Source of the DNA: Vulcanimicrobiota bacterium
Lineage (GTDB): Bacteria; Vulcanimicrobiota; Vulcanimicrobiia; Eremiobacterales; Eremiobacteraceae
DNA: 64,000 bases
Assembly: GCA_013290125.1 (NCBI GenBank)
Contig: JABCYQ010000001.1
Coordinates: 62,001 to 126,000 of the forward strand
Direction of reading: 5' to 3'
Shown: positions 1 to 64,000 of the stretch, in pieces
How positions within the stretch are numbered: the first letter of the stretch is position 1
How the letters are laid out: each line of letters begins with the position of its first letter
Made by a program: the position numbers and the translations under genes
The notes under the pieces: model-generated
Told to the model about the DNA's origin: nothing
Seen by the model: only the letters and a program-made list of their open reading frames with translations
The model's database searches: none

Positions 1-166
1 GCGGTGAGACGAACTTGCGCGCGGCGTCCGTCATGATGACGTGCACGTCGGCGCCCGCCTGACGCAATTTGCTGACGACCCCCGCGCATTTATAAGCGGC
101 GATACCGCCGCAGACGCCGACGAGGACGGTCCGGCCCGCGAGGCTGGAGTTTTCGGGGGTGCTCAT
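1..166 (-). CDS. coaBC: CoaBC (Dfp) N-terminus, partial
   Basis: The first 55 codons of a bifunctional phosphopantothenoylcysteine decarboxylase / phosphopantothenate-cysteine ligase, which makes 4'-phosphopantetheine in coenzyme A synthesis. The gene runs off the left edge. The N-terminus reads MSTPENSSLAGRTVLVG and continues with the flavoprotein signature GGIAAYK and the stretch VIMTDAARKFVSP, both typical of the FMN-binding CoaC half. The ATG lies 42 bp after the panC stop on the same strand, so it is probably the last gene of the FHA-panB-panC-coaBC operon. Only the N-terminus is visible, so the ligase domain is inferred. Confidence 0.88.
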   Translation of the reverse strand, partial: MSTPENSSLAGRTVLVGVCGGIAAYKCAGVVSKLRQAGADVHVIMTDAARKFVSP

Positions 167-184
167 AGATGGGTGCGGTTGCTT

Positions 185-194
185 AGTCGGCCCA
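185..194. repeat. Half copy of the GGGCCGAC palindrome
   Basis: AGTCGGCCCA, preceded by GCTT, matches the right arm of the dispersed GGGCCGAC/GTCGGCCC palindrome. The left arm is absent. It lies in the short panC-coaBC spacer. Confidence 0.4.
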
Positions 195-208
195 TCCGAG
201 CGGCCCTC

Positions 209-1045
209 CTACGCCGTGTGCGCAGGCACGTTATCTATGAGCCGCGTCGCACCGCAATATGCGGCGCCGACGACCAGCAGATCGACGCCGGCGGGTGCGA
301 AATCGAGCGGTTCGAACGCGCGCGGATCGACAACCGCGACGTAGTCGTTTCGTAGCGGCAGCAGCGTTGGCAGTGATTCGCGGATCAGCGCGTCTATGTC
401 GCGACGTCCGGCGCCCAGTCCGTCTGCGATCATACGAAGAACGCGCGAAAGCCGCACAGCATCGCGCCTTTCTTCAGCGCTCAGATACGCGTTGCGCGAT
501 GAGAGCGCGACCCCGTCGACGTCGCGCACGATCGGGCACGCGACGATGTCGACCGGCACGTCCATATCAGCCGTCATGCGTTGCACGACGGCGAGCTGCT
601 GTGCGTCTTTCTGTCCGAAGTACGCGCGCTGCGGCGCGACGATGTTGAAGAGTTTGTGCACGATCGTCGCGACGCCGCGAAAATGTCCGGGCCGCCGTTC
701 GCCTTCTAGACGCGCGGCGACCGCGCCGACCTCTACTGCCGTCTGCGCGTCCGCGCCGACGAGTTCATCATCGGATGGCGCGAACAGTAGATCGACACCA
801 CCGGATTCCAGCAAGGCGGCGTCGCGCTCGAACGTGCGCGGATAGCGAGCGAAGTCTTCGCCGGGCGCGAATTGCAATGGGTTCACGTAAAGCGAGACGA
901 CGACCGACGCGCACTCGGAGCGCGCGCGATCAACGAGCGAAGCGTGTCCTGCGTGCAGCGCACCCATCGTCGGGACGAAGCCGACGGGCGCCGGCAAAGC
1001 AGCGCGCTCGGCGCGCGCTTGCGCGACGGATCGAACGACCTTCAC
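209..1045 (-). CDS. panC: Pantothenate synthetase PanC
   Basis: Joins D-pantoate and beta-alanine using ATP, giving pantothenate in the cytoplasm. The 278-residue protein has the usual family length. The HIGH-like motif HAGH is at residues 31-34 inside PTMGALHAGH. Other family motifs are GHFRGVATIV (120-129), FGQKDAQQ (143-150) and the KMSKS-like SSRNAYLS (182-189). The start is 3 bp after the panB stop, so the two genes are almost certainly co-transcribed and translationally coupled. Confidence 0.97.
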   Translation of the reverse strand: MKVVRSVAQARAERAALPAPVGFVPTMGALHAGHASLVDRARSECASVVVSLYVNPLQFAPGEDFARYPRTFERDAALLESGGVDLLFAPSDDELVGADAQTAVEVGAVAARLEGERRPGHFRGVATIVHKLFNIVAPQRAYFGQKDAQQLAVVQRMTADMDVPVDIVACPIVRDVDGVALSSRNAYLSAEERRDAVRLSRVLRMIADGLGAGRRDIDALIRESLPTLLPLRNDYVAVVDPRAFEPLDFAPAGVDLLVVGAAYCGATRLIDNVPAHTA

Positions 1046-1048
1046 GCG

Positions 1049-1900
1049 TTACGGCGTCGAGGGATCCACAGACGCACTTTTTGTCTTCTGCGCCCGCTGC
1101 TGCGTCGTATCCACTTCGTTTTCTGGCCCGGGGAATGCGAGGCTGCGTACGTCAGCGATATACTGGCGCAGCGCGATAAGACCGTCGTCGTAGAAATGCG
1201 CGTAGCGCTTGGCATGCTTTGGCAGATAACCCGTCGACAGCCCGAGGAGATCGTTGATCACGCTCACTTGGCCGTCGCAGCCGGCGCCGGCGCCGATGCC
1301 GATCGTCGGACATGCGATCGCCTCGGTCACGCTCTCAGCTACCGCGCTCGGCACGCACTCCAAGACGATAGAAAAACATCCCGCATCGGCGAGTGCGCGC
1401 GCTTGCTCCACGAGCGCAGCGGCGGCCGTGGTGGTCTTGGCCTGGGCGCGGAACCCCCCGAGCGCGTGGACGGACTGCGGCGTGAGACCGAGGTGCCCCA
1501 TCACGGGGATACCTGTCGCTACGAGGCGCGCGACCAAAGCGGGGTCGTGGCCGCCCTCGATCTTGACGGCGTGCGCGCCGGCCTCTTTGAGGAACGTGCC
1601 GGCGTTGTGCACCGCCTCGTCGTGGCCGCACTGATAGGAGAGAAACGGCATGTCCGCGATGACGAACGCACCCCGGGCTCCACGAACGACCGAACGAGTG
1701 TGGTAGAGCATCTCGTCCATCGTCACGGGCAGCGTCGTGTCATGTCCGCCGAATACCATGCCGGCGGAATCGCCGACGAGGATCGCGTCTGCACCGGCTG
1801 CGTGCACCATCGCCGCGACGAGCGCATCGTACGCGGTGAGCACGGCGATCTTCTCACGGCGCTTCTTCTTCTCAAAAAACGTGTTGACGGTGACGGGCAT
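1049..1900 (-). CDS. panB: Ketopantoate hydroxymethyltransferase PanB
   Basis: Transfers a hydroxymethyl group from 5,10-methylene-tetrahydrofolate to alpha-ketoisovalerate, giving ketopantoate, the first committed step of pantothenate synthesis. The 283-residue protein has the metal-binding Asp in VGDSAGMV (D44) and in IADMPF (D83), the substrate-binding K113 and E115 in AVKIEGG, and a catalytic-type Glu in LECVPS. It follows the FHA gene by 7 bp and precedes panC by 3 bp. No ketopantoate reductase (panE) is visible here. Confidence 0.97.
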   Translation of the reverse strand: MPVTVNTFFEKKKRREKIAVLTAYDALVAAMVHAAGADAILVGDSAGMVFGGHDTTLPVTMDEMLYHTRSVVRGARGAFVIADMPFLSYQCGHDEAVHNAGTFLKEAGAHAVKIEGGHDPALVARLVATGIPVMGHLGLTPQSVHALGGFRAQAKTTTAAAALVEQARALADAGCFSIVLECVPSAVAESVTEAIACPTIGIGAGAGCDGQVSVINDLLGLSTGYLPKHAKRYAHFYDDGLIALRQYIADVRSLAFPGPENEVDTTQQRAQKTKSASVDPSTP

Positions 1901-1907
1901 GTGGATT

Positions 1908-2213
1908 TTACGCTTTCAGATCTTCGGATGACTTGCGGATGCACAGCATCGTTCGGCCGACGATGAAGGGCTGACCCAGTTCGACGCGCGTGGCGGTCTC
2001 GATCGCGACGCCGTCCACGATCGTGCCGTTGCGGCTGCCGAGATCGGCCAAGACGAGATTCTCATCTACAATACTGACGCGAGCATGAGACCGAGATGCC
2101 GCTCGATCCGTGGGCAACGCCGCGCCCTCACCGTCGCGACCGATGGTTATGTCCCGGGAAAACGACCACCGTTTGCCGTCTAGAGGGCCGTTCATGGCTT
2201 CAAGCTCATACAT
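1908..2213 (-). CDS. FHA-domain protein heading the pan operon
   Basis: A 101-residue protein that is essentially one forkhead-associated domain, a phosphothreonine-binding module. Visible FHA landmarks are IGRD (24-27), SRSHA (40-44) and LGSRNGT (58-64), in the order and spacing of the family. There is no signal peptide or membrane segment, so it should be cytosolic. It lies 7 bp upstream of panB on the same strand. A kinase partner is not visible in the window. Whether it controls CoA synthesis or is merely co-transcribed is unknown. Confidence 0.88.
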   Translation of the reverse strand: MYELEAMNGPLDGKRWSFSRDITIGRDGEGAALPTDRAASRSHARVSIVDENLVLADLGSRNGTIVDGVAIETATRVELGQPFIVGRTMLCIRKSSEDLKA

Positions 2214-2339
2214 GTGGAACCGCGATTTCGGTGGGTCGCAGGCTGCCTCCCGCGGGCGTCTTATTCCGCGACTAACCTAAGTTTATCGTCCGTAGCGGCC
2301 GAAACTCTATAGAGAAGGCGACGACCTGAGGCGCCGGAG

Positions 2340-2576
2340 TTGTATATTGCTGTGGATGACCCGAGCGTGAGCCAAATTCACGAGTCCGATATACTCGAAA
2401 TCGATCCGGAAGCGCTTCGGGAAGCTGAGCGCGTTTTTGCGCAGGGCATCCTCGACACGATGGCCGGCAAACAGGTCGTGCGCGCATCGTACGAAGAGAC
2501 GCGCGTCGTCGTCACGATGACCGACGGCTGCGAATATTATTTCTACGGCTTCATGGGTGAATCGCGCGGCGACTGA
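2340..2576 (+). CDS. Small acidic hypothetical protein
   Basis: A 78-residue reading frame with plausible codon usage and an acidic N-terminal half, ending in an aromatic-rich stretch (CEYYFYGFMG). No family was recognised and there is no signal or membrane segment. The first start is a TTG; an in-frame GTG lies 12 bases downstream at 2352. A GGAG just before the TTG suits the GTG better by spacing. A hairpin with a T-rich tail follows 20 bases after the stop. It may be a small regulatory or stress protein, but that is a guess. Confidence 0.5.
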   Translation: MYIAVDDPSVSQIHESDILEIDPEALREAERVFAQGILDTMAGKQVVRASYEETRVVVTMTDGCEYYFYGFMGESRGD

Positions 2577-2596
2577 CCAAGCTTGTTATAAATGAA

Positions 2597-2618
2597 GGGG
2601 CCGACTTTATGTCGGCCC
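2597..2618 (+). repeat. GGGCCGAC palindrome, TTTAT loop; possible terminator
   Basis: An 8-bp perfect stem (2598-2605 with 2611-2618) around a TTTAT loop, followed by TATTTTATT. It lies just after the small gene ending at 2576 and could terminate it. It is one of a family repeated across the window and is the first of an ordered pair. Confidence 0.75.
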
Positions 2619-2630
2619 TATTTTATTGAA

Positions 2631-2651
2631 GGGGCCGACGCTAGTCGGCCC
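2631..2651. repeat. GGGCCGAC palindrome, GCTA loop
   Basis: An 8-bp perfect stem (2632-2639 with 2644-2651) around a GCTA loop, 12 bp after the TTTAT-loop copy. Neither direction has a strong T-run, so a terminator role is weak here. The same ordered pair of loop types recurs at 34103-34175. Confidence 0.75.
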
Positions 2652-2670
2652 ACGTTCGCGGCGCTGGGGA

Positions 2671-3024
2671 CTACGCTCGGCGCTGCGCGTCCTGAGTTTC
2701 GACGAACCCGGCGATCGCGCTCCGGTCGCCTGGGTCGATGGACGTGAACGCGATGCCGTGATGGAACTTCTGCTCGTTGCGCGCGAAGAAACTCAACACC
2801 ACACGGCCCTTGGCCTGCACCGTGCGCTCGGTTCCGGGGAGGTGGAATTTGAGGCCGACCGCTGCTCGCGGAGGCAGGTCGTATGAAGCCACGAGACGCA
2901 TGCCGCCTGCGCCGAGGTCGAAAACCGAACCGTCGTGCGGCTGCGGCTCTCCCTCAAGTGAAAATTCGACCGGCAATGAGACGGCCACGCGGACGTATTG
3001 GCGCCTGCTCAGCTCACCGTTCAT
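2671..3024 (-). CDS. PilZ-domain protein
   Basis: A single PilZ domain, the c-di-GMP receptor fold. The N-terminus MNGELSRRQYVRVAV carries the RxxxR motif (R8 and R12), followed by the second motif as DLGAGG (36-41) in place of the common D/NxSxxG. The frame is open 23 codons further upstream. I chose the ATG at 3024 because the PilZ domain begins right after it and the extension is Arg-rich and low in family character. Probably a cytosolic adaptor for surface, motility or secretion responses. No cyclase or phosphodiesterase is visible in the window. Confidence 0.75.
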   Translation of the reverse strand: MNGELSRRQYVRVAVSLPVEFSLEGEPQPHDGSVFDLGAGGMRLVASYDLPPRAAVGLKFHLPGTERTVQAKGRVVLSFFARNEQKFHHGIAFTSIDPGDRSAIAGFVETQDAQRRA

Positions 3025-3151
3025 GCGGCATAGTATTCTCGCGAAGGTCACGAGCGCCTGCCGTTCGGAGCGCCACTTGCCGAGCGCGAACACGCCGGTG
3101 ATAGCGCCTGCGAGCGATCAGAACTGAACAAACGGGAGTGACTGCATCACC

Positions 3152-3511
3152 ATGATGGACTTCGCAACGGCGATCGATGGCACTTCGGGCTACTCGGGCT
3201 ATGGCTCGCTTGAGGCGGACGATTCGTTCGAATCGCAGTCGTCCGGCTGGCCGCTCGGCGATGAGGAAACGCAGCCGGTCGCACTCCAAGCGCCGAACTC
3301 GAACTACTGCTTTGGCGATCAAGGCGACTCGGAAATAGCTGCGCTCCAAAAGCAACTTGGCGAACAGCAGACCGAGATCGACCAACTGCAACGCGAGTTT
3401 CGGAGCCTCGGCGGGGGCGGCACGGAACCGAAGGCACCGCCATGCGAGGGTCCTCCTCGCGGCCGCATCATGCAGCCCTTCGACGTATCTGCGCGGCGGC
3501 CGGAACTCTAA
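3152..3511 (+). CDS. Hypothetical protein with short coiled coil
   Basis: A 119-residue frame starting with two ATGs. The N-terminal half is rich in Ser, Gly, Asp and Glu and looks disordered. A segment near residues 60-85 (EIAALQKQLGEQQTEIDQL) has a clear heptad pattern suggesting a short coiled coil. The tail is Gly/Pro-rich. No signal peptide or family was recognised. It is divergent from the PilZ gene and its stop overlaps the convergent PLP-lyase stop by four bases. It may be a real small scaffold protein, but chance coding in this GC-rich region is possible. Confidence 0.42.
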   Translation: MMDFATAIDGTSGYSGYGSLEADDSFESQSSGWPLGDEETQPVALQAPNSNYCFGDQGDSEIAALQKQLGEQQTEIDQLQREFRSLGGGGTEPKAPPCEGPPRGRIMQPFDVSARRPEL

Positions 3512-4776
3512 CTGGTCGTTTCAACTTCATTGGCAGCGTTGATCGCAGCCAGCACGCCGTGGCTCGAATCCAATCCGCCTTGCACGTACACCTCGAACGG
3601 CTCGCGCACGGGCGCATCGCAAGACAGTTCCATCGTTGAACCCGATATGAACGCGCCATCGGCCATCAGCACCGGATCGGCGTAACCAGGCACCGCGCCG
3701 GGCACGGGCATTGCGCGCGCGTTGACCGGCAGCATGCGCTGCAGGCCGCGAGCGAACGCCATCAGTTTTTTGGGTGAACCGAGCCGCAACGCTTGGATCG
3801 TATCCGTGCGCGCTGCGCCGCACTCGGGATCCACGACGTAGCCGAGTTCGGCGAAAAGCGCGGCCGTGAAATCCATGATCTTCAAACTTTCAACGACCGC
3901 GCGCGGAGCGCGGTGCAATCCGGCGAGCAGCGAGCGGATCGCACCCAGCGTTGGCCCCACGGCGGAACCCAATCCCGGCGCGAATACGCGCTCGGCGACA
4001 CAGTCGACGATATCTTTCTTGCCGGCCACGTACGCGCCGGATTCGGCGAGCCCACCGCCCGGATTCTTGATGAGCGACCCGACCACGGCGTCGGCGCCCA
4101 CGGCGCATGGTTCGCGCTCTTCCACGAGTTCGCCATAACAATTGTCGACGACGACCAAAGCGTTCGGCGCACGGTCGCGGATCGTATTCACTAGCCACTC
4201 GATCGACGCGATGTCGAGCGACGGGCGGACCGCGTAGCCGCGAGATCGCTGGACGAATACGACGTCGGGCGCGCGATCGAGAGCGGCGACGAGATCGGCC
4301 GAAGCGGGCCGCGCTCCCGACATCCACGGGACCTCGTCGTAATCGATTCCCCGGCTGCAAAGACCGCGCGGATGATCCACGAGCGACATCCGCAGTGTAT
4401 CGTACGGGCTGCCGGTCGCGGAGAGGAGCCGCATGCCCGGCTCCAGCAGCGCGGCGAGAGTGGCGACGATCGCCTGCGTGCCGCTCGCGAGTTGGATGCG
4501 CGCAAGCGCCGATTCTGCGTCCATGCAGTCCGCGACGAGGCCTTCGTACGCTTCTCGGCCGCGATCGTGATAACCGTAGCCGGTGGTCCCAGCCAGATGG
4601 CCGTCGTGCAGATCTGCTTTGGTAAAAGCGCGTCGCACTTTTGCAAACACGCTGAACCCTTGTTCGTCGCGAGCACGCCAAGCCGGAAGCGCGCGCTCGA
4701 TGGCGGCTTCGGCAGCTTTAAACACCCGTTTGCTGATCTCGAGATCGGCGACAGCGGCGCGCAGCCTATCGATCAT
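3508..4776 (-). CDS. PLP-dependent lyase, aluminium-resistance (YnbB-like) family
   Basis: A 422-residue fold-type I PLP enzyme of the aluminium-resistance / methionine gamma-lyase-like family. Key features are the phosphate-binding region QLASGTQAI (about 95-103), the Asp that contacts the PLP pyridine in VVVDNCYGEL (D211) and the PLP lysine in SLIKNPGGG (K237). Members are related to Cys/Met-metabolism enzymes, but the physiological substrate of this branch is not settled. Its start overlaps the end of the EIIC gene by 11 bp, so the two are probably translated together. Confidence 0.88.
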   Translation of the reverse strand: MIDRLRAAVADLEISKRVFKAAEAAIERALPAWRARDEQGFSVFAKVRRAFTKADLHDGHLAGTTGYGYHDRGREAYEGLVADCMDAESALARIQLASGTQAIVATLAALLEPGMRLLSATGSPYDTLRMSLVDHPRGLCSRGIDYDEVPWMSGARPASADLVAALDRAPDVVFVQRSRGYAVRPSLDIASIEWLVNTIRDRAPNALVVVDNCYGELVEEREPCAVGADAVVGSLIKNPGGGLAESGAYVAGKKDIVDCVAERVFAPGLGSAVGPTLGAIRSLLAGLHRAPRAVVESLKIMDFTAALFAELGYVVDPECGAARTDTIQALRLGSPKKLMAFARGLQRMLPVNARAMPVPGAVPGYADPVLMADGAFISGSTMELSCDAPVREPFEVYVQGGLDSSHGVLAAINAANEVETTS

Positions 4777-6064
4777 CGTGGGTCTCGCCGAGCAGGCGCT
4801 CCGGATGCCGCTCCACCTCCAGCTCGTGCTCGCGAATGGCGGTCGCCGAGCGCACGAGTTCTTCCGCTTGTTCCGGTTCGCGGCTGATGGACGATTCGAA
4901 CGAGCGTAGGAAAGGAGCGTATGCGATCGCGCCCATTATGACGTTCACCGCGACCAAGACCACGGCGCGCCAGTCGCGACCGGTCAGGAGCCACGCGCTG
5001 ACAAATGCAGGCAGCAGATTGACCGGCGGGATCCAGAACACGGTCTTGTCGACCAATCCGAGCGCCATCGCTGCATACGTCAGCGTCGCGAGGATGAGCG
5101 GAACGCCCACGAACGGCAATGCCAATGTCGGATTCATGACGAGCGGTATGCCGAAAATGAGCGGCTCATTGATGTTGGCGAGCGACGGTACGAGCGATGC
5201 GAGCGCGAGCTTTCGCAGCCGCGCGACGCGCGATCGAAACATGAGCAACGCCAGCGAAAGCGTGGCGCCGGATCCGCCCGGGAAATAGAAGACCGCCAAA
5301 GCGATCGTGACGATATGCGGCGGCGTCTGGTGGTTTAGGTATGCTTGGCTGTTCTGATCGAGCGCGTGCAGATACACCGGCGTGATGATCGCCGAGAGGA
5401 ACGCGGGCCCATGAACGCCCGCGCACCAGAGCAGCGTCTGCAAGAGCACGACCACGAGCAGCCCCGGCAGCGTGTCGCCGACAGCGACAAGCGGTTTGAT
5501 GATCGGCAACAGCAGATCTGCGAGGCTGACGCCGGCTGCGGCCGGCACGACGAACAACAGAGCAGACGCTGTGGTCGCGGCCGCGGCCGCTTCGAAACGC
5601 GGCAGCAGCGCGTATGCCACGCGCAGACATTGAGCGGTCACGAGCGCGACGATGAGCGCCAGGAATATGCTCGTCGACGCGATCTGCACGATCGCAGTCC
5701 ACGGATGAAGACGCGAATCGACCGGCAACGAGATGTAAAACGCGCCGAGACTCAAGACGACGGCGAGCGCGCGATCGTAGCCGAAGGTCCGCGCAAGGCG
5801 TTCGGCGAGAAAGGCCGCAAGTGCGACGCCCATCGCGCCGAAGCCCGCTCGGTAAGCCGCGAAGAACGACGTCGTAAGGTCGGGTCCGTGCCCGACGCCC
5901 CACGCGACCGCGGTGACCGCGACGAGTGCCGCGAAGGACGGGCCGATCGCTTCGCGCACGGCTGCCATGTGCGGTTCGTCGGCGGCGCGGCGAAGCACCG
6001 GAAAAAGCCGCTGCTCTAATGCGGCGACTGCGTGCTCGAATCGGCCGATCCGGCCGACGCTCAA
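4766..6064 (-). CDS. Orphan PTS EIIC permease, lactose/cellobiose (ChbC/CelB) type
   Basis: A 432-residue polytopic membrane protein of the PTS EIIC lactose/cellobiose superfamily. About ten hydrophobic segments are visible. The transport motifs are kept: WCAGVHG (213-219, with the conserved His) and NINEPLIFGIP (297-307, with the conserved Glu). There is no fused IIB or IIA domain, only a charged tail of about 50 residues. No EI, HPr, IIA or IIB gene lies in this window. It sits between the C26 hydrolase upstream (12 bp) and the PLP lyase downstream (11 bp overlap), so it may move the substrate or product of one of them. Confidence 0.88.
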   Translation of the reverse strand: MSVGRIGRFEHAVAALEQRLFPVLRRAADEPHMAAVREAIGPSFAALVAVTAVAWGVGHGPDLTTSFFAAYRAGFGAMGVALAAFLAERLARTFGYDRALAVVLSLGAFYISLPVDSRLHPWTAIVQIASTSIFLALIVALVTAQCLRVAYALLPRFEAAAAATTASALLFVVPAAAGVSLADLLLPIIKPLVAVGDTLPGLLVVVLLQTLLWCAGVHGPAFLSAIITPVYLHALDQNSQAYLNHQTPPHIVTIALAVFYFPGGSGATLSLALLMFRSRVARLRKLALASLVPSLANINEPLIFGIPLVMNPTLALPFVGVPLILATLTYAAMALGLVDKTVFWIPPVNLLPAFVSAWLLTGRDWRAVVLVAVNVIMGAIAYAPFLRSFESSISREPEQAEELVRSATAIREHELEVERHPERLLGETHDDR

Positions 6065-6076
6065 TGCGCGACTATC

Positions 6077-6841
6077 CTACGCGGATCCGGCAGTCGACGG
6101 CTTGGCGCGACGGTGCGCGCGCGCAGCCGCGTGCTCGACCAACGCGCGGAACAAGCGCCGGCTCGGCTCATCTCGTCCGACGAGTTCTTCAGGATGCCAC
6201 TGAACGCCGATGTAGAACGGATGTCCGTCGTCCGCCTCGATGCCCTCGATCGTGCCGTCGCGCGTCATGGCTACGACTCGCAATCCGTACGCCACGCGGC
6301 GCACCGCTTGATGGTGCATCGTGTTCGTCTCGATGCAGACGGCGTCGACGGCCTGCGCGAGCGCGGAGTTCGTCTGGATATCGACCGGATGCGTCGGCTC
6401 CTGGCGCGAGTGACCGGGCGTCTGCTGATGTTCGATCGCGTGGCCGTCCGAGGAATCGTAGAGATCTTCGATATCCTCGAACAGCGTGCCGCCGAGCGCG
6501 ACGTTGACCACTTGACAGCCGCGGCAGATCGCAAGCGTCGGAATCCCTGCGCGCTTTGCCACGCGCGCCGCTTCCAGTTCCAATGCATCTCGATCGGCGG
6601 ACGAGGTATCGATCGACGGGTGTGGGCGACCGGCGTATTCGTCCGGCGAAACGTCGCCGCCGCCCGGGAGCAGCAGGCCATCGTATTCGGAGATGATCGC
6701 CGCGACTTGTTCTGGCGTGAAATTTCCATAAACGAGGGTCGGCTCGCCGCCCGCCTGCTCGACGGCATGACGGTAGGTGGCCCAATGGTCGCGCGCCGCG
6801 GCCTCTTGGACCCCGACGGTGATAGCGATTGACGGTTTCAT
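6077..6841 (-). CDS. Gamma-glutamyl hydrolase-like, class I GATase (peptidase C26, PuuD-like)
   Basis: A 254-residue class I glutamine amidotransferase-like hydrolase of the C26 family. The group includes PuuD, which splits gamma-glutamyl-GABA. The oxyanion region LLLPGGGDVSP (57-67), the nucleophile in AICRGCQ (C106) and the His/Glu of GVQWHPEE (H216 and E218) are all present, so it should be active. There is no signal peptide, so it should be cytosolic. It leads a three-gene minus-strand group with EIIC and a PLP lyase. The real substrate is probably a gamma-glutamyl amide, but no polyamine genes are visible nearby. Confidence 0.9.
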   Translation of the reverse strand: MKPSIAITVGVQEAAARDHWATYRHAVEQAGGEPTLVYGNFTPEQVAAIISEYDGLLLPGGGDVSPDEYAGRPHPSIDTSSADRDALELEAARVAKRAGIPTLAICRGCQVVNVALGGTLFEDIEDLYDSSDGHAIEHQQTPGHSRQEPTHPVDIQTNSALAQAVDAVCIETNTMHHQAVRRVAYGLRVVAMTRDGTIEGIEADDGHPFYIGVQWHPEELVGRDEPSRRLFRALVEHAAARAHRRAKPSTAGSA

Positions 6842-6858
6842 CGATGGAGAAGTTGTAG

Positions 6859-6886
6859 GGCGGACCTTAATGGTCCGCCTTTTTTT
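6859..6886 (+). terminator. Hairpin plus T7, on the antisense side of lexA and the C26 gene
   Basis: A perfect 8-bp stem GGCGGACC/GGTCCGCC (6859-6866 with 6872-6879) with a TTAAT loop, then seven T on the plus strand. Both flanking genes are on the minus strand, where the hairpin is preceded by the A-run instead. It would therefore stop plus-strand (antisense) transcription entering lexA. Confidence 0.7.
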
Positions 6887-7504
6887 CTATAATTTGCGGA
6901 TGAGCGCCGTCACTTTGCCGACGATCTTGGCCTTCGTGGTGTAGACGGGCTCCATGAATTTGTTCTCGGGCTGCAGACGCACTCTGCCGTTTTCCAGGTA
7001 AAAGGTTTTGATGGTAGCTTCCCAGTCGCCGCCTTGCGTGTCATCGGGATATGCCACGACGATGTCGCCGTTTTCGGCCACCGGCTGCGGGTTGACGACG
7101 ACGAGATCACCGTCGAGGATCGCCGCGTCGACCATGGAGTCGCCCTTGACGCGGAGCATGAACGATCCAGAATTCTTTGCGAAATGCGCCGGCACGCTGA
7201 TGCGCTCGTCGACATTTTGGATGGCTTCGTAGTTCCAGCCCGCGGCGACGCGGCCGACAACCGGAAGCGAGAGGGTCTCCTCGCGCGATTCATTTCCAGA
7301 GACAAGGGCGCGGGGCTTGGTCGGATCGCGCTTGATCAGACCTTTCTTCTCTAGCGTGCGGAGGTGGCATTGCACGGTGCTGCTGGACGAGAGGCCGACG
7401 CGCTCACCGATCTCACGGACTGACGGCGGATAGCCATGCTCGCGGCGAAAATCACGAATGGTATCTAGGATGGCTTGTTGACGCGGCGTCGTCTTGCGAT
7501 CCAC
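6887..7504 (-). CDS. lexA: LexA SOS repressor
   Basis: Represses DNA-damage genes and cleaves itself when RecA filaments form. The 205-residue protein has an N-terminal winged HTH (PPSVREIGERVGLSSSSTVQ, about 26-45). The Ala-Gly cleavage site is in GRVAAGW (A88-G89). The peptidase S24 dyad is S123 in GDSMVD and K166 in ATIKTFY. Its promoter (TTGCAA, 17 bp, TACGAT) overlaps a perfect SOS box, so autorepression is expected. It is divergent from a LysM protein resembling the SOS division inhibitor YneA, the same arrangement as in Firmicutes. Confidence 0.97.
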   Translation of the reverse strand: MDRKTTPRQQAILDTIRDFRREHGYPPSVREIGERVGLSSSSTVQCHLRTLEKKGLIKRDPTKPRALVSGNESREETLSLPVVGRVAAGWNYEAIQNVDERISVPAHFAKNSGSFMLRVKGDSMVDAAILDGDLVVVNPQPVAENGDIVVAYPDDTQGGDWEATIKTFYLENGRVRLQPENKFMEPVYTTKAKIVGKVTALIRKL

Positions 7505-7596
7505 GGATATCTACCGCCTTCTCACCTTGTCGCCAATCGGGACAGAGGGTGACGATATTGTACGGCGGTCGCTAGGCCGACCGTCGCGCACAGAGC

Positions 7597-7625
7597 ATCG
7601 TACCATACAGGGTCAGTTTTTGCAA
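7597..7625 (-). promoter_or_regulatory. Predicted sigma-70-type promoter of lexA
   Basis: On the minus strand TTGCAA (7625-7620) is separated by exactly 17 bp from TACGAT (7602-7597), about 93 bp before the lexA ATG. The -35 box overlaps the SOS box at 7623-7636, which is the geometry expected for LexA autorepression. Confidence 0.7.
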
Positions 7626-7636
7626 ACATTTGTTCG
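7623..7636. promoter_or_regulatory. SOS box 1 (LexA operator)
   Basis: CGAACAAATGTTTG read on the minus strand. It fits the Gram-positive-type SOS consensus CGAACRNRYGTTYG at every position and overlaps the lexA -35 box. Confidence 0.85.
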
Positions 7637-7644
7637 AATATTTC

Positions 7645-7673
7645 TTGACAGCTTCCCCGCCCGGCGATAAGAT
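7645..7673 (+). promoter_or_regulatory. Predicted promoter of the yneA-like gene
   Basis: A consensus TTGACA -35 (7645-7650), a 17-bp spacer and TAAGAT (7668-7673). SOS box 1 is 9 bp upstream and SOS box 2 begins 9 bp downstream of the -10, so LexA binding should block it from both sides. Confidence 0.75.
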
Positions 7674-7681
7674 TAGGCCAA

Positions 7682-7695
7682 CAAACGTATGTTCG
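7682..7695. promoter_or_regulatory. SOS box 2 (LexA operator)
   Basis: CGAACATACGTTTG on the minus strand, a full match to CGAACRNRYGTTYG. It covers the expected transcription start region of the LysM gene and ends 30 bp before its ATG. Confidence 0.85.
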
Positions 7696-7724
7696 TATCG
7701 GCCTCGCCGGAGGGAACGGCTTCC

Positions 7725-8018
7725 ATGTTTCAACGCCACAGCTCGTCGCGGACGACCCTGATTCCGCTCATCCAGTTTCTCTCCCTCGTCGTGGTTTTCG
7801 CTCTCCCCGTCGTCTGGGGAGCTCGCGTCTACACGTCCACGCAGGTCAGCTACGCTCACGTCAAAGTTGCCCCCGGTGACACCGTCTGGGGTCTCGTGGC
7901 GCGATCCGCCGCGCCCGGCAGCGACGTCGCAGAATCCGCATATCGAGTCGCGCAGATCAATCACCTCAGCCCGAAGAGCAAGCTCCACGCCGGACAAGTC
8001 CTCCTCATCCCCAGATAG
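7725..8018 (+). CDS. YneA-like membrane-anchored LysM protein, probable SOS division inhibitor
   Basis: A 97-residue protein with a short basic N-terminus, one membrane helix (about 12-32) and one LysM domain (about 45-96, beginning VKVAPGDTVWGLVA and ending LHAGQVLLIPR). This is the architecture of Bacillus YneA, the LysM protein that delays septation after DNA damage. The ATG at 7725 is preferred because a GGAGGG lies 11 bases upstream and the earlier in-frame ATG falls inside the SOS box. Position divergent from lexA and two operators support SOS control. Division inhibition itself is inferred from synteny and domain layout. Confidence 0.82.
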   Translation: MFQRHSSSRTTLIPLIQFLSLVVVFALPVVWGARVYTSTQVSYAHVKVAPGDTVWGLVARSAAPGSDVAESAYRVAQINHLSPKSKLHAGQVLLIPR

Positions 8019-8039
8019 CGCTTTCATCGCTCCTTCCGT

Positions 8040-8069
8040 TTGACCGCAAATCGTCGCGCATGGTATCCT
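8040..8069 (+). promoter_or_regulatory. Possible rpsO-pnp promoter
   Basis: TTGACC (8040-8045), an 18-bp spacer and TATCCT (8064-8069), about 90 bp before the rpsO start. The leader is long enough for S15 autoregulatory structure, which I did not model. Confidence 0.5.
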
Positions 8070-8157
8070 GTTACGGTGCCTTGTTACGACGGCGTTGCGG
8101 CCCGCAATCGATGCGGTGCTGCGGCCGTACGCGAATTCGGAAGGAGCCTATCACACC

Positions 8158-8427
8158 GTGGCACTCAGCAAAGATCGCAAAACTGCGGTCATAGATAAGC
8201 ATCAGCGAAAAAAAGAAGACACGGGTTCACCGGAAGTGCAGATCGCGCTTCTCACCGAGTCGATCAACGAGCTGACCGATCACTTCAAGACCCACAAAAA
8301 AGATCACGCGAGCCGGCGCGGATTGCTCATCAAAGTCGGTAAGCGGCGCAGCCTGCTCCGCTATCTCGAGCGAAGCGATCTCGAGCGGTACAGGGCGATC
8401 GTCGCCAAACTCGGACTGCGCCATTAG
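8158..8427 (+). CDS. rpsO: 30S ribosomal protein S15
   Basis: Primary 16S rRNA-binding protein of the small-subunit platform; it also forms an intersubunit bridge. The 89-residue protein has the family core [14 protein letters not shown], the basic loop [12 protein letters not shown] and the C-terminal [15 protein letters not shown] chose the GTG at 8158 because AAGGAG stands about 12 bases before it and S15 proteins begin with this short segment; the upstream in-frame extension is not S15-like. It is followed by pnp, the classic rpsO-pnp pair. Confidence 0.97.
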
Positions 8428-8492
8428 TATCTGATACGTATGATTCGCGCGCGTCTCCCCTCGAAACATCGGGCGTGGCGCGCTTTGCATAT

Positions 8493-8508
8493 CCAGGTAT
8501 ACACCTGG
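8493..8508 (+). promoter_or_regulatory. Hairpin in the rpsO-pnp intercistronic region
   Basis: CCAGGT/ACCTGG with an ATAC loop, 66 bases after the rpsO stop and 65 before pnp. In enterobacteria an RNase III-cleaved stem in this interval controls pnp. This is only a positional parallel, and there is no T-run to suggest termination. Confidence 0.4.
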
Positions 8509-8573
8509 GGCCTTGAGAACAAACCACCGTCGAATATAGAAGTTTATTGATAAGAATCTAGGAGGAACCCCTT

Positions 8574-10697
8574 TTGCCAGAGTCCGTCAGCCTGGAGCTG
8601 GGCGGCCGCACACTCACCATTGAAACCGGTGAACTCGCGCGCCAAGCCAGCGGCTCCGCATTCGTGCGCTACGGCGACACCTGCATCCTAGCCGCCGCCA
8701 CTGCAAGCGCAAACCCCCGCGAAGGCATCGATTTCTTTCCTCTCACGTGCGACTACGAAGAGCGGATGTACGCCGCCGGTAAGATACCGGGCGGCTTCAT
8801 CAAGCGCGAAGGTCGACCGTCCGAAAAGGCGACGCTCACAGCACGCCTGATCGATCGGCCGATCCGACCGCTCTTCCCGGACGGCTTCCGCAACGACGTC
8901 CACATCATCTGCACTGTGCTTTCGGTCGATCCGGAAGTCGACCCCGACGTCGTCGCGATGATCGGCGCGGGCGCGGCGCTTGCCGTCTCCGACATTCCGT
9001 TTGACTTCAACGTCGCTGCGGTGCGCGTCGGCATCGTCGACGGCGAATACGTGGTGAATCCCGCGAAGTCGCAGATGGACGCGAGCACGCTCGACATGAT
9101 CATGGCCGGCACGTCCGATGCGGTGATGATGGTCGAGGGCGGCGCGAAAGAGATCTCGGAGGACCAATTCCTCGGCGCCGTCGCGTTCGGGCACGAACGC
9201 ATCAAAGAGATCATCCGGGTCATCAACGAGCTCGCCCGCCGCGCCGGTAAACCGAAGCGCGCGTTCAAGCTGTTCTTGCCGTCGCCTTCGCTGCGTCGAT
9301 TCGTCGATGAAATGTTCGGGGCGGAGATCTCCCGCGCGATGCGCGTCACCGGCAAAGCCGACCGCCAGCGCGCGTTCGACTTGATCACGCGCGACGAAGC
9401 AAAGCGCCGCATCGTCGGCCATCCGCTCGAACACGAATTGCGGCCGTTGCTCGAAGACCCGAAGAATCAGGAATTCGACAAGTGCGTCAAGGCGCGCGAA
9501 GAAGATGAGCTTCGCGTCATGGTCGTGGACGAGGGCATTCGGCCGGACGGCCGCCGCTTGAACGAGATCCGGCCGATCACGTGCCGCACCACGATCGTGC
9601 CGCGCACGCACGGCTCGGGGCTCTTCACGCGCGGCGAGACGCAGATCTTCACGGCTGCGACGCTCGGCTCTATTTCGGACGAACAGCGCATCGACGGGTT
9701 GGGCCCGCAGACGTTCAAGCGCTACATGCACCACTACAATTTCCCGCCATACTCGGTCGGCGAGACGCGCCCCATGCGCGGACCAGGCCGCCGCGAGATC
9801 GGTCACGGCCACCTTGCCGAGCGCGCACTCGTGCCGCTCCTTCCGCCGGCGGATCAGTTCCCGTACACGCTCCGGCTCGTGTCGGAGACGTTTGAATCCA
9901 ACGGTTCGTCGTCTATGGGCTCGGTGTGCGCGAGCACGCTTGCACTCATGGATGCCGGCGTGCCGCTGCCGAAACACGTCGGCGGCATCGCGATGGGTCT
10001 CATCCTCAAGGATGGCCGCCCCGGTATTCTCTCGGATATCCAAGGGCTCGAAGACGCGCTCGGCGAGATGGACTTCAAAGTCGCCGGCACGGTCGACGGC
10101 ATCACCGCAGTGCAGATGGACATCAAGGTGCAGGGCATCACGATCGACATCATGCGCCGCGCCATGGAGCAGGCGCGCGACGGCAGGCTCTTCATCATCG
10201 GCAAGCTGCGCGAGACGATCGCACAGCCGCGGCGCGGCTTGTCCGCGTTCGCACCGCGCATGTACGTCCTTGAGATCAACCCAGAGAAGATCAAAGACGT
10301 CATCGGGCCAGGCGGCAAAGTCATCAACAAGATCGTCGCCGATACCGGCGTCAAGATCGATATCGAGAACGACGGCCGCGTGTTCATCGCGGCGCCGGAT
10401 GGCGAGAGCGGCGAGAAGGCTAAGAAGATCGTCGAGGATCTCGTCCGCGACGTCGAGGTCGGTGCGGTCTATACGGGCGTGGTGAAGCGCATCATGAACT
10501 TCGGAGCCTTCGTGCAGATCCTCCCGGGCAAAGAAGGCCTCGTGCACATCTCGCAGTTGGCGGAACATCGCGTCAACCGCGTCGAGGACGAGGTCAATCT
10601 GGGCGATACGCTGACCGTCAAGGTTCGCGAGATCGACAGCCAAGGCCGCGTAAATCTCTCACGCGTGCTGACGGGCGAGAACTCGCACTCGAAATAA
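8574..10697 (+). CDS. pnp: Polynucleotide phosphorylase
   Basis: A 3'-5' phosphorolytic exoribonuclease of RNA turnover. The 707-residue length and order are canonical: RNase PH domain 1, an all-alpha linker, RNase PH domain 2 (containing GSGLFTRGETQIFT), a KH domain with IGPGGKVINKI (about 572-582) and a C-terminal S1 domain (VGAVYTGVVKRIMNFGAFV, about 627-645). The start is a TTG, 8 bases after a perfect AGGAGG. It follows rpsO by 146 bp and ends before a strong hairpin with a T7 tail. Confidence 0.97.
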   Translation: MPESVSLELGGRTLTIETGELARQASGSAFVRYGDTCILAAATASANPREGIDFFPLTCDYEERMYAAGKIPGGFIKREGRPSEKATLTARLIDRPIRPLFPDGFRNDVHIICTVLSVDPEVDPDVVAMIGAGAALAVSDIPFDFNVAAVRVGIVDGEYVVNPAKSQMDASTLDMIMAGTSDAVMMVEGGAKEISEDQFLGAVAFGHERIKEIIRVINELARRAGKPKRAFKLFLPSPSLRRFVDEMFGAEISRAMRVTGKADRQRAFDLITRDEAKRRIVGHPLEHELRPLLEDPKNQEFDKCVKAREEDELRVMVVDEGIRPDGRRLNEIRPITCRTTIVPRTHGSGLFTRGETQIFTAATLGSISDEQRIDGLGPQTFKRYMHHYNFPPYSVGETRPMRGPGRREIGHGHLAERALVPLLPPADQFPYTLRLVSETFESNGSSSMGSVCASTLALMDAGVPLPKHVGGIAMGLILKDGRPGILSDIQGLEDALGEMDFKVAGTVDGITAVQMDIKVQGITIDIMRRAMEQARDGRLFIIGKLRETIAQPRRGLSAFAPRMYVLEINPEKIKDVIGPGGKVINKIVADTGVKIDIENDGRVFIAAPDGESGEKAKKIVEDLVRDVEVGAVYTGVVKRIMNFGAFVQILPGKEGLVHISQLAEHRVNRVEDEVNLGDTLTVKVREIDSQGRVNLSRVLTGENSHSK

Positions 10698-10720
10698 CTC
10701 TAAACCCGTAATTGACTGAA

Positions 10721-10750
10721 GGGGCCGACGCTAGTCGGCCCCCTTTTTTT
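10721..10750 (+). terminator. pnp terminator; GGGCCGAC palindrome, GCTA loop
   Basis: A 9-bp stem GGGGCCGAC/GTCGGCCCC (10721-10729 with 10734-10742) with a GCTA loop, then C and seven T. It is the best terminator-like copy of the dispersed palindrome and lies 23 bp after the pnp stop. Confidence 0.85.
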
Positions 10751-10780
10751 GAATGACTCTCGCAAGAATGCGCGTACATC

Positions 10781-11299
10781 TTGTCCGTGGCAACCTTTCG
10801 ACGCACGCTCCGCTCGGTCACAGCGGCCGTGATTGCATCGAGCACGGTTCTGGGTCTTGCGGCCTGCGCAAGCAAGGCGCCCCCAGCGTGCTGCGCGACG
10901 CTCGGCTACACGCGGACCCAGGTCGAAATGGTTCTCGGCTCGCCTTCTCCGCCGCAAAGTTCGAAGTATCACCCGCTGCCCTCGCCGCCGCCGGGCGCCG
11001 CGATCTACACGACTGAGCACGGCTATCTCACCGTGACATACGATCGCAAAGCACCCGCGATCGCGCGATCTCTATCGCTTGATTTCTATGAAGGCAAGGA
11101 TCCGGCGACTGCGTACGCGCTGATAACCCCGTATCTTCCGCCCGACGCGAAAGACTCAGGCATGAAAGTCATCGGTTCGAAGTATCAAGACCGGATCTAC
11201 AAAGGAAGCCACGGTCTTGTACTTGTGGACTGTTACAGCCCGAACCCGGCGCGCGAGTGCGATCGCATGGAGATAGCCGCTAGTCGGACAAATCTGTAG
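10781..11299 (+). CDS. Hypothetical lipoprotein
   Basis: A 172-residue protein with a lipoprotein signal: a basic n-region (FRRTLRS), a hydrophobic stretch and the lipobox LAAC with the modified Cys near residue 29. The mature part has the loosely SmpA-like start LGYTRTQVEMVLGSP (a helix followed by a glycine turn). That resembles the first helix of BamE-type lipoproteins, but the rest was not recognised. Two more Cys occur near residues 151 and 160. The first start is TTG at 10781; GTG at 10787 is equally possible. It is followed by two imperfect hairpins. Confidence 0.75.
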   Translation: MSVATFRRTLRSVTAAVIASSTVLGLAACASKAPPACCATLGYTRTQVEMVLGSPSPPQSSKYHPLPSPPPGAAIYTTEHGYLTVTYDRKAPAIARSLSLDFYEGKDPATAYALITPYLPPDAKDSGMKVIGSKYQDRIYKGSHGLVLVDCYSPNPARECDRMEIAASRTNL

Positions 11300-11301
11300 T
11301 A

Positions 11302-11320
11302 GGGCAAGCATCGCCTGCCC
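11302..11320 (+). terminator. Small hairpin after the lipoprotein gene
   Basis: GGGCA/TGCCC stem (11302-11306 with 11316-11320) followed by AAACGAAAAA. There is no T-run on the plus strand, so its role as a terminator is uncertain. Confidence 0.35.
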
Positions 11321-11333
11321 AAACGAAAAACGA

Positions 11334-11354
11334 GGGCCGACATAATGCCGGCCC
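11334..11354. repeat. GGGCCGAC palindrome, ATAAT loop, one mismatch
   Basis: GGGCCGAC (11334-11341) facing GCCGGCCC (11347-11354) with one A/C mismatch. The ATAAT loop is the reverse-orientation form of the TTTAT loop. It lies between the lipoprotein gene and the convergent tolC-like gene. Confidence 0.6.
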
Positions 11355-11363
11355 CTTCAAATA

Positions 11364-12815
11364 TTAAAGTAGTCCGGCGGCGCGTTGAAGCGCGGTCAGT
11401 GCGATGCGCAAGTCGGCTTGCGCGCTCACGTACTGCGTTTGCGCTTGTTCGTCGGCGAGAAGCGCGTCCGAAAGTTCGAGCGAGGTGCCGACGCCGGAGC
11501 GGAACCGCAACTGGCTGACCCGCAGGCTTTCATCCGCTGAATCTTGCGCCGATTTCGCCGCGCCGACTTCGGCTTGCGCGGCCGAATAGTTGAAATATGC
11601 CTGGCGCGCCTCTAAATCGACGGAATTGCCGAGCTGCTTCAGGTTGATCTTGGCCTTCGCAACATCTGCTGCGGCTTCGGCGACCTTGCCGTGCGTCAGG
11701 CCACCGTCGAAGAGCTTCCAAGTCACCGCCAGCGTCTCCGAGAGCTGCGGCTGCGGAACGTTCTCGAAGTTGGGTTTGCTGCTCGCATCGGAGATCTCGA
11801 GCCCGATACTAGGAAGCGTGCCCGCGCGAGCAGCTTTGACCGATTCGTCCGCGAGCGCAACAGCCGCGCGTGCGGCCCCGAGTTCGGGGCGCCGCGATTG
11901 CGCTTCCGCGGTCACTCCATCCAGTGTGAATGTTGGCGTGGCCGCGCCTAAGGATTCGGTCGGTTCGATGATGCTGTTGAGGTCGACGTTCAAAAGATTT
12001 GCGAGTGTTGCGTTGTCGAGCGCCGCTGAGGCGTCGGCCTGGATCTCGCGCACTTGGGCGTTTGAAAGCACGACTTGCTCGCGCAACACATCCGCCTTGT
12101 CTAGCGTGCCGGCTTTGTAGCCGTCTGAGGCGATCCCGAGATTCTCTTGTGCAACCGAAACGGTCTGATGCGCGATCACGGCGGACTGGCGCGATTCGAT
12201 CAGCGCGAAATATGCGTTGGTCACGTCGCGGATCACGTTGGCATGCTCTGCGTCCAGCGAACTCTCGGCCGACGACAGTCCGGCGGCTGCCCGGCCCACC
12301 GCGGCCTGCACCGCACCTCCGCTGAAGATCGCATAGCTCAGCGTCGCGTTGACGTTGTTGAGATCGGTCGCGGAGAAGAAGAGTTTTTTCGAGACAAGCT
12401 TTCCGCCCGGTCCGGGCGATTGGAAAATGAAGAACGCCGCATTTTGCGTGTGGACGTACGAGTAACCGGCGGAGAGCGCGGGCACGCGACCGGCGCCGGC
12501 CTGAATGACACGAGCCGCGGCTGCCTGGACGTCCTGTGCCGCTGCTTGATACGAGAGATTGTTCGCTTGGGCGATCTGCAAAGCGTCGGCGAGTGTCAGC
12601 TTCATCTGCGGCGCCGCGCTCGCGTTTGGGGCCGCGGCTGTCGCCGACGGAGCAGGCGAAGTACCGGCCGGAGTGGGCCTGGTCATATCCGGAGCAGTGG
12701 CGATTTCGGCCGGTGCGGCTTCAGCCCGCGCGAAGCCGGCGATCAACAGCGCCGCAGCCGCGATAACAGCTGCGGCGACAAGTCGACGTACGTTCACGTA
12801 GTCTTGACCTTTCAC
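11364..12815 (-). CDS. TolC-family outer-membrane efflux protein
   Basis: A 483-residue outer-membrane factor (OEP family) that would form a trimeric channel for tripartite export. A signal peptide is present (VRRLVAAAVIAAAALLIAGFARA), followed by a Pro/Ala/Thr-rich linker (about 35-70). The two OEP repeats are visible as LTLADALQIAQANNLSYQAA (from about 73) and a second helical half ending RFRSGVGTSLELSDALLADEQ. It implies an outer membrane. The 25-bp gap to the upstream STAS gene suggests one transcript. The macAB genes that could use it are 46 kb away at 58459-61879. Confidence 0.9.
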   Translation of the reverse strand: MKGQDYVNVRRLVAAAVIAAAALLIAGFARAEAAPAEIATAPDMTRPTPAGTSPAPSATAAAPNASAAPQMKLTLADALQIAQANNLSYQAAAQDVQAAAARVIQAGAGRVPALSAGYSYVHTQNAAFFIFQSPGPGGKLVSKKLFFSATDLNNVNATLSYAIFSGGAVQAAVGRAAAGLSSAESSLDAEHANVIRDVTNAYFALIESRQSAVIAHQTVSVAQENLGIASDGYKAGTLDKADVLREQVVLSNAQVREIQADASAALDNATLANLLNVDLNSIIEPTESLGAATPTFTLDGVTAEAQSRRPELGAARAAVALADESVKAARAGTLPSIGLEISDASSKPNFENVPQPQLSETLAVTWKLFDGGLTHGKVAEAAADVAKAKINLKQLGNSVDLEARQAYFNYSAAQAEVGAAKSAQDSADESLRVSQLRFRSGVGTSLELSDALLADEQAQTQYVSAQADLRIALTALQRAAGLL

Positions 12816-12840
12816 GCGATTGCGCAGGCGTGGCCCGCCT

Positions 12841-13200
12841 TCATGCGGCCGACGCGTTGGCCAACTGCGCCGGACGATACTTGAATACCCGCGCCAGAGC
12901 GGTTATCTCGAATATCCGGCGTACCGGGGCGTTCGCTGCGATAACGCGTACATCGCCGCCGCGCTCGCGCACGAGCCGCAAAATCCCGATCAGCGCAGCC
13001 AAACCGGACGAATCGAGCCCGCTGACGCCGCCGAGATCGAGCGCGACCCTTGATGCTGCGTCTTCTTTCAAGACGCTCGCGAGTTTGCGCCGGATCTCTC
13101 GACCTGAAACGCCGCTCAGGTCTCCGTCGACCGTTACGAGGACTTCGTCGGGGTCAAGGTCGAGTGAAAAGTTCTTGGCGACTGCGATATCGATGCCCAT
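12841..13200 (-). CDS. STAS-domain protein (anti-sigma-factor antagonist-like)
   Basis: A 119-residue single STAS domain. The core DLGGVSGLDSSGLAALIG (about 55-72) contains the usual phosphorylatable Ser (S64 in DSSGL). In SpoIIAA/RsbV proteins this Ser is phosphorylated by an anti-sigma kinase. I chose the ATG at 13200 because GGAG sits at the right distance and the domain starts there; an AT-rich leader of about 130 bp precedes it. No kinase (RsbW-like) or sigma factor gene is near. MlaB-like STAS proteins of lipid transport are an alternative, but no Mla permease is visible. Confidence 0.82.
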   Translation of the reverse strand: MGIDIAVAKNFSLDLDPDEVLVTVDGDLSGVSGREIRRKLASVLKEDAASRVALDLGGVSGLDSSGLAALIGILRLVRERGGDVRVIAANAPVRRIFEITALARVFKYRPAQLANASAA

Positions 13201-13241
13201 TTTTTTCTCCGATTCGCGAGACTTGTCGCAAATGGTGTGTT

Positions 13242-13271
13242 GGTTAATTATTACGTCGTAGATTATTAACC
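13242..13271. promoter_or_regulatory. AT-rich inverted repeat upstream of the STAS gene
   Basis: GGTTAATTAT (13242-13251) faces ATTATTAACC (13262-13271) with one mismatch and a 10-bp spacer, 42 bp upstream of the STAS ATG. It stands out from the GC-rich surroundings and could be an operator. No regulator is assigned. Confidence 0.4.
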
Positions 13272-13329
13272 GATTTATCATCTCCTTCTTAACAGTTCGG
13301 TGTTTTCTGTTCTGTCCCGGAAATAGCAA

Positions 13330-13352
13330 GACAACCGCCTTGGGCGGTTGTC
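13330..13352 (-). terminator. Perfect 10-bp hairpin after the secreted-protein gene
   Basis: GACAACCGCC (13330-13339) pairs with GGCGGTTGTC (13343-13352) around a 3-base loop. On the minus strand it follows the gene ending at 13400 and has the weak tail TTGCTATTT. Probably that gene's terminator. Confidence 0.6.
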
Positions 13353-13399
13353 TATGCGGGGGTTCTCGATTGGCCGGCGCAGCCGGCCCCGCCGCCGTC

Positions 13400-13840
13400 T
13401 TACAGGCGGGCGTTGATCACGGCGTCCACGCCGACACCGTAGACTCGCTTGAACCCCTTAAGGACATTCAGGTTGTCGATGGGGATGAGGGCTCTCACCT
13501 GCCATACGCCGTTATTCCATTGCGCGGCGAATGCGCCAACAGCTTGGACCTGGTCGATCGCCGACTGCGGACCGCTGACTTGCGCGGCGCCGACATACGT
13601 CGCGGATCCTGTCTCGATGATGGGCACGACCTTCGTCTTCTCTTGGTTCGCGACGTTGTTCGCCAACATGATGCTGTTGATGAAATGGTCGAGCGGAACG
13701 GCGACCGCCTTCACGGCGAACACGCCCGCGGCGCCCTTCAACACGCTGTTGAGCAAGTTGTCCGCGCGTGCCGACATCGCGAGCGGCGCGGTTGCGATCG
13801 CGGTGATCACGAGTGCGGCAGCGATGGTCTTCTTGTTCAT
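13400..13840 (-). CDS. Secreted protein of unknown function
   Basis: A 146-residue protein with a clear Sec signal peptide (MNKKTIAAALVITAIATAPL, then an AMSARA cleavage region near residue 26). The mature part has no Cys, is predicted mixed alpha/beta, and was not recognised. It has a good SD (AGAGGAG) and a leader hairpin (CGCTGCG/CGCAGCG at 13855-13872). A 14-bp perfect palindrome lies in the divergent region shared with the ubiD-type gene. Likely a periplasmic or extracellular protein under specific control. Confidence 0.72.
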   Translation of the reverse strand: MNKKTIAAALVITAIATAPLAMSARADNLLNSVLKGAAGVFAVKAVAVPLDHFINSIMLANNVANQEKTKVVPIIETGSATYVGAAQVSGPQSAIDQVQAVGAFAAQWNNGVWQVRALIPIDNLNVLKGFKRVYGVGVDAVINARL

Positions 13841-13854
13841 GATACTCCTCTGAG

Positions 13855-13872
13855 CGCTGCGGCGTCGCAGCG
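13855..13872 (-). promoter_or_regulatory. Leader hairpin of the secreted-protein gene
   Basis: Perfect 7-bp stem CGCTGCG/CGCAGCG (13855-13861 with 13866-13872) just upstream of the SD of the gene starting at 13840. It could influence mRNA stability or initiation. Confidence 0.4.
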
Positions 13873-13903
13873 TTCTGCTTTGAGACGATACTATAACGTA
13901 CCC

Positions 13904-13917
13904 ACTTTCGCGAAAGT
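13904..13917. promoter_or_regulatory. 14-bp perfect palindrome in a divergent promoter region
   Basis: ACTTTCGCGAAAGT, perfectly self-complementary, lies between the minus-strand secreted-protein gene (start 13840) and the plus-strand ubiD-type gene (start 13973). A TATAGT hexamer lies just downstream on the minus strand. It is a good candidate operator for an unknown dimeric regulator. Confidence 0.5.
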
Positions 13918-13972
13918 TCCAACATCCCGAATCCTCGCGCCATCACGCAGCGCGAGGCTTTCCTCGTTTGCG

Positions 13973-15457
13973 ATGAGAACGAGCGATGCGGTGTACAATA
14001 ACGTCGGAGAATTCGTCGACCGCTTGCGGCGCGATGGTGAACTACGCGAGATCTCCGCGCGAGTCGATCCGCGCTACGAGATCACAGAGATCGCCGACAG
14101 ATGCGTGAAAAGCGCGGGCGGCGGACCCGCGCTCTTGTTCACGAACGTCGCCGGCTCGCGCTATCCGGTGCTGATCAACGCATTCGCAAGCGAGCGGCGC
14201 ATGGCGCTCGCGCTCGGCGTGCAAGCGCTCGACGAGCTTGCCGGCAAAGTCAGCGGCCTGCTCAAGTTCGCGCAGCCCGGCGCACTTGACGACAAACTTG
14301 GACTGCTTCTCGGACTCAAAGATCTTGCTGCGATCTTTCCAAAGACGGTGCGTTCGGGCGCGTGTCAGGAAGTAGTCGCGGAAGGGCCCGACGTCGATCT
14401 TTCAGAGATTCCCGTCATCACGTGTTGGCCGCTCGACGCCGGCCCGTTCATCACGCTCCCGCTCGTCTTCACAAAAAACCCGGCGACCGGCGCGCAGAAC
14501 ATCGGCATCTACCGCATGCAGATCTACGACCGCAACACGACCGGCATGCATTGGCAGCGGCACAAACACGGCCGCGAACATCAAGATGCGGCTGGCCCGA
14601 CCGCTCGCATGCCGGTGGCGGCAGTGATCGGCGCAGATCCTGCGGTGGTATACTCCGCATCCGCGCCGCTGCCCGCGGGCGTCGACGAGATGGTCCTCGC
14701 CGGATTCTTGCGCGGTCAAGGCGTGCGCATGGTCCAATGCCGGACCGTGGATCTCAAGGTGCCCGCCGATGCCGAGTTCGTGCTTGAAGGCTACGTGGAT
14801 AATTCCGAGCTGCGGCGCGAGGGACCGTTCGGCGATCACACAGGCGTCTACTCACTCGCCGACGACTATCCGGTCTTTCACGTCACGTGCGTCACGCGCA
14901 AGCGCGATCCGATCTACTGGACCACGATCGTCGGCAAGCCGCCGATGGAAGACGGCTGGCTCGGAAAAGCGACGGAGCGATTCTTCCTTCCGCTCTTGCA
15001 GCAGATCGTGCCCGAGATCGTCGACTACGATCTTCCAGTCGAAGGCGGCTTCCACAATCTTGCCATCGTGTCGATCAAGAAACGCTATCCCGGTCAGGCG
15101 AAAAAGGTCATGTACGCGCTCTGGGGCCTCGGCCACATGATGATGCTCACGCGCACGATCCTCGTCGTCGACCACGACGTCGACGTCCACAATCCGCGCG
15201 ATGTCGCGTGGTTCGCGTTGAACAACGTGGATGCCGGCCGCGACCTCGTCTTCGCGCCTGGCCCGGTGGATGTGCTCGATCACGCCGGTCCGCTGCCGCT
15301 GCTCGGCACCAAACTCGGCATCGACGCCACGCGCAAGTCGGCGCAGGAAGGTTACGACCGCGAGTGGCCGCCGGATATCGTCATGTCCGCCGCGGTCAAA
15401 GATGAAGTGGACAGGCGCTGGGTCGAATTCGGATTCCCGCCCTCCGGCGGATCATGA
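13973..15457 (+). CDS. UbiD-family prenyl-FMN decarboxylase (possible quinone pathway)
   Basis: A 494-residue UbiD-type decarboxylase, which uses prenylated FMN to decarboxylate aromatic or unsaturated acids. It starts MRTSDAVYNNVGEFVDRLRR and contains the UbiD stretches YRMQIYDRNTTGMHWQRHKH and GPFGDHTGVYSL, the latter from the active-site Glu-Asp region. The frame is open far upstream, but the ATG at 13973 gives the family's normal N-terminus. The stop overlaps the ubiA-like ATG by four bases. Paired with UbiA it suggests quinone synthesis, perhaps the MqnL/MqnP steps of the futalosine route. No ubiX-type gene is visible. Confidence 0.88.
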   Translation: MRTSDAVYNNVGEFVDRLRRDGELREISARVDPRYEITEIADRCVKSAGGGPALLFTNVAGSRYPVLINAFASERRMALALGVQALDELAGKVSGLLKFAQPGALDDKLGLLLGLKDLAAIFPKTVRSGACQEVVAEGPDVDLSEIPVITCWPLDAGPFITLPLVFTKNPATGAQNIGIYRMQIYDRNTTGMHWQRHKHGREHQDAAGPTARMPVAAVIGADPAVVYSASAPLPAGVDEMVLAGFLRGQGVRMVQCRTVDLKVPADAEFVLEGYVDNSELRREGPFGDHTGVYSLADDYPVFHVTCVTRKRDPIYWTTIVGKPPMEDGWLGKATERFFLPLLQQIVPEIVDYDLPVEGGFHNLAIVSIKKRYPGQAKKVMYALWGLGHMMMLTRTILVVDHDVDVHNPRDVAWFALNNVDAGRDLVFAPGPVDVLDHAGPLPLLGTKLGIDATRKSAQEGYDREWPPDIVMSAAVKDEVDRRWVEFGFPPSGGS

Positions 15458-16338
15458 TCGCAAAACTCCGGCTGTTCCTCGATGAGATCAAGATCGAGCA
15501 CACGCTGTTCGCGCTGCCTTTTGCGTACGTCGGCGCGCTGCTCGCGCGCGGCGGATTTCCTTCGTGGAGCGCACTTGCGTGGATCACGATCGCGGTCGCC
15601 GGCGCGCGCACCGCGGCGATGGCGGCGAATCGCCTCATCGACGCGCGGATGGATGCGAAGAATCCGCGGACGGCCGGCCGCGCGGTGGCTTCCGGCAAAC
15701 TCGAGCCGTCGGTCATGGTTTGGGCGATCCTGCTCGGTCTCATCGCTTTGGTCGTCGCCGCGTTCGAACTCAACCCGCTCTGCCTTGCGCTTGTTCCGAT
15801 CGCCGCCGCCGGCGTTGTGATCTATCCATATGTGAAGCGCGTCGGCTGGGCGGTGCACTTCTTCCTCGGCGCGGTCGACGCGCTTGCGCCGCTCGGCGCT
15901 TGGATCGCGATCTCCGGCCGATTCGAGACCGGCGCATGGCTGCTGTTCGCAGCTGTGACGCTGTGGGTGGCCGGATTCGACATCCTCTATGCTCTCATGG
16001 ATCGCGATTTCGATCTGCGCGAACGAATCGCGTCGATTCCCGCCCGCTTCGGCGAAGGGAGTGGACGCGTCGTGCCGCAACTCTTGCATCTCGGAGTCGC
16101 AGCGTTGCTGGCCCTGCTCGGGGTAGCCGTGGGCGCCACCGGATGGTACTGGGCCGGAGTCGGGGCTGCGCTCTTGCTGTGTATCTTCGAATGGTCCCTG
16201 ATCCGGTCCGGACGCGACGTCTTCTCGCTCAACGCCGCTGTCTTCAACGCGAACATGCTCTTCTCGGTCATCTTCCTCTGCACGACGCTGGCCTCGATCG
16301 CCGCCGGAGAAACTTCGCATGCCTTCTCGTATCCATAG
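15454..16338 (+). CDS. UbiA-family prenyltransferase (MqnP/UbiA-like)
   Basis: A 294-residue integral membrane prenyltransferase that attaches a polyprenyl chain to an aromatic acid. The first Mg-diphosphate motif is NRLIDARMD (59-67), followed by NPRTAGR. The second is the Asp-rich loop FDILYALMDRDFDLRER (about 175-191). About eight hydrophobic segments are visible. It overlaps the ubiD-type gene by four bases (ATGA). Together with the polyprenyl synthase and ubiE at 31-33 kb it fits menaquinone synthesis; which pathway branch cannot be settled here. Confidence 0.9.
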   Translation: MIAKLRLFLDEIKIEHTLFALPFAYVGALLARGGFPSWSALAWITIAVAGARTAAMAANRLIDARMDAKNPRTAGRAVASGKLEPSVMVWAILLGLIALVVAAFELNPLCLALVPIAAAGVVIYPYVKRVGWAVHFFLGAVDALAPLGAWIAISGRFETGAWLLFAAVTLWVAGFDILYALMDRDFDLRERIASIPARFGEGSGRVVPQLLHLGVAALLALLGVAVGATGWYWAGVGAALLLCIFEWSLIRSGRDVFSLNAAVFNANMLFSVIFLCTTLASIAAGETSHAFSYP

Positions 16339-17491
16339 AATAGCGTTCACCGCGGCGATATGCGCCACCGCACTCTTCGTCCGCTCGAGCGGCCTTGCGC
16401 TTGCGGATTTTCCGCCATACGCCAAAGTCGTATCGATCGTGGTGGTCGCGCCGCTCTCCGGCGACCAGAAGCAATTCGGCATCGACCTCTCCAACGGCGT
16501 ACAAGAGGCCGTCGACGAGGCCAACGATGCCCGCGGCATCGCCGACTACGGTTGGGTCATGCACAGCTTTGACGACCAGAGCGATCCTGGGATCGCGCAG
16601 CAACAGGCGCAGTTCGCGCTCGTCGATCCGGCCACGACGTTCATCATCGGACACATCGGCGGTCAGGAGACCGCGTTGGCGCTTCCCGTTTATCATCAGA
16701 ACGAAGTGCCGATAATCATCCCGACCTCGCCGTATGCGGCGCTCACACAAACCGGATACGACAACGTCTTCCGTCTGTGTCCGACCGACGTCGCCGAAGG
16801 TCGCGCCGACGCGCGCTACGCCGATCGCACGATGGGATCGAAACGCGTGGCGGTCGTCTATGAAGAGAACGACTACGGCGCGGACGCCGGCCAAGGATTT
16901 GTGAACTACACCGCGGCGACGAAGATGACAGAGAAAGACTTTCCGCTCGACGTGGATTTCAAGACCCTTAAAGCGCAAGTCGCAGCCCTGAAAGACTGGG
17001 CACCAGATCTCATCTTCCTGAGCGGCGCGGGAAATGAAATGCAGAAGGTCATCCCGGCGATCCGCGCCGCTGGCGTCACCGCGCCGTTCCTTGCAACCCA
17101 AGGATTCTACAGCGATAGTCTGCTGAAGACGTTAGCCGCAAACGCAGACGGTATGACGATCAGTTCGTGCGTGCCGCCGGTGCAGTTCATGCCGACCGCC
17201 ACCAGTTTCGTCACGCGCTACCAGCAGCGATTCGGTCGTCTCTCGTCGTTCTCGCTCTTCGGATACGTCGCAGCGCAGATCGAGATCGGAGCCGCACGCG
17301 CGGCGCACACCACGGAGCGGCGGATGCTGGATCGCGCACTTTCGATCGGCACGTTCCAAACGGTTCTCGGCCCGTATTCATTCCAACCGAACGGGGATGC
17401 GCTCGGAGCCGATATTTATTTCTATCAGTACAAGAACAGCGCGTTGACGTACTCGACGTCGGAGTACCCGAATCCGCTGATCGTCCACTAG
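16319..17491 (+). CDS. ABC-type substrate-binding protein, branched-chain amino acid (LivJ-like) family
   Basis: A 390-residue type I periplasmic binding protein. A Sec signal (IAFTAAICATALFVRSSGLA) ends near residue 29. The Leu/Ile/Val-binding core follows: VVAPLSGDQKQFGIDLSNGV, the first-lobe end FIIGHIGGQETALA and PIIIPTSPYAALTQTGYDNV. It overlaps ubiA by 20 bases. No permease or ATPase genes follow; the next gene is convergent. So its transporter is elsewhere, or it has a sensory role. The ligand is unknown. Confidence 0.85.
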   Translation: MPSRIHRIAFTAAICATALFVRSSGLALADFPPYAKVVSIVVVAPLSGDQKQFGIDLSNGVQEAVDEANDARGIADYGWVMHSFDDQSDPGIAQQQAQFALVDPATTFIIGHIGGQETALALPVYHQNEVPIIIPTSPYAALTQTGYDNVFRLCPTDVAEGRADARYADRTMGSKRVAVVYEENDYGADAGQGFVNYTAATKMTEKDFPLDVDFKTLKAQVAALKDWAPDLIFLSGAGNEMQKVIPAIRAAGVTAPFLATQGFYSDSLLKTLAANADGMTISSCVPPVQFMPTATSFVTRYQQRFGRLSSFSLFGYVAAQIEIGAARAAHTTERRMLDRALSIGTFQTVLGPYSFQPNGDALGADIYFYQYKNSALTYSTSEYPNPLIVH

Positions 17492-17501
17492 TCGCTCTGA
17501 A

Positions 17502-17523
17502 GGGGCCGACTTCATGTCGGCCC
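17502..17523 (+). repeat. GGGCCGAC palindrome, TTCAT loop
   Basis: GGGCCGAC (17503-17510) and GTCGGCCC (17516-17523) with a TTCAT loop, 11 bp after the binding-protein stop. There is no T-run. It lies between convergent genes. Confidence 0.7.
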
Positions 17524-17563
17524 ACGTTACGTTCGCCGGGGTCGACATTCAAAGTCGATCTCT

Positions 17564-18403
17564 TCAACGATTGAACAGGAAAACCGAGGCGGCGAGGCCG
17601 GCAAGGCACGCTGACGTCAACGCGTTCACCGCGTCGTTGTCCACGCCGATGATGCCGCGCACGTGGGCCGCAGTCGCACCGCAGGAATGCGACCGCGCGT
17701 CGCTCGTCTCATCACACGCGCGACAGTACCAGATCGATTGAACGGTCGCGCCGAGCAGCGAATCGATCGTCGAACCAACAAGTCCGGATATGGCCCCGAT
17801 CACGGCGCCCCACCAGACGACGCCGCCAAAACCGAAGAATCCAGCGGCAAGGCCGACGAGCGCACCGCCGACGACCGCCGCGGCGGTTCCGAGCCAAGAA
17901 ACGGCACCGTCCGTTCGCGGCGGCACCTCGGCGAACGTCGTGATCAGCCGCGGGCGCCCGCCGGCTCGTGAACCGACCTCCGACGCCCACGTGTCTCCGG
18001 CCGAGGCGGCGATCGAGACGATCGCGGCAAACGCAAGCCCGTCCGCGGCGAACGGCAGTCCGAGCCAGCGGAATGCGGCGCTCGCGAGTGCGCATAAAGC
18101 AGCAACGCCTCCGTTCGCCAAGACCTGACGCGCGTCGCGCTTCGCCCCGCTGCCCGCTGCGCCGTCGCCACTATGTGAGAGCGCGCTGCCGGTAGCGAAG
18201 AACACGATCAGCGCCAGCGCGCACGCAAGTCCGGCGCCGGCGTATACCGCGATACCGACGAATACGGCGGCGACTGCGCCCGACTTTGTGAGCGCGCGCG
18301 TCCGCAAGCCTGCAAACGCGATAAGCGTCGCGACGACAAACCCGAGAGCGGCGCGCGCGAGAATGCCGGCCGCACCGGCATCGACGAGGCCGATCACGAT
18401 CAC
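17564..18403 (-). CDS. DUF92 (VTE6/TMEM19-like) membrane protein
   Basis: A polytopic membrane protein of the DUF92/TIGR00297 family, related to plant VTE6 phytyl-phosphate kinase. Family motifs are visible: ASAGDTWASEVGSRAGG, TFAEVPPRTDGAVSWLGT and GLVGSTIDSLLGATVQ. The chosen GTG at 18403 overlaps the hemD stop as GTGA, giving 279 residues; an upstream extension is Arg/His-rich and unlike a membrane protein N-terminus. It is the last gene of the heme operon. A role in isoprenoid-alcohol phosphate recycling is inferred from the family only. Confidence 0.82.
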   Translation of the reverse strand: MIVIGLVDAGAAGILARAALGFVVATLIAFAGLRTRALTKSGAVAAVFVGIAVYAGAGLACALALIVFFATGSALSHSGDGAAGSGAKRDARQVLANGGVAALCALASAAFRWLGLPFAADGLAFAAIVSIAASAGDTWASEVGSRAGGRPRLITTFAEVPPRTDGAVSWLGTAAAVVGGALVGLAAGFFGFGGVVWWGAVIGAISGLVGSTIDSLLGATVQSIWYCRACDETSDARSHSCGATAAHVRGIIGVDNDAVNALTSACLAGLAASVFLFNR

Positions 18404-19161
18404 GATCGGGCCGTGTGCTCGACGAGCGCGGCGATTATGCCAGGCATGGTGGATTCGCGTGCGACGATCGTCACCGGGATTCCGTTGCGCTGCGCCTCGT
18501 CCGCCGTCACGGGTCCGATGCACGCGACGACTTTATCGCGTAGCGTATCGGCAGGCGTTGGCGCAAGCGCTTCGGCGAGACCGCGAGCGGCGCTGCCGGA
18601 CGCGAGTATGACGACGTCTGCATCTGCGACCGCAGCCCCGATCTCGGGTGGAGCGATCGACACCGTCGCGTAAGCAGTGACGACATGGGGTGGGGGTGCG
18701 ACGTGGGAAAGCGCGCGAGCAAGATCCGGCCGCGCATCCGCGGCTTGGACGATCAAAACCGATTCGCCATCACGAACTCGTTCGGCGAGCGCCGCGCCAA
18801 GCGCCGCCGCGGTGAACACGTTTGGCACGAGATCGGCTTCCCGGCCAAGGAACCTCAGCACCGAGCGTGCGGTCGCATCTCCGACAGCGGCGACACGCGC
18901 TCGCAACGGTTCTGCCGTTACGCCAGCGCGTAACGTTTCGGCCGCCCCGCGTGCGCGCGAAAATGCTTCGACTCCGTTGACGCTCGTGAACGCGATCCAG
19001 TCATACGAGCCGGCGTGTTCAACGGCGCTCGCGAGCGCACTGCCATCCGCCGGAGGCACGATGCGCACGATCGGCATCGTCATGACCGTCGCACCGAGCG
19101 AGCGAAGTTCAGATTCGGTGCTATCGTCGGCGGCGGCGGCGCGCGTCAACAGCACGCGCAT
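18400..19161 (-). CDS. hemD: Uroporphyrinogen-III synthase HemD
   Basis: Cyclises hydroxymethylbilane to uroporphyrinogen III, inverting ring D. The 253-residue protein begins MRVLLTRAAAADDSTESELR, the typical HemD start. It continues with DWIAFTSVNGVEAF, VAAVGDATARS and, in the second lobe, VVILASGSAARGLAEAL and VACIGPVTADEA. I chose the ATG at 19161, 19 bp after the hemA stop; an in-frame GTG (VSRLTPDASP) inside the hemA end is possible. It lies between hemA and the DUF92 gene. Confidence 0.92.
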   Translation of the reverse strand: MRVLLTRAAAADDSTESELRSLGATVMTMPIVRIVPPADGSALASAVEHAGSYDWIAFTSVNGVEAFSRARGAAETLRAGVTAEPLRARVAAVGDATARSVLRFLGREADLVPNVFTAAALGAALAERVRDGESVLIVQAADARPDLARALSHVAPPPHVVTAYATVSIAPPEIGAAVADADVVILASGSAARGLAEALAPTPADTLRDKVVACIGPVTADEAQRNGIPVTIVARESTMPGIIAALVEHTARS

Positions 19162-19180
19162 TCCACGCAGCGGGGATGCG

Positions 19181-20512
19181 TCAGGCGTCAGACGGCTCAC
19201 GCGGCGGCGCGAGAGTCTCGCGCAAACCGCGCTCAAGACTGCGGTGCAGTCCATCCAAGTCGAGCAGTGCCTGCAGCGTAGCCGCCTCGGTCTGCTCTTC
19301 GGCGCGATCCGCGATGCTTTCGCGCAGTTTCGTGACCGGCGCGTGCAGCAAGCGGTTGACGATCGCGAGACTGGTCGATTCGATAAGCTCGCGCTCCCGC
19401 TCGTGCAGCTCAGGCAGGCGCTCGAAGAGTTTTTGGATCTCTGCGGCGCGGACGGATTCCGCACGCCTGCGCAAGTCGGCGATCAGCGGCGCTGCCGCCC
19501 GCGAGCGATACCAGCGCATGTACGCGTGAACGTTTTCGGCGACGATGGCTTCTGTCGCGGGCATGTGTGCGCGCCGTCTTTCGAGATGGGTCTCGACGAC
19601 GGTGCGCAGGTCGGAAAGTTCGTACAGCGAGACGCCGTCGATCTGGCCTGCTTCCGGCTCGACGTCGCGCGGCGTAGCGACATCGATGATGAGCAGCGAC
19701 CTATTCTTGCGGGCCTGCATCTGGTCCGCAAGAAGACGACTCGAGATCTGCGTCGTGCCGGCGCCAATCGCACAGATCACGAGGTCCGCTTCCGCAAGCA
19801 GCGCCGGAACGTCCGACAAGTCGGCGGCGCGCCCCGCAAATTCGTGCGCGAGTTGCTTGGCCCTCGAGAGCGTGCGATTTGCTATCACCAGTTCCGCGAC
19901 ATTGCGAGCCCGAAGGTGCCGCGCGACGATCGACGCCATCTTGCCCGCGCCCACCACAAGCGCGCGCGCCGCACGCAGTTCGATGTGACGCGCCGCAAGC
20001 TCGACCGCGGCGGAGCCGAGCGAGACCGCATCTCCGCCGATGCCCGTCTCGGTGCGAGCTCGCTTGCCCGTCTCAAGCCCTTTGCGGAACAAGCGCTCCA
20101 AGATGCTTCCAGCGGTGCCGGCATGTTGCGCGGCGCGCAATGCCGCCTTGACTTGGGCGAGAATCTCTGCCTCGCCCACGAGCATCGAATCGAGTCCGCA
20201 CGAGACGCGGAACAGTTGCTCGACCGCTTCGGCGCCGAGCATCGTATAGAGATACTTGTCGAAGTCTTCGACGCGCATCGAACGATACGTGGTCAGATAC
20301 TCTTTTATCTGCAGAACGCCGCGCTCGAGCTCGTCGACTTCTGCGTAGATCTCGAGCCGATTACACGTGGCGACGATCGCCGCTTCTCGTATCTCCGGAT
20401 AATCGTGAAGCGCACCGAGCGCTTCGACCACCCGTTCAGGCGGAAACGAATGCCGGTCGCGGATGTGCGGCGGGGCCGTGCGATGACTCAGACCAAGCAT
20501 GACGATGGGCAC
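19181..20512 (-). CDS. hemA: Glutamyl-tRNA reductase HemA
   Basis: Reduces glutamyl-tRNA(Glu) to glutamate-1-semialdehyde with NADPH, the first step of the C5 tetrapyrrole route. The 443-residue protein has GLSHRTAP near the start, the catalytic Cys in TCNRLEIY (C50), the active-site loop SCGLDSMLVGEAEIL (104-118) and the nucleotide-binding GAGKMA (188-193). A long helical dimerisation tail follows. It is in the same operon as hemL, which takes the product. The 62-bp gap from rex is the largest in the cluster. Confidence 0.97.
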   Translation of the reverse strand: MPIVMLGLSHRTAPPHIRDRHSFPPERVVEALGALHDYPEIREAAIVATCNRLEIYAEVDELERGVLQIKEYLTTYRSMRVEDFDKYLYTMLGAEAVEQLFRVSCGLDSMLVGEAEILAQVKAALRAAQHAGTAGSILERLFRKGLETGKRARTETGIGGDAVSLGSAAVELAARHIELRAARALVVGAGKMASIVARHLRARNVAELVIANRTLSRAKQLAHEFAGRAADLSDVPALLAEADLVICAIGAGTTQISSRLLADQMQARKNRSLLIIDVATPRDVEPEAGQIDGVSLYELSDLRTVVETHLERRRAHMPATEAIVAENVHAYMRWYRSRAAAPLIADLRRRAESVRAAEIQKLFERLPELHERERELIESTSLAIVNRLLHAPVTKLRESIADRAEEQTEAATLQALLDLDGLHRSLERGLRETLAPPREPSDA

Positions 20513-20574
20513 AGTGCGTGGAGCGTTCTCGCGCTACGGAGTCAACCCTCGCAAGATGGAGCGGGACAGTTTGA

Positions 20575-21264
20575 CTAATCGCGCAGCCCGCGTCGAAGGT
20601 GATGCGTCAGTATCGAGAGCTCGGAAGCAAGATCGATCGTGCGCACGGCGACTCTCGCCGGCAATTTCAGTTTTGTCGGCGCGAAGTTGAGCAGCGCGCC
20701 GATGCCGCACGCGGTGAGCCTTTCGGCGACCGACTGCGCGGCGTCCGGCGGCACGGTCACGACGCCCATGGAGCATTCGAGCGCCGGCAGAACTTTCTCC
20801 ATGTCGTCTACGTGACTGATGCGCACGCCATGCCATCGCGTGCCCACGAGTGACGGATCGCTGTCGAAGATGCCGCCGATATGGAATTTCTCTTCTCGAT
20901 ATTCCAGAAATCCCGCGAGCGCATGACCGAGATAGCCGAACCCGACGATCGCGATGCGCCAGTCGCGATCGAGCCCGAGCAGACGGCCGAGCTTCCGCAT
21001 GAGCCCGACGACGTTATAGCCCTGACCGCGACGGCCGAGCGGCCCAAGCCGCGACAAATCCTTGCGCACTTGTGCCGACGATATGCCGCGGCCGACTCGG
21101 CCTGCGAGTTCCTCCGACGTGAGCAGCGTGATGCCTTCCCGCACACTGTCTTCGAGACCCCGATGATAGAGGAACAAGCGCGGCAAGTTGATCACCGCGG
21201 CCCCTTCCGGCCTGAGGACGCGACGGGAGGGCTTAGCCGCCGCTGGCTTTCGCGCGCTCTTCAT
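20575..21264 (-). CDS. rex: Redox-sensing repressor Rex
   Basis: Senses the NADH/NAD+ ratio and represses respiratory and fermentative genes when NADH is low. From the ATG at 21264 the protein has 229 residues. An N-terminal winged HTH (about 25-85) includes ISSAQVRKDLSRLG and GRRGQGYNV. The Rossmann domain begins IAIVGFGYLGHALAGF (105-120) and GALLNFAP lies near the end. The ATG overlaps the hemL stop as ATGA, so the start is well fixed. Linkage of rex to hem genes is also known from actinobacteria. Confidence 0.95.
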   Translation of the reverse strand: MKSARKPAAAKPSRRVLRPEGAAVINLPRLFLYHRGLEDSVREGITLLTSEELAGRVGRGISSAQVRKDLSRLGPLGRRGQGYNVVGLMRKLGRLLGLDRDWRIAIVGFGYLGHALAGFLEYREEKFHIGGIFDSDPSLVGTRWHGVRISHVDDMEKVLPALECSMGVVTVPPDAAQSVAERLTACGIGALLNFAPTKLKLPARVAVRTIDLASELSILTHHLRRGLRD

Positions 21265-22541
21265 GCGAGCGCCGCACGCGCGCTTTCGATCGTGGATCGT
21301 ATGTCGTCTGGGCTGTGCGCGCTTGAGACGAACGCCGCCTCGAACTGCGAGGGCGCGAGGTACACGCCGCGGTCGAGCATGGAATGGAAAAACGCCGCGT
21401 ATGCTTTGGTGTCGGCGGCTTGCGCCGATGCGAGATCCGTGACCGGCGCGGCGCTGAAGAACAAACCCCACATCGAGCCCGCGCGCGCGAACTGCGCCGG
21501 CACACCTGCTTGCGCGAACGCCGTGCGCAAGCCGCTGACGAGCGTTTCCGTCATCGCCTCCAACGTCTCGTAGACGCCGAGCCGGGTGAGTTCGCGAAGT
21601 TGCGCGATGCCCGCGGCCATGGCAAGCGGGTTCCCCGAGAGCGTTCCCGCTTGGTAGACATCGCCCACCGGAGCGAGGCGGTCCATGATCGCGGCCTTGC
21701 CGCCAAAGGCGCCGACAGGCAGACCGGCGCCGATGATCTTACCGAGGACCGTGAGGTCCGGCGTGATCCCAAACGTGGTCTGAGCGCCTCCATACGCGAC
21801 GCGAAATCCGGTCATGACTTCATCGAAGATCAAGAGTGCGCCGGAGAGCGTGCAAAGATCGCGCACGCTCTGCAGATAGCCTGACGCCGGAAGGACGAGA
21901 CCCATGTTGCCGGCGACCGGCTCGACGATGACGGCGGCGATCTGTTCCGGATAGCGCGCGAACGCTTCGCGGAGAGCGGCGACATCGTTGTACGGCACGA
22001 CGATCGTGTCGGCCGCTTGGGCTTTTGTCACGCCGGGCGAGTTCGGAATGCCGAGCGTCAGCGCGCCCGACCCCGCTGCGACGAGCAGTCCGTCGGCATG
22101 GCCGTGATAGCAGCCGGCGCACTTGACGATCTTCTCGCGGGCCGTATGTGCGCGCGCGAGCCGCAGTGCGCTCATGCACGCCTCGGTTCCCGAGTTGACG
22201 AAACGAACCCGTTCGATGGACGGCAGCGCGAGCCGCACGAGTTCGGCAAGCGTCGTTTCAGCCGCGGTCGGTGCGCCGAACGACGTTCCCAGTCGCGCGG
22301 CGTTCTCGATCGCTTGGACCACCGCTTCGTGTGCGTGCCCTAAGATCAGCGGGCCCCACGAACCCACATAGTCGATATACTCGCGGCCGTCTTCGTCAAA
22401 GACGTGCGAGCCTTGCCCGCGCGCGATGAACAGCGGCGTGCCGCCGACCGCGCGAAATGCGCGGACGGGCGAGTTCACGCCGCCGGGTATCACTTTGTTG
22501 GCCGCGTCGAAAAGCGCCGCAGACCGTGGATGCGTGTTCAT
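21261..22541 (-). CDS. hemL: Glutamate-1-semialdehyde 2,1-aminomutase HemL
   Basis: PLP enzyme that moves the amino group of glutamate-1-semialdehyde to give 5-aminolevulinate. The 426-residue length is typical. It begins with VIPGGVNSPVRAF, has YVGSWGPLILGHAH (58-71), the PLP Asp in LLIFDEVMTGFR (about D240) and the Schiff-base Lys in VLGKIIGAGLPVGAFGG (K268). It overlaps the mobA-like gene by four bases upstream and rex by four downstream. Confidence 0.97.
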   Translation of the reverse strand: MNTHPRSAALFDAANKVIPGGVNSPVRAFRAVGGTPLFIARGQGSHVFDEDGREYIDYVGSWGPLILGHAHEAVVQAIENAARLGTSFGAPTAAETTLAELVRLALPSIERVRFVNSGTEACMSALRLARAHTAREKIVKCAGCYHGHADGLLVAAGSGALTLGIPNSPGVTKAQAADTIVVPYNDVAALREAFARYPEQIAAVIVEPVAGNMGLVLPASGYLQSVRDLCTLSGALLIFDEVMTGFRVAYGGAQTTFGITPDLTVLGKIIGAGLPVGAFGGKAAIMDRLAPVGDVYQAGTLSGNPLAMAAGIAQLRELTRLGVYETLEAMTETLVSGLRTAFAQAGVPAQFARAGSMWGLFFSAAPVTDLASAQAADTKAYAAFFHSMLDRGVYLAPSQFEAAFVSSAHSPDDIRSTIESARAALA

Positions 22542-23164
22542 CGCGCGTCCGGCGCAACGCGGGCGAGCGCGCGACGGTAGTCCTCCGGAGTATTGACGTT
22601 GGCGAGCGTCGCCTCGTCTCCCGTGTCAAGCGGATAGCGCGCGAGGCGCAGACCCGAGAGCGCGGCAGTGACATTGCGGCGGCCTGCGCGCAGTGCATCC
22701 GCCGCCGCAGCCGACCACGGCGCCGTCGCATAGAGCGCGGCAAGCGGTTCCATCGTGCCGTCCGGCCACGTCGGCACGACGGCGTCAGGCCATGCCGCAT
22801 CAGCCGCCGCGTCTATGATGCGGGAGGCGAACGACGCGTCTAGCCCGGGCATGTCGCCGGCGGCTGCGAAGAAGTACTGCGTTTCGACGAATGAAGCGGC
22901 GGCCGCGAGCGCAGCGAGCGGACCTTCGCCCGGCCGGTCGTCGAGCACGACGCGCGCATCCAGCGCGTCTGCGATCGATTGCGCGAACGGTATGCGCGCC
23001 GCCACGATGCACGCGCCGATCGATGCGAGAGACCGCCGCACGCGGACGATCATTGGGATTCCGAGAACGGGTAACTCGAGCTTGCGCGGCAGCCGGCTCG
23101 CCTCGCCGCCTGCGACGATGACCACGGTGACGCGCGGCTCAGCGCTTGGCGAGACGGGCGGCAT
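22538..23164 (-). CDS. MobA-like nucleotidyltransferase
   Basis: A 208-residue NTP-transferase of the MobA family, which attaches GMP to molybdenum cofactor. The nucleotide-binding loop VVIVAGGEASRLPRKLELPV (about 14-33) and the Mg-binding AAAGDMPGLD are visible. The chosen ATG at 23164 overlaps the end of hemB by 26 bases; an internal GTG shortly before VIVAGG is the alternative. It overlaps hemL by four bases. A MobA role would fit the molybdopterin oxidoreductase at 55278, but IspD- or MocA-like specificities cannot be excluded. Confidence 0.8.
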   Translation of the reverse strand: MPPVSPSAEPRVTVVIVAGGEASRLPRKLELPVLGIPMIVRVRRSLASIGACIVAARIPFAQSIADALDARVVLDDRPGEGPLAALAAAASFVETQYFFAAAGDMPGLDASFASRIIDAAADAAWPDAVVPTWPDGTMEPLAALYATAPWSAAAADALRAGRRNVTAALSGLRLARYPLDTGDEATLANVNTPEDYRRALARVAPDAR

Positions 23165-24116
23165 ACGAGCGGGCGAAATACGTGATGATGATGTCCGCGC
23201 CGGCACGCTTGCACGAGACGAGCATCTCGTCGACCGCGCGCTCTTCATCGATCCAGCCTTCGCGTGCCGCGGCTTTCAGCATCGCGTACTCACCGCTGAC
23301 GTTGAAGACCGCGATCGGCAGATCGACGGCTTCACGAACCGCACGCACGATGTCCAAGTACGCGAGCGCCGGCTTGACCATGATGATGTCGGCGCCCTCA
23401 GCCGCATCGAGCCGTGCTTCTTTGACCGCCTCGCGCGCGTTGGGCGGATCCATCTGATGCGTCCGCCGATCACCGAACGCCGGCGTGGAGCCGGCTGCGT
23501 GGCGAAACGGTCCGTAAAACGCGGATGCATACTTGGCGGCGTACGACATGATCGCCGTGTCGATGAAGTCTTTTGCGTCCAAAGCTGCGCGGATCGCGCC
23601 CACCCGGCCGTCCATCATATCAGACGGAGCGATGATGTCCGCGCCGCAGCGCGCGTATGACAGCGCGCCGCTCACGAGCAGATCGACGGTGCGGTCGTTG
23701 TCGATCGTTCCGTCCTTGCGCACGACGCCGCAGTGGCCGTGCGACGTGTACTCGCAAGCGCATAGGTCGGTCACGACGAGCATCTCGGGCACCGCTTGTT
23801 TGACGGCGGCGATCGCCCGCTGCACGGGGCCGTCGTCACGCGCAAGCCACGACGCAGCGTCGTCTTTTTCCGGCGGGATGCCGAAGAGCAATATCGCGGG
23901 AATGCCGAGTGCCGCGATCTTCTTCGCGTCTTCAGCAAGCTGATCCACTGAAAGCCGGCACACGCTCGGCATTGACGCGATCTCTTCGCGCACGCCGGAG
24001 CCGGGCACGACGAACAGCGGCTCGATGAGATTCTGCACGCGCACAGCATGTTCGGCTACGAGAGCCCGCATCGCGGGATTCACGCGCAAACGGCGCGGCC
24101 GTTGCGATAGATCCAT
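23139..24116 (-). CDS. hemB: Porphobilinogen synthase HemB
   Basis: Condenses two 5-aminolevulinate molecules to porphobilinogen. From the ATG at 24116 it has 325 residues and the typical start MDLSQRPRRLRVNPAMRALV. Metal-binding cysteines are in DLCACEYTSHGHCG (C119, C121 and C129), marking the zinc type. The two active-site lysines are in SYAAKYASAFYGPFR (K195) and IIMVKPALAYLD (K248). The earlier in-frame start adds an Arg-rich extension overlapping hemC and was rejected. Confidence 0.96.
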   Translation of the reverse strand: MDLSQRPRRLRVNPAMRALVAEHAVRVQNLIEPLFVVPGSGVREEIASMPSVCRLSVDQLAEDAKKIAALGIPAILLFGIPPEKDDAASWLARDDGPVQRAIAAVKQAVPEMLVVTDLCACEYTSHGHCGVVRKDGTIDNDRTVDLLVSGALSYARCGADIIAPSDMMDGRVGAIRAALDAKDFIDTAIMSYAAKYASAFYGPFRHAAGSTPAFGDRRTHQMDPPNAREAVKEARLDAAEGADIIMVKPALAYLDIVRAVREAVDLPIAVFNVSGEYAMLKAAAREGWIDEERAVDEMLVSCKRAGADIIITYFARSYAARLAKR

Positions 24117-24120
24117 CGCG

Positions 24121-25107
24121 CTACGCTCCGATTTCTCTGTGGCGCGCGATGATCTCGCGACCGCCCGCTGCGAGCATCTCATCCGCCATCGTTGCGGCGC
24201 GAGCCTCTGCATCGTTCGCTGCGACAGTAGACGACAGGCGGATCGCGACGTCGCCGTTGGGCGAGCCGATGAACGCTTGGATCGTCATGAGCGCGCCGTC
24301 CGGATGAGATGCTGGATGCGAGCCGTCCGCGTGAGCCGCGGCATGCACGCCGACCGGCGCGAGACAGCCGCCGCCGACGGCGCGCAAGAATATCCGCTCC
24401 ACCGACGTCGCTGCGGTTGTAGGCGCGTGATCGAGCGGCGCGATCAGGTCGGTGCAGCGTTCGTCGTTCGTCCGTCGTTGGACGAATAGTGCGCCTTGGC
24501 CGGCCGCCGGCACGAAGACATCGAGCGCGAGCGGCGAGCCGCCACCGACGAGGCCGAGAAGACCGATGCGCTCCATGCCGGCGAATGCGAGCACCGCGGC
24601 GTCGTACTCTCCGTCGAGCACCTTGCGGACTCGCGTATCGACGTTGCCGCGGATGTCGCGGAAGTCGAGGTCGGGCCGAACGTTGGCGAGCTGCGCGCGC
24701 CTGCGCAGCGAACTCGTTCCGACGACCGCGCCGACCGGCAGATCCGCTATGCTCGCGAAGCGGTTGTCGCGCGAGATGAGCACATCGCGCGCGTCCGCGC
24801 GCTCGAGAGTGACGCCTGCGTCGACGCCCGGCGTGCGCTCCGTGGGGAGATCCTTCAGCGAGTGCACGGCGATGTCGGCGCGGCCCTCGAGCAGTGCCGC
24901 TTCCAGTTCCTTGACGAAGACGCCGTCGCCGCCGATCGCCGCGATCGACCGGTCGCGTGCCGCGTCACCTTTCGTGCTGATTTCAACGATCGAAGGTGAA
25001 ACACCCGAACTGCGCCTGAGCGCTTCCGCGACGATTCCGGCCTGAACGAGCGCGAGTCTGCTCGCGCGTGTCGCGATGCGAAGCTCTGCTGTACACGTTG
25101 CCGCCAT
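24121..25107 (-). CDS. hemC: Porphobilinogen deaminase HemC
   Basis: Polymerises four porphobilinogens to hydroxymethylbilane. From the ATG at 25107 it has 328 residues. It contains LRIATRASRLALVQA (9-23), HSLKDLPTE (82-90), GTSSLRRRAQL (130-140), DIRGNVDTRVRK, and the dipyrromethane-cofactor Cys in GGGCLAPVG (C248). It is the first gene of the tetrapyrrole operon, 4 bp ahead of hemB, and is divergent from the glycosyltransferase gene across 60 bp that must hold both promoters. An upstream in-frame ATG at 25155 is possible. Confidence 0.96.
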   Translation of the reverse strand: MAATCTAELRIATRASRLALVQAGIVAEALRRSSGVSPSIVEISTKGDAARDRSIAAIGGDGVFVKELEAALLEGRADIAVHSLKDLPTERTPGVDAGVTLERADARDVLISRDNRFASIADLPVGAVVGTSSLRRRAQLANVRPDLDFRDIRGNVDTRVRKVLDGEYDAAVLAFAGMERIGLLGLVGGGSPLALDVFVPAAGQGALFVQRRTNDERCTDLIAPLDHAPTTAATSVERIFLRAVGGGCLAPVGVHAAAHADGSHPASHPDGALMTIQAFIGSPNGDVAIRLSSTVAANDAEARAATMADEMLAAGGREIIARHREIGA

Positions 25108-25167
25108 ATCGCGTCGCTGTTCGCCCGCGATGCGGCCGGCTCCCACGAGACACAAGCGTAAGAGGGT

Positions 25168-26808
25168 ATGCGCTGCGACGTTCGCAACCCCGTCCGCGTG
25201 AACGGCTCCTTCGTCTCGCGCGGGGCGTCCGTCTCGCCCACATTGAAATATTCGAGTTTCGCGCTGCTCGCCGTGCTCTATCTCCTTCGCATCGGCGCGG
25301 GTTCTCTTTGGGACAACAGCGAGCCGACATACGGCGAGATCGTCAAAGAGCTATTCCGCACAGCCGACTGGCTGACGCTGCATTTGAACTTCGCGCCCTG
25401 GGATACGCATCCGCCGCTCTGGTTCTGGACGGCCGGCGCGTTCGTCTCTGTACTCGGGCTCAACGAGTTCGCGCTTCGGCTGCCGAGCGCGATCTTCGGC
25501 TTGGCGACGGCGTACGCGACCTATCGCGCTGGGAAGCGACTGTACGGCGAGGGGGCCGGATTGGTGGCGGCGCTCGCAAGCGGCATCAGCCTGGAGATGA
25601 TCGTCCTTTCGCGCTTGGCGATGATGGAGACGATGCTGATCTTCTTCATGACAGTGGCGACGTTTTGGGGATACTTCGCGCTGCGCGACGGAGATCGCCG
25701 TGCGTTGTGGATCGCCGCCGGCGCAGCCGCGTTCGGCACGTTGACCAAAGGGCCGATCGCGCTCGTGCTTCCGCTGCTCATCGTCATCGCGTGGCTTGCG
25801 TGGTCGCGGCGCTGGCGCAGGCTGGCGGACTTGCCGCTCGTCGGCGCGACGATCGCGTACATCGTCGTGGCCGGATCGTGGTTCGCAGTCGCGACCGTGA
25901 AGTTCGGCCCCGCGTTCCTCCAAGATTACTTCGGCGCGTCTAACGTCGGGCGTTTCTTGCATCCGTTCGAAAACCAACCCGGCCCGATCTGGTATTACGT
26001 GCCCGTGCTGATCGTGGGATTCTTCCCCTTCATCGCCTTTGTGCCGCAGGCGTTGCGCGCCGCGTGGCGCGAGCGCGGCGACGACGAACGGCTCTTGCTT
26101 CTGTTCGCGCTGCTGCCGTTTATCTTCTTCTCGTTGGCCCAGACGAAGCTGCCTAACTACATCGCGATCATGTTCCCGGCCCTGGGCGTTCTCGTCGGCC
26201 GCGCGCTGGCGCCTGCGATCCAATCGAATGATGATCGGCCGATGCGTACGCCGCTTGTCGCAACGTTGGCCGCGCTCTGGATCGTCGTCGCGGCTGTGGC
26301 GGTCTACGGACGCCGGCATTTGAGCGGCGATCTGCTCGCGCTCTCACCATCGCTCGAACTGCTAGCCGTTTTCTCGATCGCGCCCTGCGTGATAACTGCG
26401 CTGCTGGCAGCCATCTCGCCTCGCGCATGGTATGCTCCAGCCGGACTTGTCGCGACGATGACGGGCTTTATCGTCGCGCTCGCTCTCTTCGTGTTGCCTC
26501 AGATCGATACTCTCAAACCGATGAAAGGCATGGCCGCGCAGCTCATGGCGGCTCGGCGCGACGATGAAAGCGTCTGTTTCGACGGAGTGGGCGGCGGCTT
26601 TTCGCTGCTCTTCTATACTGAGGCTGGACCGGTAACCTCCGTCGGAACAAATCCGACCGACGTACCCCCGGCACAATACTTCGCGGGCGGCCGACGCGCT
26701 CTATGCGTCATCGCACCGACGCGTTACGACGTTCTGCAGCGCGCCGGTATACGACTCACACTGCTCGCGCGCGATCCTAAGATGTTGTTGGTCGCCGCGC
26801 GACGATGA
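25168..26808 (+). CDS. ArnT/PMT-like (GT83) membrane glycosyltransferase
   Basis: A 546-residue integral membrane glycosyltransferase of the GT-C fold, using polyprenyl-phosphate sugars to modify lipids or proteins outside the inner membrane. The first loop carries the acidic catalytic-type motif in LWDNSEPTYGEI (about 49-60). Then come THPPLWFWTAGAF and LRLPSAIFGLA, the usual GT83 landmarks. About eleven hydrophobic segments are visible, with a soluble C-terminal part. Start ATG 25168 or GTG 25198. No arn operon lies nearby, so the acceptor is unknown. Divergent from hemC. Confidence 0.85.
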   Translation: MRCDVRNPVRVNGSFVSRGASVSPTLKYSSFALLAVLYLLRIGAGSLWDNSEPTYGEIVKELFRTADWLTLHLNFAPWDTHPPLWFWTAGAFVSVLGLNEFALRLPSAIFGLATAYATYRAGKRLYGEGAGLVAALASGISLEMIVLSRLAMMETMLIFFMTVATFWGYFALRDGDRRALWIAAGAAAFGTLTKGPIALVLPLLIVIAWLAWSRRWRRLADLPLVGATIAYIVVAGSWFAVATVKFGPAFLQDYFGASNVGRFLHPFENQPGPIWYYVPVLIVGFFPFIAFVPQALRAAWRERGDDERLLLLFALLPFIFFSLAQTKLPNYIAIMFPALGVLVGRALAPAIQSNDDRPMRTPLVATLAALWIVVAAVAVYGRRHLSGDLLALSPSLELLAVFSIAPCVITALLAAISPRAWYAPAGLVATMTGFIVALALFVLPQIDTLKPMKGMAAQLMAARRDDESVCFDGVGGGFSLLFYTEAGPVTSVGTNPTDVPPAQYFAGGRRALCVIAPTRYDVLQRAGIRLTLLARDPKMLLVAARR

Positions 26809-26821
26809 AGGGAACAGTGCT

Positions 26822-27967
26822 ATGATAACTCGCCATGTTCCGCCGCGTCGATGGTTTCTCGCGGTCGCTTGTGCGGCCGTGGGTGCGTTGCACGCACTGG
26901 CGCCTGCCAGCGCCGCGTCCGTTCCGACTATCGATCAAGCCGCGGCGAAAAAGCTGCAGGACGTGCTCAACGACGCCCGGCGCACGACCGGCACGCCGGG
27001 CTTGAGCGCGGCCGTGATGGTCGACGGCCGGCTCGTCTGGGAAGGCCAGAGCGGGTACGCCGACTCAGACTTGCGTCAGCCGGTCGTCGCGGGGACGCTC
27101 TATTCGCTCGCGAGCGTGACGAAGATGTTCGTCTCGACGATGGTCCTCCGGCTCTATGAAAAAGGTGAAATCGGTCTTGACGACCCGATCAAAGCCTACG
27201 TGCCTTCGTACATCCCGAGCACGGACAAGGTGACGATCCGCGAACTGCTCGGCCATACGAGCGGCTATGACGACGTCGAGGGCTACCCGGAAATCATCCG
27301 ATGGCTCAACGACCCGAACTTCCATTGGACCCGAGACATCGTGTTGCGCCGCGTCAAGCCGGTGCACTTCAAACCCGGTTCCAAGTTCGAATACTCCAAC
27401 ACGAACTATGTCATGCTGGGCGCAGTGCTCGAACGCGCGAGCGGCGTTACGGTCGACGGGCTCTTCAATCAGCTGATCGCAGATCCGCTCAATCTAGAAA
27501 GCGAGTTGGATTTTGCGCGGCTCGCCGGCTACGCTCCGCGCATCGCGCACGGCTACGACGTCGAGAACAGCAAGCTGGTCGACACGTTCATCGGCGCCCA
27601 CGATCTCGGCGTCCCCACGGGTGATTGGGGTCCGGTGTGGACGGACGGCGGCATCGTGGCGAGCGGCGCCGGCGTGGCCCGGTTCACCGATGCGCTGTAC
27701 GGTGGCAGGATCTTACGCCCCGCAACGCTCGCGCAGATGCTGCGGCCCGGTCCCGACGGATCCTATGGACTCGGCACGCTGCGGCTGCGCTTCAACGGAC
27801 ACACATGGCAAGGCCACGACGGATTCTATTCGGGTTTCACGACCGAGACGTTCTATGATTTCTCGCGTCGCTTGACGATCACCGTGCTGACCAACCGCAC
27901 CGATAACAACGATCCGGCGGCCGCGATATGGAACCATCTCGCGTCCGCGGTGGATGCGCTTCGCTGA
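26822..27967 (+). CDS. Serine beta-lactamase-like hydrolase (class C / esterase family)
   Basis: A 381-residue exported protein of the beta-lactamase/D-Ala-D-Ala carboxypeptidase-like fold. A signal peptide (WFLAVACAAVGALHALAPASA) precedes the domain. The serine motif is SVTK (98-101), the second motif is YSN (191-193) and the third is HDG (332-334) where classical enzymes have KTG. The HDG form is common in esterases and peptidases of this family, so true beta-lactam hydrolysis is doubtful. It starts 13 bp after the glycosyltransferase. Confidence 0.85.
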   Translation: MITRHVPPRRWFLAVACAAVGALHALAPASAASVPTIDQAAAKKLQDVLNDARRTTGTPGLSAAVMVDGRLVWEGQSGYADSDLRQPVVAGTLYSLASVTKMFVSTMVLRLYEKGEIGLDDPIKAYVPSYIPSTDKVTIRELLGHTSGYDDVEGYPEIIRWLNDPNFHWTRDIVLRRVKPVHFKPGSKFEYSNTNYVMLGAVLERASGVTVDGLFNQLIADPLNLESELDFARLAGYAPRIAHGYDVENSKLVDTFIGAHDLGVPTGDWGPVWTDGGIVASGAGVARFTDALYGGRILRPATLAQMLRPGPDGSYGLGTLRLRFNGHTWQGHDGFYSGFTTETFYDFSRRLTITVLTNRTDNNDPAAAIWNHLASAVDALR

Positions 27968-27993
27968 TCGGTTCTACGAATGCCGGACGCCGA

Positions 27994-28878
27994 TCACTTG
28001 TACGAATGCAGGCCGCTGATCCAGATGTTGACGCCGAAATAGCAGAATAGGATGCTGGCAAAACCCACGATCGACGTGACGGCAGAGTTGAAGCCCTGCC
28101 ACGACGGCCGCGTGTGCATGTGCAGGTACGCCGCGTAGACGAGCCACGACGCGAGCGCCGCGGTCTCTTTCGGGTCCCATTGCCAGTAGGAGCCCCACGC
28201 GTCGTGAGCCCAGAGCGCGCCGAGCACGATGCCGATCGTGAGCAAAATCTCCCCGACCGCCACCACACGATACGTGACGACGTCCAACTTGGACGACGGC
28301 GGAACATCTGCAAGCCAACGCGGCGTGGTGCCGGCGAGTTCTGCGCGCCGCTTGTACAAGTAGAGGACGCTCGTCGCAAACGAGATCAAGAATGCGGCAT
28401 ATGCGGCGAGCACGATGGGGACGTGATAGACGATCCAATACGACTTGAGCGAAGGGACGAGCGGCTCGAGGCCCTTGTTCCAACCGCTCGCATATGCGAG
28501 CAGCGCATCGGCGACGGCGAACACGATCGGTCCGGCATACCAAATCGAAAATCGCGCGCCGAAGATCAAGAAGAGCACGACCGTCCAGAGCACCACGACG
28601 GAGAGCGATCCATACAGATCGTTCCACGGCACGTGGCCGCTGTAGAACCAGCGCAGTCCGAGGCTTGCGACCTGGCAGATGACGCCCGCGCTCGCGAGCG
28701 CGACGCCGCCGATGAGCACGGCGCGATTGCGGAAGAACAGCCAGCCGACGAAGACCGCGAAGGCGAAGACGTAGATGATCACGGCCGCCAGGTACCATTC
28801 CATGTACTGCAGCGAGTGCGCGCTCATCGCGGCCGCGGCGTTGGAATTGTACTGGGAGTATGCGCCGCCGTCAGGCAT
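27994..28878 (-). CDS. ccsA: Cytochrome c biogenesis protein CcsA (System II)
   Basis: A 294-residue membrane protein that, with ResB, moves heme across the membrane and joins it to apocytochrome c. The tryptophan-rich heme-handling motif WGSYWQWDPKE (228-238) is intact, with flanking membrane helices and candidate heme-ligand His near residues 82, 152 and 225. It overlaps the resB end by 8 bases. A downstream convergent gene closes the operon. Confidence 0.95.
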   Translation of the reverse strand: MPDGGAYSQYNSNAAAAMSAHSLQYMEWYLAAVIIYVFAFAVFVGWLFFRNRAVLIGGVALASAGVICQVASLGLRWFYSGHVPWNDLYGSLSVVVLWTVVLFLIFGARFSIWYAGPIVFAVADALLAYASGWNKGLEPLVPSLKSYWIVYHVPIVLAAYAAFLISFATSVLYLYKRRAELAGTTPRWLADVPPSSKLDVVTYRVVAVGEILLTIGIVLGALWAHDAWGSYWQWDPKETAALASWLVYAAYLHMHTRPSWQGFNSAVTSIVGFASILFCYFGVNIWISGLHSYK

Positions 28879-30295
28879 GGGCGTTCACCGTGCCCGCGCT
28901 GGGCGGCGCGGGGGCGGTTTGCTTTGACATCTCCGTCGAAAGGGCGGAGCGCCAACCCGCGACGAGATCGGCGAACTCATCTTCGTACATCGCGTTCCCT
29001 TTCGTGGTGGTGACGGCGACGTCCGCTCGCGCGCCGGGCGCGCCGTCGCGGATGCGCGCATACAGCTTTACCGGCAGAAAGAACAGCGAGATCACGAACC
29101 CTGCGATGAGGATCGCGACGCCCGCTCCGACAAATGATTCTCCAGGATCGCTTCGGTAGGTGAGCCCGGACCACGCGATCGGCGAGAGGGCCGTTAGACG
29201 GTAGCCGTCACCGACGTCAACGCTCTTGCCCACCGGCAAGAAAATCGGTTTGTCGGTTGTGGGGATGTTGTCGTGGAATGCCCAGAAGACGTATTCGTCA
29301 TGCGCGGGCAGCGCCACGCCGGGCGGCACCTGCGAGGGATCGCTCGGCCCTGCCATCGTCATGTATTGAAAGCCGCGGCTCGTGCCCGGAAAAAGAAGTT
29401 CGTCCAGCGGCATCAGGCGCTGTGCGCCGTCTAAAGCGACCGGTTTCCCGTTTCGCGTCACAGCCATTCTGCCGGCGAAGCCGTACGACGCCTGGTAGAT
29501 GTAGACGCCCGCACTGGTCTGGTATGGATGATTCACGAGGATGTTCGGCGCGGCATGGTCGTCGGGGCCGGCCACCGTCACGTCGGATTCGAATTTCGAC
29601 GCTTGATAGAAGACGCCGGTCGGCGTCCGGATAGGCTCAAACTCCGCGGTGAATTTGTCAAGCGTGAGCTGCAATGGCGTGTGCTCGATCGCGACTGTCT
29701 GTCCTTCGAAGACCTGGAGCGCGCCGCGATATCCGTATCGCCAACCCAAGAACACGCCGAGGCAGAGAATGACAAAGCCGAGGTGCGCGATCAAGACGCC
29801 GTAGCGCGCCCATTTCCTGCTGTGCGCGAACGTCCAGTGCGCGCCGTCGATCTCTTGCGTGCGGATGATGAAACCGCGCTTGCGCAGATACAAATCGGAC
29901 GCGCGCGCCGCTTCGTCCTGCGACTTTGGTGTGGAGACGCTCGCGTGGAGCGCGAAATGATCGATCGGCACAGCGCGATCCGGCGGGAATCGCTTCGGGA
30001 TGACGCGGCGAAACGTGCAGACGGTCATCGAGACGAGCAGCAGCACGACGAGCGCGATGTACGGAACCGAGTGGAAGACGCCGTCTAGGTGAAGGCGCAC
30101 GACGAGATTGGCGACCGGCGCGGGGTATTCGGCGTAATAGTGGTCGGGAGTTTGGTTCTGGTCTATGAGCGTGCCGACCGTCGTCGCGGCGGCCCAGACG
30201 CAGAACACGCCGACCGGGAAGAGCACGTTGCTCAAGACGTCGAGGATCTCTTCGACGATCGGTTTCGGGGGGCGGCCGCGGACTGCCGTGCTCAT
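28871..30295 (-). CDS. resB: Cytochrome c biogenesis protein ResB (Ccs1)
   Basis: A 474-residue membrane partner of CcsA. Three N-terminal-half membrane segments are visible (about 20-40, 75-97 and 165-185), followed by a large extracytoplasmic domain and a last helix (VGAGVAILIAGFVISLFFLP, about 395-415). The ResB stretches SNVLFPVGVFCVWAAATTVGT and GVLIAHLGFVILCLGVFLG mark the family. A cytoplasmic tail of about 55 residues follows. It lies 52 bp after tatC and overlaps ccsA by 8 bases. Confidence 0.92.
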   Translation of the reverse strand: MSTAVRGRPPKPIVEEILDVLSNVLFPVGVFCVWAAATTVGTLIDQNQTPDHYYAEYPAPVANLVVRLHLDGVFHSVPYIALVVLLLVSMTVCTFRRVIPKRFPPDRAVPIDHFALHASVSTPKSQDEAARASDLYLRKRGFIIRTQEIDGAHWTFAHSRKWARYGVLIAHLGFVILCLGVFLGWRYGYRGALQVFEGQTVAIEHTPLQLTLDKFTAEFEPIRTPTGVFYQASKFESDVTVAGPDDHAAPNILVNHPYQTSAGVYIYQASYGFAGRMAVTRNGKPVALDGAQRLMPLDELLFPGTSRGFQYMTMAGPSDPSQVPPGVALPAHDEYVFWAFHDNIPTTDKPIFLPVGKSVDVGDGYRLTALSPIAWSGLTYRSDPGESFVGAGVAILIAGFVISLFFLPVKLYARIRDGAPGARADVAVTTTKGNAMYEDEFADLVAGWRSALSTEMSKQTAPAPPSAGTVNAHA

Positions 30296-30347
30296 GTCTT
30301 CATGTTCGCGCTTCTTGCGCGTTTTCGCGCATACCTAGAGCGCGCGT

Positions 30348-31088
30348 TCACGCCGCTGCGATTTTCGGCTGAGTGAAGCGCACGACGACGATGCTCGCGA
30401 GGTAGAGGCCGACCAGCGGCAGCGCGAGCAGCGCCATCGTCAGCGGGTTGCCATCGGGCGCCGCCACGCCGGCCAGCACGCAGATGACCACGGTCGCGTG
30501 CCGCCATTTATCCGCCAGCATCTTCGCGTTCACCAGGCCCACGCTTGCGAGGATCGACAGCACGATCGGCAATTGGAACATCACGGCGAAGATCGCCAGC
30601 AATATTGCCACGAAGCCGATGGTCGGATCGAGCTGGTATGTTCCGACGAGACCCGCCGACTGCGTCAGACCGAATAACGCGCGCAGCACGAACGGCAGGA
30701 TGATAAATCCGCAGAACGCGATGCCCAGCGCGGACATCACAAACGATGGGATCACGTACCAGCCGATTTTTCTGCGCACGCGTTTGTCCAGCGCCGGCGC
30801 GACGAACGCATATGCCTGATAGAGGATGATGGGCATGCCGATGACGATGCCGCTCAGCAGCGAAAGTTTGATCTCGACGGTGATCACTTCGGCTGGCGAG
30901 AAGACGTGCAGCTGGATCCCATTGAGGAAATGGATCTGCACCCACGCCAACAGCCGCGGCATCAACGGAAACGCGACGCCGGAGACGACGACCACGGCCG
31001 CGATCGAGATCAGCAGACGGTTACGCAGCTCCGCGAGGTGCTGCGTGAACGTCATCTCTACATCGTCGTCGCGTACGTCGTCGGGCAA
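30348..31088 (-). CDS. tatC: Sec-independent translocase TatC
   Basis: A 246-residue six-helix core of the Tat system, which recognises twin-arginine signal peptides. The N-terminal motif MTFTQHLAELRNRLL (12-26) and the loop YQAYAFVAPALDKRVRRK (about 90-107) are typical. Membrane segments are clear throughout. It begins 10 bp after tatA. No tatB is visible, so this may be a two-component TatAC system as in many Gram-positives. Confidence 0.95.
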   Translation of the reverse strand: MPDDVRDDDVEMTFTQHLAELRNRLLISIAAVVVVSGVAFPLMPRLLAWVQIHFLNGIQLHVFSPAEVITVEIKLSLLSGIVIGMPIILYQAYAFVAPALDKRVRRKIGWYVIPSFVMSALGIAFCGFIILPFVLRALFGLTQSAGLVGTYQLDPTIGFVAILLAIFAVMFQLPIVLSILASVGLVNAKMLADKWRHATVVICVLAGVAAPDGNPLTMALLALPLVGLYLASIVVVRFTQPKIAAA

Positions 31089-31098
31089 CTGACCCGCT

Positions 31099-31341
31099 TT
31101 ATGTCTGGCCGGGAGGCGGGTTCTGAGGCGGGGTGGTGGGCGGTTGCGGCGGCGGCGGTTCGGCCGGCGGCTGTGGTTCGACCGAGCTCATCGTGGGGTG
31201 GAGCGCCGTATCGAATTCCTTCTTCGCAAGACCCATCGAGCGCGCAAGCTTCGGGAGACGGTCCGCGCCGAAGAGCAGCACGATGACGGCGCCGATCGCG
31301 ATGATGATCGGCATGTCGAGGATGGCGAAAACCGGTGTCAT
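31099..31341 (-). CDS. tatA: Tat translocase pore subunit TatA
   Basis: An 80-residue protein with one N-terminal membrane helix (IIIAIGAVIVLLFGADRLPK, about 12-31), the TatA hinge and amphipathic helix (FGADRLPKLARSMGLAKKEF), and a proline-rich tail (PPAEPPPPQPP). The residue before the hinge is FGADRLP where FGPxKLP is usual. It is upstream of tatC by 10 bp. The Pro-rich tail is unusual but matches poorly conserved TatA tails. Confidence 0.93.
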   Translation of the reverse strand: MTPVFAILDMPIIIAIGAVIVLLFGADRLPKLARSMGLAKKEFDTALHPTMSSVEPQPPAEPPPPQPPTTPPQNPPPGQT

Positions 31342-31422
31342 CGAGCGTTGGCTCCTTATCCGGCCGCCGGCGGCCGCATGAAATCTCTCTACCTATTGCG
31401 GCAACGCCGCTCGCGCCCTGCT

Positions 31423-32436
31423 TTAAGGGGATGAAAATTCCCTAAAACCGCGCGTGATGCGCTGCAGTTCGTCGCGCTCAGGCGAGGCCGGCAGGCGGTC
31501 AAGAGCGGCCTCGGCGTCGGCCGCGAAGTCGGCGGCTTTGACGGCTGCCCGCTCGATGCCGCCGCTATTGCGCACGAACTCTATCGTGCGCGCGCGCTGA
31601 GCGGTCGCATCGGCTGCGTCGGGATCTTCCAACGCGAAAAGTTCTGCGACCGACTGGTGCAGCGTTCGATCGCCGCCGTCGAGCGCGTAGATCAGCGGTA
31701 GCGTCATCTTTTTTTCGCGAAGGTCGGAGCCCGCGGGTTTGCCGAGCTCCGCTTCAGTTGCGGTGTAGTCCAAGATGTCGTCGCGGACCTGGAACGCCAT
31801 GCCGAACGATCGGCCGAATTCGCGGAGCGCACGCACAGCGGGCTGTTCTCGCAATTGCGGACCGGCGGACGAGCCTGTTTGAAGCAACGCCGCTATGGCG
31901 CCGCACTCAGCGCATGCCGCAAAAAGTTCCGCCGTCTTCTTTCCTATGATATCGAAATAGCCGTCGGGCGCGAGGCGCGCGTTGCCGGCGGCCCGCAGCT
32001 GCTTCACTTCGCCGTTGCAGATCTCGGCGAGCATAGCCGCGAGGATCGTCGGCACCGGGTTCTGATAGCCTTGGGTCACTTTCTTGAAGACCCATGAGAA
32101 GAGATAGTCGCCCGCGAGGACCGAGAAGCGATTGCCGAGCGCGTGGTTCGTGGACTCGCGGCCGCGGCGGATGTCGGCGTTATCCAGCACGTCGTCGTGG
32201 ATCAGCGTGGCAACGTGGATGAGCTCCATGTACGACGCGAGGACCGGGTCTTCGGACGCGGAGGTTGCGCACGCACGCGCGGCGAGCATCGTGATGCGTG
32301 GACGCAGACGTTTCCCGCCGGCGTCCAGCATGTTCCAAACCGCGCCCGCGATGTGCGCATTCTCTGCAGACAGTTCTTCGCGCACGAATTCTTCGACGAC
32401 GGACTGAATCGCCGATTGCGGTGAGCTCGTGATCAC
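31423..32436 (-). CDS. Polyprenyl diphosphate synthase (IspB/HepT-like)
   Basis: A 337-residue trans-polyprenyl synthase extending allylic diphosphates to the quinone side-chain length. The first Asp-rich motif is LIHDDVLDNADIRRG (DDxxD at 81-85). The second is QVRDDILDYTATEAELGKPAG near residues 216-236. Upstream is the GGKRLRP motif (40-46). The ATGA overlap with ubiE fixes the start and argues for a menaquinone role. The product chain length cannot be read from sequence alone. Confidence 0.93.
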   Translation of the reverse strand: MITSSPQSAIQSVVEEFVREELSAENAHIAGAVWNMLDAGGKRLRPRITMLAARACATSASEDPVLASYMELIHVATLIHDDVLDNADIRRGRESTNHALGNRFSVLAGDYLFSWVFKKVTQGYQNPVPTILAAMLAEICNGEVKQLRAAGNARLAPDGYFDIIGKKTAELFAACAECGAIAALLQTGSSAGPQLREQPAVRALREFGRSFGMAFQVRDDILDYTATEAELGKPAGSDLREKKMTLPLIYALDGGDRTLHQSVAELFALEDPDAADATAQRARTIEFVRNSGGIERAAVKAADFAADAEAALDRLPASPERDELQRITRGFREFSSP

Positions 32437-33170
32437 GCCACACCCGCCTGCTCGAGCCGGCCGCTGTCTGCGACCGCCACGGACGCCGGCCGCATTCCTG
32501 AGTGGATAGTGACAATGCCGCCGAGCAGCCGGATATAGCGGGCGTGTTCGAACCCGGCGGCTGCGAACATGCCGGCGAGGCGGTCGGCGTCAGGAAAGTT
32601 GACGAGTGACTGCGGGAGATAGCGATACGCGGCCGCGTCGCCGCCGACGATGCGGCCGAGCAGCGGCACGACTCCATAAAAGTGCAAATAGAACATCTTC
32701 CGCCAGACCAAGTTCGGCGGTTTCGAGATCTCGAGGTTGACGAACGACGCGCCGGGTCGGAGGACGCGCCGGATTTCGCGCAAGCCTTCGGCGACGTCGA
32801 CGAGATTGCGCATGGAGAAGCCCATCGTCGCGCCGTCGAAACTCTCGTTCTCGAATGGCAGATGCAATGCGTCCGCTTGGACGAACTCGATGTTGCTTTT
32901 TGAGTTCTTGGCTCGAGCGACTTCAAGCATGACCGGGCTGAAGTCCACGCCGATGACGTGGCCGTTCGGTGTGCGTGATGCGAGGTCGCGCGTCATCACA
33001 CCCGTGCCGCAACAGAGGTCGAGAAGGCGCGCGTCAACTGCGGGATCGAGCACATCGATCGCCTTGCGGCGCCACGATGCATCGATACCCGCTGTCATCA
33101 CGGAGTTGGTGAGATCGTATCGGCGCGCGATGCGATCGAACATCTCGCGCACGACGCCGCCTTTGTCCAT
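32433..33170 (-). CDS. ubiE: Demethylmenaquinone/ubiquinone C-methyltransferase (MenG/UbiE)
   Basis: A 245-residue SAM-dependent methyltransferase, the last step of menaquinone synthesis. It has the N-terminal VREMFDRIARRYDLTNSVMT, the SAM-binding loop LLDLCCGTGVMTRDLA (49-64), and GFSMRNLVDVAEGLREIRRV (about 113-132), a UbiE signature. It overlaps the polyprenyl synthase gene by four bases. It heads the minus-strand operon leading through tatA, tatC, resB and ccsA. The last 30 residues extend past the usual C-terminus without a recognised motif. Confidence 0.95.
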   Translation of the reverse strand: MDKGGVVREMFDRIARRYDLTNSVMTAGIDASWRRKAIDVLDPAVDARLLDLCCGTGVMTRDLASRTPNGHVIGVDFSPVMLEVARAKNSKSNIEFVQADALHLPFENESFDGATMGFSMRNLVDVAEGLREIRRVLRPGASFVNLEISKPPNLVWRKMFYLHFYGVVPLLGRIVGGDAAAYRYLPQSLVNFPDADRLAGMFAAAGFEHARYIRLLGGIVTIHSGMRPASVAVADSGRLEQAGVA

Positions 33171-33266
33171 GTCTTTCGCGCGCTTCGGATGGCCGGAAAT
33201 CGATTCCTGGGAAAGGCTTGGCGCCGGTCAACTAGACTCGCACCGCGCCGGCGGTGAGGATGCGGC

Positions 33267-34088
33267 ATGAGCGATCTTGCCGTCTGCTTCGGACCCGCCG
33301 CACGCGCCGCCATCTGCCACGCGTTCGACGGCGCTACAAAATCGATCAGCGCGGAATTCTACGATCTCAAGGATGGCGCAGTTAGAGCCGCGCTCGCGCG
33401 TGCGCAAGCGCGCGGCGTTGTCGTCGATGTCCGCACCGAGCACCACCGCCACGCGTTTGATTCCCATGCCGTTCTGCACGCAAAAGCCGCTGTGATCGAC
33501 CAACGCACGGCGATCGTCACCACGGCCAATGTCACGCGCTCGGGTTTCGGCTCGCCGGGAGAAGTGTGCGTCGTCGACGATCGACCCGACGACGTTCGCG
33601 CGCTCTCCGCGGCAATCGCCGGCCAAACAGACCCGACGTGTTCCCACGAAAGAATCGTCGCGGGTCCAGGCACAGCACTGCGCGATTCCGTAGCGGCAAT
33701 GCTTATTTCGCCCTCCGACTTGCGCATCGCATCGGAAGATCTGTCCGACGAGCGCGTCGTTGAAGCGTTGATCGCGCGGCACGCGGCGGGTCACAATGAC
33801 CGCGTGCTCATCAACGACAAGGGGACGCTCAGCCGGGAACAGCAGCGAACCGTCTGCCGGCTCAATGGCGCCGGCGTCGCTGTACGCGCGCCGGTCGACG
33901 CCTACATGCACGAGAAGTATGTGGACGATGGCGATCGCATCTATGTCGGCTCCGCCAACCTCACGCGCAACGGGCTCGACGAAGGCCGAGAGATCGGACT
34001 GGTAGCTCCTGCTTGCGATTTCGGAATCGGCGCCGCCGAATTGCGCGCGCACTTCGACGAGCTCTGGTCCTCTTCGTCTCCGGTCTGA
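33267..34088 (+). CDS. Phospholipase D-like protein with two HKD motifs
   Basis: A 273-residue PLD-superfamily protein. The first HKD motif is LHAKAAVID (H71, K73 and D78) followed by TTANVTRSG. The second is MHEKYVDDGD (H215, K217), where the Asp spacing is one residue longer than HxKx4D, followed by GSANLTRNGLDEGREIG. There is no signal peptide or membrane segment, so a soluble nuclease or phosphodiesterase of the cardiolipin synthase/nuclease group is likely. Two palindromes follow, the second a good terminator. Confidence 0.85.
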   Translation: MSDLAVCFGPAARAAICHAFDGATKSISAEFYDLKDGAVRAALARAQARGVVVDVRTEHHRHAFDSHAVLHAKAAVIDQRTAIVTTANVTRSGFGSPGEVCVVDDRPDDVRALSAAIAGQTDPTCSHERIVAGPGTALRDSVAAMLISPSDLRIASEDLSDERVVEALIARHAAGHNDRVLINDKGTLSREQQRTVCRLNGAGVAVRAPVDAYMHEKYVDDGDRIYVGSANLTRNGLDEGREIGLVAPACDFGIGAAELRAHFDELWSSSSPV

Positions 34089-34102
34089 CGATATCGTTTG
34101 AA

Positions 34103-34124
34103 GGGGCCGACTTTATGTCGGCCC
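34103..34124 (+). repeat. GGGCCGAC palindrome, TTTAT loop
   Basis: GGGCCGAC (34104-34111) and GTCGGCCC (34117-34124), loop TTTAT; identical in core and loop to the copy at 2597-2618. First of an ordered pair. Confidence 0.78.
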
Positions 34125-34153
34125 GCGTTTCGGGGCCGCCGGATTTGGTTGAA

Positions 34154-34181
34154 GGGGCCGACGCCAGTCGGCCCCTTTTTT
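34154..34181 (+). terminator. PLD-gene terminator; GGGCCGAC palindrome, GCCA loop
   Basis: A 9-bp stem GGGGCCGAC/GTCGGCCCC (34154-34162 with 34167-34175), GCCA loop, then six T. It can terminate the PLD transcript and is the second member of the pair. Confidence 0.82.
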
Positions 34182-34246
34182 CGTCCGAGGCGACGACAGA
34201 GTATTTCGCGGGTGCGCCAGCACGCGAGGTGGAAGCGTGCGCCGGC

Positions 34247-34921
34247 ATGCAGATAAAACGGCGTGTTCGCACAATTCGTAATACGCGTCTGATTTTGGTT
34301 CTCGCAGCCTTTGCATTTTTCGCTTGCATCGCGCCGCTGTGTGCGCGTCTCTATGTGACGGCGGATACGTGGCAGCGCCGATACGTCGTCATTGCAACAG
34401 TGCCCGCACGCCATGTCGCTCTCGTCTTCGGCGCCGGATTGCTTCCCGATGGTTCACCGTCGCCGATGCTGGCGGATCGGGTCGACGCGGCGCTGGATCT
34501 CTATCGCACGGGAAAAGTTGTCGAGCTGCTGTTTTCGGGTGACAACAGCAGGCCGGAATATAATGAAGTCGGCGCGATGTTCAAGTACGCGGTTGACCAC
34601 GGGGTCCCGCGATCTGCGATCACGCTCGACTATGCGGGATTTGACACGTACGACAGCTGCTATCGCGCACACGCCATATTCGGTGTCACTTCTGCGATAC
34701 TTGTTACGCAGCGCTATCATCTGCCGCGCGCGGTTTACGATTGCTCCTCGCTCGGCATTGATGCTGTCGGTGTAGGAACGCCGGACTGGGGTGCGTACGA
34801 CGATGGTTTGATGGCAAGTTACGAGTTGCGAGAGACAATCGCCGATGTCAAGTCGCTCTGGGACGTGAACGTGAGCCACCGTCCGGCGACTCTTACGGGC
34901 GCTTACCTCGGGATGCACTAG
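34247..34921 (+). CDS. SanA/YdcF-like (DUF218) membrane protein
   Basis: A 224-residue protein with an N-terminal membrane anchor (LILVLAAFAFFACIAPLCA, about 15-33) and a DUF218 domain. Family stretches include ARHVALVFGAGLLPDGSPS, LYRTGKVVELLFSGDN and ILVTQRYHLPRAVYDCSSLG. SanA has been linked to vancomycin exclusion and envelope integrity in enterobacteria; its biochemistry is not settled. The ATG at 34247 places the anchor right at the N-terminus; the longer frame runs through the terminator palindromes and was rejected. Confidence 0.87.
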   Translation: MQIKRRVRTIRNTRLILVLAAFAFFACIAPLCARLYVTADTWQRRYVVIATVPARHVALVFGAGLLPDGSPSPMLADRVDAALDLYRTGKVVELLFSGDNSRPEYNEVGAMFKYAVDHGVPRSAITLDYAGFDTYDSCYRAHAIFGVTSAILVTQRYHLPRAVYDCSSLGIDAVGVGTPDWGAYDDGLMASYELRETIADVKSLWDVNVSHRPATLTGAYLGMH

Positions 34922-34927
34922 GAATGT

Positions 34928-34948
34928 GGGCCGACATAAAGTCGGCCC
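34928..34948 (-). repeat. GGGCCGAC palindrome, ATAAA loop (reverse orientation)
   Basis: GGGCCGAC (34928-34935) and GTCGGCCC (34941-34948) around ATAAA, the reverse complement of the TTTAT form. It lies between the convergent SanA-like and tatD genes. Confidence 0.75.
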
Positions 34949-34956
34949 CTTCAGGT

Positions 34957-34970
34957 CGTCGGCCCCTTCA
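34957..34970 (-). repeat. Half copy of the palindrome
   Basis: CGTCGGCCCCTTCA, the right arm and flank of the element without a left arm, 8 bp after the intact copy. It runs to the tatD stop codon and looks like a truncated second member of a pair. Confidence 0.5.
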
Positions 34971-35747
34971 GATTTGTAGACGGGGGAAGAGGCGCATCGC
35001 GTTCGCGGTCGTCGCTACCGCGATCTCGGGTTCGCTCGAGCCGCGCAATTCAGCCACCCGCTTGCAAGTCAGAGCGAGATACGCCGGCTCGTTGCGTTTG
35101 CCGCGATACGGCGTCGGCGTCATGTACGGACAATCGGTTTCGAGTACGAGGCGGTCGAGCGGCGCGTGTGCGACAGTATCGTGAAGCTGCAGCGCGTTCT
35201 TGAACGTGGCGGCGCCGCCGATGCCGAGATACACGTCGAATTCGTCGATGAACGCTTTGGCACTCGTCCAGTCGCCGGTCCAGCAGTGGATCACGGCCCG
35301 GCGGCTGCGGTCGAAATGTGCGCGCAAGAGCGAGGCGAGATCGTCCTCAGCTTCGCGACAATGGATGATAGCCGGCAGGTCGAGGCGCGCTGCGAGATCG
35401 AGCTGTCGCGCGAACACGTCGCGTTGGATGGTGCGCTCGGAGAAATCGTAGTGGTAGTCAAGACCCATCTCACCCAAGGCGACCACATTTGGATTTTGCG
35501 CCGCCAATTCGAGCCACGCGAGATCGCCGGCGCTCTTGGCTTCGTGCGGGTGTACTCCGACCGCCGGCGCGATAGCAGAATGACCCGCGGCGAGAGCTAG
35601 CGTCGCGGCGCTCGTCGCCGCGTCCTGGCCGGCTGAGACTATGCGCCCCACTCCCGCTTGTGCTGCGCGCTCGAGCACGGCGTCCAGGTCGGCCATGTAC
35701 GCGTCGCCGTCGAGGTGCGCGTGCGTGTCGACCAGGTCGAGCGTCAC
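34968..35747 (-). CDS. tatD: TatD-family metal-dependent DNase
   Basis: A 259-residue TIM-barrel hydrolase of the TatD family, associated with DNA repair and fragmentation. Metal ligands are in LVDTHAHLDG (HxH near residue 9-11), ALGEMGLDYHYDFS, IIHCREAEDD, AVIHCWTGD and LVLETDCPYMTP. The chosen GTG at 35747 overlaps the metG stop as GTGA; an upstream extension is Arg-rich and reads into metG. MetG-TatD adjacency is common in bacteria. Confidence 0.93.
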   Translation of the reverse strand: MTLDLVDTHAHLDGDAYMADLDAVLERAAQAGVGRIVSAGQDAATSAATLALAAGHSAIAPAVGVHPHEAKSAGDLAWLELAAQNPNVVALGEMGLDYHYDFSERTIQRDVFARQLDLAARLDLPAIIHCREAEDDLASLLRAHFDRSRRAVIHCWTGDWTSAKAFIDEFDVYLGIGGAATFKNALQLHDTVAHAPLDRLVLETDCPYMTPTPYRGKRNEPAYLALTCKRVAELRGSSEPEIAVATTANAMRLFPRLQI

Positions 35748-37282
35748 GACGCGGCGGCGGCCGCTTCGATGCGTGGGAAAAGCGCGGGCGGTACCGTGGT
35801 GCGAGAGCCGGTCGCAAGCGCGCCCCAGCGGAGCGCGTCGCTCCACGGCGCCCCGGGAACGCCCGAAAGACCAAGCGATGACCACATGGCCTCACCGGTC
35901 GTGGGCATGAACGGATAGACGAACGCCGCGATCCAGCGCAAGCCCTCGCACAGATCGTACAGCACGCGGTCGAGTTCGGCTCGATCGGGTTTCTTCGCCA
36001 ACTCCCATGGCTTGGTCTGTTCGACATACAGGTTGAGAGCGCGCACGCGCTCCCAAGCGCTCGTCAGCGCACCGCGAAAATCGATGTTGGCGAGCGCGTC
36101 TTCGTATGCCGCGCGCGCGTCGTCGAAGCCGGCGGACAACGCGTCGTTGACGTGCGACTCCGGCACGATGCCGTCGCGATACCGCGCGAGCATCGAGAGC
36201 GTACGCTGCACGAGATTGCCAAGGTCGTTAGCGAGATCAGCGTTGTAGCGGCGCAGCATCTGCTCTTCACTGAATCCGAAATCGGAACCGAACGCCGCCT
36301 GCGCGAGGAGGACGTAGCGCATGGCGTCGACCCCGAATTGCGCGGTCAGTTCGGCCGGCCGAACCACGGTGCCCTTGCTCTTGCTCATCTTCTCGCCTTC
36401 CATCGTGATCCAGCCGTTGGCGAAGACCAGCGCGGGCAGCGGAAGGTCGAGCGCCATGAGCAGCGCCGGCCAGATGATCGTGTGGAAGCGAAGGATTTCC
36501 TTGCCGATGAGATGCACGTCGGCCGGCCAGAGATGCGAGAATCGATCGAGGTCCAACGGATAGCCGGCAGCCGTGATGTAGTTGCAGATCGCATCCACCC
36601 AGACGTAGATCGTTCCGCCGCCGCCCGGCAACGGCACGCCCCAGCCGACCGTCGCGCGAGAAACGCAGAGATCTTCCAAACCGCCTTCGAGCAAAGAGAA
36701 CATCTCGTTGTACGCGCTTTGCGGCCGCACCCACGCCGGGTTGGCGAGGAAATGCGCGATCAAGCGCTCGCGATACGCGGAGAGCTTGAAGAAGAGCGCG
36801 TCTTCTGATAACCACTCCACCTCGCGCCGGCACTCGGGATTCGGGCAACGGCCGTCGATGAGCTTGCTCTCGGGCCAGAACGTCTCGTCGTTGCGGCAAT
36901 ACCAGCCCTCGTAGCGCCCGGGCACGATATCGCCCTTCTCACGCAGCGTCGTGAAAATGCGCTGGACGGCCGCCTCGTGATCTGGATCGGTCGTGCGGAT
37001 GAACTGATCGTACGAGATGTTGATATCCCGCCATTGCTGCTTCCAGCGCTCGACGATCTGATCGCAGAACTCTTTGGGCGTCATGCCGGCCGCGGCTGCG
37101 ACGTCGGCGATGCGCTGGCCGTGCTCGTCCGTGCCGGTCAAAAAGTGCGATTTGCCCTTTCCGGCCACGCGATGGTAACGCGCCAGAACGTCCGCGGCGA
37201 TCGTGCTATACGCGTGGCCGATGTGCGGCGTGCTGTTCGTGTAGTAGAGCGGCGTCGTGAGGTAAAACGTATCCTTAGGCAT
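35744..37282 (-). CDS. metG: Methionyl-tRNA synthetase
   Basis: Charges tRNA(Met). The 512-residue enzyme has the HIGH motif as PHIGHAYS (about 19-26), the zinc-type knuckle YEGWYCRNDETFW and CPNPECRREVEWL (about 125-160), the WVDAICNYI stretch and KMSKS in GEKMSKSKGTVV (about 298-309). It lacks the C-terminal tRNA-binding (EMAP-like) domain, as in the shorter bacterial form. The ATG lies in a short leader after the rsmI end. It is followed by tatD with a stop/start overlap. Confidence 0.97.
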   Translation of the reverse strand: MPKDTFYLTTPLYYTNSTPHIGHAYSTIAADVLARYHRVAGKGKSHFLTGTDEHGQRIADVAAAAGMTPKEFCDQIVERWKQQWRDINISYDQFIRTTDPDHEAAVQRIFTTLREKGDIVPGRYEGWYCRNDETFWPESKLIDGRCPNPECRREVEWLSEDALFFKLSAYRERLIAHFLANPAWVRPQSAYNEMFSLLEGGLEDLCVSRATVGWGVPLPGGGGTIYVWVDAICNYITAAGYPLDLDRFSHLWPADVHLIGKEILRFHTIIWPALLMALDLPLPALVFANGWITMEGEKMSKSKGTVVRPAELTAQFGVDAMRYVLLAQAAFGSDFGFSEEQMLRRYNADLANDLGNLVQRTLSMLARYRDGIVPESHVNDALSAGFDDARAAYEDALANIDFRGALTSAWERVRALNLYVEQTKPWELAKKPDRAELDRVLYDLCEGLRWIAAFVYPFMPTTGEAMWSSLGLSGVPGAPWSDALRWGALATGSRTTVPPALFPRIEAAAAAS

Positions 37283-37346
37283 ATACGCTCATGTGCGTTC
37301 GGTGAAGCCAAAAGCCCTGCCGGACGCACTTTCGCACGCGCACTGA

Positions 37347-37367
37347 AGGGTCGACGCTAGTCGGCCC
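37347..37367. repeat. GGGTCGAC variant of the palindrome, GCTA loop
   Basis: GGGTCGAC (37348-37355) faces GTCGGCCC (37360-37367) with one G/T wobble; the loop is GCTA. It lies in the 88-bp rsmI-metG spacer, 4 bp after the rsmI stop (minus strand). Confidence 0.6.
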
Positions 37368-37370
37368 AGG

Positions 37371-38207
37371 TTAGTCGCGGTCGGCTTCGTCTTGCGCGAG
37401 TTCGTACAAGGCTCGTTTGGATACGCTCGTGATGCCGTGGAGCGCACGAGCGACAGCGCTGACGCTCGCACCGCCGGCGAGAAGCGCGCGCACCGCCGAC
37501 GTGATCGCTGGCGGGATCTCCGTAGAGGGCGCTTCGTCCGGCGCGCCCTCGATCACGACCGTGAACTCGCCGCGCGCCGGCCAGGCGATCGCAGCGAGCG
37601 CTTCGGCTGCGTTTCCAAGCACCTGTTGTTCGAACTTCTTCGTATATTCGCGCAGGACGAAGATCCGCCGGTCGCCGAGCACGCTCTCGATGTCTTCGAG
37701 CAGCGCGCGCATCCTGACTGGCGCCTCGTACAGCACAGTGCACGCCGCCTCATGCACGAGCCCGGCTAGATACGCGGCGCGCGCTCCGGGCTTGCGCGGC
37801 GGGAAACCGTCGAATCGGAAATGCGCAGAATCAAAGCCCGAGAGAACGACCGCGCTAGGAACTGCGCTCGGACCGGGCAGCACCTCGATCGCGGCGCCTG
37901 CCGCGCGCGCGGCGCGGACCATCTCGACGCCGGGGTCCGAGATGCCGGGCATGCCTGCGTCGCTGACCATAGCCACCGTTTTGCCTGCGGCCAGCAGTTT
38001 GCGCAGCACGTCGAGCCGGCGCGCCGCGACGCGTTCGTGAAACGATTGCAGCGGTTTGTCGATGCCGTGCGCGCGCAGCAGCACTGCGCTGACGCGCGTG
38101 TCTTCTGCGAAGATGACGTCGCATTCGCGCAGCATCCGCAGAACGCGCAGCGTGATGTCTTCCAGATTGCCGAGCGGCGTCGGGCAGAGCACCAATCGTC
38201 CGGCCAT
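37371..38207 (-). CDS. rsmI: 16S rRNA 2'-O-methyltransferase RsmI
   Basis: Methylates the 2'-O of C1402 (E. coli numbering) in the 16S rRNA decoding centre. The 278-residue SAM-dependent enzyme has LCPTPLGNLEDITLRVL (7-23), VIFAEDTRVSAVLL (31-44), the signature MVSDAGMPGISDPG (about 80-93) and VLPGPSAVPSAVVLSG. The C-terminus contains the small ALAAI.. and SVSKRALYELA elements. A 14-bp direct repeat lies just upstream of its start. Confidence 0.95.
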   Translation of the reverse strand: MAGRLVLCPTPLGNLEDITLRVLRMLRECDVIFAEDTRVSAVLLRAHGIDKPLQSFHERVAARRLDVLRKLLAAGKTVAMVSDAGMPGISDPGVEMVRAARAAGAAIEVLPGPSAVPSAVVLSGFDSAHFRFDGFPPRKPGARAAYLAGLVHEAACTVLYEAPVRMRALLEDIESVLGDRRIFVLREYTKKFEQQVLGNAAEALAAIAWPARGEFTVVIEGAPDEAPSTEIPPAITSAVRALLAGGASVSAVARALHGITSVSKRALYELAQDEADRD

Positions 38208-38236
38208 GGCGCGGTGGCTTCCGCGCGCGGCCGGCG

Positions 38237-38277
38237 AATCGCTCTTGCGCTAGCCGCCAAACCAATCGCTCTTGCGC
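38237..38277. repeat. 14-bp direct repeat between rsmI and the phosphoesterase gene
   Basis: AATCGCTCTTGCGC occurs at 38237-38250 and again at 38264-38277, period 27 bp. It fills most of the gap between the rsmI start and the phosphoesterase stop. It could be a binding site pair or a duplication scar. Confidence 0.55.
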
Positions 38278-38280
38278 GTC

Positions 38281-39705
38281 TCAGCCGCCCGCGTTCACCA
38301 TGGCCTTGGACGGATCGAGGATGAGCGGAGCGCGCGGCTTCTGGCTGAAGTCGAAGTCGTTGCGCAGGTCGCCCAGGATCGCCTGATTCTCGCGCACGTC
38401 CGGCCGCGGATCCGGGCGGCCGTCTGTCTTCGGGTCGATGCGCTGGCTGCCGAGGAAGTCGTCTTCGATGAATTTGGCGTACGCATCGAATGATAGCGTC
38501 TGATGATCGACGTACCCGCTTCGCGCGTATGGACTGATCACGAGCCCAGGCACGCGCAGTCCGTAGCCGTTCTGATCCACGGTCGGCGGTTTGACGTGAT
38601 CGTAAAATCCGCCCCAATCATCCCAGCCCAGAAATATCGCGCTCGAATTCCAATCCGGACTCTGCATCACCGCGTTGATGACGCCCGTGACGTAGGCTTG
38701 CCCGCTGCTGACGGCAGCCGGCGGATGCTCGCTCACGCGGCTGTTCGGACAGATCCATACGACGGACGGCAGAGTTCCGTTCTTGGCGGCGGCGTAGAAA
38801 TCGTCGATGCTCTCGATATTGCTCAACTGCCCGTCCCGATGAACGGTCGTGAAATACGGCAGCGGATTCCAGATGCCGGGCGTGCGTGCGCCGAGCCGGC
38901 CTTGGCGGCCAGTAAGCGAACCGTCTTCGGTGTCCGGCTCGGATCCAGCGAATATATAGTACGCCCAACTCACGCCGTGCGCGTGGAGCAGATAGGTGAG
39001 ATCGGTCCACGCATAATTCGGAGGAACGTTCGTACGCAGGCGCTTCGGACCGAAATCGGGCGGCATGCCCGGACTCTGCAGTGCGTTTGCGCACGACGAC
39101 GGATCGTCGGGCACCGAGCAGTGCGCCGACCATTCGGAGACCATGAACAAGTGTTCCGGCAAGCTCCACGACGCGTTCGGTTCAAACATCGCATCTTGTA
39201 AGACGAAGTTGTCGGCGTAGGTCCAATAGTTAGGCAGCTCGCGGCGATCGTGGTATCCCATGACGTCCGGAATGGTCGAGCCTTGGCAGCGCGGGTCGTG
39301 GTTGAAGCCCTGGCATTTGATGTCGCCGTGTTCCGATCGGTCGATGAAACCGTCCATCCGTCCGCCGTCGACGTCGGCCACGGCGTCTTTTTGACCATGC
39401 GGACCGCCGTAGTTGACGTCCGCCGGATCGTGATACGGCGCGACGCACTTGCCGCTGGCTGGATCGGTGACGCAGACGGTCGGCACGCCGTTGCGCATCG
39501 GGATGCCGTTGACGCCGGGATACGTCCCGAAGTAGCTGTCGAACGAACGGTTCTCTTGCATGATGATGATGATGTGCCGGATCTTTTGGATCCCGCTTGC
39601 GTCGGTCGCCGCCGATGCCGAAGACGCCGGTGCGAGCGCGGCGCCTCCTTGAGCAACGGCTAAGGCTACGGCAAGGGTGATGGGTGCGATCAGTCGAGCA
39701 TTCAT
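38281..39705 (-). CDS. Secreted phosphoesterase (phospholipase C / acid phosphatase AcpA family)
   Basis: A 474-residue exported enzyme of the PF04185 phosphoesterase family, which cleaves phosphodiester or phosphomonoester substrates outside the cytoplasm. A Sec signal is at residues 1-33. The metal/catalytic start [20 protein letters not shown] (about 45-64) is classic. Further motifs are [45 protein letters not shown] and [23 protein letters not shown] lies only 7 bp before the ATG, so the mRNA may have almost no leader. Substrate is not predictable. Confidence 0.9.
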
Positions 39706-39712
39706 GGTCGAT

Positions 39713-39718
39713 ATTATA
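39713..39718 (-). promoter_or_regulatory. TATAAT -10 box close to the phosphoesterase start
   Basis: A perfect TATAAT on the minus strand ends 7 bp before the ATG at 39705. No clear -35 is seen. With initiation about 7 bp downstream, the message would be leaderless or nearly so. Confidence 0.5.
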
Positions 39719-39834
39719 CTCCAACCACGCGGGAATTGGGATGAAGGCCGGATTGGAGCCGGCTGCGGAAGGTCCGCCGGCGGCCGCGCCGCAACCCGAG
39801 ACGCCGACGCTTAACCCGTGGAGAGCTATCTATC

Positions 39835-40647
39835 ATGACTTCGACCGACGCCGTCGCGACCTTTCGCTCGCTGCATGCCCAAGACCGCATTCTTGTCATC
39901 CCAAACGTGTGGGATGCTGCTTCAGCGGCCGTGTTCAAGAACGCGGGCGCCCAGGCGCTCGCTACGACAAGCTGCGGTCTTGCATGGTCCTGTGGTTACC
40001 CGGACGGTGACGTGCTGCCGCAAGGCGCGCTGGTGTTTGCCGTGAGCGCGATCTGCCGCGTGACGCACGGCACACCCGTGTCCGTGGATTTCGAAAGCGG
40101 CTACTCGAGCGATCCACGCGAGGTCGCTGAGGCCGTCGCGAAACTGCGCGAGATCGGCGTCGTCGGCATCAACCTCGAAGACGGCGCGGATCCGCCGGAA
40201 CTGACAGTCAAAAAGATCGCGGCGATCAAGCGCGCCGGCGCGAATCACGGCGACATCTTCATCAACGCGCGCACGGATGTCTACCTGCGCGAGCTTGCCA
40301 CTGGAGACGATGCTATTCGCGAGACGATCGAACGGGGCAAGCGATTCATAGACGCCGGCGCCGATGGATTCTTCGTCCCCGCGCTGACCGAAAATGGCGC
40401 GATCGAGCGGATCACCGCCGCGGTCCCGTTGCCGCTGAACGTGTTGGTGTGGCCGGGGTTGGCGCCGCTCGACAAACTGTACGGGCTCGGCGTGCGCCGG
40501 CTGAGCGCAGGCGGCCGCCTTGCCGAAGTCGCGTTGAGCGCGGCGCGCACCGCTGCGCGCGCCTTCATGCGCGGCGAGTCGCGCGATGAAGACCTCGCTC
40601 ACCCCGGCGGCGTGACCTACGCCGAGATGAACGCGCTCTTTCAATAA
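39835..40647 (+). CDS. Isocitrate lyase / PEP mutase family protein
   Basis: A 270-residue TIM-barrel protein of the PEP mutase/isocitrate lyase superfamily (PrpB-like branch). Key stretches are VIPNVWDAASAAVFKNAGAQ (21-40), the Mg-binding VDFESGYSS (about 83-91), GINLEDG and NARTDVYL. The Cys loop of true isocitrate lyases (KKCGH) is missing, as is usual in this subfamily. GGAGAG precedes the ATG. It may act on a 2-oxo or phosphonate-type substrate. The DUF5069 gene follows by 13 bp. Confidence 0.85.
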   Translation: MTSTDAVATFRSLHAQDRILVIPNVWDAASAAVFKNAGAQALATTSCGLAWSCGYPDGDVLPQGALVFAVSAICRVTHGTPVSVDFESGYSSDPREVAEAVAKLREIGVVGINLEDGADPPELTVKKIAAIKRAGANHGDIFINARTDVYLRELATGDDAIRETIERGKRFIDAGADGFFVPALTENGAIERITAAVPLPLNVLVWPGLAPLDKLYGLGVRRLSAGGRLAEVALSAARTAARAFMRGESRDEDLAHPGGVTYAEMNALFQ

Positions 40648-40660
40648 GGAGACCGGAATC

Positions 40661-41011
40661 GTGCCCACCGATTTTCGCGACGGCCGAACATATCCGCGCC
40701 GAGGACGAACGCCGCTCGGCGGCTTCTGGTGGCTAGCTCGTCTGGCTGACAAAGGTCGCGCCTCGGCCGCGGGTACGCTCCACGACTACTACTACCCGTG
40801 TCCGATCGATCGTGGCATGATGGCGCAGTGGGGTGTGAAGCCCGCGCAATTCGACGCGATGCTCAGCGCCAACGCCGACGACACTGCCGTCCTCGCGTGG
40901 GCGCTGGCGACGATTCCTGAAACCAAGCGCGATGCCGCGAATTCTTGGCTCTTGGCGGAATATATCGAGAACCTCGATCGCCAGGATCGCGAAGAAGGCG
41001 TCACCGGCTAG
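40661..41011 (+). CDS. DUF5069 protein
   Basis: A 116-residue protein beginning with GTG after AAGGAG. The pattern DFRDGRTYPRRGRTPLGGFWWLARLADKGR with DYYYPCPIDRGMM matches the DUF5069 family, whose function is unknown. No signal or membrane segment, so cytosolic. It follows the PEP-mutase family gene by 13 bp and its stop overlaps the convergent carbonic anhydrase stop by four bases. Confidence 0.82.
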   Translation: MPTDFRDGRTYPRRGRTPLGGFWWLARLADKGRASAAGTLHDYYYPCPIDRGMMAQWGVKPAQFDAMLSANADDTAVLAWALATIPETKRDAANSWLLAEYIENLDRQDREEGVTG

Positions 41012-41649
41012 TCGACGAGATCTCCGCACAGCGTGGAGACGATGCCGGTGGAGAGATGGTACTCAGCGCCGACCACCGCAAGTCTGCCTTCAGCCCTCGC
41101 CGCGGTGACGATCGGCTGCGCCTGCTGCAAAGCGGCCGTCACGCTGCGCACGTTCTCCTCGATGGCCGCTTCGAGCAGATCATCACGGCCTTGCACGCGT
41201 TCGACATTCGGACGGATAGCATCGATGATCGTCGCGATGCGCGATGCGGCCGTCCGCCGATTCACGACCGCATCCACTGCGGCGGTAACCGCGCCGCAGT
41301 TCGAGTGACCCAACACCATGACCAGCGAGCATCCGAATGTCTCGATCGCGTATTCGACCGAGCCGACGACGTGATCGTTCAGGATGTTGCCCGCGACGCG
41401 GATGACGAAGAGATCGCCGAGACTCTGATTGAACACGATCTCGATCGGCACGCGCGAATCCGAACACCCGAGCACCGTCGCGAACGGCCGCTGTTCGGCG
41501 ATCAAGTGCCGCCGCTTCACCGCGTGCGCGTGCATCGCTTCCGGCGCCACGTCTGCCGCATAGCTTCGGTTGCCGTCGATGAGCCGCTGCAGCGCGTCGG
41601 CGGGCGATACCGTTCGGTGCACGTTAATGTTCCTTTCCACCGCGGCCAT
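41008..41649 (-). CDS. Beta-class carbonic anhydrase
   Basis: Interconverts CO2 and bicarbonate. From the ATG at 41649 it has 213 residues. Zinc ligands are C62 in GCSDSRVP, H115 and C118 in LGHSNCGAV, with the Asp-Arg dyad D64 and R66 in CSDSR. The start MAAVERNINVHRTVSPADALQRL matches the family better than the earlier ATGs at 41718 and 41703, which remain possible. No signal peptide, so cytosolic. Divergent from the VOC gene. Confidence 0.92.
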   Translation of the reverse strand: MAAVERNINVHRTVSPADALQRLIDGNRSYAADVAPEAMHAHAVKRRHLIAEQRPFATVLGCSDSRVPIEIVFNQSLGDLFVIRVAGNILNDHVVGSVEYAIETFGCSLVMVLGHSNCGAVTAAVDAVVNRRTAASRIATIIDAIRPNVERVQGRDDLLEAAIEENVRSVTAALQQAQPIVTAARAEGRLAVVGAEYHLSTGIVSTLCGDLVD

Positions 41650-41742
41650 TCGGCCCAGCGTGCCGCGCCCCTGGAGGGATTGTGCGCTAGAGTGAGTCAA
41701 GTGCATCGAGCGTTGCAAACGATTGTTAAAGGAGAATTTTGA

Positions 41743-42519
41743 ATGGCTGCGACCAAGAAGTATAAAGCCGGAGAGATTTGCTGGACGGATATGGGAACGA
41801 CGAACACCGCCGGCGCGAAGAAATTTTACAAGGGTCTGCTAGGTTGGAAATTGACCGACAATCCGATGCCGACGGGCGGGAAATACACGCTTGCGACCGT
41901 TGGCGGCAAAGATGTGTGCGGATTTTATCCCATGTCGGATGAGCAGAAGAAAATGAAGGCTCCGCCGATGTGGGTGCCTTACGTCAGCGTCAAAAACCTC
42001 ACCGCGACCATCAAAAAGGCGAAAGCGGCAGGCGGCACAGTCGTCTCCCCTCCGATGGCGATGGGTCACTTGGGACGCATGGCCGTCCTCCTGGATCCGA
42101 CTGGCGCTGCGTTCGCATTGTGGCAGGCCGGAGATACTCAAGGGGCCGGAATCGAGGGCAAACCAGGCACCGTCTGCTGGCAAGACCTGAACACCCCGAA
42201 GCCCGCGGTCTCCTCGAAGTTCTACTTGAAAACGTTCGGTTGGAAGACGACGACCATGGAAGCCGGAGGCATGAAGTACTCCATGTTCGTGCTCGGCAAG
42301 ATGCGTGAGTGCGGCATGTGGCCGACTCCGATCAAAAAGCTTCCACCGTCTTGGATCACGTACTTCCAAGTGGCCGACTGCGCGAAGAGCGTCGCAAAAG
42401 CGAAACGTCTCGGCGGCAAAGTCGTCATGGCAACCACGCATGTTCCAGAAATGCTCAAGTTCGCCGTATTAAGGGATCCCCAGGGCGCGGTCTTCGGGGT
42501 GTTGGAACCCCAAATGTAG
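41743..42519 (+). CDS. Two-domain VOC (glyoxalase/bleomycin resistance-like) protein
   Basis: A 258-residue protein with two vicinal-oxygen-chelate modules in tandem: residues about 8-127 (from AGEICWTDMGTTNTAGAKKFY) and about 137-257 (from GTVCWQDLNTPKPAVSSKFY). Each ends with a DPTGAAFALWQ- or DPQGAVFGVLEP-type strand. This resembles hydroxylase/dioxygenase-fold VOC proteins of actinobacteria. Substrate is unknown. It is unusually Lys-rich compared with its neighbours. SD AAAGGAG lies 8-9 bases before the ATG. Confidence 0.87.
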   Translation: MAATKKYKAGEICWTDMGTTNTAGAKKFYKGLLGWKLTDNPMPTGGKYTLATVGGKDVCGFYPMSDEQKKMKAPPMWVPYVSVKNLTATIKKAKAAGGTVVSPPMAMGHLGRMAVLLDPTGAAFALWQAGDTQGAGIEGKPGTVCWQDLNTPKPAVSSKFYLKTFGWKTTTMEAGGMKYSMFVLGKMRECGMWPTPIKKLPPSWITYFQVADCAKSVAKAKRLGGKVVMATTHVPEMLKFAVLRDPQGAVFGVLEPQM

Positions 42520-42527
42520 ATCATCGG

Positions 42528-42561
42528 AGCGGCGCGCGGGGCTTGGCCTCCGCGCGTCGCT
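42528..42561. terminator. Bidirectional hairpin between VOC and cupin genes
   Basis: A 12-bp stem AGCGGCGCGCGG/CCGCGCGTCGCT (42528-42539 with 42550-42561) with one G/T wobble, extended inward by GGC/GCC. It lies between two convergent genes and probably ends both transcripts, although T-runs are short. Confidence 0.6.
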
Positions 42562-42572
42562 ATCCGTTTCGA

Positions 42573-42977
42573 CTAGTTGGATGTCGCCTGATACTGCGCT
42601 TCGCTGACATGCTCCATCCAGTCGGCGGCTTTTCCGTCGAGTTTCTCCTGGATCGCGATATGCGTCAGCGCGGTGTTGGGAGCGGCACCATGCCAGTGCT
42701 TCTCGCCGGGCCCTATCACCACGACGTCGCCCGGACGGATCTCCTCGATGGGCCCGCCCCAACGCTGCGCGCGGCCGCAGCCGCTCACCACGACGAGCGT
42801 CTGACCTAGCGGATGATTGTGCCACGCTGTCCGAGCGCCCGGCTCGAACGTGACGCTTGCGCCGACCACGCGTGCCGGTTCGGTTCGGTCGAAGAGGGGA
42901 TCGATGCGGACCGTGCCCGTGAAGTACTCCGCCGGTCCCTTTGTTGAAGGCTGCGAGCCAACCCGATTGATGTCCAT
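42573..42977 (-). CDS. Cupin-domain protein
   Basis: A 134-residue single-domain cupin. The first cupin motif is seen as [19 protein letters not shown] (about 50-68) with metal-type His, and the second as [20 protein letters not shown] (about 81-100). It resembles the carboxymuconolactone-linked or YhhW-like small cupins that bind a metal, but the substrate is unknown. No signal peptide. A RelE-like toxin fragment ends 18 bp upstream on the same strand. Confidence 0.87.
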
Positions 42978-42995
42978 AGTCTGCCTTTCGAGCTT

Positions 42996-43169
42996 TCAGT
43001 GCCGGTAAACTTCGCGCCGATGGCCGATTCTCAACACGAGCACTAATAGTACGGCGTCGCGAATCTCATATATCACGCGATAGTCGCCGACGCGCAGACG
43101 CATAGCACCGTTACCCACAGCGATATGTGCTTGAATTAAACCGTTCGTGCTGGTCGTCGACGGGAGCGC
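42996..43169 (-). pseudogene. RelE/ParE-family toxin remnant (C-terminal part)
   Basis: The minus strand encodes [15 protein letters not shown] then a hydrophobic strand and [11 protein letters not shown] before a stop, the C-terminal half of a RelE/ParE toxin. Upstream, the frame continues only 22 more codons (unlike RelE) before a TGA at 43172-43170, and no ordinary start is available. The recognisable part is about 35 codons from the ATG at 43103. No antitoxin gene is adjacent. The product would lack the N-terminal helices, so it is most likely a decayed module. Confidence 0.65.
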
Positions 43170-43217
43170 TCAAGAGAAGTATAAGGAATCCGCGATAAGT
43201 CCCGCTAAACCGGGGCG

Positions 43218-43985
43218 ATGAAACCTTCTCTAGGGCGATACATTTATGGAGCCGCGGCGATCGGTTTTGGCATCTGCGCACTTGTGTGGCATGACATAAG
43301 CAACTGGCTGCAGCTTAAGGCTCTTGCAGGCGTTTCTCACAGCGCGATCCTCACCTCCATCGTGGCTGCCATCGAAATCCTCGGAGGCGCGGCGGTTTTG
43401 TGGCCCAGAACGGCCCGAGCCGGTGCCATAGTGCTAGGTGCACTGTACCTCATCTTCGCCTTGCTGACGCTACCATTTATCGTCAAGCAGCCGCTCGTCT
43501 ACAATAGTTATGGCAACTTCTTCGAGGAGTTCTCATTCTTCGCGGGGGCCATGCTCCTCTACGCGACTACCGGTCCGCTCGCCGCAACTCGTGGTGCGAG
43601 GCTGGGGCAGTTCGGATACTACTCGTTTGGCCTGTGCGTTCTCTCGTTCGGATTGGAACAGCTTTTCTATCTCGATCCAACAGCGAGTCTTGTTCCGAAA
43701 TGGATTCCGCCCGGACAGATGTTCTGGGCTATCACGACCACTGCTGCATTCATTCTCGCCGCCATCGCTCTGATCACCGGGTTGATGGCCCGGCTCGCGG
43801 CTCAATTGACCACAGCGATGCTCGTAGGCTTCGGGCTGCTGGTATGGCTGCCGGCGCTCTATGCCGATCCCCATCAATTCTTTAGCTGGACAGAGACTGC
43901 CGAGACTCTGGGGATCGCTGGGTCTGCATGGATCGTCGCTGAGTATCTCGGCAAACGCAGCGCAACCGAACCCTCATCCGTGTAG
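43218..43985 (+). CDS. DoxX-like membrane protein
   Basis: A 255-residue membrane protein with about seven hydrophobic segments. It resembles the DoxX/DoxD family: short four-helix units containing GAAVLWPRTARAGAIVLGALYL and GALYLIFALLTLP. The length suggests two DoxX-type units. Function of the family is loosely tied to quinone and sulfur metabolism or to membrane stress, with no certain activity here. Its end overlaps the convergent comEC stop by 12 bases. Confidence 0.75.
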   Translation: MKPSLGRYIYGAAAIGFGICALVWHDISNWLQLKALAGVSHSAILTSIVAAIEILGGAAVLWPRTARAGAIVLGALYLIFALLTLPFIVKQPLVYNSYGNFFEEFSFFAGAMLLYATTGPLAATRGARLGQFGYYSFGLCVLSFGLEQLFYLDPTASLVPKWIPPGQMFWAITTTAAFILAAIALITGLMARLAAQLTTAMLVGFGLLVWLPALYADPHQFFSWTETAETLGIAGSAWIVAEYLGKRSATEPSSV

Positions 43986-46424
43986 TGCTAACTTCGTCGT
44001 GATTTCAGCACCACCGGCTTCGACGGTGATGCCGCCGTCCAAGTCGGTCCGATAGACGATCGCCCCAGCGGCCCGTAGCGCAGCCAGCGTGCGAGGGCTC
44101 GGGTGGCCGAAGACGTTGTGCAATCCGCACGAGATGATGGCGATCTTCGGGCGCACAGCCGCGAGAAAGGCGGGCGTGGAAGAGTACGCGCTGCCATGAT
44201 GGCCTACTTTGAGGATGTCGGCGCTCAGGTCGGCTTCGCCGTGCGATAGCAAACGCGCCTCGGCCTCCGATTGCGCATCGCCGGTCATCAATATGGATGT
44301 ACGACCGAACTCCACGCGCAGTACGACGGAGTTGTTGTTGATGTCCGAGGCTGTTCCGGTCAACAGCGGCAGTTCGGGCCCGAGCACTCGCACATGAGTG
44401 GTGGGGCCAAGATTGAACGCGACACCCCGCACCGCGCGCCGCCACGGAATGTGGCGTTCGCGCGTCACGGCAAGAGCGCGGCGATAGGCCTGACCACCGT
44501 AGAGCTGCGCTGAATCGTAGACGGCGCCGACGCGTTCTCTCGCTAATATCACCGGAAGTCCTCCGGCGTGATCGCCGTGCGGATGCGTGAGCACGACGAC
44601 GTCGAGGTGCGTGATCCAATGCCGCAGCAGAAACGGCATGACGGTCTTCGTGGCGATCACGTCGCCGATCGGCTGCGCGACGATCTGACCGGAAACGCCC
44701 GCGCGCTCGAGTTTGCCGCCGCCGTCCACCAGCATCGCATGCATGCCAGGTGCGCGCACGAGCAGACAATCCGCTTGTCCGACGTCGATCGCGTCGAGAT
44801 GCATCCGAGGATCGAGTGCGGCCGCAAACCCCGGCGCACAATAGACGATAGCGAGGACAGCTCCTGCGGCGATCGCCCCGCAGACGAGACGCCGTTTTTC
44901 GATCCCGAACTTCACTGCGAGCGCAAACGCCGCAAGTGCTATCCAATAGAGCACGAGAAATGTCTGGCTCGGGGGCGGCACATCCACGTGCGCGCCAGGC
45001 AGCGATGAAGTGCGATCGACGATCGCCGTCACCGCGGACACGCCCCACCAGGCTAGATTGGCAAACGGCGTGCTTGCCCACGGCGCGACCAGCGCCAGTG
45101 CGACGAATGTTGCGCCGCACGCCATGATGACGCCGATGATCGGAACGACGAGCAGGTTCGCGACCACAGCGTACGGCGTGAAGACGTTGAAGTAGAGCGC
45201 TTGCAAGGGCCAGAGCGCGATCTGTACCACGAGACTCGTGCGCGCCAATTCGCAAACGTGGCGTTCGATGCCCGATTCCGCGCGCATGCCGAGACGTTCA
45301 AGCGCTGGACTCAGAAGCGCGATGCCGGCGACGCACGCGAACGAAAGCGAGAACGAAGGCGAGAGCACGGCGAGCGGTTGCGGCAATGCCACCGCAAACG
45401 CGGCGGCCGCGAGAACGGGCGACGGCGATCTCCCGCGACCGCTCTCGTACGCGGCGATGCCCGCTGTGAGCATCGCGGCGGCTCGGATCGTGGGCAAATG
45501 CAGACCGGCAAGCGCGGCGTAGGACCACGCGGCGCAGATGACTAGCGCCATGCGCGCGACGCGCGGCAGCGGCACCGTCGCCAACAGTCGCATGAGCAGT
45601 GCCGTCATGATGCCGAGGTGCAGACCCGCCGTGGTCAAGACGTGAACGGTTCCGGTATCGGAGAATTCTTGGCGTAGCGCTGCGGGAAGATCGCTGCGAT
45701 CGCCCCAGAGCACGCCTTCGAGCACCGTCGCGTCGAGCGCGGGCAGGCGCCCCTCGATCGCGTCTGCAAATCGCGCGCGCAGCCGGGCTAGCCACGCCTC
45801 GACTCCGGATGCCGGGCCTTCGAGGCGTAGATCGCGCGCCGCCGGTACAGCGACGACGAGCTCCACACCCTGCTCTGCGAGCACGTCGCGCTGGGCCGGC
45901 TCGCCGTCGTTGCGCGGGCCGCCGGGGAGCTCGACGCGCCCCTTCACGATCATGGAGCGACCCGCGATCGCTGATCCGTTTTGCAGCGACGGGGCTTCAA
46001 GCAGCGCCACGCGCCCGACGAGGGAATCCGCGGGCGCGCCGCGCGGCGCATCGATAGATTTGATCCGGATCCTGAATGAAACGCCTGATGATGTGGGCTT
46101 TGGCCGCTCTAACGCTACGGCTTCGACAGCGACGTGTCGCTCCTGAAGTGCTGCAAATGGCGGATGCAAGCGCGCCCAGCCGGCGCGCGCGCCGAGGCAG
46201 AAGCCCGCGACGCCTGCTATAGCGACGATGATGGTGAGTTCGACGGCCGCGCGCTTCACCGCATCCGTGCGTCGCACAACCGCTGCCGACGAAAGCAGTG
46301 CGACGAAACAGAACGCCGCCGGCCAACCGAGCGAGTATGCACTCGCGATCACGCCAATCGCATAAGCCGCGAACGCAAAAGCGAGCGCGTGTCCGAGTCG
46401 CGCGTCGAGGATCCAGCGTGCCAT
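43974..46424 (-). CDS. comEC: ComEC/Rec2-family DNA-uptake channel
   Basis: An 816-residue membrane protein that passes incoming single-stranded DNA through the inner membrane during natural transformation. The N-terminal helices are followed by a DUF4131-like extracytoplasmic region (about 95-200), the Competence domain (about 235-500, with VHVLTTAGLHLGIM), and a C-terminal metallo-beta-lactamase-like domain with HPHGDHAGG (about 614-622) and HHGS near residue 740. All elements of a complete ComEC are seen. The matching comEA is at 53243. Confidence 0.93.
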   Translation of the reverse strand: MARWILDARLGHALAFAFAAYAIGVIASAYSLGWPAAFCFVALLSSAAVVRRTDAVKRAAVELTIIVAIAGVAGFCLGARAGWARLHPPFAALQERHVAVEAVALERPKPTSSGVSFRIRIKSIDAPRGAPADSLVGRVALLEAPSLQNGSAIAGRSMIVKGRVELPGGPRNDGEPAQRDVLAEQGVELVVAVPAARDLRLEGPASGVEAWLARLRARFADAIEGRLPALDATVLEGVLWGDRSDLPAALRQEFSDTGTVHVLTTAGLHLGIMTALLMRLLATVPLPRVARMALVICAAWSYAALAGLHLPTIRAAAMLTAGIAAYESGRGRSPSPVLAAAAFAVALPQPLAVLSPSFSLSFACVAGIALLSPALERLGMRAESGIERHVCELARTSLVVQIALWPLQALYFNVFTPYAVVANLLVVPIIGVIMACGATFVALALVAPWASTPFANLAWWGVSAVTAIVDRTSSLPGAHVDVPPPSQTFLVLYWIALAAFALAVKFGIEKRRLVCGAIAAGAVLAIVYCAPGFAAALDPRMHLDAIDVGQADCLLVRAPGMHAMLVDGGGKLERAGVSGQIVAQPIGDVIATKTVMPFLLRHWITHLDVVVLTHPHGDHAGGLPVILARERVGAVYDSAQLYGGQAYRRALAVTRERHIPWRRAVRGVAFNLGPTTHVRVLGPELPLLTGTASDINNNSVVLRVEFGRTSILMTGDAQSEAEARLLSHGEADLSADILKVGHHGSAYSSTPAFLAAVRPKIAIISCGLHNVFGHPSPRTLAALRAAGAIVYRTDLDGGITVEAGGAEITTKLALHG

Positions 46425-46551
46425 GCCGGCGCATCACGGCCGCCGGGATGTGCGTCCACTCACTCTTCGTGTCGTGCCTCGCGAGGAACGCTTGGAGCCG
46501 AGCGGGAAGAAGAAATTCCAATACTCACGTCAATCAAAGGAGACGCGCTGC

Positions 46552-46620
46552 TTGGACACCCTGGTCATCGTCCTCTTGGTGCTGATCTTGCTGGCTGTCA
46601 CGGGGCATCTGCACCTCTAG
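46552..46620 (+). CDS. Very small hydrophobic peptide
   Basis: A 22-codon frame starting with TTG, encoding a near-continuous hydrophobic helix (DTLVIVLLVLILLAVTGHL). An AAAGGAG lies 9 bases upstream at 46536-46542, good evidence of translation. It resembles short DUF3309-type membrane peptides in composition. It sits between the comEC start and the epimerase gene. Reality as a gene is moderately supported; function is unknown. Confidence 0.45.
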   Translation: MDTLVIVLLVLILLAVTGHLHL

Positions 46621-46691
46621 ATCGAGCGCTCTAACCCTCAACCTCCACATCCGGCCGCACGCACGCGGCGGCTCGTCGAATTAGGTATCGC

Positions 46692-47615
46692 ATGCGCGTT
46701 CTCGTCACCGGCGGTGCTGGCTTCATCGGTTCGCACCTTGTCGACGCGTTGGTAGCGGCCGGCCACGAAACCGCGATCGTCGACAATTTCTGGGAGCGCG
46801 GCGGCGGCCGGCGCGCCAATGTGAATCCACAATCCACGCTCTATCGCTGTGACATTCGAGATCAGGAACTCGACCGCGTCTTCGCGGAATTCAAGCCGGA
46901 AGCGGTCTCGCATCATGCCGCCCAGCACAGCGTCGCTATCTCGACCGAAGATCCGCAATTCGACGCGGACGTCAACGTGAAGGGCCTGATCAACGTCTTG
47001 CGACTCGCCGCGAGATACGGCACGCGGAAGATCACGTTCGCGTCCTCAGCCGCCACGTACGGAACTCCGCAGTACCTGCCGATCGACGAAAAACATCCCC
47101 AGCTGCCCGAGTCACCGTACGGCATCACCAAAATGGTCGCCGAACATTATCTGCGCTACTTCCGCGCGGCGAAAGGCCTGGAGTACACCGCCCTGCGCTA
47201 CGGAAACGTCTACGGACCCCGCCAGGATCCGAACGGGGAAGCCGGCGTCATCGCGATCTTCGCGGGTCGCATCATCGCGGGCGAACCGATCCGCGTCGAT
47301 TGGGATGGCGAGCAGCAAAAGGATTTCGTCTACGTCGGCGACGTGGCGCGTGCCGGCTTGATGGCGCTCGACAGAGGTAACGGCACGTGTTTGAACGTCG
47401 GCACCGGAGTTGGCACGTCGGTCAACGCGCTGCATAGCGCTATCGCGGCGGCGGTCGGGCGCGACGTCGAAGTCGTGCACGCCCCGAAAAGAGCCGGCGA
47501 CGTGCGGACGTGCGTCTTCGCGGTCGAAGCGGCCAACCGCGAACTCGGATGGGAACCGCTGACGTCGCTTTCGTCAGGGATCAATGCGACGGTGGAACAC
47601 TTCCGCTCGACCTAG
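46692..47615 (+). CDS. NAD-dependent sugar-nucleotide epimerase (GalE-like, extended SDR)
   Basis: A 307-residue extended SDR. The NAD-binding loop is TGGAGFIGSH (6-15). The catalytic triad is in ASSAATYG (118-125, Ser/Thr) and YGITK (Y143 and K147). VDWDGEQQKDFVYVGDVA marks the UDP-glucose 4-epimerase group. It would supply UDP-galactose or a related sugar for envelope glycans. The substrate (glucose, N-acetylglucosamine or uronic form) cannot be read with certainty. No glycan cluster is adjacent. Confidence 0.9.
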   Translation: MRVLVTGGAGFIGSHLVDALVAAGHETAIVDNFWERGGGRRANVNPQSTLYRCDIRDQELDRVFAEFKPEAVSHHAAQHSVAISTEDPQFDADVNVKGLINVLRLAARYGTRKITFASSAATYGTPQYLPIDEKHPQLPESPYGITKMVAEHYLRYFRAAKGLEYTALRYGNVYGPRQDPNGEAGVIAIFAGRIIAGEPIRVDWDGEQQKDFVYVGDVARAGLMALDRGNGTCLNVGTGVGTSVNALHSAIAAAVGRDVEVVHAPKRAGDVRTCVFAVEAANRELGWEPLTSLSSGINATVEHFRST

Positions 47616-47796
47616 CTCACGGCGCTTGTTCAAACTCGGTGATGTGGTGGGGTTTCCGCCCATACCGCTCTTGCTCGGAATGCTCTAGTATTGACCGCGG
47701 GTCACCCAGATCGTGGCCATGTTTCGATTTGGGCTGGCGAAAGACGGCCTTAGCCTTTGGCCGAGAAGCGACTCACGGCCGAGGGCAAGGCTCGAC

Positions 47797-47828
47797 GGCC
47801 GGCCCGCGGCGACCACCGCGGGCCGGCC
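47797..47828. terminator. 13-bp GC-rich hairpin after the LuxR ATPase gene
   Basis: Perfect 13-bp stem GGCCGGCCCGCGG/CCGCGGGCCGGCC (47797-47809 with 47816-47828) and a six-base loop, 4 bp after the LuxR stop on the minus strand. It lacks a T-run in either direction, but is the strongest stem in the 216-bp gap between convergent genes. Confidence 0.55.
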
Positions 47829-47831
47829 GCA

Positions 47832-50615
47832 CTACGAGACGTCCGCGGACACCACGAGCGCAGCGAGCTTGGCACGCGAGTGCAGGTCGAGTTTTTCGAA
47901 TATAGAGGCGATATGTTTCTCGACCGTCTTCAGACGGATTTCAAGTCGCTTGGCGATATCGGCGTTGCGCAATCCGCGCGCGACTAGATCGGCGACTTCG
48001 CGTTCGCGCGCCGAGAGCTTGCTCAAGGCCGGCGCCGGCGCTGCAGACCGCAGGCGCCGCAGCATGCCGACCGCGCCGCACCGTTCGTAGATCGTCAGCG
48101 CCTCTTCGACCCGCTGCGCGTGCACGAGAGCCTCGGCCTCCAGCAGCGGCCAGCCGAGCGACGCGTACAGGTGCGCGGCGGTCTCGCCGTGCGCGGCTGC
48201 CGCAGAACCGTCAGCATTGCGAGCGGCGATCGTCGCCCGCACGAACGCCAGGTTTGCGCGCGAGGTCTCACCTTCCGATCGCGCTGACGTCTGTGCGATC
48301 GACTCGACGCCGGCGAGCTCGTCGAGCGGCAGATATCGCGCGGCGTTCAGCAGTACGTGCGTCGCCTCAGGCGATGAGTAAGACACGAGCGTTCGCAGCG
48401 AGGCCCGGAGATCGGTTTGGGCCTCGGCGGTTGTGCCATCGTTCGCGGCGATCGCGGCGTGCGCGCCGAGGATATAGACGCAGTCGGGATCTTCGAGGCG
48501 CTCGCGCGCGTCATGCAGGATCTTCGCATCGAAGCGTTTCCAAAGCGCGTCGTCCCCGAATGCGATGGCGAGATGTGCCGCGACTGCTCCGGCGATGCGC
48601 CGCGGTGGGAATACGTCCAGATTCGCTGCGACCTCTTCCACGCACGCGCTGGCTTCTGCAAGCCGGCCGCGCTGGTAGGCGTACGAAGCTCGGGTCGCAG
48701 TCGCGTATAGCCGATGCGCACGAAAACCCCATTCGCGCTCGACGCTGTCGGCGCGAGCCAGCGCGCGCTCGATGTGCTCGTTGGCACCCAAGAAAATGCC
48801 GGTGAGCGCGAGCGCGCTCTCGATGCTCACGAGAGCCTCCGGTGCGAGGTGCGGCAAGAGTTGATCAACCTGCTCGGCGTTTCGTTTCCACGCTTTCACA
48901 TCGTCGGCGTAGGTCGACCGCATCAGCCGGACGATGAGATAGTTCTGGCGCGCGGTGGGCGCGAGCGCGTCGGGGTCTGAGACCGCGTCGACGAGACGCT
49001 CCGCGGATTCGAAATCGCAGAATGCGCTCGCAAGGCGCGCCATCACGACGAGCAAGAAGTCGCGCGCGACCGGGCCTATATTCGCGCCGTGCGTCGCAAG
49101 AAATCGCTCTGCGTACTCGCGCGCGTTCTGGTCGCCGACGTTGTAGCGCTGGCCCGCGACGCTGGCGGCGAGCGTCGCCGCCGCGTCGTAGTCCCCCAAT
49201 TCGAGCCTGATCGCTACGGCCGACTCAAAGCTGTCGCGAGCCCGGTGATAATGACCTTGCAAGCGCTCGAGCGCGCCGATCCGCTCGAAGAGCCTTGCCC
49301 GGTCAGCCGGCGCGTCGGCTTTTTCGAGGGCGCGTTCGAAATAGATAAGCGCCTCTGGCAGCGCGCGCATGGAAAACGCGTTGTCGCCCGCGCGCTCATT
49401 ATAGCGGACGATCCGCTGAATATCGCCCGCCTCCCACGCGTGGTAAGCCAGTTCTTCGACATGGGCGCTTGGGTCGGTCTCTTCGAGCGTTTGCAATATG
49501 CGTTCGTGCAGGATGCGCGCTTCGAAGGCTGGCACGCCGTCGTATATCGTCTGACGTGTGAGCGCGTGGCGAAAGCGGCAGCTCAATCGGCCGGGACCTG
49601 AATCGATCAAAAGATTGTGGTCTCGGGCCTCGCGCAGTGCCGGCGCGATCGCGGCCGCGTCGCATTCCATGACGAGTGCCAGAACCTCCGGATCAAAACG
49701 TTGGCCGAGCACTGCAGCCCTGTCGAGCACGCTCCTCGTTGCCGACGTGAGTTCGGCGAGGCGATGCGAGATCGTCGACCGGATCGAAACCGGCAGCTGC
49801 GACGTTGAACGGCCCGCGATATCTCGCTCTATGAAATCCTTGACCAATTCCTCGACGAAAAACGGGTTGCCCTCGCTTCTTCGCTCGATGTCGCGTGCGA
49901 CCGTTTCGGGAATAGCGCGACGGCCATCGAGCGTTCCATCGATCATCGCGCGAACATCGCCGGGCCCGAACGGTTCGAGCGAGACTCGAATCGAGCTCGG
50001 CGCGCGGAGCAGCGGCGCCATCGAAGAGAGCAGCGCTGCGTTGCTCTCTATCTCATCGTTGCGGAACGTCGCGGCGACGAGCAACCGCATCTGCTCTTGG
50101 CGCTGGGCGACATAGCCGAGGAACTGCACCGTCGATTCATCCGACCAATGCACGTCTTCCACGGAGATGACGGTCGCGCGTTTGGAGCAGACGATGCGCA
50201 GGAATGCCAGGAGCGTCGCGAAGAGTTGATCCTTTTCGAGGACGACGTCGGCGTTGGTGGCGACGGAATCGCGCGGTAGACGATCAGGTATGACCTGTGC
50301 GAGCGCGTGCCAGATCTTGCGCGGCAGTTCGGCAACCGCGACGATTCCGATGAGCTCGCGCAGCAGTGCGCGCACCGGTCCTAGCGGCGCCTGAGCGCCA
50401 GGCAGGCACTCGGTTTTGACGATCGTGATCTCTCGGCGATTGCGGGCGTTGTCGAGGAACTCTGCCAAGAGCCGCGTTTTGCCGATGCCGGCTTCACCGG
50501 AAACCAATACGAAAGAGCCGGCGCTCTTGACGAGCGATTTCCGCGCTTCGTGGAGCGTCGCCAACTCGGTACGCCGCCCGATGAAGGCGCGGCACCGTAC
50601 TGGTCGACCGATCAT
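47832..50615 (-). CDS. Large LuxR-family ATP-binding regulator (LAL/MalT type)
   Basis: A 927-residue transcription regulator. An N-terminal STAND/AAA ATPase has Walker A GEAGIGKT (40-47) and Walker B VISVEDVHWSDE (about 153-164). It is followed by a long helical region, about residues 380-850, resembling TPR-like sensor repeats. A C-terminal LuxR HTH is at about 862-925 (LSAREREVADLVARGLRNADIAKRL and TVEKHIASIFEKL). Such LAL proteins activate transcription when bound to an inducer and ATP. The inducer and targets are unknown. It is flanked by housekeeping genes and has no obvious partner. Confidence 0.92.
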   Translation of the reverse strand: MIGRPVRCRAFIGRRTELATLHEARKSLVKSAGSFVLVSGEAGIGKTRLLAEFLDNARNRREITIVKTECLPGAQAPLGPVRALLRELIGIVAVAELPRKIWHALAQVIPDRLPRDSVATNADVVLEKDQLFATLLAFLRIVCSKRATVISVEDVHWSDESTVQFLGYVAQRQEQMRLLVAATFRNDEIESNAALLSSMAPLLRAPSSIRVSLEPFGPGDVRAMIDGTLDGRRAIPETVARDIERRSEGNPFFVEELVKDFIERDIAGRSTSQLPVSIRSTISHRLAELTSATRSVLDRAAVLGQRFDPEVLALVMECDAAAIAPALREARDHNLLIDSGPGRLSCRFRHALTRQTIYDGVPAFEARILHERILQTLEETDPSAHVEELAYHAWEAGDIQRIVRYNERAGDNAFSMRALPEALIYFERALEKADAPADRARLFERIGALERLQGHYHRARDSFESAVAIRLELGDYDAAATLAASVAGQRYNVGDQNAREYAERFLATHGANIGPVARDFLLVVMARLASAFCDFESAERLVDAVSDPDALAPTARQNYLIVRLMRSTYADDVKAWKRNAEQVDQLLPHLAPEALVSIESALALTGIFLGANEHIERALARADSVEREWGFRAHRLYATATRASYAYQRGRLAEASACVEEVAANLDVFPPRRIAGAVAAHLAIAFGDDALWKRFDAKILHDARERLEDPDCVYILGAHAAIAANDGTTAEAQTDLRASLRTLVSYSSPEATHVLLNAARYLPLDELAGVESIAQTSARSEGETSRANLAFVRATIAARNADGSAAAAHGETAAHLYASLGWPLLEAEALVHAQRVEEALTIYERCGAVGMLRRLRSAAPAPALSKLSAREREVADLVARGLRNADIAKRLEIRLKTVEKHIASIFEKLDLHSRAKLAALVVSADVS

Positions 50616-50695
50616 CGTACGCTGAATCGTTCGAACGGGGCGCAGCCCTCACCCCCAAACGGCGTCCCTCGGGGTAGGGTTTTTACCGATGCCCG

Positions 50696-53173
50696 TTAGC
50701 CGGTGACGATATTCAGCAGCCGGTCCGGCACGAACACGCGCTTGACGATCCTCTTCCCATCGAGCTGGGCGCTGACGGTGGATTCGCGGATCGCGAGCGC
50801 CATGGCGTCTTCTTCGCTGCAGCCGGGCTCTGCCGAGATAGCTGCCCGGCGCTTGCCGTTCACTTGCACGACGATCGGGATCAGATCGCGGCGCAGCGCC
50901 GCTTCGTCATATCTCGGCCAGGGCTGCAAATGCACGCTGCCGGCGCCGCCCGATCGTTCCCACAACTCTTCCGCGATGTGCGGCGCGAACGGCGCGAGCA
51001 TGAGGACGAGCGCGCGCGAGCCGGCGTGCAGCGCCGCAACATCGGCCGTCTTGCCGGTGGCTGCTTCGAGATCGTTGAGGAGTGTCATCAAGGCGGCCAC
51101 GCACGTGTTGAGATGCATGCGATCGCCGAGTTCTTCGGTTATCTGCCTGATCTTGGAATGAATCGAATAGCGAATATCACGATCTTCCGCGCCGTTCTGC
51201 AGTGCTTCGCCCGGCGTGTCGGAACAACAGCCAGGATGGCCCAACACGAGCCGCCAGATCCGCGCCAAAGTTCGCGTTGCGCCGGTTATGCCAGCCGTCG
51301 ACCAAGGATAATCGCTCTCGGGCGGGCCGGCGAACATTTCGAAGAGCCGGAGCGCGTCAGCGCCATAGCGGTCGACCGTCTCATCGATGCCCACCGTGTT
51401 GCCGTGCGACTTGCTCATGCGCTCGTTGTTTGAGCCGAGCACGAGCCCTTGGTTGAACAGGCGTAAGAACGGCTCGTCGCCGGGAACGAGCTCTTCTTCT
51501 TGCAGTACCTTATAGAAGAAGCGCGCGTACATGAGGTGCAACACGGCGTGCTCCGCACCGCCGATGTAGCGGTCCACCGGTGCCCAGTACTTCGCTGCGT
51601 CGACCGACCACGGCGCGACCGCATCGTGCGGACTGAGGTAGCGCATGTAATACCACGACGAGCACATGAAGGTGTCCATCGTCTCCGCTTCGCGCAACGC
51701 CGGACCGCCGCAGCGCGGGCACCGGACTTCGCGCCACCCCTTCGCGTTTTCGAGCGGGCTGCCCGACTCGGGTGCGAACGGTACGTCGTCTGGCAATAAC
51801 ACGGGAAGTTGATCTTCTGGAACGGGCACCAAGCCTTCTTTTGCGCAATCGACGAATGGGATCGGCGCGCCCCAGTAGCGCTGGCGCGAGATCAGCCAAT
51901 CACGGAGCTTGTAGAGAACCGCTTTGCGGCCGTTTCCGGCGCCGGCGAGCGCCTCGCCGATACGCTCGCGCGCGCTAGAGCTCGTCAGACCATCGAAGCC
52001 GTCGCTGTTGACGAGCACGCCGTCGTCTTCAAAGGCTTGCTGGCCGGCCACTGCGTCCGCGCCGGCCTGCGGAATCACGACCCGCTCGATCTCCAATCCA
52101 TGCTGGCGCGCGAACTCCAAGTCGCGTTGGTCGTGTGCCGGTACTCCCATCACCGCGCCGCTGCCGTAGGTCGCGAGCACGTAGTTGGTCACCCACACCG
52201 GGATGCGGCCGCCGGTGAGGGGATGGATGACGTATCCGCCTGAGAACACGCCGCGCTTCTCCATGAGTTGCGCGCGGTCCAATTCTGATATATCGCGCAT
52301 CTCGGCGGCAAACGTCTTGACTGCTGCACTCTGAGGCGTGTTCGCCGACAACTTCTCAACCGCAGGATGTTCGGGAGCAAGCGCGAGGAACGTCGCACCG
52401 AAGAGCGTGTCAAGGCGGGTCGTGAATACTTCGATTCGCGCACCCGGCACGTTTTCGATCGCGAACGAGAACGAAAAGCCCTCGCTTCGGCCGATCCAGT
52501 TGCGCTGCATGGTCTTGATCCGCTCGGGCCATGCGAGCGAATCCAAGCCTTTCAAGAGCGCATCGGCGTAGGCCGTGATCTTCAAGAACCACTGGTTGAG
52601 AAGACGCCGCTCGACTTTGGTGCCGCAGCGCCAGCAGACGCCGTTTTCCACTTGCTCGTTTGCGAGCACCGTCTTGTCGCGCGGACACCAGTTGACCGGC
52701 GCCTCTTTCTTGTATGCGAGGCCGCGTCGGAACATCAGTAGGAAGAGCCACTGCGTCCAGCGGTAGTATTCGGGAGATGACGTGTCGATCTCGCGCGTCC
52801 AGTCATAGGCGACGCCGAGCCGCTGCAGCTGGCGCCGCATGTTGGCGATGTTCTCGGTCGTCCAGATGCGCGGATGGACGCCGCGGGAGATCGCGGCGTT
52901 TTCGGCCGGCAAGCCGAACGCGTCCCAGCCCATCGGGTGCATGACGTTGCGGCCGCGCATGCGCTCGTAACGCGCGACGACGTCGCCTAGCGTGTAGTTG
53001 CGCGCGTGACCGACGTGAAGATCGCCGCTAGGATATGGAAGCATCTCGAGCAGATAGTACTTCGGCCTTTTTGGATCTTCGTGAACTTCGTTCTGCCGGC
53101 GCTCCGCCCAAAGACGCTGCCACTTCGTCTCGACGGCCTGCGGATCATAGCTCGGAATGTCGGCGTGCGGCAT
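50696..53173 (-). CDS. leuS: Leucyl-tRNA synthetase
   Basis: Charges tRNA(Leu) and edits mischarged products. From the ATG at 53173 it has 825 residues, the usual bacterial length. The HIGH motif is in DLHVGHARNYTLGD (51-64), the zinc region has WCPRDKTVLANEQ and CWRCG, the CP1 editing insert follows, and KMSKS is seen as RMSKSHGNTVG (near residue 583). The ORF is open far upstream of 53173, but the extension is Arg-rich and unlike LeuRS; PSYDPQAVETKWQ is the normal N-terminus. Divergent from comEA. Confidence 0.97.
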   Translation of the reverse strand: MPHADIPSYDPQAVETKWQRLWAERRQNEVHEDPKRPKYYLLEMLPYPSGDLHVGHARNYTLGDVVARYERMRGRNVMHPMGWDAFGLPAENAAISRGVHPRIWTTENIANMRRQLQRLGVAYDWTREIDTSSPEYYRWTQWLFLLMFRRGLAYKKEAPVNWCPRDKTVLANEQVENGVCWRCGTKVERRLLNQWFLKITAYADALLKGLDSLAWPERIKTMQRNWIGRSEGFSFSFAIENVPGARIEVFTTRLDTLFGATFLALAPEHPAVEKLSANTPQSAAVKTFAAEMRDISELDRAQLMEKRGVFSGGYVIHPLTGGRIPVWVTNYVLATYGSGAVMGVPAHDQRDLEFARQHGLEIERVVIPQAGADAVAGQQAFEDDGVLVNSDGFDGLTSSSARERIGEALAGAGNGRKAVLYKLRDWLISRQRYWGAPIPFVDCAKEGLVPVPEDQLPVLLPDDVPFAPESGSPLENAKGWREVRCPRCGGPALREAETMDTFMCSSWYYMRYLSPHDAVAPWSVDAAKYWAPVDRYIGGAEHAVLHLMYARFFYKVLQEEELVPGDEPFLRLFNQGLVLGSNNERMSKSHGNTVGIDETVDRYGADALRLFEMFAGPPESDYPWSTAGITGATRTLARIWRLVLGHPGCCSDTPGEALQNGAEDRDIRYSIHSKIRQITEELGDRMHLNTCVAALMTLLNDLEAATGKTADVAALHAGSRALVLMLAPFAPHIAEELWERSGGAGSVHLQPWPRYDEAALRRDLIPIVVQVNGKRRAAISAEPGCSEEDAMALAIRESTVSAQLDGKRIVKRVFVPDRLLNIVTG

Positions 53174-53242
53174 ACGCGCTATTGTACCATGCGCGGTCGC
53201 CTGGAACCTTGACCCTCGTTTGCGTGGCGGTGAAGACGCGCC

Positions 53243-53941
53243 ATGGATCGCACTACTATCGTCAAACTGCTCTTTGGTTCGGCAGCGGCTGCCGCGCTGT
53301 TCGCCGCCGGCATGTTCGTTCCGCGCCTGCAATCGCAGACGCCGCCGCTTTCGGTTGCCGATCAGGCAACAGTGCCGCCGCAACTCACCGCCGCGTCCGC
53401 GGTCGACACCCCGCTTCCGGCTGCGTCCGCGTCCGCTTCGGTGGCAGTATACGTTTGCGGTGCTGTGCGAAAGGCCGGTGTCTATACGCTCGACACTGGG
53501 GCGCGCGAAGTCGACGCGATCGCCAAAGCCGGCGGCGCGGCGCCAAATGCCGACCTCGAACAGCTCAATCTTGCCCAACCGCTCGGCGACGGTATGAAGA
53601 TCGACGTTCCGGTGAAAGGGCAAGTCATCGCACAAGAGGGCGCTGACTCCGTGAGCTCCGCACTGGCATCTACCGCTGTGGGCTCGGCGCCGCGGCGCGG
53701 CGGACGCCATCATTCCTCGCGTAGCGGCTCCCACAAACTGCACGACGGTCAGACGATCGATGTCAACACGGCGACAGAGTCCGAGCTCACGCAGTTGCCT
53801 GGCGTCGGGCCAAGCCTGGCCGCGCGCATCGTCGAATATCGCCAATCAAACGGCCCGTTCCAGACGCCGGACGACATGCAAAACGTCGCCGGCATCGGCC
53901 CGAGCAAATTCGCGAAGATGGAACCGTTCATCCGGATCTGA
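53243..53941 (+). CDS. comEA: ComEA-family competence DNA-binding protein
   Basis: A 232-residue membrane-anchored DNA receptor for natural transformation. An N-terminal helix (about 7-28) is followed by an SLBB domain (about 67-125, VAVYVCGAVRKAGVYTL), a low-complexity His/Ser/Arg linker (about 150-165) and a C-terminal double helix-hairpin-helix (about 171-232: IDVNTATESELTQLPGVG then IVEYRQSNGPFQ and NVAGIGPSKFAKM). This is the full ComEA layout. It binds double-stranded DNA and passes it to ComEC. Confidence 0.92.
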   Translation: MDRTTIVKLLFGSAAAAALFAAGMFVPRLQSQTPPLSVADQATVPPQLTAASAVDTPLPAASASASVAVYVCGAVRKAGVYTLDTGAREVDAIAKAGGAAPNADLEQLNLAQPLGDGMKIDVPVKGQVIAQEGADSVSSALASTAVGSAPRRGGRHHSSRSGSHKLHDGQTIDVNTATESELTQLPGVGPSLAARIVEYRQSNGPFQTPDDMQNVAGIGPSKFAKMEPFIRI

Positions 53942-53994
53942 CCGGTACACGTATCTCCCCACATAAACCATCCGAATAGATCGGGAGATACCTC

Positions 53995-54477
53995 ATGACG
54001 TCGCTCGCCGCTTTGGTCTCCGCAATCTTCATCGCCGCCGTTGGACCTTCTCTCGGTTCCGTCACCGGCGCGGCCGACTGGATCCATGGCAACGTCACCG
54101 CCGTACAGCTTCAGGGCAAAGTTGTCTTGGTGGATTTCTACACGTTCGACTGCATCAATTGCAAGCACACCGAGCCGAATTTGCGCTCGCTCTACGCGAA
54201 CAACCCACGGAAAGATCTCGTCATCATTGGCGTGCACTCACCGGAGACGAGCTACGAACGCGATCGAGCGAACCTCATCGCGTCTCTCGCCGATCAGGGC
54301 ATCGCGTGGCCGGTCGTCGTCGACAACGATTTCAAAGTCTGGAATGCGTATGGTGTGACGGCGTGGCCCACGCAGATGGTCTTCGATCGCAAAGGTGTGC
54401 TCCGTCAGACATTCGTCGGCGAAGGATACGACAACGAGTTGGATTCACTCGTCGCATCGCTAATCGCCGAACGTTGA
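53995..54477 (+). CDS. Exported thioredoxin-like (TlpA/DipZ-like) protein
   Basis: A 160-residue protein with an N-terminal signal/anchor (LAALVSAIFIAAVGPSLG, about 4-21) and a thioredoxin fold. The redox motif is DCINCK (C53 and C56) in FYTFDCINCKHTEPNLRSL, like the C-terminal domain of DipZ/CcdA-fusion proteins. The cis-Pro segment is VTAWPTQMVFDRKG. It would act on disulfides outside the cytoplasm and could serve cytochrome c maturation. No ccdA is seen. Alternatively it belongs to a different oxidoreductase system. Confidence 0.87.
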   Translation: MTSLAALVSAIFIAAVGPSLGSVTGAADWIHGNVTAVQLQGKVVLVDFYTFDCINCKHTEPNLRSLYANNPRKDLVIIGVHSPETSYERDRANLIASLADQGIAWPVVVDNDFKVWNAYGVTAWPTQMVFDRKGVLRQTFVGEGYDNELDSLVASLIAER

Positions 54478-54489
54478 GCGCCTGCCGCT

Positions 54490-55257
54490 TTAGCGCGGGC
54501 GAGATAAAGTCTGGGAGCGAACATCTGATTCATCGCTATCGGTCGGCCATGCCGCGGCGTCTGCAAAGCGAAGATGCGGAAGAAGCCGATCAAACGGATA
54601 GTTGACATCCCAAACGCCGTTATCGTTCACGAACGTCATGACTATCGGAATGTTTTGTGGGGGAAGAATAACGCTGTGAGAGCGGATAAAGCCGTCGCTA
54701 GCCCATGAGGCAATCGGACCCGGAGACCATTGTATGGCGGCTCGAAACACCTGCGACTCGATAGAGACTTGGCCGATTCGCTCACGGTGAATCGGTTGAA
54801 TCCACAGGACGTGATCCGGAACAATCCTCGAATAGCACAAATATGAGTAATGTTCGGGGTTGTTCCCATAGTCATCTTCGTCAAAGTAGTATGGCAGGGC
54901 ACTCAATGTCAAGTGATACGCGAAACCGTAGCCGGTCGCGACCCTTTCGATCATTCCGGCCGCTGCTAGATGGTTTAGTAGTGTATACGTCACGCGAGCA
55001 TCGGGAGTACGCAGACTCCGTGCACTCATTCGTGCGGACCACGTCGGCGGCAGCCACCAGCTGGTCTCGTCGACTTCCGCGGAGTATCCATTGTAATATC
55101 CGTCGCCGCGGGCGACCGGTGCCCAGCCGAGTGGCACACACTCGTAGTAGCGAAATCTATCTTCAAAAGCGCTAAGAACGGCACGCGGACTATTTGCCGA
55201 GCAGGCTGCTATAGCGGCGGTGGCGAGGAGTACGCACGTAGCTTTTGAGGCGGTCAC
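54490..55257 (-). CDS. Hypothetical lipoprotein
   Basis: A lipoprotein of about 255 residues from the GTG at 55257, which places a compact signal VTASKATCVLLATAAIAAC and lipobox IAAC directly at the N-terminus. The mature part is rich in aromatic residues, with several Tyr/Trp-rich segments (FRYYECVPLGW, LPYYFDEDDYGNNPEHYSY). No family was recognised. An ATG at 55296 overlapping the upstream gene is possible. Its distribution and role are unknown; it follows the Mo-oxidoreductase gene on the same strand. Confidence 0.7.
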   Translation of the reverse strand: MTASKATCVLLATAAIAACSANSPRAVLSAFEDRFRYYECVPLGWAPVARGDGYYNGYSAEVDETSWWLPPTWSARMSARSLRTPDARVTYTLLNHLAAAGMIERVATGYGFAYHLTLSALPYYFDEDDYGNNPEHYSYLCYSRIVPDHVLWIQPIHRERIGQVSIESQVFRAAIQWSPGPIASWASDGFIRSHSVILPPQNIPIVMTFVNDNGVWDVNYPFDRLLPHLRFADAAAWPTDSDESDVRSQTLSRPR

Positions 55258-55277
55258 GCGAGACCGTTCATCTAGGG

Positions 55278-56012
55278 TCAGATCCCTGCGAACCATTCGT
55301 AGCCCTGATCTTCCCAGTATCCGCCGGCGCCGGGCAGCATCGCGACCACTTCGATGCCTTGCACGTATTTCGCACTCTTGTAGCCTAGTTGCGTCGGCAC
55401 TTTCAATCGAATCGGTGCACCGTTTTCAACCGGCACAGGTTTGTCGTTCAGCTCGTATGCCAGCAGCGCTTGCGGGTGCGCAGCCTGGCGCAACGTTAGC
55501 GATTCGTAATACAGTGTGCCGGAACCATCGTCGTCCATGCAATGAAATACGACGTAGCGGCCCGCTGAAGTCGGCTGCGCAACGGCTAAGAGATCCCCGA
55601 GTCGCACGCCTGTCCACTTCCCGATCACACTCCATCCCTCGACGCAATCGTGGCGCGTGATCTGCGCCACTCGGTTGAATCGACCGCGCAGTTCCGCGAG
55701 ACTATAGGACGCCGGCTTCGCCACGAGACCGCTCACGGACAAGCGGTATCCGCGCCAGCCGTCGGCGGCCCATTGCGCGTATTGCGGGCTAGAGGGCGGC
55801 ATGAAGCCGTTCGGCCGAAAGACCGGCGAGATATCTCGTTCGCGGTACTCGCGCGCCAACGGCTGACCCGTGCCCAAGATCGCGAAGTTGAGGTGTTCGG
55901 GAAGCGCGAGTGCGTTTCGGACGAGGTCGGTCTGCCCGAGCTTGTCGGCGATACCGGAGCAGCCGGCGAGTGCCGTCGCGCCTGTCAGTGCGAGGAATCG
56001 AGCGCGGCGCAT
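55278..56012 (-). CDS. Molybdopterin oxidoreductase (sulfite oxidase/MsrP-like fold), lipoprotein
   Basis: A 244-residue molybdopterin-binding protein of the oxidoreductase PF00174 type. The Mo-coordinating Cys is in TRHDCVEGWSVIGKW (C123). Further family stretches are VVFHCMDDDGSG, AYELNDKPVPVENGAPIRL and KSAKYVQGIEV. The N-terminus MRRARFLALTGATALAGCSG carries a lipobox ALAGC (C18), preceded by RR, so Tat export with lipidation is plausible. One base separates it from the cytochrome b gene. Sulfoxide or sulfite-type substrates are both possible. Confidence 0.88.
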   Translation of the reverse strand: MRRARFLALTGATALAGCSGIADKLGQTDLVRNALALPEHLNFAILGTGQPLAREYRERDISPVFRPNGFMPPSSPQYAQWAADGWRGYRLSVSGLVAKPASYSLAELRGRFNRVAQITRHDCVEGWSVIGKWTGVRLGDLLAVAQPTSAGRYVVFHCMDDDGSGTLYYESLTLRQAAHPQALLAYELNDKPVPVENGAPIRLKVPTQLGYKSAKYVQGIEVVAMLPGAGGYWEDQGYEWFAGI

Positions 56013-56013
56013 C

Positions 56014-56805
56014 TCACTTCGCTCCTTTAACGGCGAAGCGCCCGGTGATCATCGAGCGCATGTTATTGATGAACCCTGTGAGCACAACCATCGCGATGTG
56101 CCCGACGAAGAAGCCCGTCAGCGCGATCCACGCCGCGAAATGCCAGACGCGCGCGAACTGCCGGCCGCCGAGGATCCAAGGCAGCCAAGGCGCCCACGCG
56201 TCGACGCTCGGCGAAAGCGCGAGACCTGAGATGATGACCAACGGCGAGACGAACCAGACAACGCCGAAATACGCCAGCTTCTGCATGGGATTGAGCTCTG
56301 CAGTGGGCGGGATCTTCCAGGGCTTGAGATGCTCTTTGAGCGTGTGCGGCAGCGCTTTGAAATCCGCTTTCGTCGGGATGAGTTTGACAGCGAAGCGGGC
56401 ATAGACAGCCGCACATAACACGAAAATCCACGCGAAGAAGATATGCCAACGGCGTCCATCCGCCAAGTCTTGTTCGGACGGTATCGTCGCCCAGCCGGGA
56501 AACGCCCGCGCGCCCTCGCTGCCTTGGCCGTTGTCGCCCCACCCGAGCACGTGCGTCGTGGGAATGCGCACGCGGCCGATCTGCACCCAGCCGTGCGGAT
56601 TGCCTTGCGCATCCGTTTCGCCTGAGATCGAGAGGATCGGGCTGCCGAAATTCGACGCATCCGATGCGTAGAGCGCGGGATGCGCATTGAAGATCTGCAT
56701 GCCGCTCATCGCCAACACGAATAACGACAGGGCGATGACCCAGTGCGTGATGCGCACGAGCAGCGGGTGGCGCATGATGACGTGCGTCATCCGTTTCTTC
56801 TGCAT
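56014..56805 (-). CDS. Cytochrome b561-type membrane subunit
   Basis: A 263-residue membrane cytochrome b. Four main hydrophobic segments are visible, and the first contains RITHWVIALSLFVLAMSGMQI (heme-ligand-type His at about 21). Others contain RWHIFFAWIFVLCAAVYARF, WFVSPLVIISGLAL and VWHFAAWIALTGFFVGHIAMV. The ATG at 56805 has GGGAGGGA as SD. It likely passes electrons between the quinol pool and the Mo protein encoded one base downstream, as in other PF01292 pairs. Confidence 0.9.
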   Translation of the reverse strand: MQKKRMTHVIMRHPLLVRITHWVIALSLFVLAMSGMQIFNAHPALYASDASNFGSPILSISGETDAQGNPHGWVQIGRVRIPTTHVLGWGDNGQGSEGARAFPGWATIPSEQDLADGRRWHIFFAWIFVLCAAVYARFAVKLIPTKADFKALPHTLKEHLKPWKIPPTAELNPMQKLAYFGVVWFVSPLVIISGLALSPSVDAWAPWLPWILGGRQFARVWHFAAWIALTGFFVGHIAMVVLTGFINNMRSMITGRFAVKGAK

Positions 56806-57008
56806 AGTCCCTCCCTGGCGTATACGCACGGAACCGCAGCATGGATGCTTCTACGAGCGCGTTTGGCGTTTGATGCCGATAGGTCCGGCCCGATCGTAGG
56901 TATTCCGTCGCAATTCTCGGTCTCCCGGAAATCGTTTGCAGGAAACACAGGACGGCGCGAATTATGCATAACTTCACTAAGTTAGTAGACTTAAGGGAGA
57001 TAGCTGGA

Positions 57009-58442
57009 ATGACCCCGACACGCATGCGATTTCGAGTCCATCTCAACGACGTGGACGTCGCTATCATCGGCGCCGGCTTTTGCGGTTCGATGCTTGCGCT
57101 GCGCCTTATCAACCGTTCCGACGTGCGCTCGATTGCGCTGATCGACGGAACCGGACGCTTCGGCGCTGGGGCTGCGTACGCGACGACGCACTCTGAACAT
57201 CTCCTCAACGTTCCAGCGGGCAAAATGAGCGCGTTCCCCGAGATGCCCGATCATTTCCTGACGTGGTTGCGGACCAATCGCCGCGCGCTCGGACGACTCG
57301 CCGGTGATGACGTCCAAGCGTCAGACTTCGTGCCGCGTACGACGTACGGCGCTTACATCCGCGCGCTGCTCGAGAGCGCGCCGCTGGACGGCGAGGGAAT
57401 CGCATCCGTCGTACGGACCGCGTCTGACTTGACCGTCGACGAGCACGGCACGACGGTCTGGTTCGAAGACGGATCGCATGTGCGCGCAACCGCGTGCGTA
57501 CTCGCGACCGGCAATGAGGCGCCGCTCGACGTCCCGGGCATCAGCGCGGAGCTTAAGCGTTCAACCGTCTATTGCGCTGACCCGTGGCGCACAGACCTCG
57601 CCAAAAGAGCGAGCAAAGCGCGCTCGATATTGCTGATCGGATCCGGACTGACTGCGATCGATGTCGCGTTGACCTTGAAGAGCGCGAACCCTGAGGCCGC
57701 AATTCACATGATCTCGCGCCATGGCCGGCTCCCGCGGCCGCACGTGGCGATCGAACCGCGCACCGTCGACCTCTCGAAGCTTCTCGGCGCGCGTTCGATC
57801 GTAGAAGCAAGCCGCAGCCTTCGCGCCTCAATCGACGCGGCGGCCGAAGACGGAGCCGATTGGCGATGCGTGATCGACGCACTTCGGCCCCATACGCACG
57901 GGATCTGGCGCGGCATGGATCCCGTTTCTCGACGTCGGTTTCTCCGTCACGCGCGATCGCTGTGGGAGATCCACAGGCATCGTATCGCACCGTCCGTCGA
58001 CGGATCCATTCGCGGCATGTTGTCCTCGGGGTCGCTCTGCGTACGTTCCGGAAGACTCATCGATTCGACGGCGCGCTCTGGGCAGGCCGTTGTTTCATAC
58101 CAGCGCGGTGACGGCCGGCTCGCGAAGCTCGAATCCGATTGCGTCGTGAACTGCTCCGGGCCCGCGACGGATCTGCGCCGATCACCGTCCGCGCTTTGGC
58201 GTAATCTGATCGGACGTGGCATCGTCCGGCCGGATGCGCTGGGTCTCGGCCTCGATACCGACGACCGGGGCGCGGTTGTGGATTCGAACGGTCACGCGTC
58301 GCACTGGCTCTTCGCTCTCGGTGGATTGCGCCGGCCTGATCTCTTCGAATCAACCGCCGTACCCGAACTACGGCAGCAGGTGAAAGATCTCGCGATACTG
58401 CTGCAGCCGGCGAACGCGGCGTTGTCCGCGTTGCCGGCTTGA
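57009..58442 (+). CDS. FAD/NAD(P)-binding protein (lycopene-cyclase-like / HI0933-type PF13454)
   Basis: A 477-residue flavoprotein-like protein of the FAD/NAD(P)-binding PF13454 group. The FAD-binding loop is VDVAIIGAGFCGSMLALRL (about 13-31), with further motifs GRFGAGAAYATTHSEHLLNVPAG and a second nucleotide-binding GSGLTAIDVALTL (about 215-227). The C-terminal half contains VNCSGPATDL. The ATG at 57009 has GGGAGAT upstream and suits the FAD domain. An alternative ATG is at 56964. Role (electron transfer or small-molecule oxidation) is unknown. Divergent from the cytochrome b gene. Confidence 0.85.
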   Translation: MTPTRMRFRVHLNDVDVAIIGAGFCGSMLALRLINRSDVRSIALIDGTGRFGAGAAYATTHSEHLLNVPAGKMSAFPEMPDHFLTWLRTNRRALGRLAGDDVQASDFVPRTTYGAYIRALLESAPLDGEGIASVVRTASDLTVDEHGTTVWFEDGSHVRATACVLATGNEAPLDVPGISAELKRSTVYCADPWRTDLAKRASKARSILLIGSGLTAIDVALTLKSANPEAAIHMISRHGRLPRPHVAIEPRTVDLSKLLGARSIVEASRSLRASIDAAAEDGADWRCVIDALRPHTHGIWRGMDPVSRRRFLRHARSLWEIHRHRIAPSVDGSIRGMLSSGSLCVRSGRLIDSTARSGQAVVSYQRGDGRLAKLESDCVVNCSGPATDLRRSPSALWRNLIGRGIVRPDALGLGLDTDDRGAVVDSNGHASHWLFALGGLRRPDLFESTAVPELRQQVKDLAILLQPANAALSALPA

Positions 58443-58458
58443 CGAGAATAGATAGCCG

Positions 58459-59676
58459 CTACTCGTGCCGCAGCGCTTCGATCGGGTTCAGCAGCGACGC
58501 GCGGCGAGCCGGATAGAACCCGAACACGACACCGACGAGGCCGGCGAACCCGAACGAGATCATCACGGATGTCGGCACGATGACGATCGGCCAGCCGGCG
58601 CCGTTTGCCGTGGCGACCGCGGCTCCGATACCCGCCATCACCCCGATCGCACCGCCGATGCACGACAGCGCGACCGCTTCCACCAAAAATTGCAGCAGAA
58701 TGTCGCGTTCGCGCGCGCCCACCGCCATGCGGATGCCGATCTCACGCGTGCGCTCGGTCACCGAGACGAGCATGATGTTCATGATGCCGATGCCGCCGAC
58801 GATCAGCGAAACGGCGGCGATGCCGGCTAGAAGCTGGGACTGGACGTTCGCCGTGGCGGTGGCCGCCTGTTGAACACTAGCGATGTTGCGCACCGAGAAG
58901 TCGTCGGGTTGTTTCGGCGTGAGGCGATGCCGCAAGCGCAACAGCGCTTCGATCGACGAGACCGCACCGTCTACCGCGTCGGGGCTTGAGGCGGAGACGA
59001 GGATGGAAGATAGCCAGTTCTGGCCGTTGAGGCGCAGCTGCATGGCTGTGATCGGAACGATGATCTGATCGTCCTGGTCGCGGCCGAAGCCGCTTTGACC
59101 CTTTGATTCGAGCACGCCGACGACTAAGAACGGAACGCCTTTGATGATAACGGTCTGACCTAGCGCCGCGCCCGAAGGGAAGAGATTCTGCACGACAGTC
59201 TGGCCAAGCACTGCCACCTTCGCACCCGAGCGTACGTCGTCCGCGCTGATGAATCGCCCGCTTGTCGTGCCCCAATTCTCCACAACCGCCCAACCGGGCG
59301 TCGTACCGAGGATAGACGTGGCCCAGTTATTTCCACCCGAAACGGCTTGTGCGTTAGTGCTTGACTGCGGTGCGACGCCGGCCACGGTCGGGATATCCGC
59401 CGTGATCGCGTCCGCGTCGCCGGATTTGAGCGATTGGCGCGCGCCCGCGCCGAGCTGCACCCCGCCCGTGATCACGCTGCCGGGCACGACGACGATCAGG
59501 TTGCTGCCGAGCCGGGCGAGTTGCGCCGCGACGGCGGCTTGCGCGCCGCTGCCGATGGCCATGGACGTGATGACCGCACCGACACCGATGATTATGCCGA
59601 GCATCGTCAAGAGCGATCGAAACGCATTGCGGACAAGCGACTGCCATGCGACTCGGAATAGTCCGGCGGTATTCAT
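58459..59676 (-). CDS. MacB-type ABC transporter permease (FtsX/MacB family)
   Basis: A 405-residue permease with an N-terminal helix (about 20-42), the MacB periplasmic core (about 45-275) and three C-terminal helices of the FtsX domain. Family stretches: [21 protein letters not shown] at the N-terminus, [32 protein letters not shown] near residue 300, and [21 protein letters not shown] at the end. It overlaps the ATPase gene by four bases. It pairs with the ATPase and HlyD-type adaptor as a MacAB system whose outer-membrane partner may be the TolC-like protein at 11364. Confidence 0.92.
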
Positions 59677-60413
59677 AGGACGCTACCCGCTGGCAACGAC
59701 GCGCGATCATCCACGATGAGACCGTCACGAAAGACGACGACGCGCCGAGCCCATGTGGCGATGTCCGGCTCATGGGTGACGAGCACGATCGTGATATGGC
59801 GCGATTCGTTCAGCGAGCGGAAGATCGCCATGATCTCTTCGCTGCTGTGGCTGTCGAGATTGCCTGTCGGCTCGTCCGCCAAGATCATAGCCGGATCGTT
59901 CACCAACGCGCGCGCGATCGCGACGCGCTGCTGCTGACCGCCCGAGAGTTCGGTGGGAAGATGGTCCAGCCGGTTGACAAGCCCCACGGCCTCGAGTGCG
60001 GCGCGCGCGCGGGTATGCCGCTCTTGCGCTTCGATGCCCGCGTAGGTCAGCGGCAGCTCGACATTTTCGAGCGCCGAGCTGCGCGCGAGTAGATTGAAAC
60101 CTTGGAATACGAAACCCAAACGCTTGCTCCGGATGACCGCGAGCTGATCGCGCGAGAGCCGCGAGACGTCTTCACCTTCGAAGAGATAGGTACCGGATGT
60201 TGGCGTATCAAGACAGCCGATGATGTTCATGAACGTGGACTTTCCCGAACCGGACGGCCCCATCACTGCCAAAAATTCGCCGGCGTCTACACGCAGATCC
60301 ACACCCGCCAGCGCCGCGACCTGCACGCCACCCATCGCATAGACCTTGTGGAGCGCTCGGACTTCGATTGCGGGAACGGTGGCCGGAGCGCCGCCTGCTG
60401 TGTAGTCCGTCAT
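59673..60413 (-). CDS. MacB-type ABC transporter ATPase
   Basis: A 246-residue ABC ATPase of the LolD/MacB subfamily. Walker A is GPSGSGKST (52-60), followed by [15 protein letters not shown], the Q-loop [21 protein letters not shown], the signature [15 protein letters not shown] and Walker [13 protein letters not shown]. It overlaps the adaptor gene upstream by four bases and the permease downstream by four. ATPase and permease are separate polypeptides here, unlike the fused E. coli MacB. Confidence 0.95.
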
Positions 60414-61879
60414 CCGCCGAACCTGCCGCCGCCGCCGCCAACCGGCGTGGTGCCGCCGCTGAAGTGATGCGCCTGCAGCTGGCCGATGATCACCTTGTCG
60501 CCTTCGCTCAAGTCGCCGCTTGTGATCTCGAAGTTACGGCCGTCGGTCAAGCCGATGACGACCTGCACCGGATGCGGACGTCCGCCGACATACGTCCAGA
60601 CCGTCACGGTGCTCCCGGGAGCGCCGGCGATGGCGGGCGCCGAGGTGCTGGCATTGGCGGGGCCGCCGCCTGGATTTGATTGGGCGCCGCCGCCGGCGCT
60701 GCTCGGGCCCTGTCCGGCCGGCTTGAACAGCAACGCGGCAGTGGGCACGACGAGGACGTGTTTGCGCGCGGAGATCGCGATCTGGACGTCGGCAGTCATG
60801 CCGGGTTTCAACCGCGCGGAAGCGTCGTGGACCGCTACGATCGCATCGTACGTGACCACGTTTTGCACGGTGTTCGGATTGACGCGCACTTGAGTGACGG
60901 TGCCGTGAAAAGTGACATTGGGATACGCCGGCACGCTGATGGATGCCGTTGCACCCGCCTTGAGTTGGCCGACGTCGGCCTCGCTCACGGAGACATCGAC
61001 TTCCATATCCTTGAGCGACGACGCGATCACGAAGAGCGTGGGCGTCGAGAACGATGCAGCGACCGTCTGTCCGACGCTGACGGCGCGCGAGACGACGATG
61101 CCATCGATGGGACTCGTTATCGTGGTTTTCGATAGATTGTATTCTGCCTGTTGGGCCTGTCCTTGTGCGGCCTGCGATTGCGCGGTTGCGGCGCTGGCTT
61201 GGAATGTGGAGGCATTGTGTTGTTCGACTGTGGCGTCTCTTTGGGCGGCGGCGGCGACGGCTTGCGCTCGCGCGGCCGCTAGCGAGGCGTTTGCCGAACG
61301 CAAGTCGGCGATATTCGCGCTGTTGGCGGCGGTGTCGGTATCCATCTGGCTTTGCGAGATGTAGCCCTTCGAGATCAGATCTTGATCGCGCACGATGGTC
61401 GCGTGGGAAAGCGCCACCTGTGCCTGCGCTTTCCCGACAGCCGCGACGGCGGCGTTGGCGTTTGCTTGAGCTTGCATCGCTGTTGCATCGGCGCTTCGTA
61501 TGGACGCTGCCGTCTGGTCGGCGCTGGCGGCCGCTGCTCCGGCGGTGGCGTCGGCTGCGTTCAGACCCGCGTTGGCCTGTGTGGTGGCAGCTTCAAAACT
61601 CGTGGGGTCAAGTGTGGCGAGCGTCTCTCCTTTGTGGACGATCGAATTGTAGTCCACGCTCAGCGTTGCGATTGTTCCCGAGACCTGGGTACCGACGTCT
61701 ACCTCATCGACCGGGATAACCGTGCCGGTCTCTTCGATCGTTGCATTGATGTCCGCGTACTTGACCGGCGCGGTCAGATAGCGCGGGGCGGCCGCCCGAT
61801 TGTTGACCGCTCCGATGATGATCCACGCGATGACGGCTACCGCCACGATCGCCAGACCGACTATCCATGACCGTTTCAC
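60410..61879 (-). CDS. MacA-like periplasmic adaptor (HlyD/membrane-fusion family)
   Basis: A 489-residue membrane-fusion protein with one N-terminal helix (about 7-27). The lipoyl-like and hairpin parts include [21 protein letters not shown] and [21 protein letters not shown], and the second lipoyl half has [21 protein letters not shown]. The alpha-hairpin is rich in Ala (about 100-240). A Gly-rich tail ([15 protein letters not shown]) ends it. It is the first gene of the macAB operon and bridges the inner-membrane transporter to a TolC-type channel. A palindrome CCTTATACTAAGG lies upstream. Confidence 0.92.
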
Positions 61880-61924
61880 GCCTTGTTCTTCCTCTCCATG
61901 TTGTCCATGTCGTATAACGAAAAC

Positions 61925-61937
61925 CCTTATACTAAGG
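61925..61937. promoter_or_regulatory. 13-bp palindrome upstream of macA
   Basis: CCTTATACTAAGG is symmetric around its central A. A second CCTTATAC lies 32 bp further on (61956-61963). Both are within the 223-bp gap upstream of macA, 46-84 bp before its ATG. They are candidate operators, with no regulator identified. The rest of the gap holds nothing recognisable. Confidence 0.4.
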
Positions 61938-62102
61938 TTGACTGTACCGCTCGCACCTTATACGTCAATGGGAATTGGTGAGAATGGCCTGAGAGAAACC
62001 CTGTTCGAAGCTCCTTATCATCGGTCGGCGCGTGCATCCGCCGTGGGGCGCCGTTAGGCACGCGCGACGAGTGTCATCGTCGCTGATACAACGGCCGCGG
62101 TT

Positions 62103-62894
62103 TCAGCGTGGAGCTAGGACCTCGGCTTCGATGAACACCTTGTCGGATTCGATCAACATGTGACGATCGCTCGCCGCTTCTATCCAACCTCTCGAGACGA
62201 GCGACGCACTATCTCCGTCAAGCCGAAAGATGACGCCCGGGACATCCATCGTCGCGTAGTTCTTGCCATTGAAGTGATCGCAAGAGACCTCGACGGCCTG
62301 TGAGAGCGCACCGTCGGTCGCGCGTGACATCGCCGCTTCCGACAGGATGCTGACCCGACGGTGCAGGCGGATGTCGTCGAGCGCACTGCCGCTTCCCGCC
62401 ACGCCGGCGGCGCACGTGTCGCCATCGGCGAGCACGTGGTGTGGAATCCCATACATCGGCGAAGCCGGTCTTGAGATCGCGATGGCTCGATCGCCTCGGA
62501 TAAGGTACCAGTCGATTATCGTGCCGGAATTGCCTGCGGCAATCACGCGATTGTCGTTTCTGAACGATAGAGCCCAAGAATCTTGACCAAGTACGATCGG
62601 GTGTAGCACGCCCCTGGAGAGAACCGCGATTTGCTGACGATCGGAATTCTGCGGGTAGTACGTCACATAAAGAGTTTCGTCGACGATACGCGCCTCGCTG
62701 AACAGCCAAGGCTGACGTAGAGTGCTCACCTTAACGCGTGGGCCGAAGGATGATTTCTCGATCACCGGCGCAAGCGCAATGAGCTTTGCTTCGACAGGCG
62801 ACGGAAGCGGTGATCGCGGCGAGGTTTCAGTACATCCGGCGATGGCTGCGCAAGCGATCAGCGTGGACGCGATGAGAGCGCCGGCGCGCGCCAC
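62103..62894 (-). CDS. Hypothetical lipoprotein
   Basis: A lipoprotein of 263 residues from the GTG at 62894, giving the signal VARAGALIASTLIACAAIAGC with lipobox IAGC. The mature part looks beta-rich, with short repeated strands (SEARIVDETLYVTYYPQ, IAVLSRGVLHPIVLGQDSWALSF, RNDNRVIAAGNSGTIIDWYL) that suggest a propeller-like fold, but no family was recognised. Four Cys are expected in the mature part. The start is just downstream of the peroxiredoxin gene on the same strand (10 bp). Confidence 0.7.
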   Translation of the reverse strand: MARAGALIASTLIACAAIAGCTETSPRSPLPSPVEAKLIALAPVIEKSSFGPRVKVSTLRQPWLFSEARIVDETLYVTYYPQNSDRQQIAVLSRGVLHPIVLGQDSWALSFRNDNRVIAAGNSGTIIDWYLIRGDRAIAISRPASPMYGIPHHVLADGDTCAAGVAGSGSALDDIRLHRRVSILSEAAMSRATDGALSQAVEVSCDHFNGKNYATMDVPGVIFRLDGDSASLVSRGWIEAASDRHMLIESDKVFIEAEVLAPR

Positions 62895-62904
62895 GAGACC
62901 GCGG

Positions 62905-63570
62905 CTACGACTTTCCGGGTTGCGGCACGATTCGGATGTACGGTTTCGGAGACTCCCAACCGTTCGGATACGTTTGTTTCGCTTCCTCATTGGAAACGGA
63001 GCCGGCGATGATGACCTTTTCGCCGTTCTTCCAGTTGACCGGCGTCGCGACCTTATGCTTGGCCGTCAATTGCAACGAATCAAGCACGCGCAACACTTCG
63101 TCGAAGTTGCGGCCCGTCGTCATCGGATAGACGAGGATCAGTTTGATCTTCTTATCCGGCCCGACGATGAAGACGTTGCGAACCGTGGAGTTGTCCGCGG
63201 CAGTGCGCCCTGACGCGTCACCCTCAACGTCCGCGGGGAGCATCCCCCACGCCTTCGCGATCTTGAGATCGGTGTCGCCGATCATCGGGTAGTTGGGGGC
63301 GTGGCCTTGCGTCTCTTTGATGTCGTTGGCCCAGCGCGCGTGATCCGTCACGGGATCGACACTCAAGCCGATGATTTTGGTGTTGCGTTTATCGAACTCG
63401 GGTTTGATCTTCGCCATGTAGCCGAGCTCGGTCGTGCAGACGGGTGTGAAATCTTTTGGATGCGAGAACAGCACCGCCCATCCGTCGCCGATCCATTCGT
63501 GAAAGCGGATCTTGCCTTCCGTCGTATCGGCTTCGAAGTCGGGTGCCGTGCTGCCAATCGTTAGCGCCAT
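62905..63570 (-). CDS. 1-Cys peroxiredoxin (Prx6 type)
   Basis: A 221-residue thiol peroxidase that reduces H2O2 and organic peroxides. The peroxidatic Cys is in SHPKDFTPVCTTELG (C45), and it is the only Cys in the protein, so the resolving thiol must be external. The Prx6-type C-terminal half includes YPMTTGRNFDEVLRVLDSLQL and KVATPVNWKNGEKVIIAGSVSNEEA. It is followed by a lipoprotein gene. Located next to a YceI-family gene, with which it may share an oxidative or envelope stress context. Confidence 0.95.
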   Translation of the reverse strand: MALTIGSTAPDFEADTTEGKIRFHEWIGDGWAVLFSHPKDFTPVCTTELGYMAKIKPEFDKRNTKIIGLSVDPVTDHARWANDIKETQGHAPNYPMIGDTDLKIAKAWGMLPADVEGDASGRTAADNSTVRNVFIVGPDKKIKLILVYPMTTGRNFDEVLRVLDSLQLTAKHKVATPVNWKNGEKVIIAGSVSNEEAKQTYPNGWESPKPYIRIVPQPGKS

Positions 63571-63649
63571 CTATGAGTCTCCTTCATCGGTCGAGCGGCC
63601 ACTGTATTCTTCGGGAACGCTCAAATCCTTCGCGAGACTCAGACGGCAC

Positions 63650-64000
63650 TCACAACGCGATCTCGAACTCCACCTTGACGTCGTCTTTGACCCGGACGGT
63701 TCCGCCCGCAATGCGAATCGGCGAAATGCCGAACGCGGACTGTCGAACCATCGTGGTGCCGTGGAAATGCGTCGCGTCGACGCGCGTCACGGCAAACGTG
63801 ATCGGATGCGTCTGGCCGTGCAGCGTCAGCTCGCCCGTTACTTTCCAGTTGTTTCCATCTGTCGTCGCAATCGCCGTCGACCGGAACTCGATCAGCGTGT
63901 AGTGCACTGCGTCGAGCACTTGCGGACCGATCATGTTGGCCTGAACTTGTGCGCGCCGGCCCGACGGCATTTTCGGATCGAGCACCTGCATCTTGGTAGC
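63650..64000 (-). CDS. YceI-family protein, partial
   Basis: The C-terminal 116 codons of a YceI lipocalin-like protein; the N-terminus lies beyond the right edge. Typical stretches are AVHYTLIEFRSTAI, WKVTGELTLHGQTHPITFAV, GTTMVRQSAFGISPIRIAGGTVRVKDDVKVEFEIAL. YceI proteins bind isoprenoid-type lipids in the periplasm; some are linked to quinone or peroxide stress. A signal peptide, if present, is not in view. Confidence 0.9.
   Translation of the reverse strand, partial: ATKMQVLDPKMPSGRRAQVQANMIGPQVLDAVHYTLIEFRSTAIATTDGNNWKVTGELTLHGQTHPITFAVTRVDATHFHGTTMVRQSAFGISPIRIAGGTVRVKDDVKVEFEIAL

Follow-up and report, generated by a model that had tools for sequence, protein, structure and literature searches.

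EIIC proteins are group translocators, with phosphorylation dependent on EIIB, and they normally function only within a PTS. What, then, does an EIIC do when its gene overlaps that of a PLP enzyme and has no PTS partner gene beside it? We examined such a locus in a stretch of 64,000 nucleotides (the window) from a bacterium of the phylum Eremiobacterota, whose assembly (G000) comprises 2.9 Mb and is 95% complete. The phylum sample consisted of 148 genomes, 116 from the class of the window (families f1 to f3, f1 being the window's own family) and 32 from other classes.

Genes and proteins of the locus

The original prediction had placed three open reading frames here, and all three were found on the minus strand (Table 1), with the 12-bp gap between the C26 and EIIC genes and the overlap of the EIIC and PLP genes that it had described; the overlap measures 11 bp. 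The motifs it had named in EIIC, WCAGVHG and NINEPLIFGIP, are residues 213-219 and 297-307. The three proteins match PF07722 (C26), PF02378 (cut-off, 30.7 bits) and PF06838, respectively, all above the Pfam cut-off; the C26 protein stays below the PuuD equivalog cut-off in NCBIfam (NF008471, 86.3 vs 266 bits). When compared with G073, a genome of the same genus, dN/dS came to 0.05 (EIIC), 0.10 (PLP gene) and 0.09 (C26), and EIIC is therefore under purifying selection. Because of this low value and because an EIIC homologue is present in 129 of the 148 sampled phylum genomes, the EIIC locus is more than chance.

Table 1. Features of the EIIC locus, in window coordinates
Feature	Position	Strand	Details
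C26 / PuuD-like gamma-glutamyl hydrolase, lineage-specific neighbour	6077-6841	minus	254 aa; PF07722 189.9 bits
PTS-free EIIC-type permease, predicted (Lac/ChbC family)	4766-6064	minus	432 aa, TTG start; PF02378 87.4 bits
YnbB-like PLP enzyme (PF06838, Met_gamma_lyase)	3508-4776	minus	422 aa; 396.6 bits
Overlap between the EIIC stop and the start of the PLP gene	4766-4776	minus	11 nt
EIIC His218, equivalent to ChbC His250	5411-5413	minus	alignment to ChbC
EIIC Glu300, equivalent to ChbC Glu334	5165-5167	minus	alignment to ChbC
Short EIIC turn, residues 154-158, replacing the VPxxVxxxFxxxxP loop of reference EIICs	5591-5605	minus	
LexA, upstream neighbour conserved in the class	6887-7504	minus	
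PilZ-domain protein, frequent downstream neighbour in the class	2671-3093	minus	

By sequence family and predicted fold, EIIC is of the Lac-family PTS permease type. It scored under the NCBIfam lacE subfamily cut-off (TIGR00410, 170.5 vs 236 bits) and matched ChbC (3qnq) with a phmmer E of 3.8e-30. The AF2 model (pLDDT 85.2) aligned with 3qnq over 365 residues at 27% identity, with a VIA-align Z of 28.2, a large rmsd (6.8) and a Foldseek TM of 0.54-0.55. Structure matches to MATE, urea-transporter and similar proteins had Z below 7, and such matches below the PTS families were set aside as common helical arrangements. The pocket residues His218 and Glu300 are intact in the window EIIC. In the alignment the His is present in 37 of 37 class rows and gives way to N or Q in 3 of the 5 rows from other classes, being replaced in families f7 and f9, of which f9 carries Gln; the Glu is kept in 41 of the 42 rows of EIICs linked to a PLP gene and is D in the remaining one (L063).

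The PLP enzyme had been taken for a lyase of the Cys/Met-metabolism type, an assignment that did not hold. PF01053 scored 19.5 bits, short of the 27 that it requires, and PF06838 scored far over its own (Table 1), so we rejected a plain sulphur-amino-acid lyase as the default. The protein matched the solved structures 3fd0, 3ht4 and 3jzl at E 2.2e-89 or better, with residues 42-414 aligned to 3fd0, and judged by its sequence it is a PF06838 member of the YnbB or 'aluminum resistance' group. In the excerpted text of PMC5885033, B. subtilis ynbA and ynbB form an operon, YnbB is required for the 5-aminopentanol modification of EF-P, and the modification needs ynbB, gsaB (a HemL paralogue) and ymfI.

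PTS partners and the lost loop

PTS_EIIC had a single match in the window's assembly. Profile searches of this genome, 95% complete, found no EI, HPr or PF02302 IIB; for HPr, the best E was 0.63 at a threshold of 0.001. The genome check that the original prediction had proposed thus came out negative for EI, HPr and lactose-type IIB. Among the 116 class genomes, EI was found in 1, HPr in 1 and PF02302 IIB in 0. The sole positive genome, G113, has EI and HPr next to a dihydroxyacetone kinase gene, and we rejected them as EIIC partners because of this context. The same searches found HPr in 20, EI in 21 and IIB in 5 of the 148 phylum genomes, and control genomes were also positive. From the EI, HPr and IIB searches, a hidden PTS was judged unlikely. 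Elsewhere in the phylum, gene rows resembling PTS operons were read by eye at L034, L037 and L041 (L037 with GH4 by Pfam). Three genomes (G001, G004 and G005) encode PTS-type EIICs besides the linked EIIC, which has no adjacent partners there, and in G004 and G005 the linked EIICs coexist with a PTS.

We also compared linked EIICs with 83 reference Lac-family EIICs, which are the best matches to one locus (L033) and not a random sample. A loop motif, VPxxVxxxFxxxxP, is present in 82 of the 83 references (83 if one Leu variant is counted) and 18 of 20 other phylum EIICs, and in 0 of 42 linked rows. These rows represent 40 genomes (G046 and G034 twice each), and eight loci that were fragments or duplicates (L016, L019, L035, L064 and L067-L070) were left out of the alignment. 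The references are at least 90% alike in 72 columns, of which 36 were kept in at least 80% of the 37 class rows and 25 were present in less than 30% of them; the linked EIICs have lost several N-terminal positions that the references conserve. In the tree, a branch with 100/100 support separates the loopless EIICs. Two of these, L042 and L046, do not adjoin a PLP gene and come from genomes (G005 and G009) with EI, HPr and IIB, so looplessness is not strictly bound to PTS absence; the linked EIICs as a clade apart from these two had weak support (80; 13% of bootstrap trees). A IIB gene was read in the flank of only 32 of the 79 genomic reference EIICs. The loss of the loop may reflect a loss of contact with EIIB, a role in which the loop itself would take part.

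Taken together, the absence of EI and HPr from the window's genome and 115 of the 116 class genomes, IIB in 0 of 116, and the deleted loop motif bear out the original prediction on this point, and there is good support for an EIIC that works without phosphotransfer.

The EIIC-PLP gene pair across the phylum

The PLP gene (PF06838) is present in 142 of the 148 sampled phylum genomes. Among the matches listed, from which the weakest PLP matches (E above 1e-6) were left out, EIIC immediately precedes the PLP gene in 102 of 116 class genomes (f1, 14/14; f2, 85/98; f3, 3/4) and in 6 of the 32 genomes of other classes, these 6 coming from four families. Because the whole EIIC neighbourhood is conserved within the class, linkage there proves little by itself; the visible neighbours of the pair differ among f4, f7, f8 and f9. 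In two genomes, G040 and G060, EIIC is missing between LexA and a retained PLP gene, indicating that EIIC is not essential.

A candidate start of the PLP gene overlaps the EIIC stop in 40 of 40 loci read; the overlap is exactly 4 nt long in 29 of them and 8-32 nt long in the remaining 11. These loci come from 39 genomes (G046 twice), and two parses with different patterns, of 37 and 36 of the 40 loci, jointly cover them all. In a recount of 36 loci the offset of -4 occurred 25 times and the next commonest 6 times. Such overlapping frames suggest translational coupling of EIIC and the PLP gene.

Outside the phylum we scanned the best 80 loci in a sample without the phyla nearest to Eremiobacterota, so that the pair may also occur in other phyla. 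No PLP gene was found within about 4.5 kb of 79 EIIC loci, among the matches listed and where the contig allows, and no EIIC within 1.5 kb of 19 full-length Bacillota PLP loci (the upstream side of L196 ends with the contig). The Bacillota PLP gene adjoins HflX in 6 and LexA in 3 of the 19 loci, without EIIC; B. subtilis ynbA we take to be hflX. A limited search of open-licence PubMed Central found no description of an Eremiobacterota EIIC or of an EIIC adjacent to ynbB.

The C26 gene adjoins EIIC in f1 (13 of 13 loci with a visible upstream side) and in f3, and in none of the 23 f2 loci and none of the 5 other-class loci (one without a visible upstream side). L019, a C26 fragment of 44 residues located where a contig ends, was counted in one tally and fell below the threshold in another. 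Among the loci read, the hydrolase is thus an addition found in two families and lies outside the core, and we rejected the trio as a unit. The conserved linkage that the original prediction had proposed to check for three genes is found for EIIC and the PLP gene, and does not extend to the lineage-specific C26.

Possible functions and known systems

The linked EIIC has probably left the PTS and carries a glycoside, oligosaccharide or amino sugar, unphosphorylated, across the inner membrane. Most sampled members of a class that lacks a PTS retain it by itself, linked to the gene of another enzyme, so it is probably an independent transporter. The elevator movement of EIIC would carry the putative sugar substrate across the inner membrane without phosphorylation, and the protein may be either a facilitator or a carrier coupled to ions. 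We infer transport itself, as well as its direction, energy source and substrate. That EIIC is instead a residual PTS permease with undetected or highly divergent EI, HPr and IIB is very improbable. The retained pocket His and Glu in the class are consistent with it, and the partner search covered EI, HPr and PF02302 IIB only; but the same family searches succeed elsewhere in the phylum and in controls, with G113 as the only class positive (EI and HPr), and the loop motif is gone. Hardly any credence is left for the original proposal of a three-gene module that takes up gamma-glutamyl or sulphur compounds and breaks them down. In f1 and f3 the genes are ordered and spaced as such a module would have them, but C26 is not conserved with the pair, the PLP gene persists after EIIC loss, and the PLP enzyme is YnbB-like. 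We know of no EIIC that carries gamma-glutamyl or sulphur compounds, and since YnbB is needed for EF-P modification (PMC5885033, excerpted text), their breakdown is not a natural guess for a YnbB-like enzyme.

A sizeable minority chance goes to the view that EIIC and the PLP gene are functionally unrelated, an ancestral EIIC insertion before ynbB having left an overlap that was merely inherited. The HflX and LexA neighbours of EIIC-less Bacillota loci echo those of f4 and of the class, respectively, and EIIC alone was lost in two genomes, as this view would have it; against it, only EIIC and the PLP gene remain together as other visible neighbours change between families. Alternatively, EIIC may serve the YnbB-like enzyme by importing or exporting a compound that belongs to the EF-P 5-aminopentanol pathway or is made by YnbB, which we consider rather unlikely. 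Across five gene contexts the pair is retained and its frames overlap, the EF-P encoded in the window's genome carries a loop of the Lys type (HVKPGKG), the genome also encodes a second HemL-like aminotransferase (501.9 bits), and an unlinked PTS-type EIIC of f7 adjoins efp (L039). On the other hand, the PLP gene stands without EIIC in G040, G060 and the Bacillota loci read, and a sugar-type pocket fits oddly. YwlG (DUF436), which in B. subtilis influences only the level of EF-P modification, was found in 0 of 148 phylum genomes, and we dropped it as support for the pathway.

It is possible, but unlikely, that EIIC imports peptidoglycan-derived sugars (anhydro-MurNAc or a GlcNAc-containing disaccharide) as a stand-in for AmpG or MurP, in cells equipped with AnmK, MurQ and a NagZ-like enzyme and devoid of a PTS. 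AnmK is present in 106 of 116 class genomes, and a region of about 8 kb in the window's genome encodes AnmK, MurQ and a GH3 beta-N-acetylhexosaminidase-like protein. Other EIIC/IIB loci of the phylum have in their vicinity a MurQ-like or SIS protein together with SpoIID (L034, L216, L217), SpoIID (L037), an M23 peptidase (L036) or Amidase_3 (L049, L051). The closest relative with a solved structure is a diacetylchitobiose EIIC, and in some EIIC-less loci a glutamate-racemase-like gene stands beside the PLP gene. Yet none of these cell-wall genes was found beside the linked EIIC itself, and f9 EIICs carry Gln in place of the pocket His. The EIIC-negative and AnmK-negative class genomes, 10 each, have only 2 in common (hand count), so that there is no convincing correlation of loss; G060 has AnmK and no EIIC; and outside the class AnmK occurs in 13 of 26 phylum genomes without the pair vs 4 of 6 with it. 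The fuller proposal, that loss of the loop on its EIIB side would have made a PTS permease into a phosphorylation-independent cell-wall sugar importer, the AmpG/MurP stand-in of an entire PTS-less class, co-made with a YnbB-type enzyme that modifies a translation factor, is a long shot.

EIICs that have the pocket but neither donor proteins nor loop, throughout a class, offer a direct way to probe the role of the loop and to learn whether an EIIC can work as a plain carrier. For the poorly understood YnbB family, they add a conserved partner gene that encodes a membrane protein.

Canonical lactose/cellobiose PTS operons (IIB-IIC-IIA-6-phospho-glycosidase) have the transport-domain motifs in common with the linked EIIC, which, unlike theirs, has none of their partner genes adjacent. 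With B. subtilis ynbA-ynbB the locus shares a YnbB-family PLP enzyme and an HflX-like neighbour, adjacent in f4 and nearby in f7; unlike there, EIIC directly precedes the PLP gene here, as in none of the 19 Bacillota loci. For import of cell-wall sugars, the abstract of PMC9790009 offers a precedent in YejBEF-YepA of Agrobacterium, an unexpected transporter in place of AmpG; being an ABC transporter, it is a precedent for that reading only, with no sequence relation to EIIC claimed. The nearest solved relative of the window EIIC is ChbC (3qnq), the diacetylchitobiose EIIC of the PTS Lac family. Unlike ChbC, the linked EIIC has a deleted loop motif and no EI, HPr or IIB was found for it, but the two share the fold over the 365 aligned residues and the equivalents of His250 and Glu334.

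The EIIC-PLP pair and the PTS genes of the phylum

The window's EIIC was originally predicted to be decoupled from a phosphotransferase system (PTS), and the genome sample bears this out. Profile searches of 148 Eremiobacterota genomes found HPr (PF00381) in 20, EI (PF05524) in 21 and the lactose-type IIB (PF02302) in 5. Within the window's class (families f1, f2 and f3, with 14, 98 and 4 genomes), HPr and EI were each present in 1/116 genomes and the PF02302 IIB in 0/116. The sole class genome with HPr and an EI frame, G113, carries both next to a Dak1 dihydroxyacetone kinase gene, and HPr and EI beside Dak1 have a non-transporting use in known systems. The genome of the window, G000 (2.9 Mb, 55 contigs, 95% complete), has a single EIIC, and a profile search of this genome gave no HPr at E 0.001.

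EIIC homologues occurred in 129/148 phylum genomes and the PLP gene in 142/148, including all 85 genomes with a completeness of 90% or more and a contamination of 5% or less. When a pair was defined by the same contig, the same strand and a gap of -300 to 400, the EIIC immediately preceded the PLP gene in 14/14 f1, 85/98 f2 and 3/4 f3 genomes, and in 6 of the 32 other genomes. The pairing across the class proves little by itself because the surrounding gene order, LexA-[C26]-EIIC-PLP-PilZ-FHA-PanB/C, is conserved there as a whole. The independent evidence comes from families of other classes, where the pair is all that the contexts have in common: by eye, the context is HflX-EIIC-PLP in f4, DAHP synthase-EIIC-PLP in f7, EIIC-PLP-dihydropyrimidinase-like in f8 (a contig end lies upstream) and CheX-like-EIIC-PLP in f9. 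In two genomes, G040 and G060, LexA immediately precedes the PLP gene with no EIIC between them. None of the 19 full-length Bacillota loci read had an EIIC near the PLP gene (upstream of L196 was not visible); their recognised neighbours were HflX in 6 and LexA in 3. The pairing of naturally occurring, PTS-free EIICs with a YnbB-like gene is real and conserved.

A glutamate-racemase-like gene adjoins the PLP gene at four loci in f13 and f15 that lack EIIC; it was recognised by Pfam (Asp_Glu_race) at L165 and L173 and by eye at L164 and L166.

The window locus

ORF reading and Pfam confirmed the three genes of the original prediction, which had taken them for an uptake-and-breakdown module. The check in relatives upheld the linkage of EIIC and PLP gene and not that of the C26 hydrolase, so that the three-gene module is not borne out. 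The C26 gene was upstream of EIIC in all 13 f1 loci with a visible upstream and clearly in 2/3 f3 loci (a fragment in the third), and in 0/23 f2 loci (22 genomes) and 0/5 loci of other classes.

Of 40 loci (39 genomes), 29 have a possible PLP start that gives a 4-nt overlap with the EIIC stop; in the other 11 the overlap is 8-32 nt, and these include all five other-class loci as well as the window, where it is 11 nt. A recount of candidate starts in 36 loci found the -4 offset 25 times and the runner-up 6 times. Translationally coupled genes are commonly arranged with such an overlap, and EIIC and PLP gene are probably coupled in this way, judging from the sequence.

Features of the window around and beyond the locus
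Feature	Position	Strand	Remark
C26 hydrolase gene	6077-6841	minus	
EIIC gene	4766-6064	minus	
PLP gene	3508-4776	minus	
119-aa ORF	3152-3511	plus	between PLP and PilZ genes, on the opposite strand; without Pfam match
GGCGGACC/GGTCCGCC perfect hairpin	6859-6886		between lexA and C26 gene; seven T follow on plus strand
GGGCCGAC...GTCGGCCC hairpin pair	2598-2651		immediately past PilZ gene
GGGCCGAC...GTCGGCCC hairpin	10722-10741		
GGGCCGAC...GTCGGCCC hairpin	17503-17523		
GGGCCGAC...GTCGGCCC hairpin	34104-34124		
GGGCCGAC...GTCGGCCC hairpin	34155-34174		
GGGCCGAC...GTCGGCCC hairpin	34928-34948		
Best HemL match of G000	21264-22523		

The portion of the 119-aa ORF within the locus is 78% identical in G073, a genome of the same genus. 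Read as a terminator, the perfect hairpin between lexA and the C26 gene points against the direction of both. GGGCCGAC had 18 matches against 4.4 expected, and the hairpins it forms with GTCGGCCC have short loops; the two past the PilZ gene might serve as terminators or belong to a small repeat family.

Residues and loop of the linked EIICs

We aligned 42 EIICs that lie beside a PLP gene (37 from the class, 5 from other classes) with 83 reference Lac-family EIICs, 79 of them genomic (among the matches listed) and 4 from plasmids; IIB or IIA was in the flank read for 32 of the 79. Of 72 columns at least 90% alike in the references, 36 were kept in at least 80% of the class rows, 31 of these at residues 191-385 of the window EIIC, and 25 were found in fewer than 30%. 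His250 and Glu334 of ChbC, reportedly pocket residues in its structure, align with His218 and Glu300. The His is conserved throughout the 37 class rows and in f4 and f8, and at its position f7 has Asn and f9 has Gln; the Glu is present in 41/42 rows, L063 having Asp. In a second EIIC of f9 (L043, L047) the loop is kept and GVHG is replaced by GVRG, with Arg at the His position.

The loop motif [VI]P..[VI]...F....P was found in 82/83 references (the remaining one has Leu at one motif position), in 18/20 other phylum EIICs and in 0/42 linked rows, and linked EIICs have 56-65 residues between two anchor positions, against 72-78 in the references. In an AF2 model of the window EIIC (pLDDT 85.2, pTM 0.80) the motif site is a turn (154-158) joining helices 121-153 and 159-177; these would count as TM4 and TM5, provided that helix 8-29 is the N-terminal amphipathic helix. 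In one Glc-family EIIC the cytoplasmic loop that joins TM4 and TM5 extends to the partner protomer's transport domain (PMC12900739). We infer that the loop serves contact with EIIB. In the tree a 100/100 branch divides the loopless EIICs from all others; L042 and L046 are loopless EIICs that do not adjoin a PLP gene, and their genomes carry EI, HPr and IIB.

Substrate leads and EF-P

Among the neighbours scanned, MurQ-like/SIS, SpoIID, M23 or Amidase_3 genes lay close by in 7/20 other EIIC or IIB loci of the phylum (L034, L036, L037, L049, L051, L216, L217). AnmK is present in 106/116 class genomes, and in G000 it clusters with MurQ and a NagZ-like GH3 protein (202.1 bits, slightly below the cut-off of 207). 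Such gene content suggests cell-wall sugar salvage as a possible lead to the EIIC substrate. The EIICs of L049 (f10) and L051 (f14) are solo, have the loop motif and adjoin an N-acetylmuramoyl-L-alanine amidase gene; no PF02302 IIB was found in their genomes.

The proposed breakdown of gamma-glutamyl or sulphur compounds is not supported, the PLP enzyme being a YnbB-like member of PF06838. B. subtilis YnbB, also of PF06838, is described in two reports as needed for the 5-aminopentanol modification of EF-P Lys32, for which YmfI and the HemL paralogue GsaB are needed too (PMC5885033; PMC6522883). The EF-P of G000 has a Lys-type loop, and the genome matches HemL strongly at two genes, one with 613.7 bits and one with 501.9 bits; the latter falls below the HemL cut-off and is a candidate GsaB. 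A profile search for DUF436/YwlG gave 0/148 phylum genomes. At L039:3498-5419 (f7), 47 bp separate a PTS-type EIIC gene from an EF-P gene (by Pfam), which makes EF-P, besides YnbB, the second member of that pathway with an EIIC neighbour. A role in EF-P modification, as for YnbB of B. subtilis, is a plausible prediction for the PLP enzyme.
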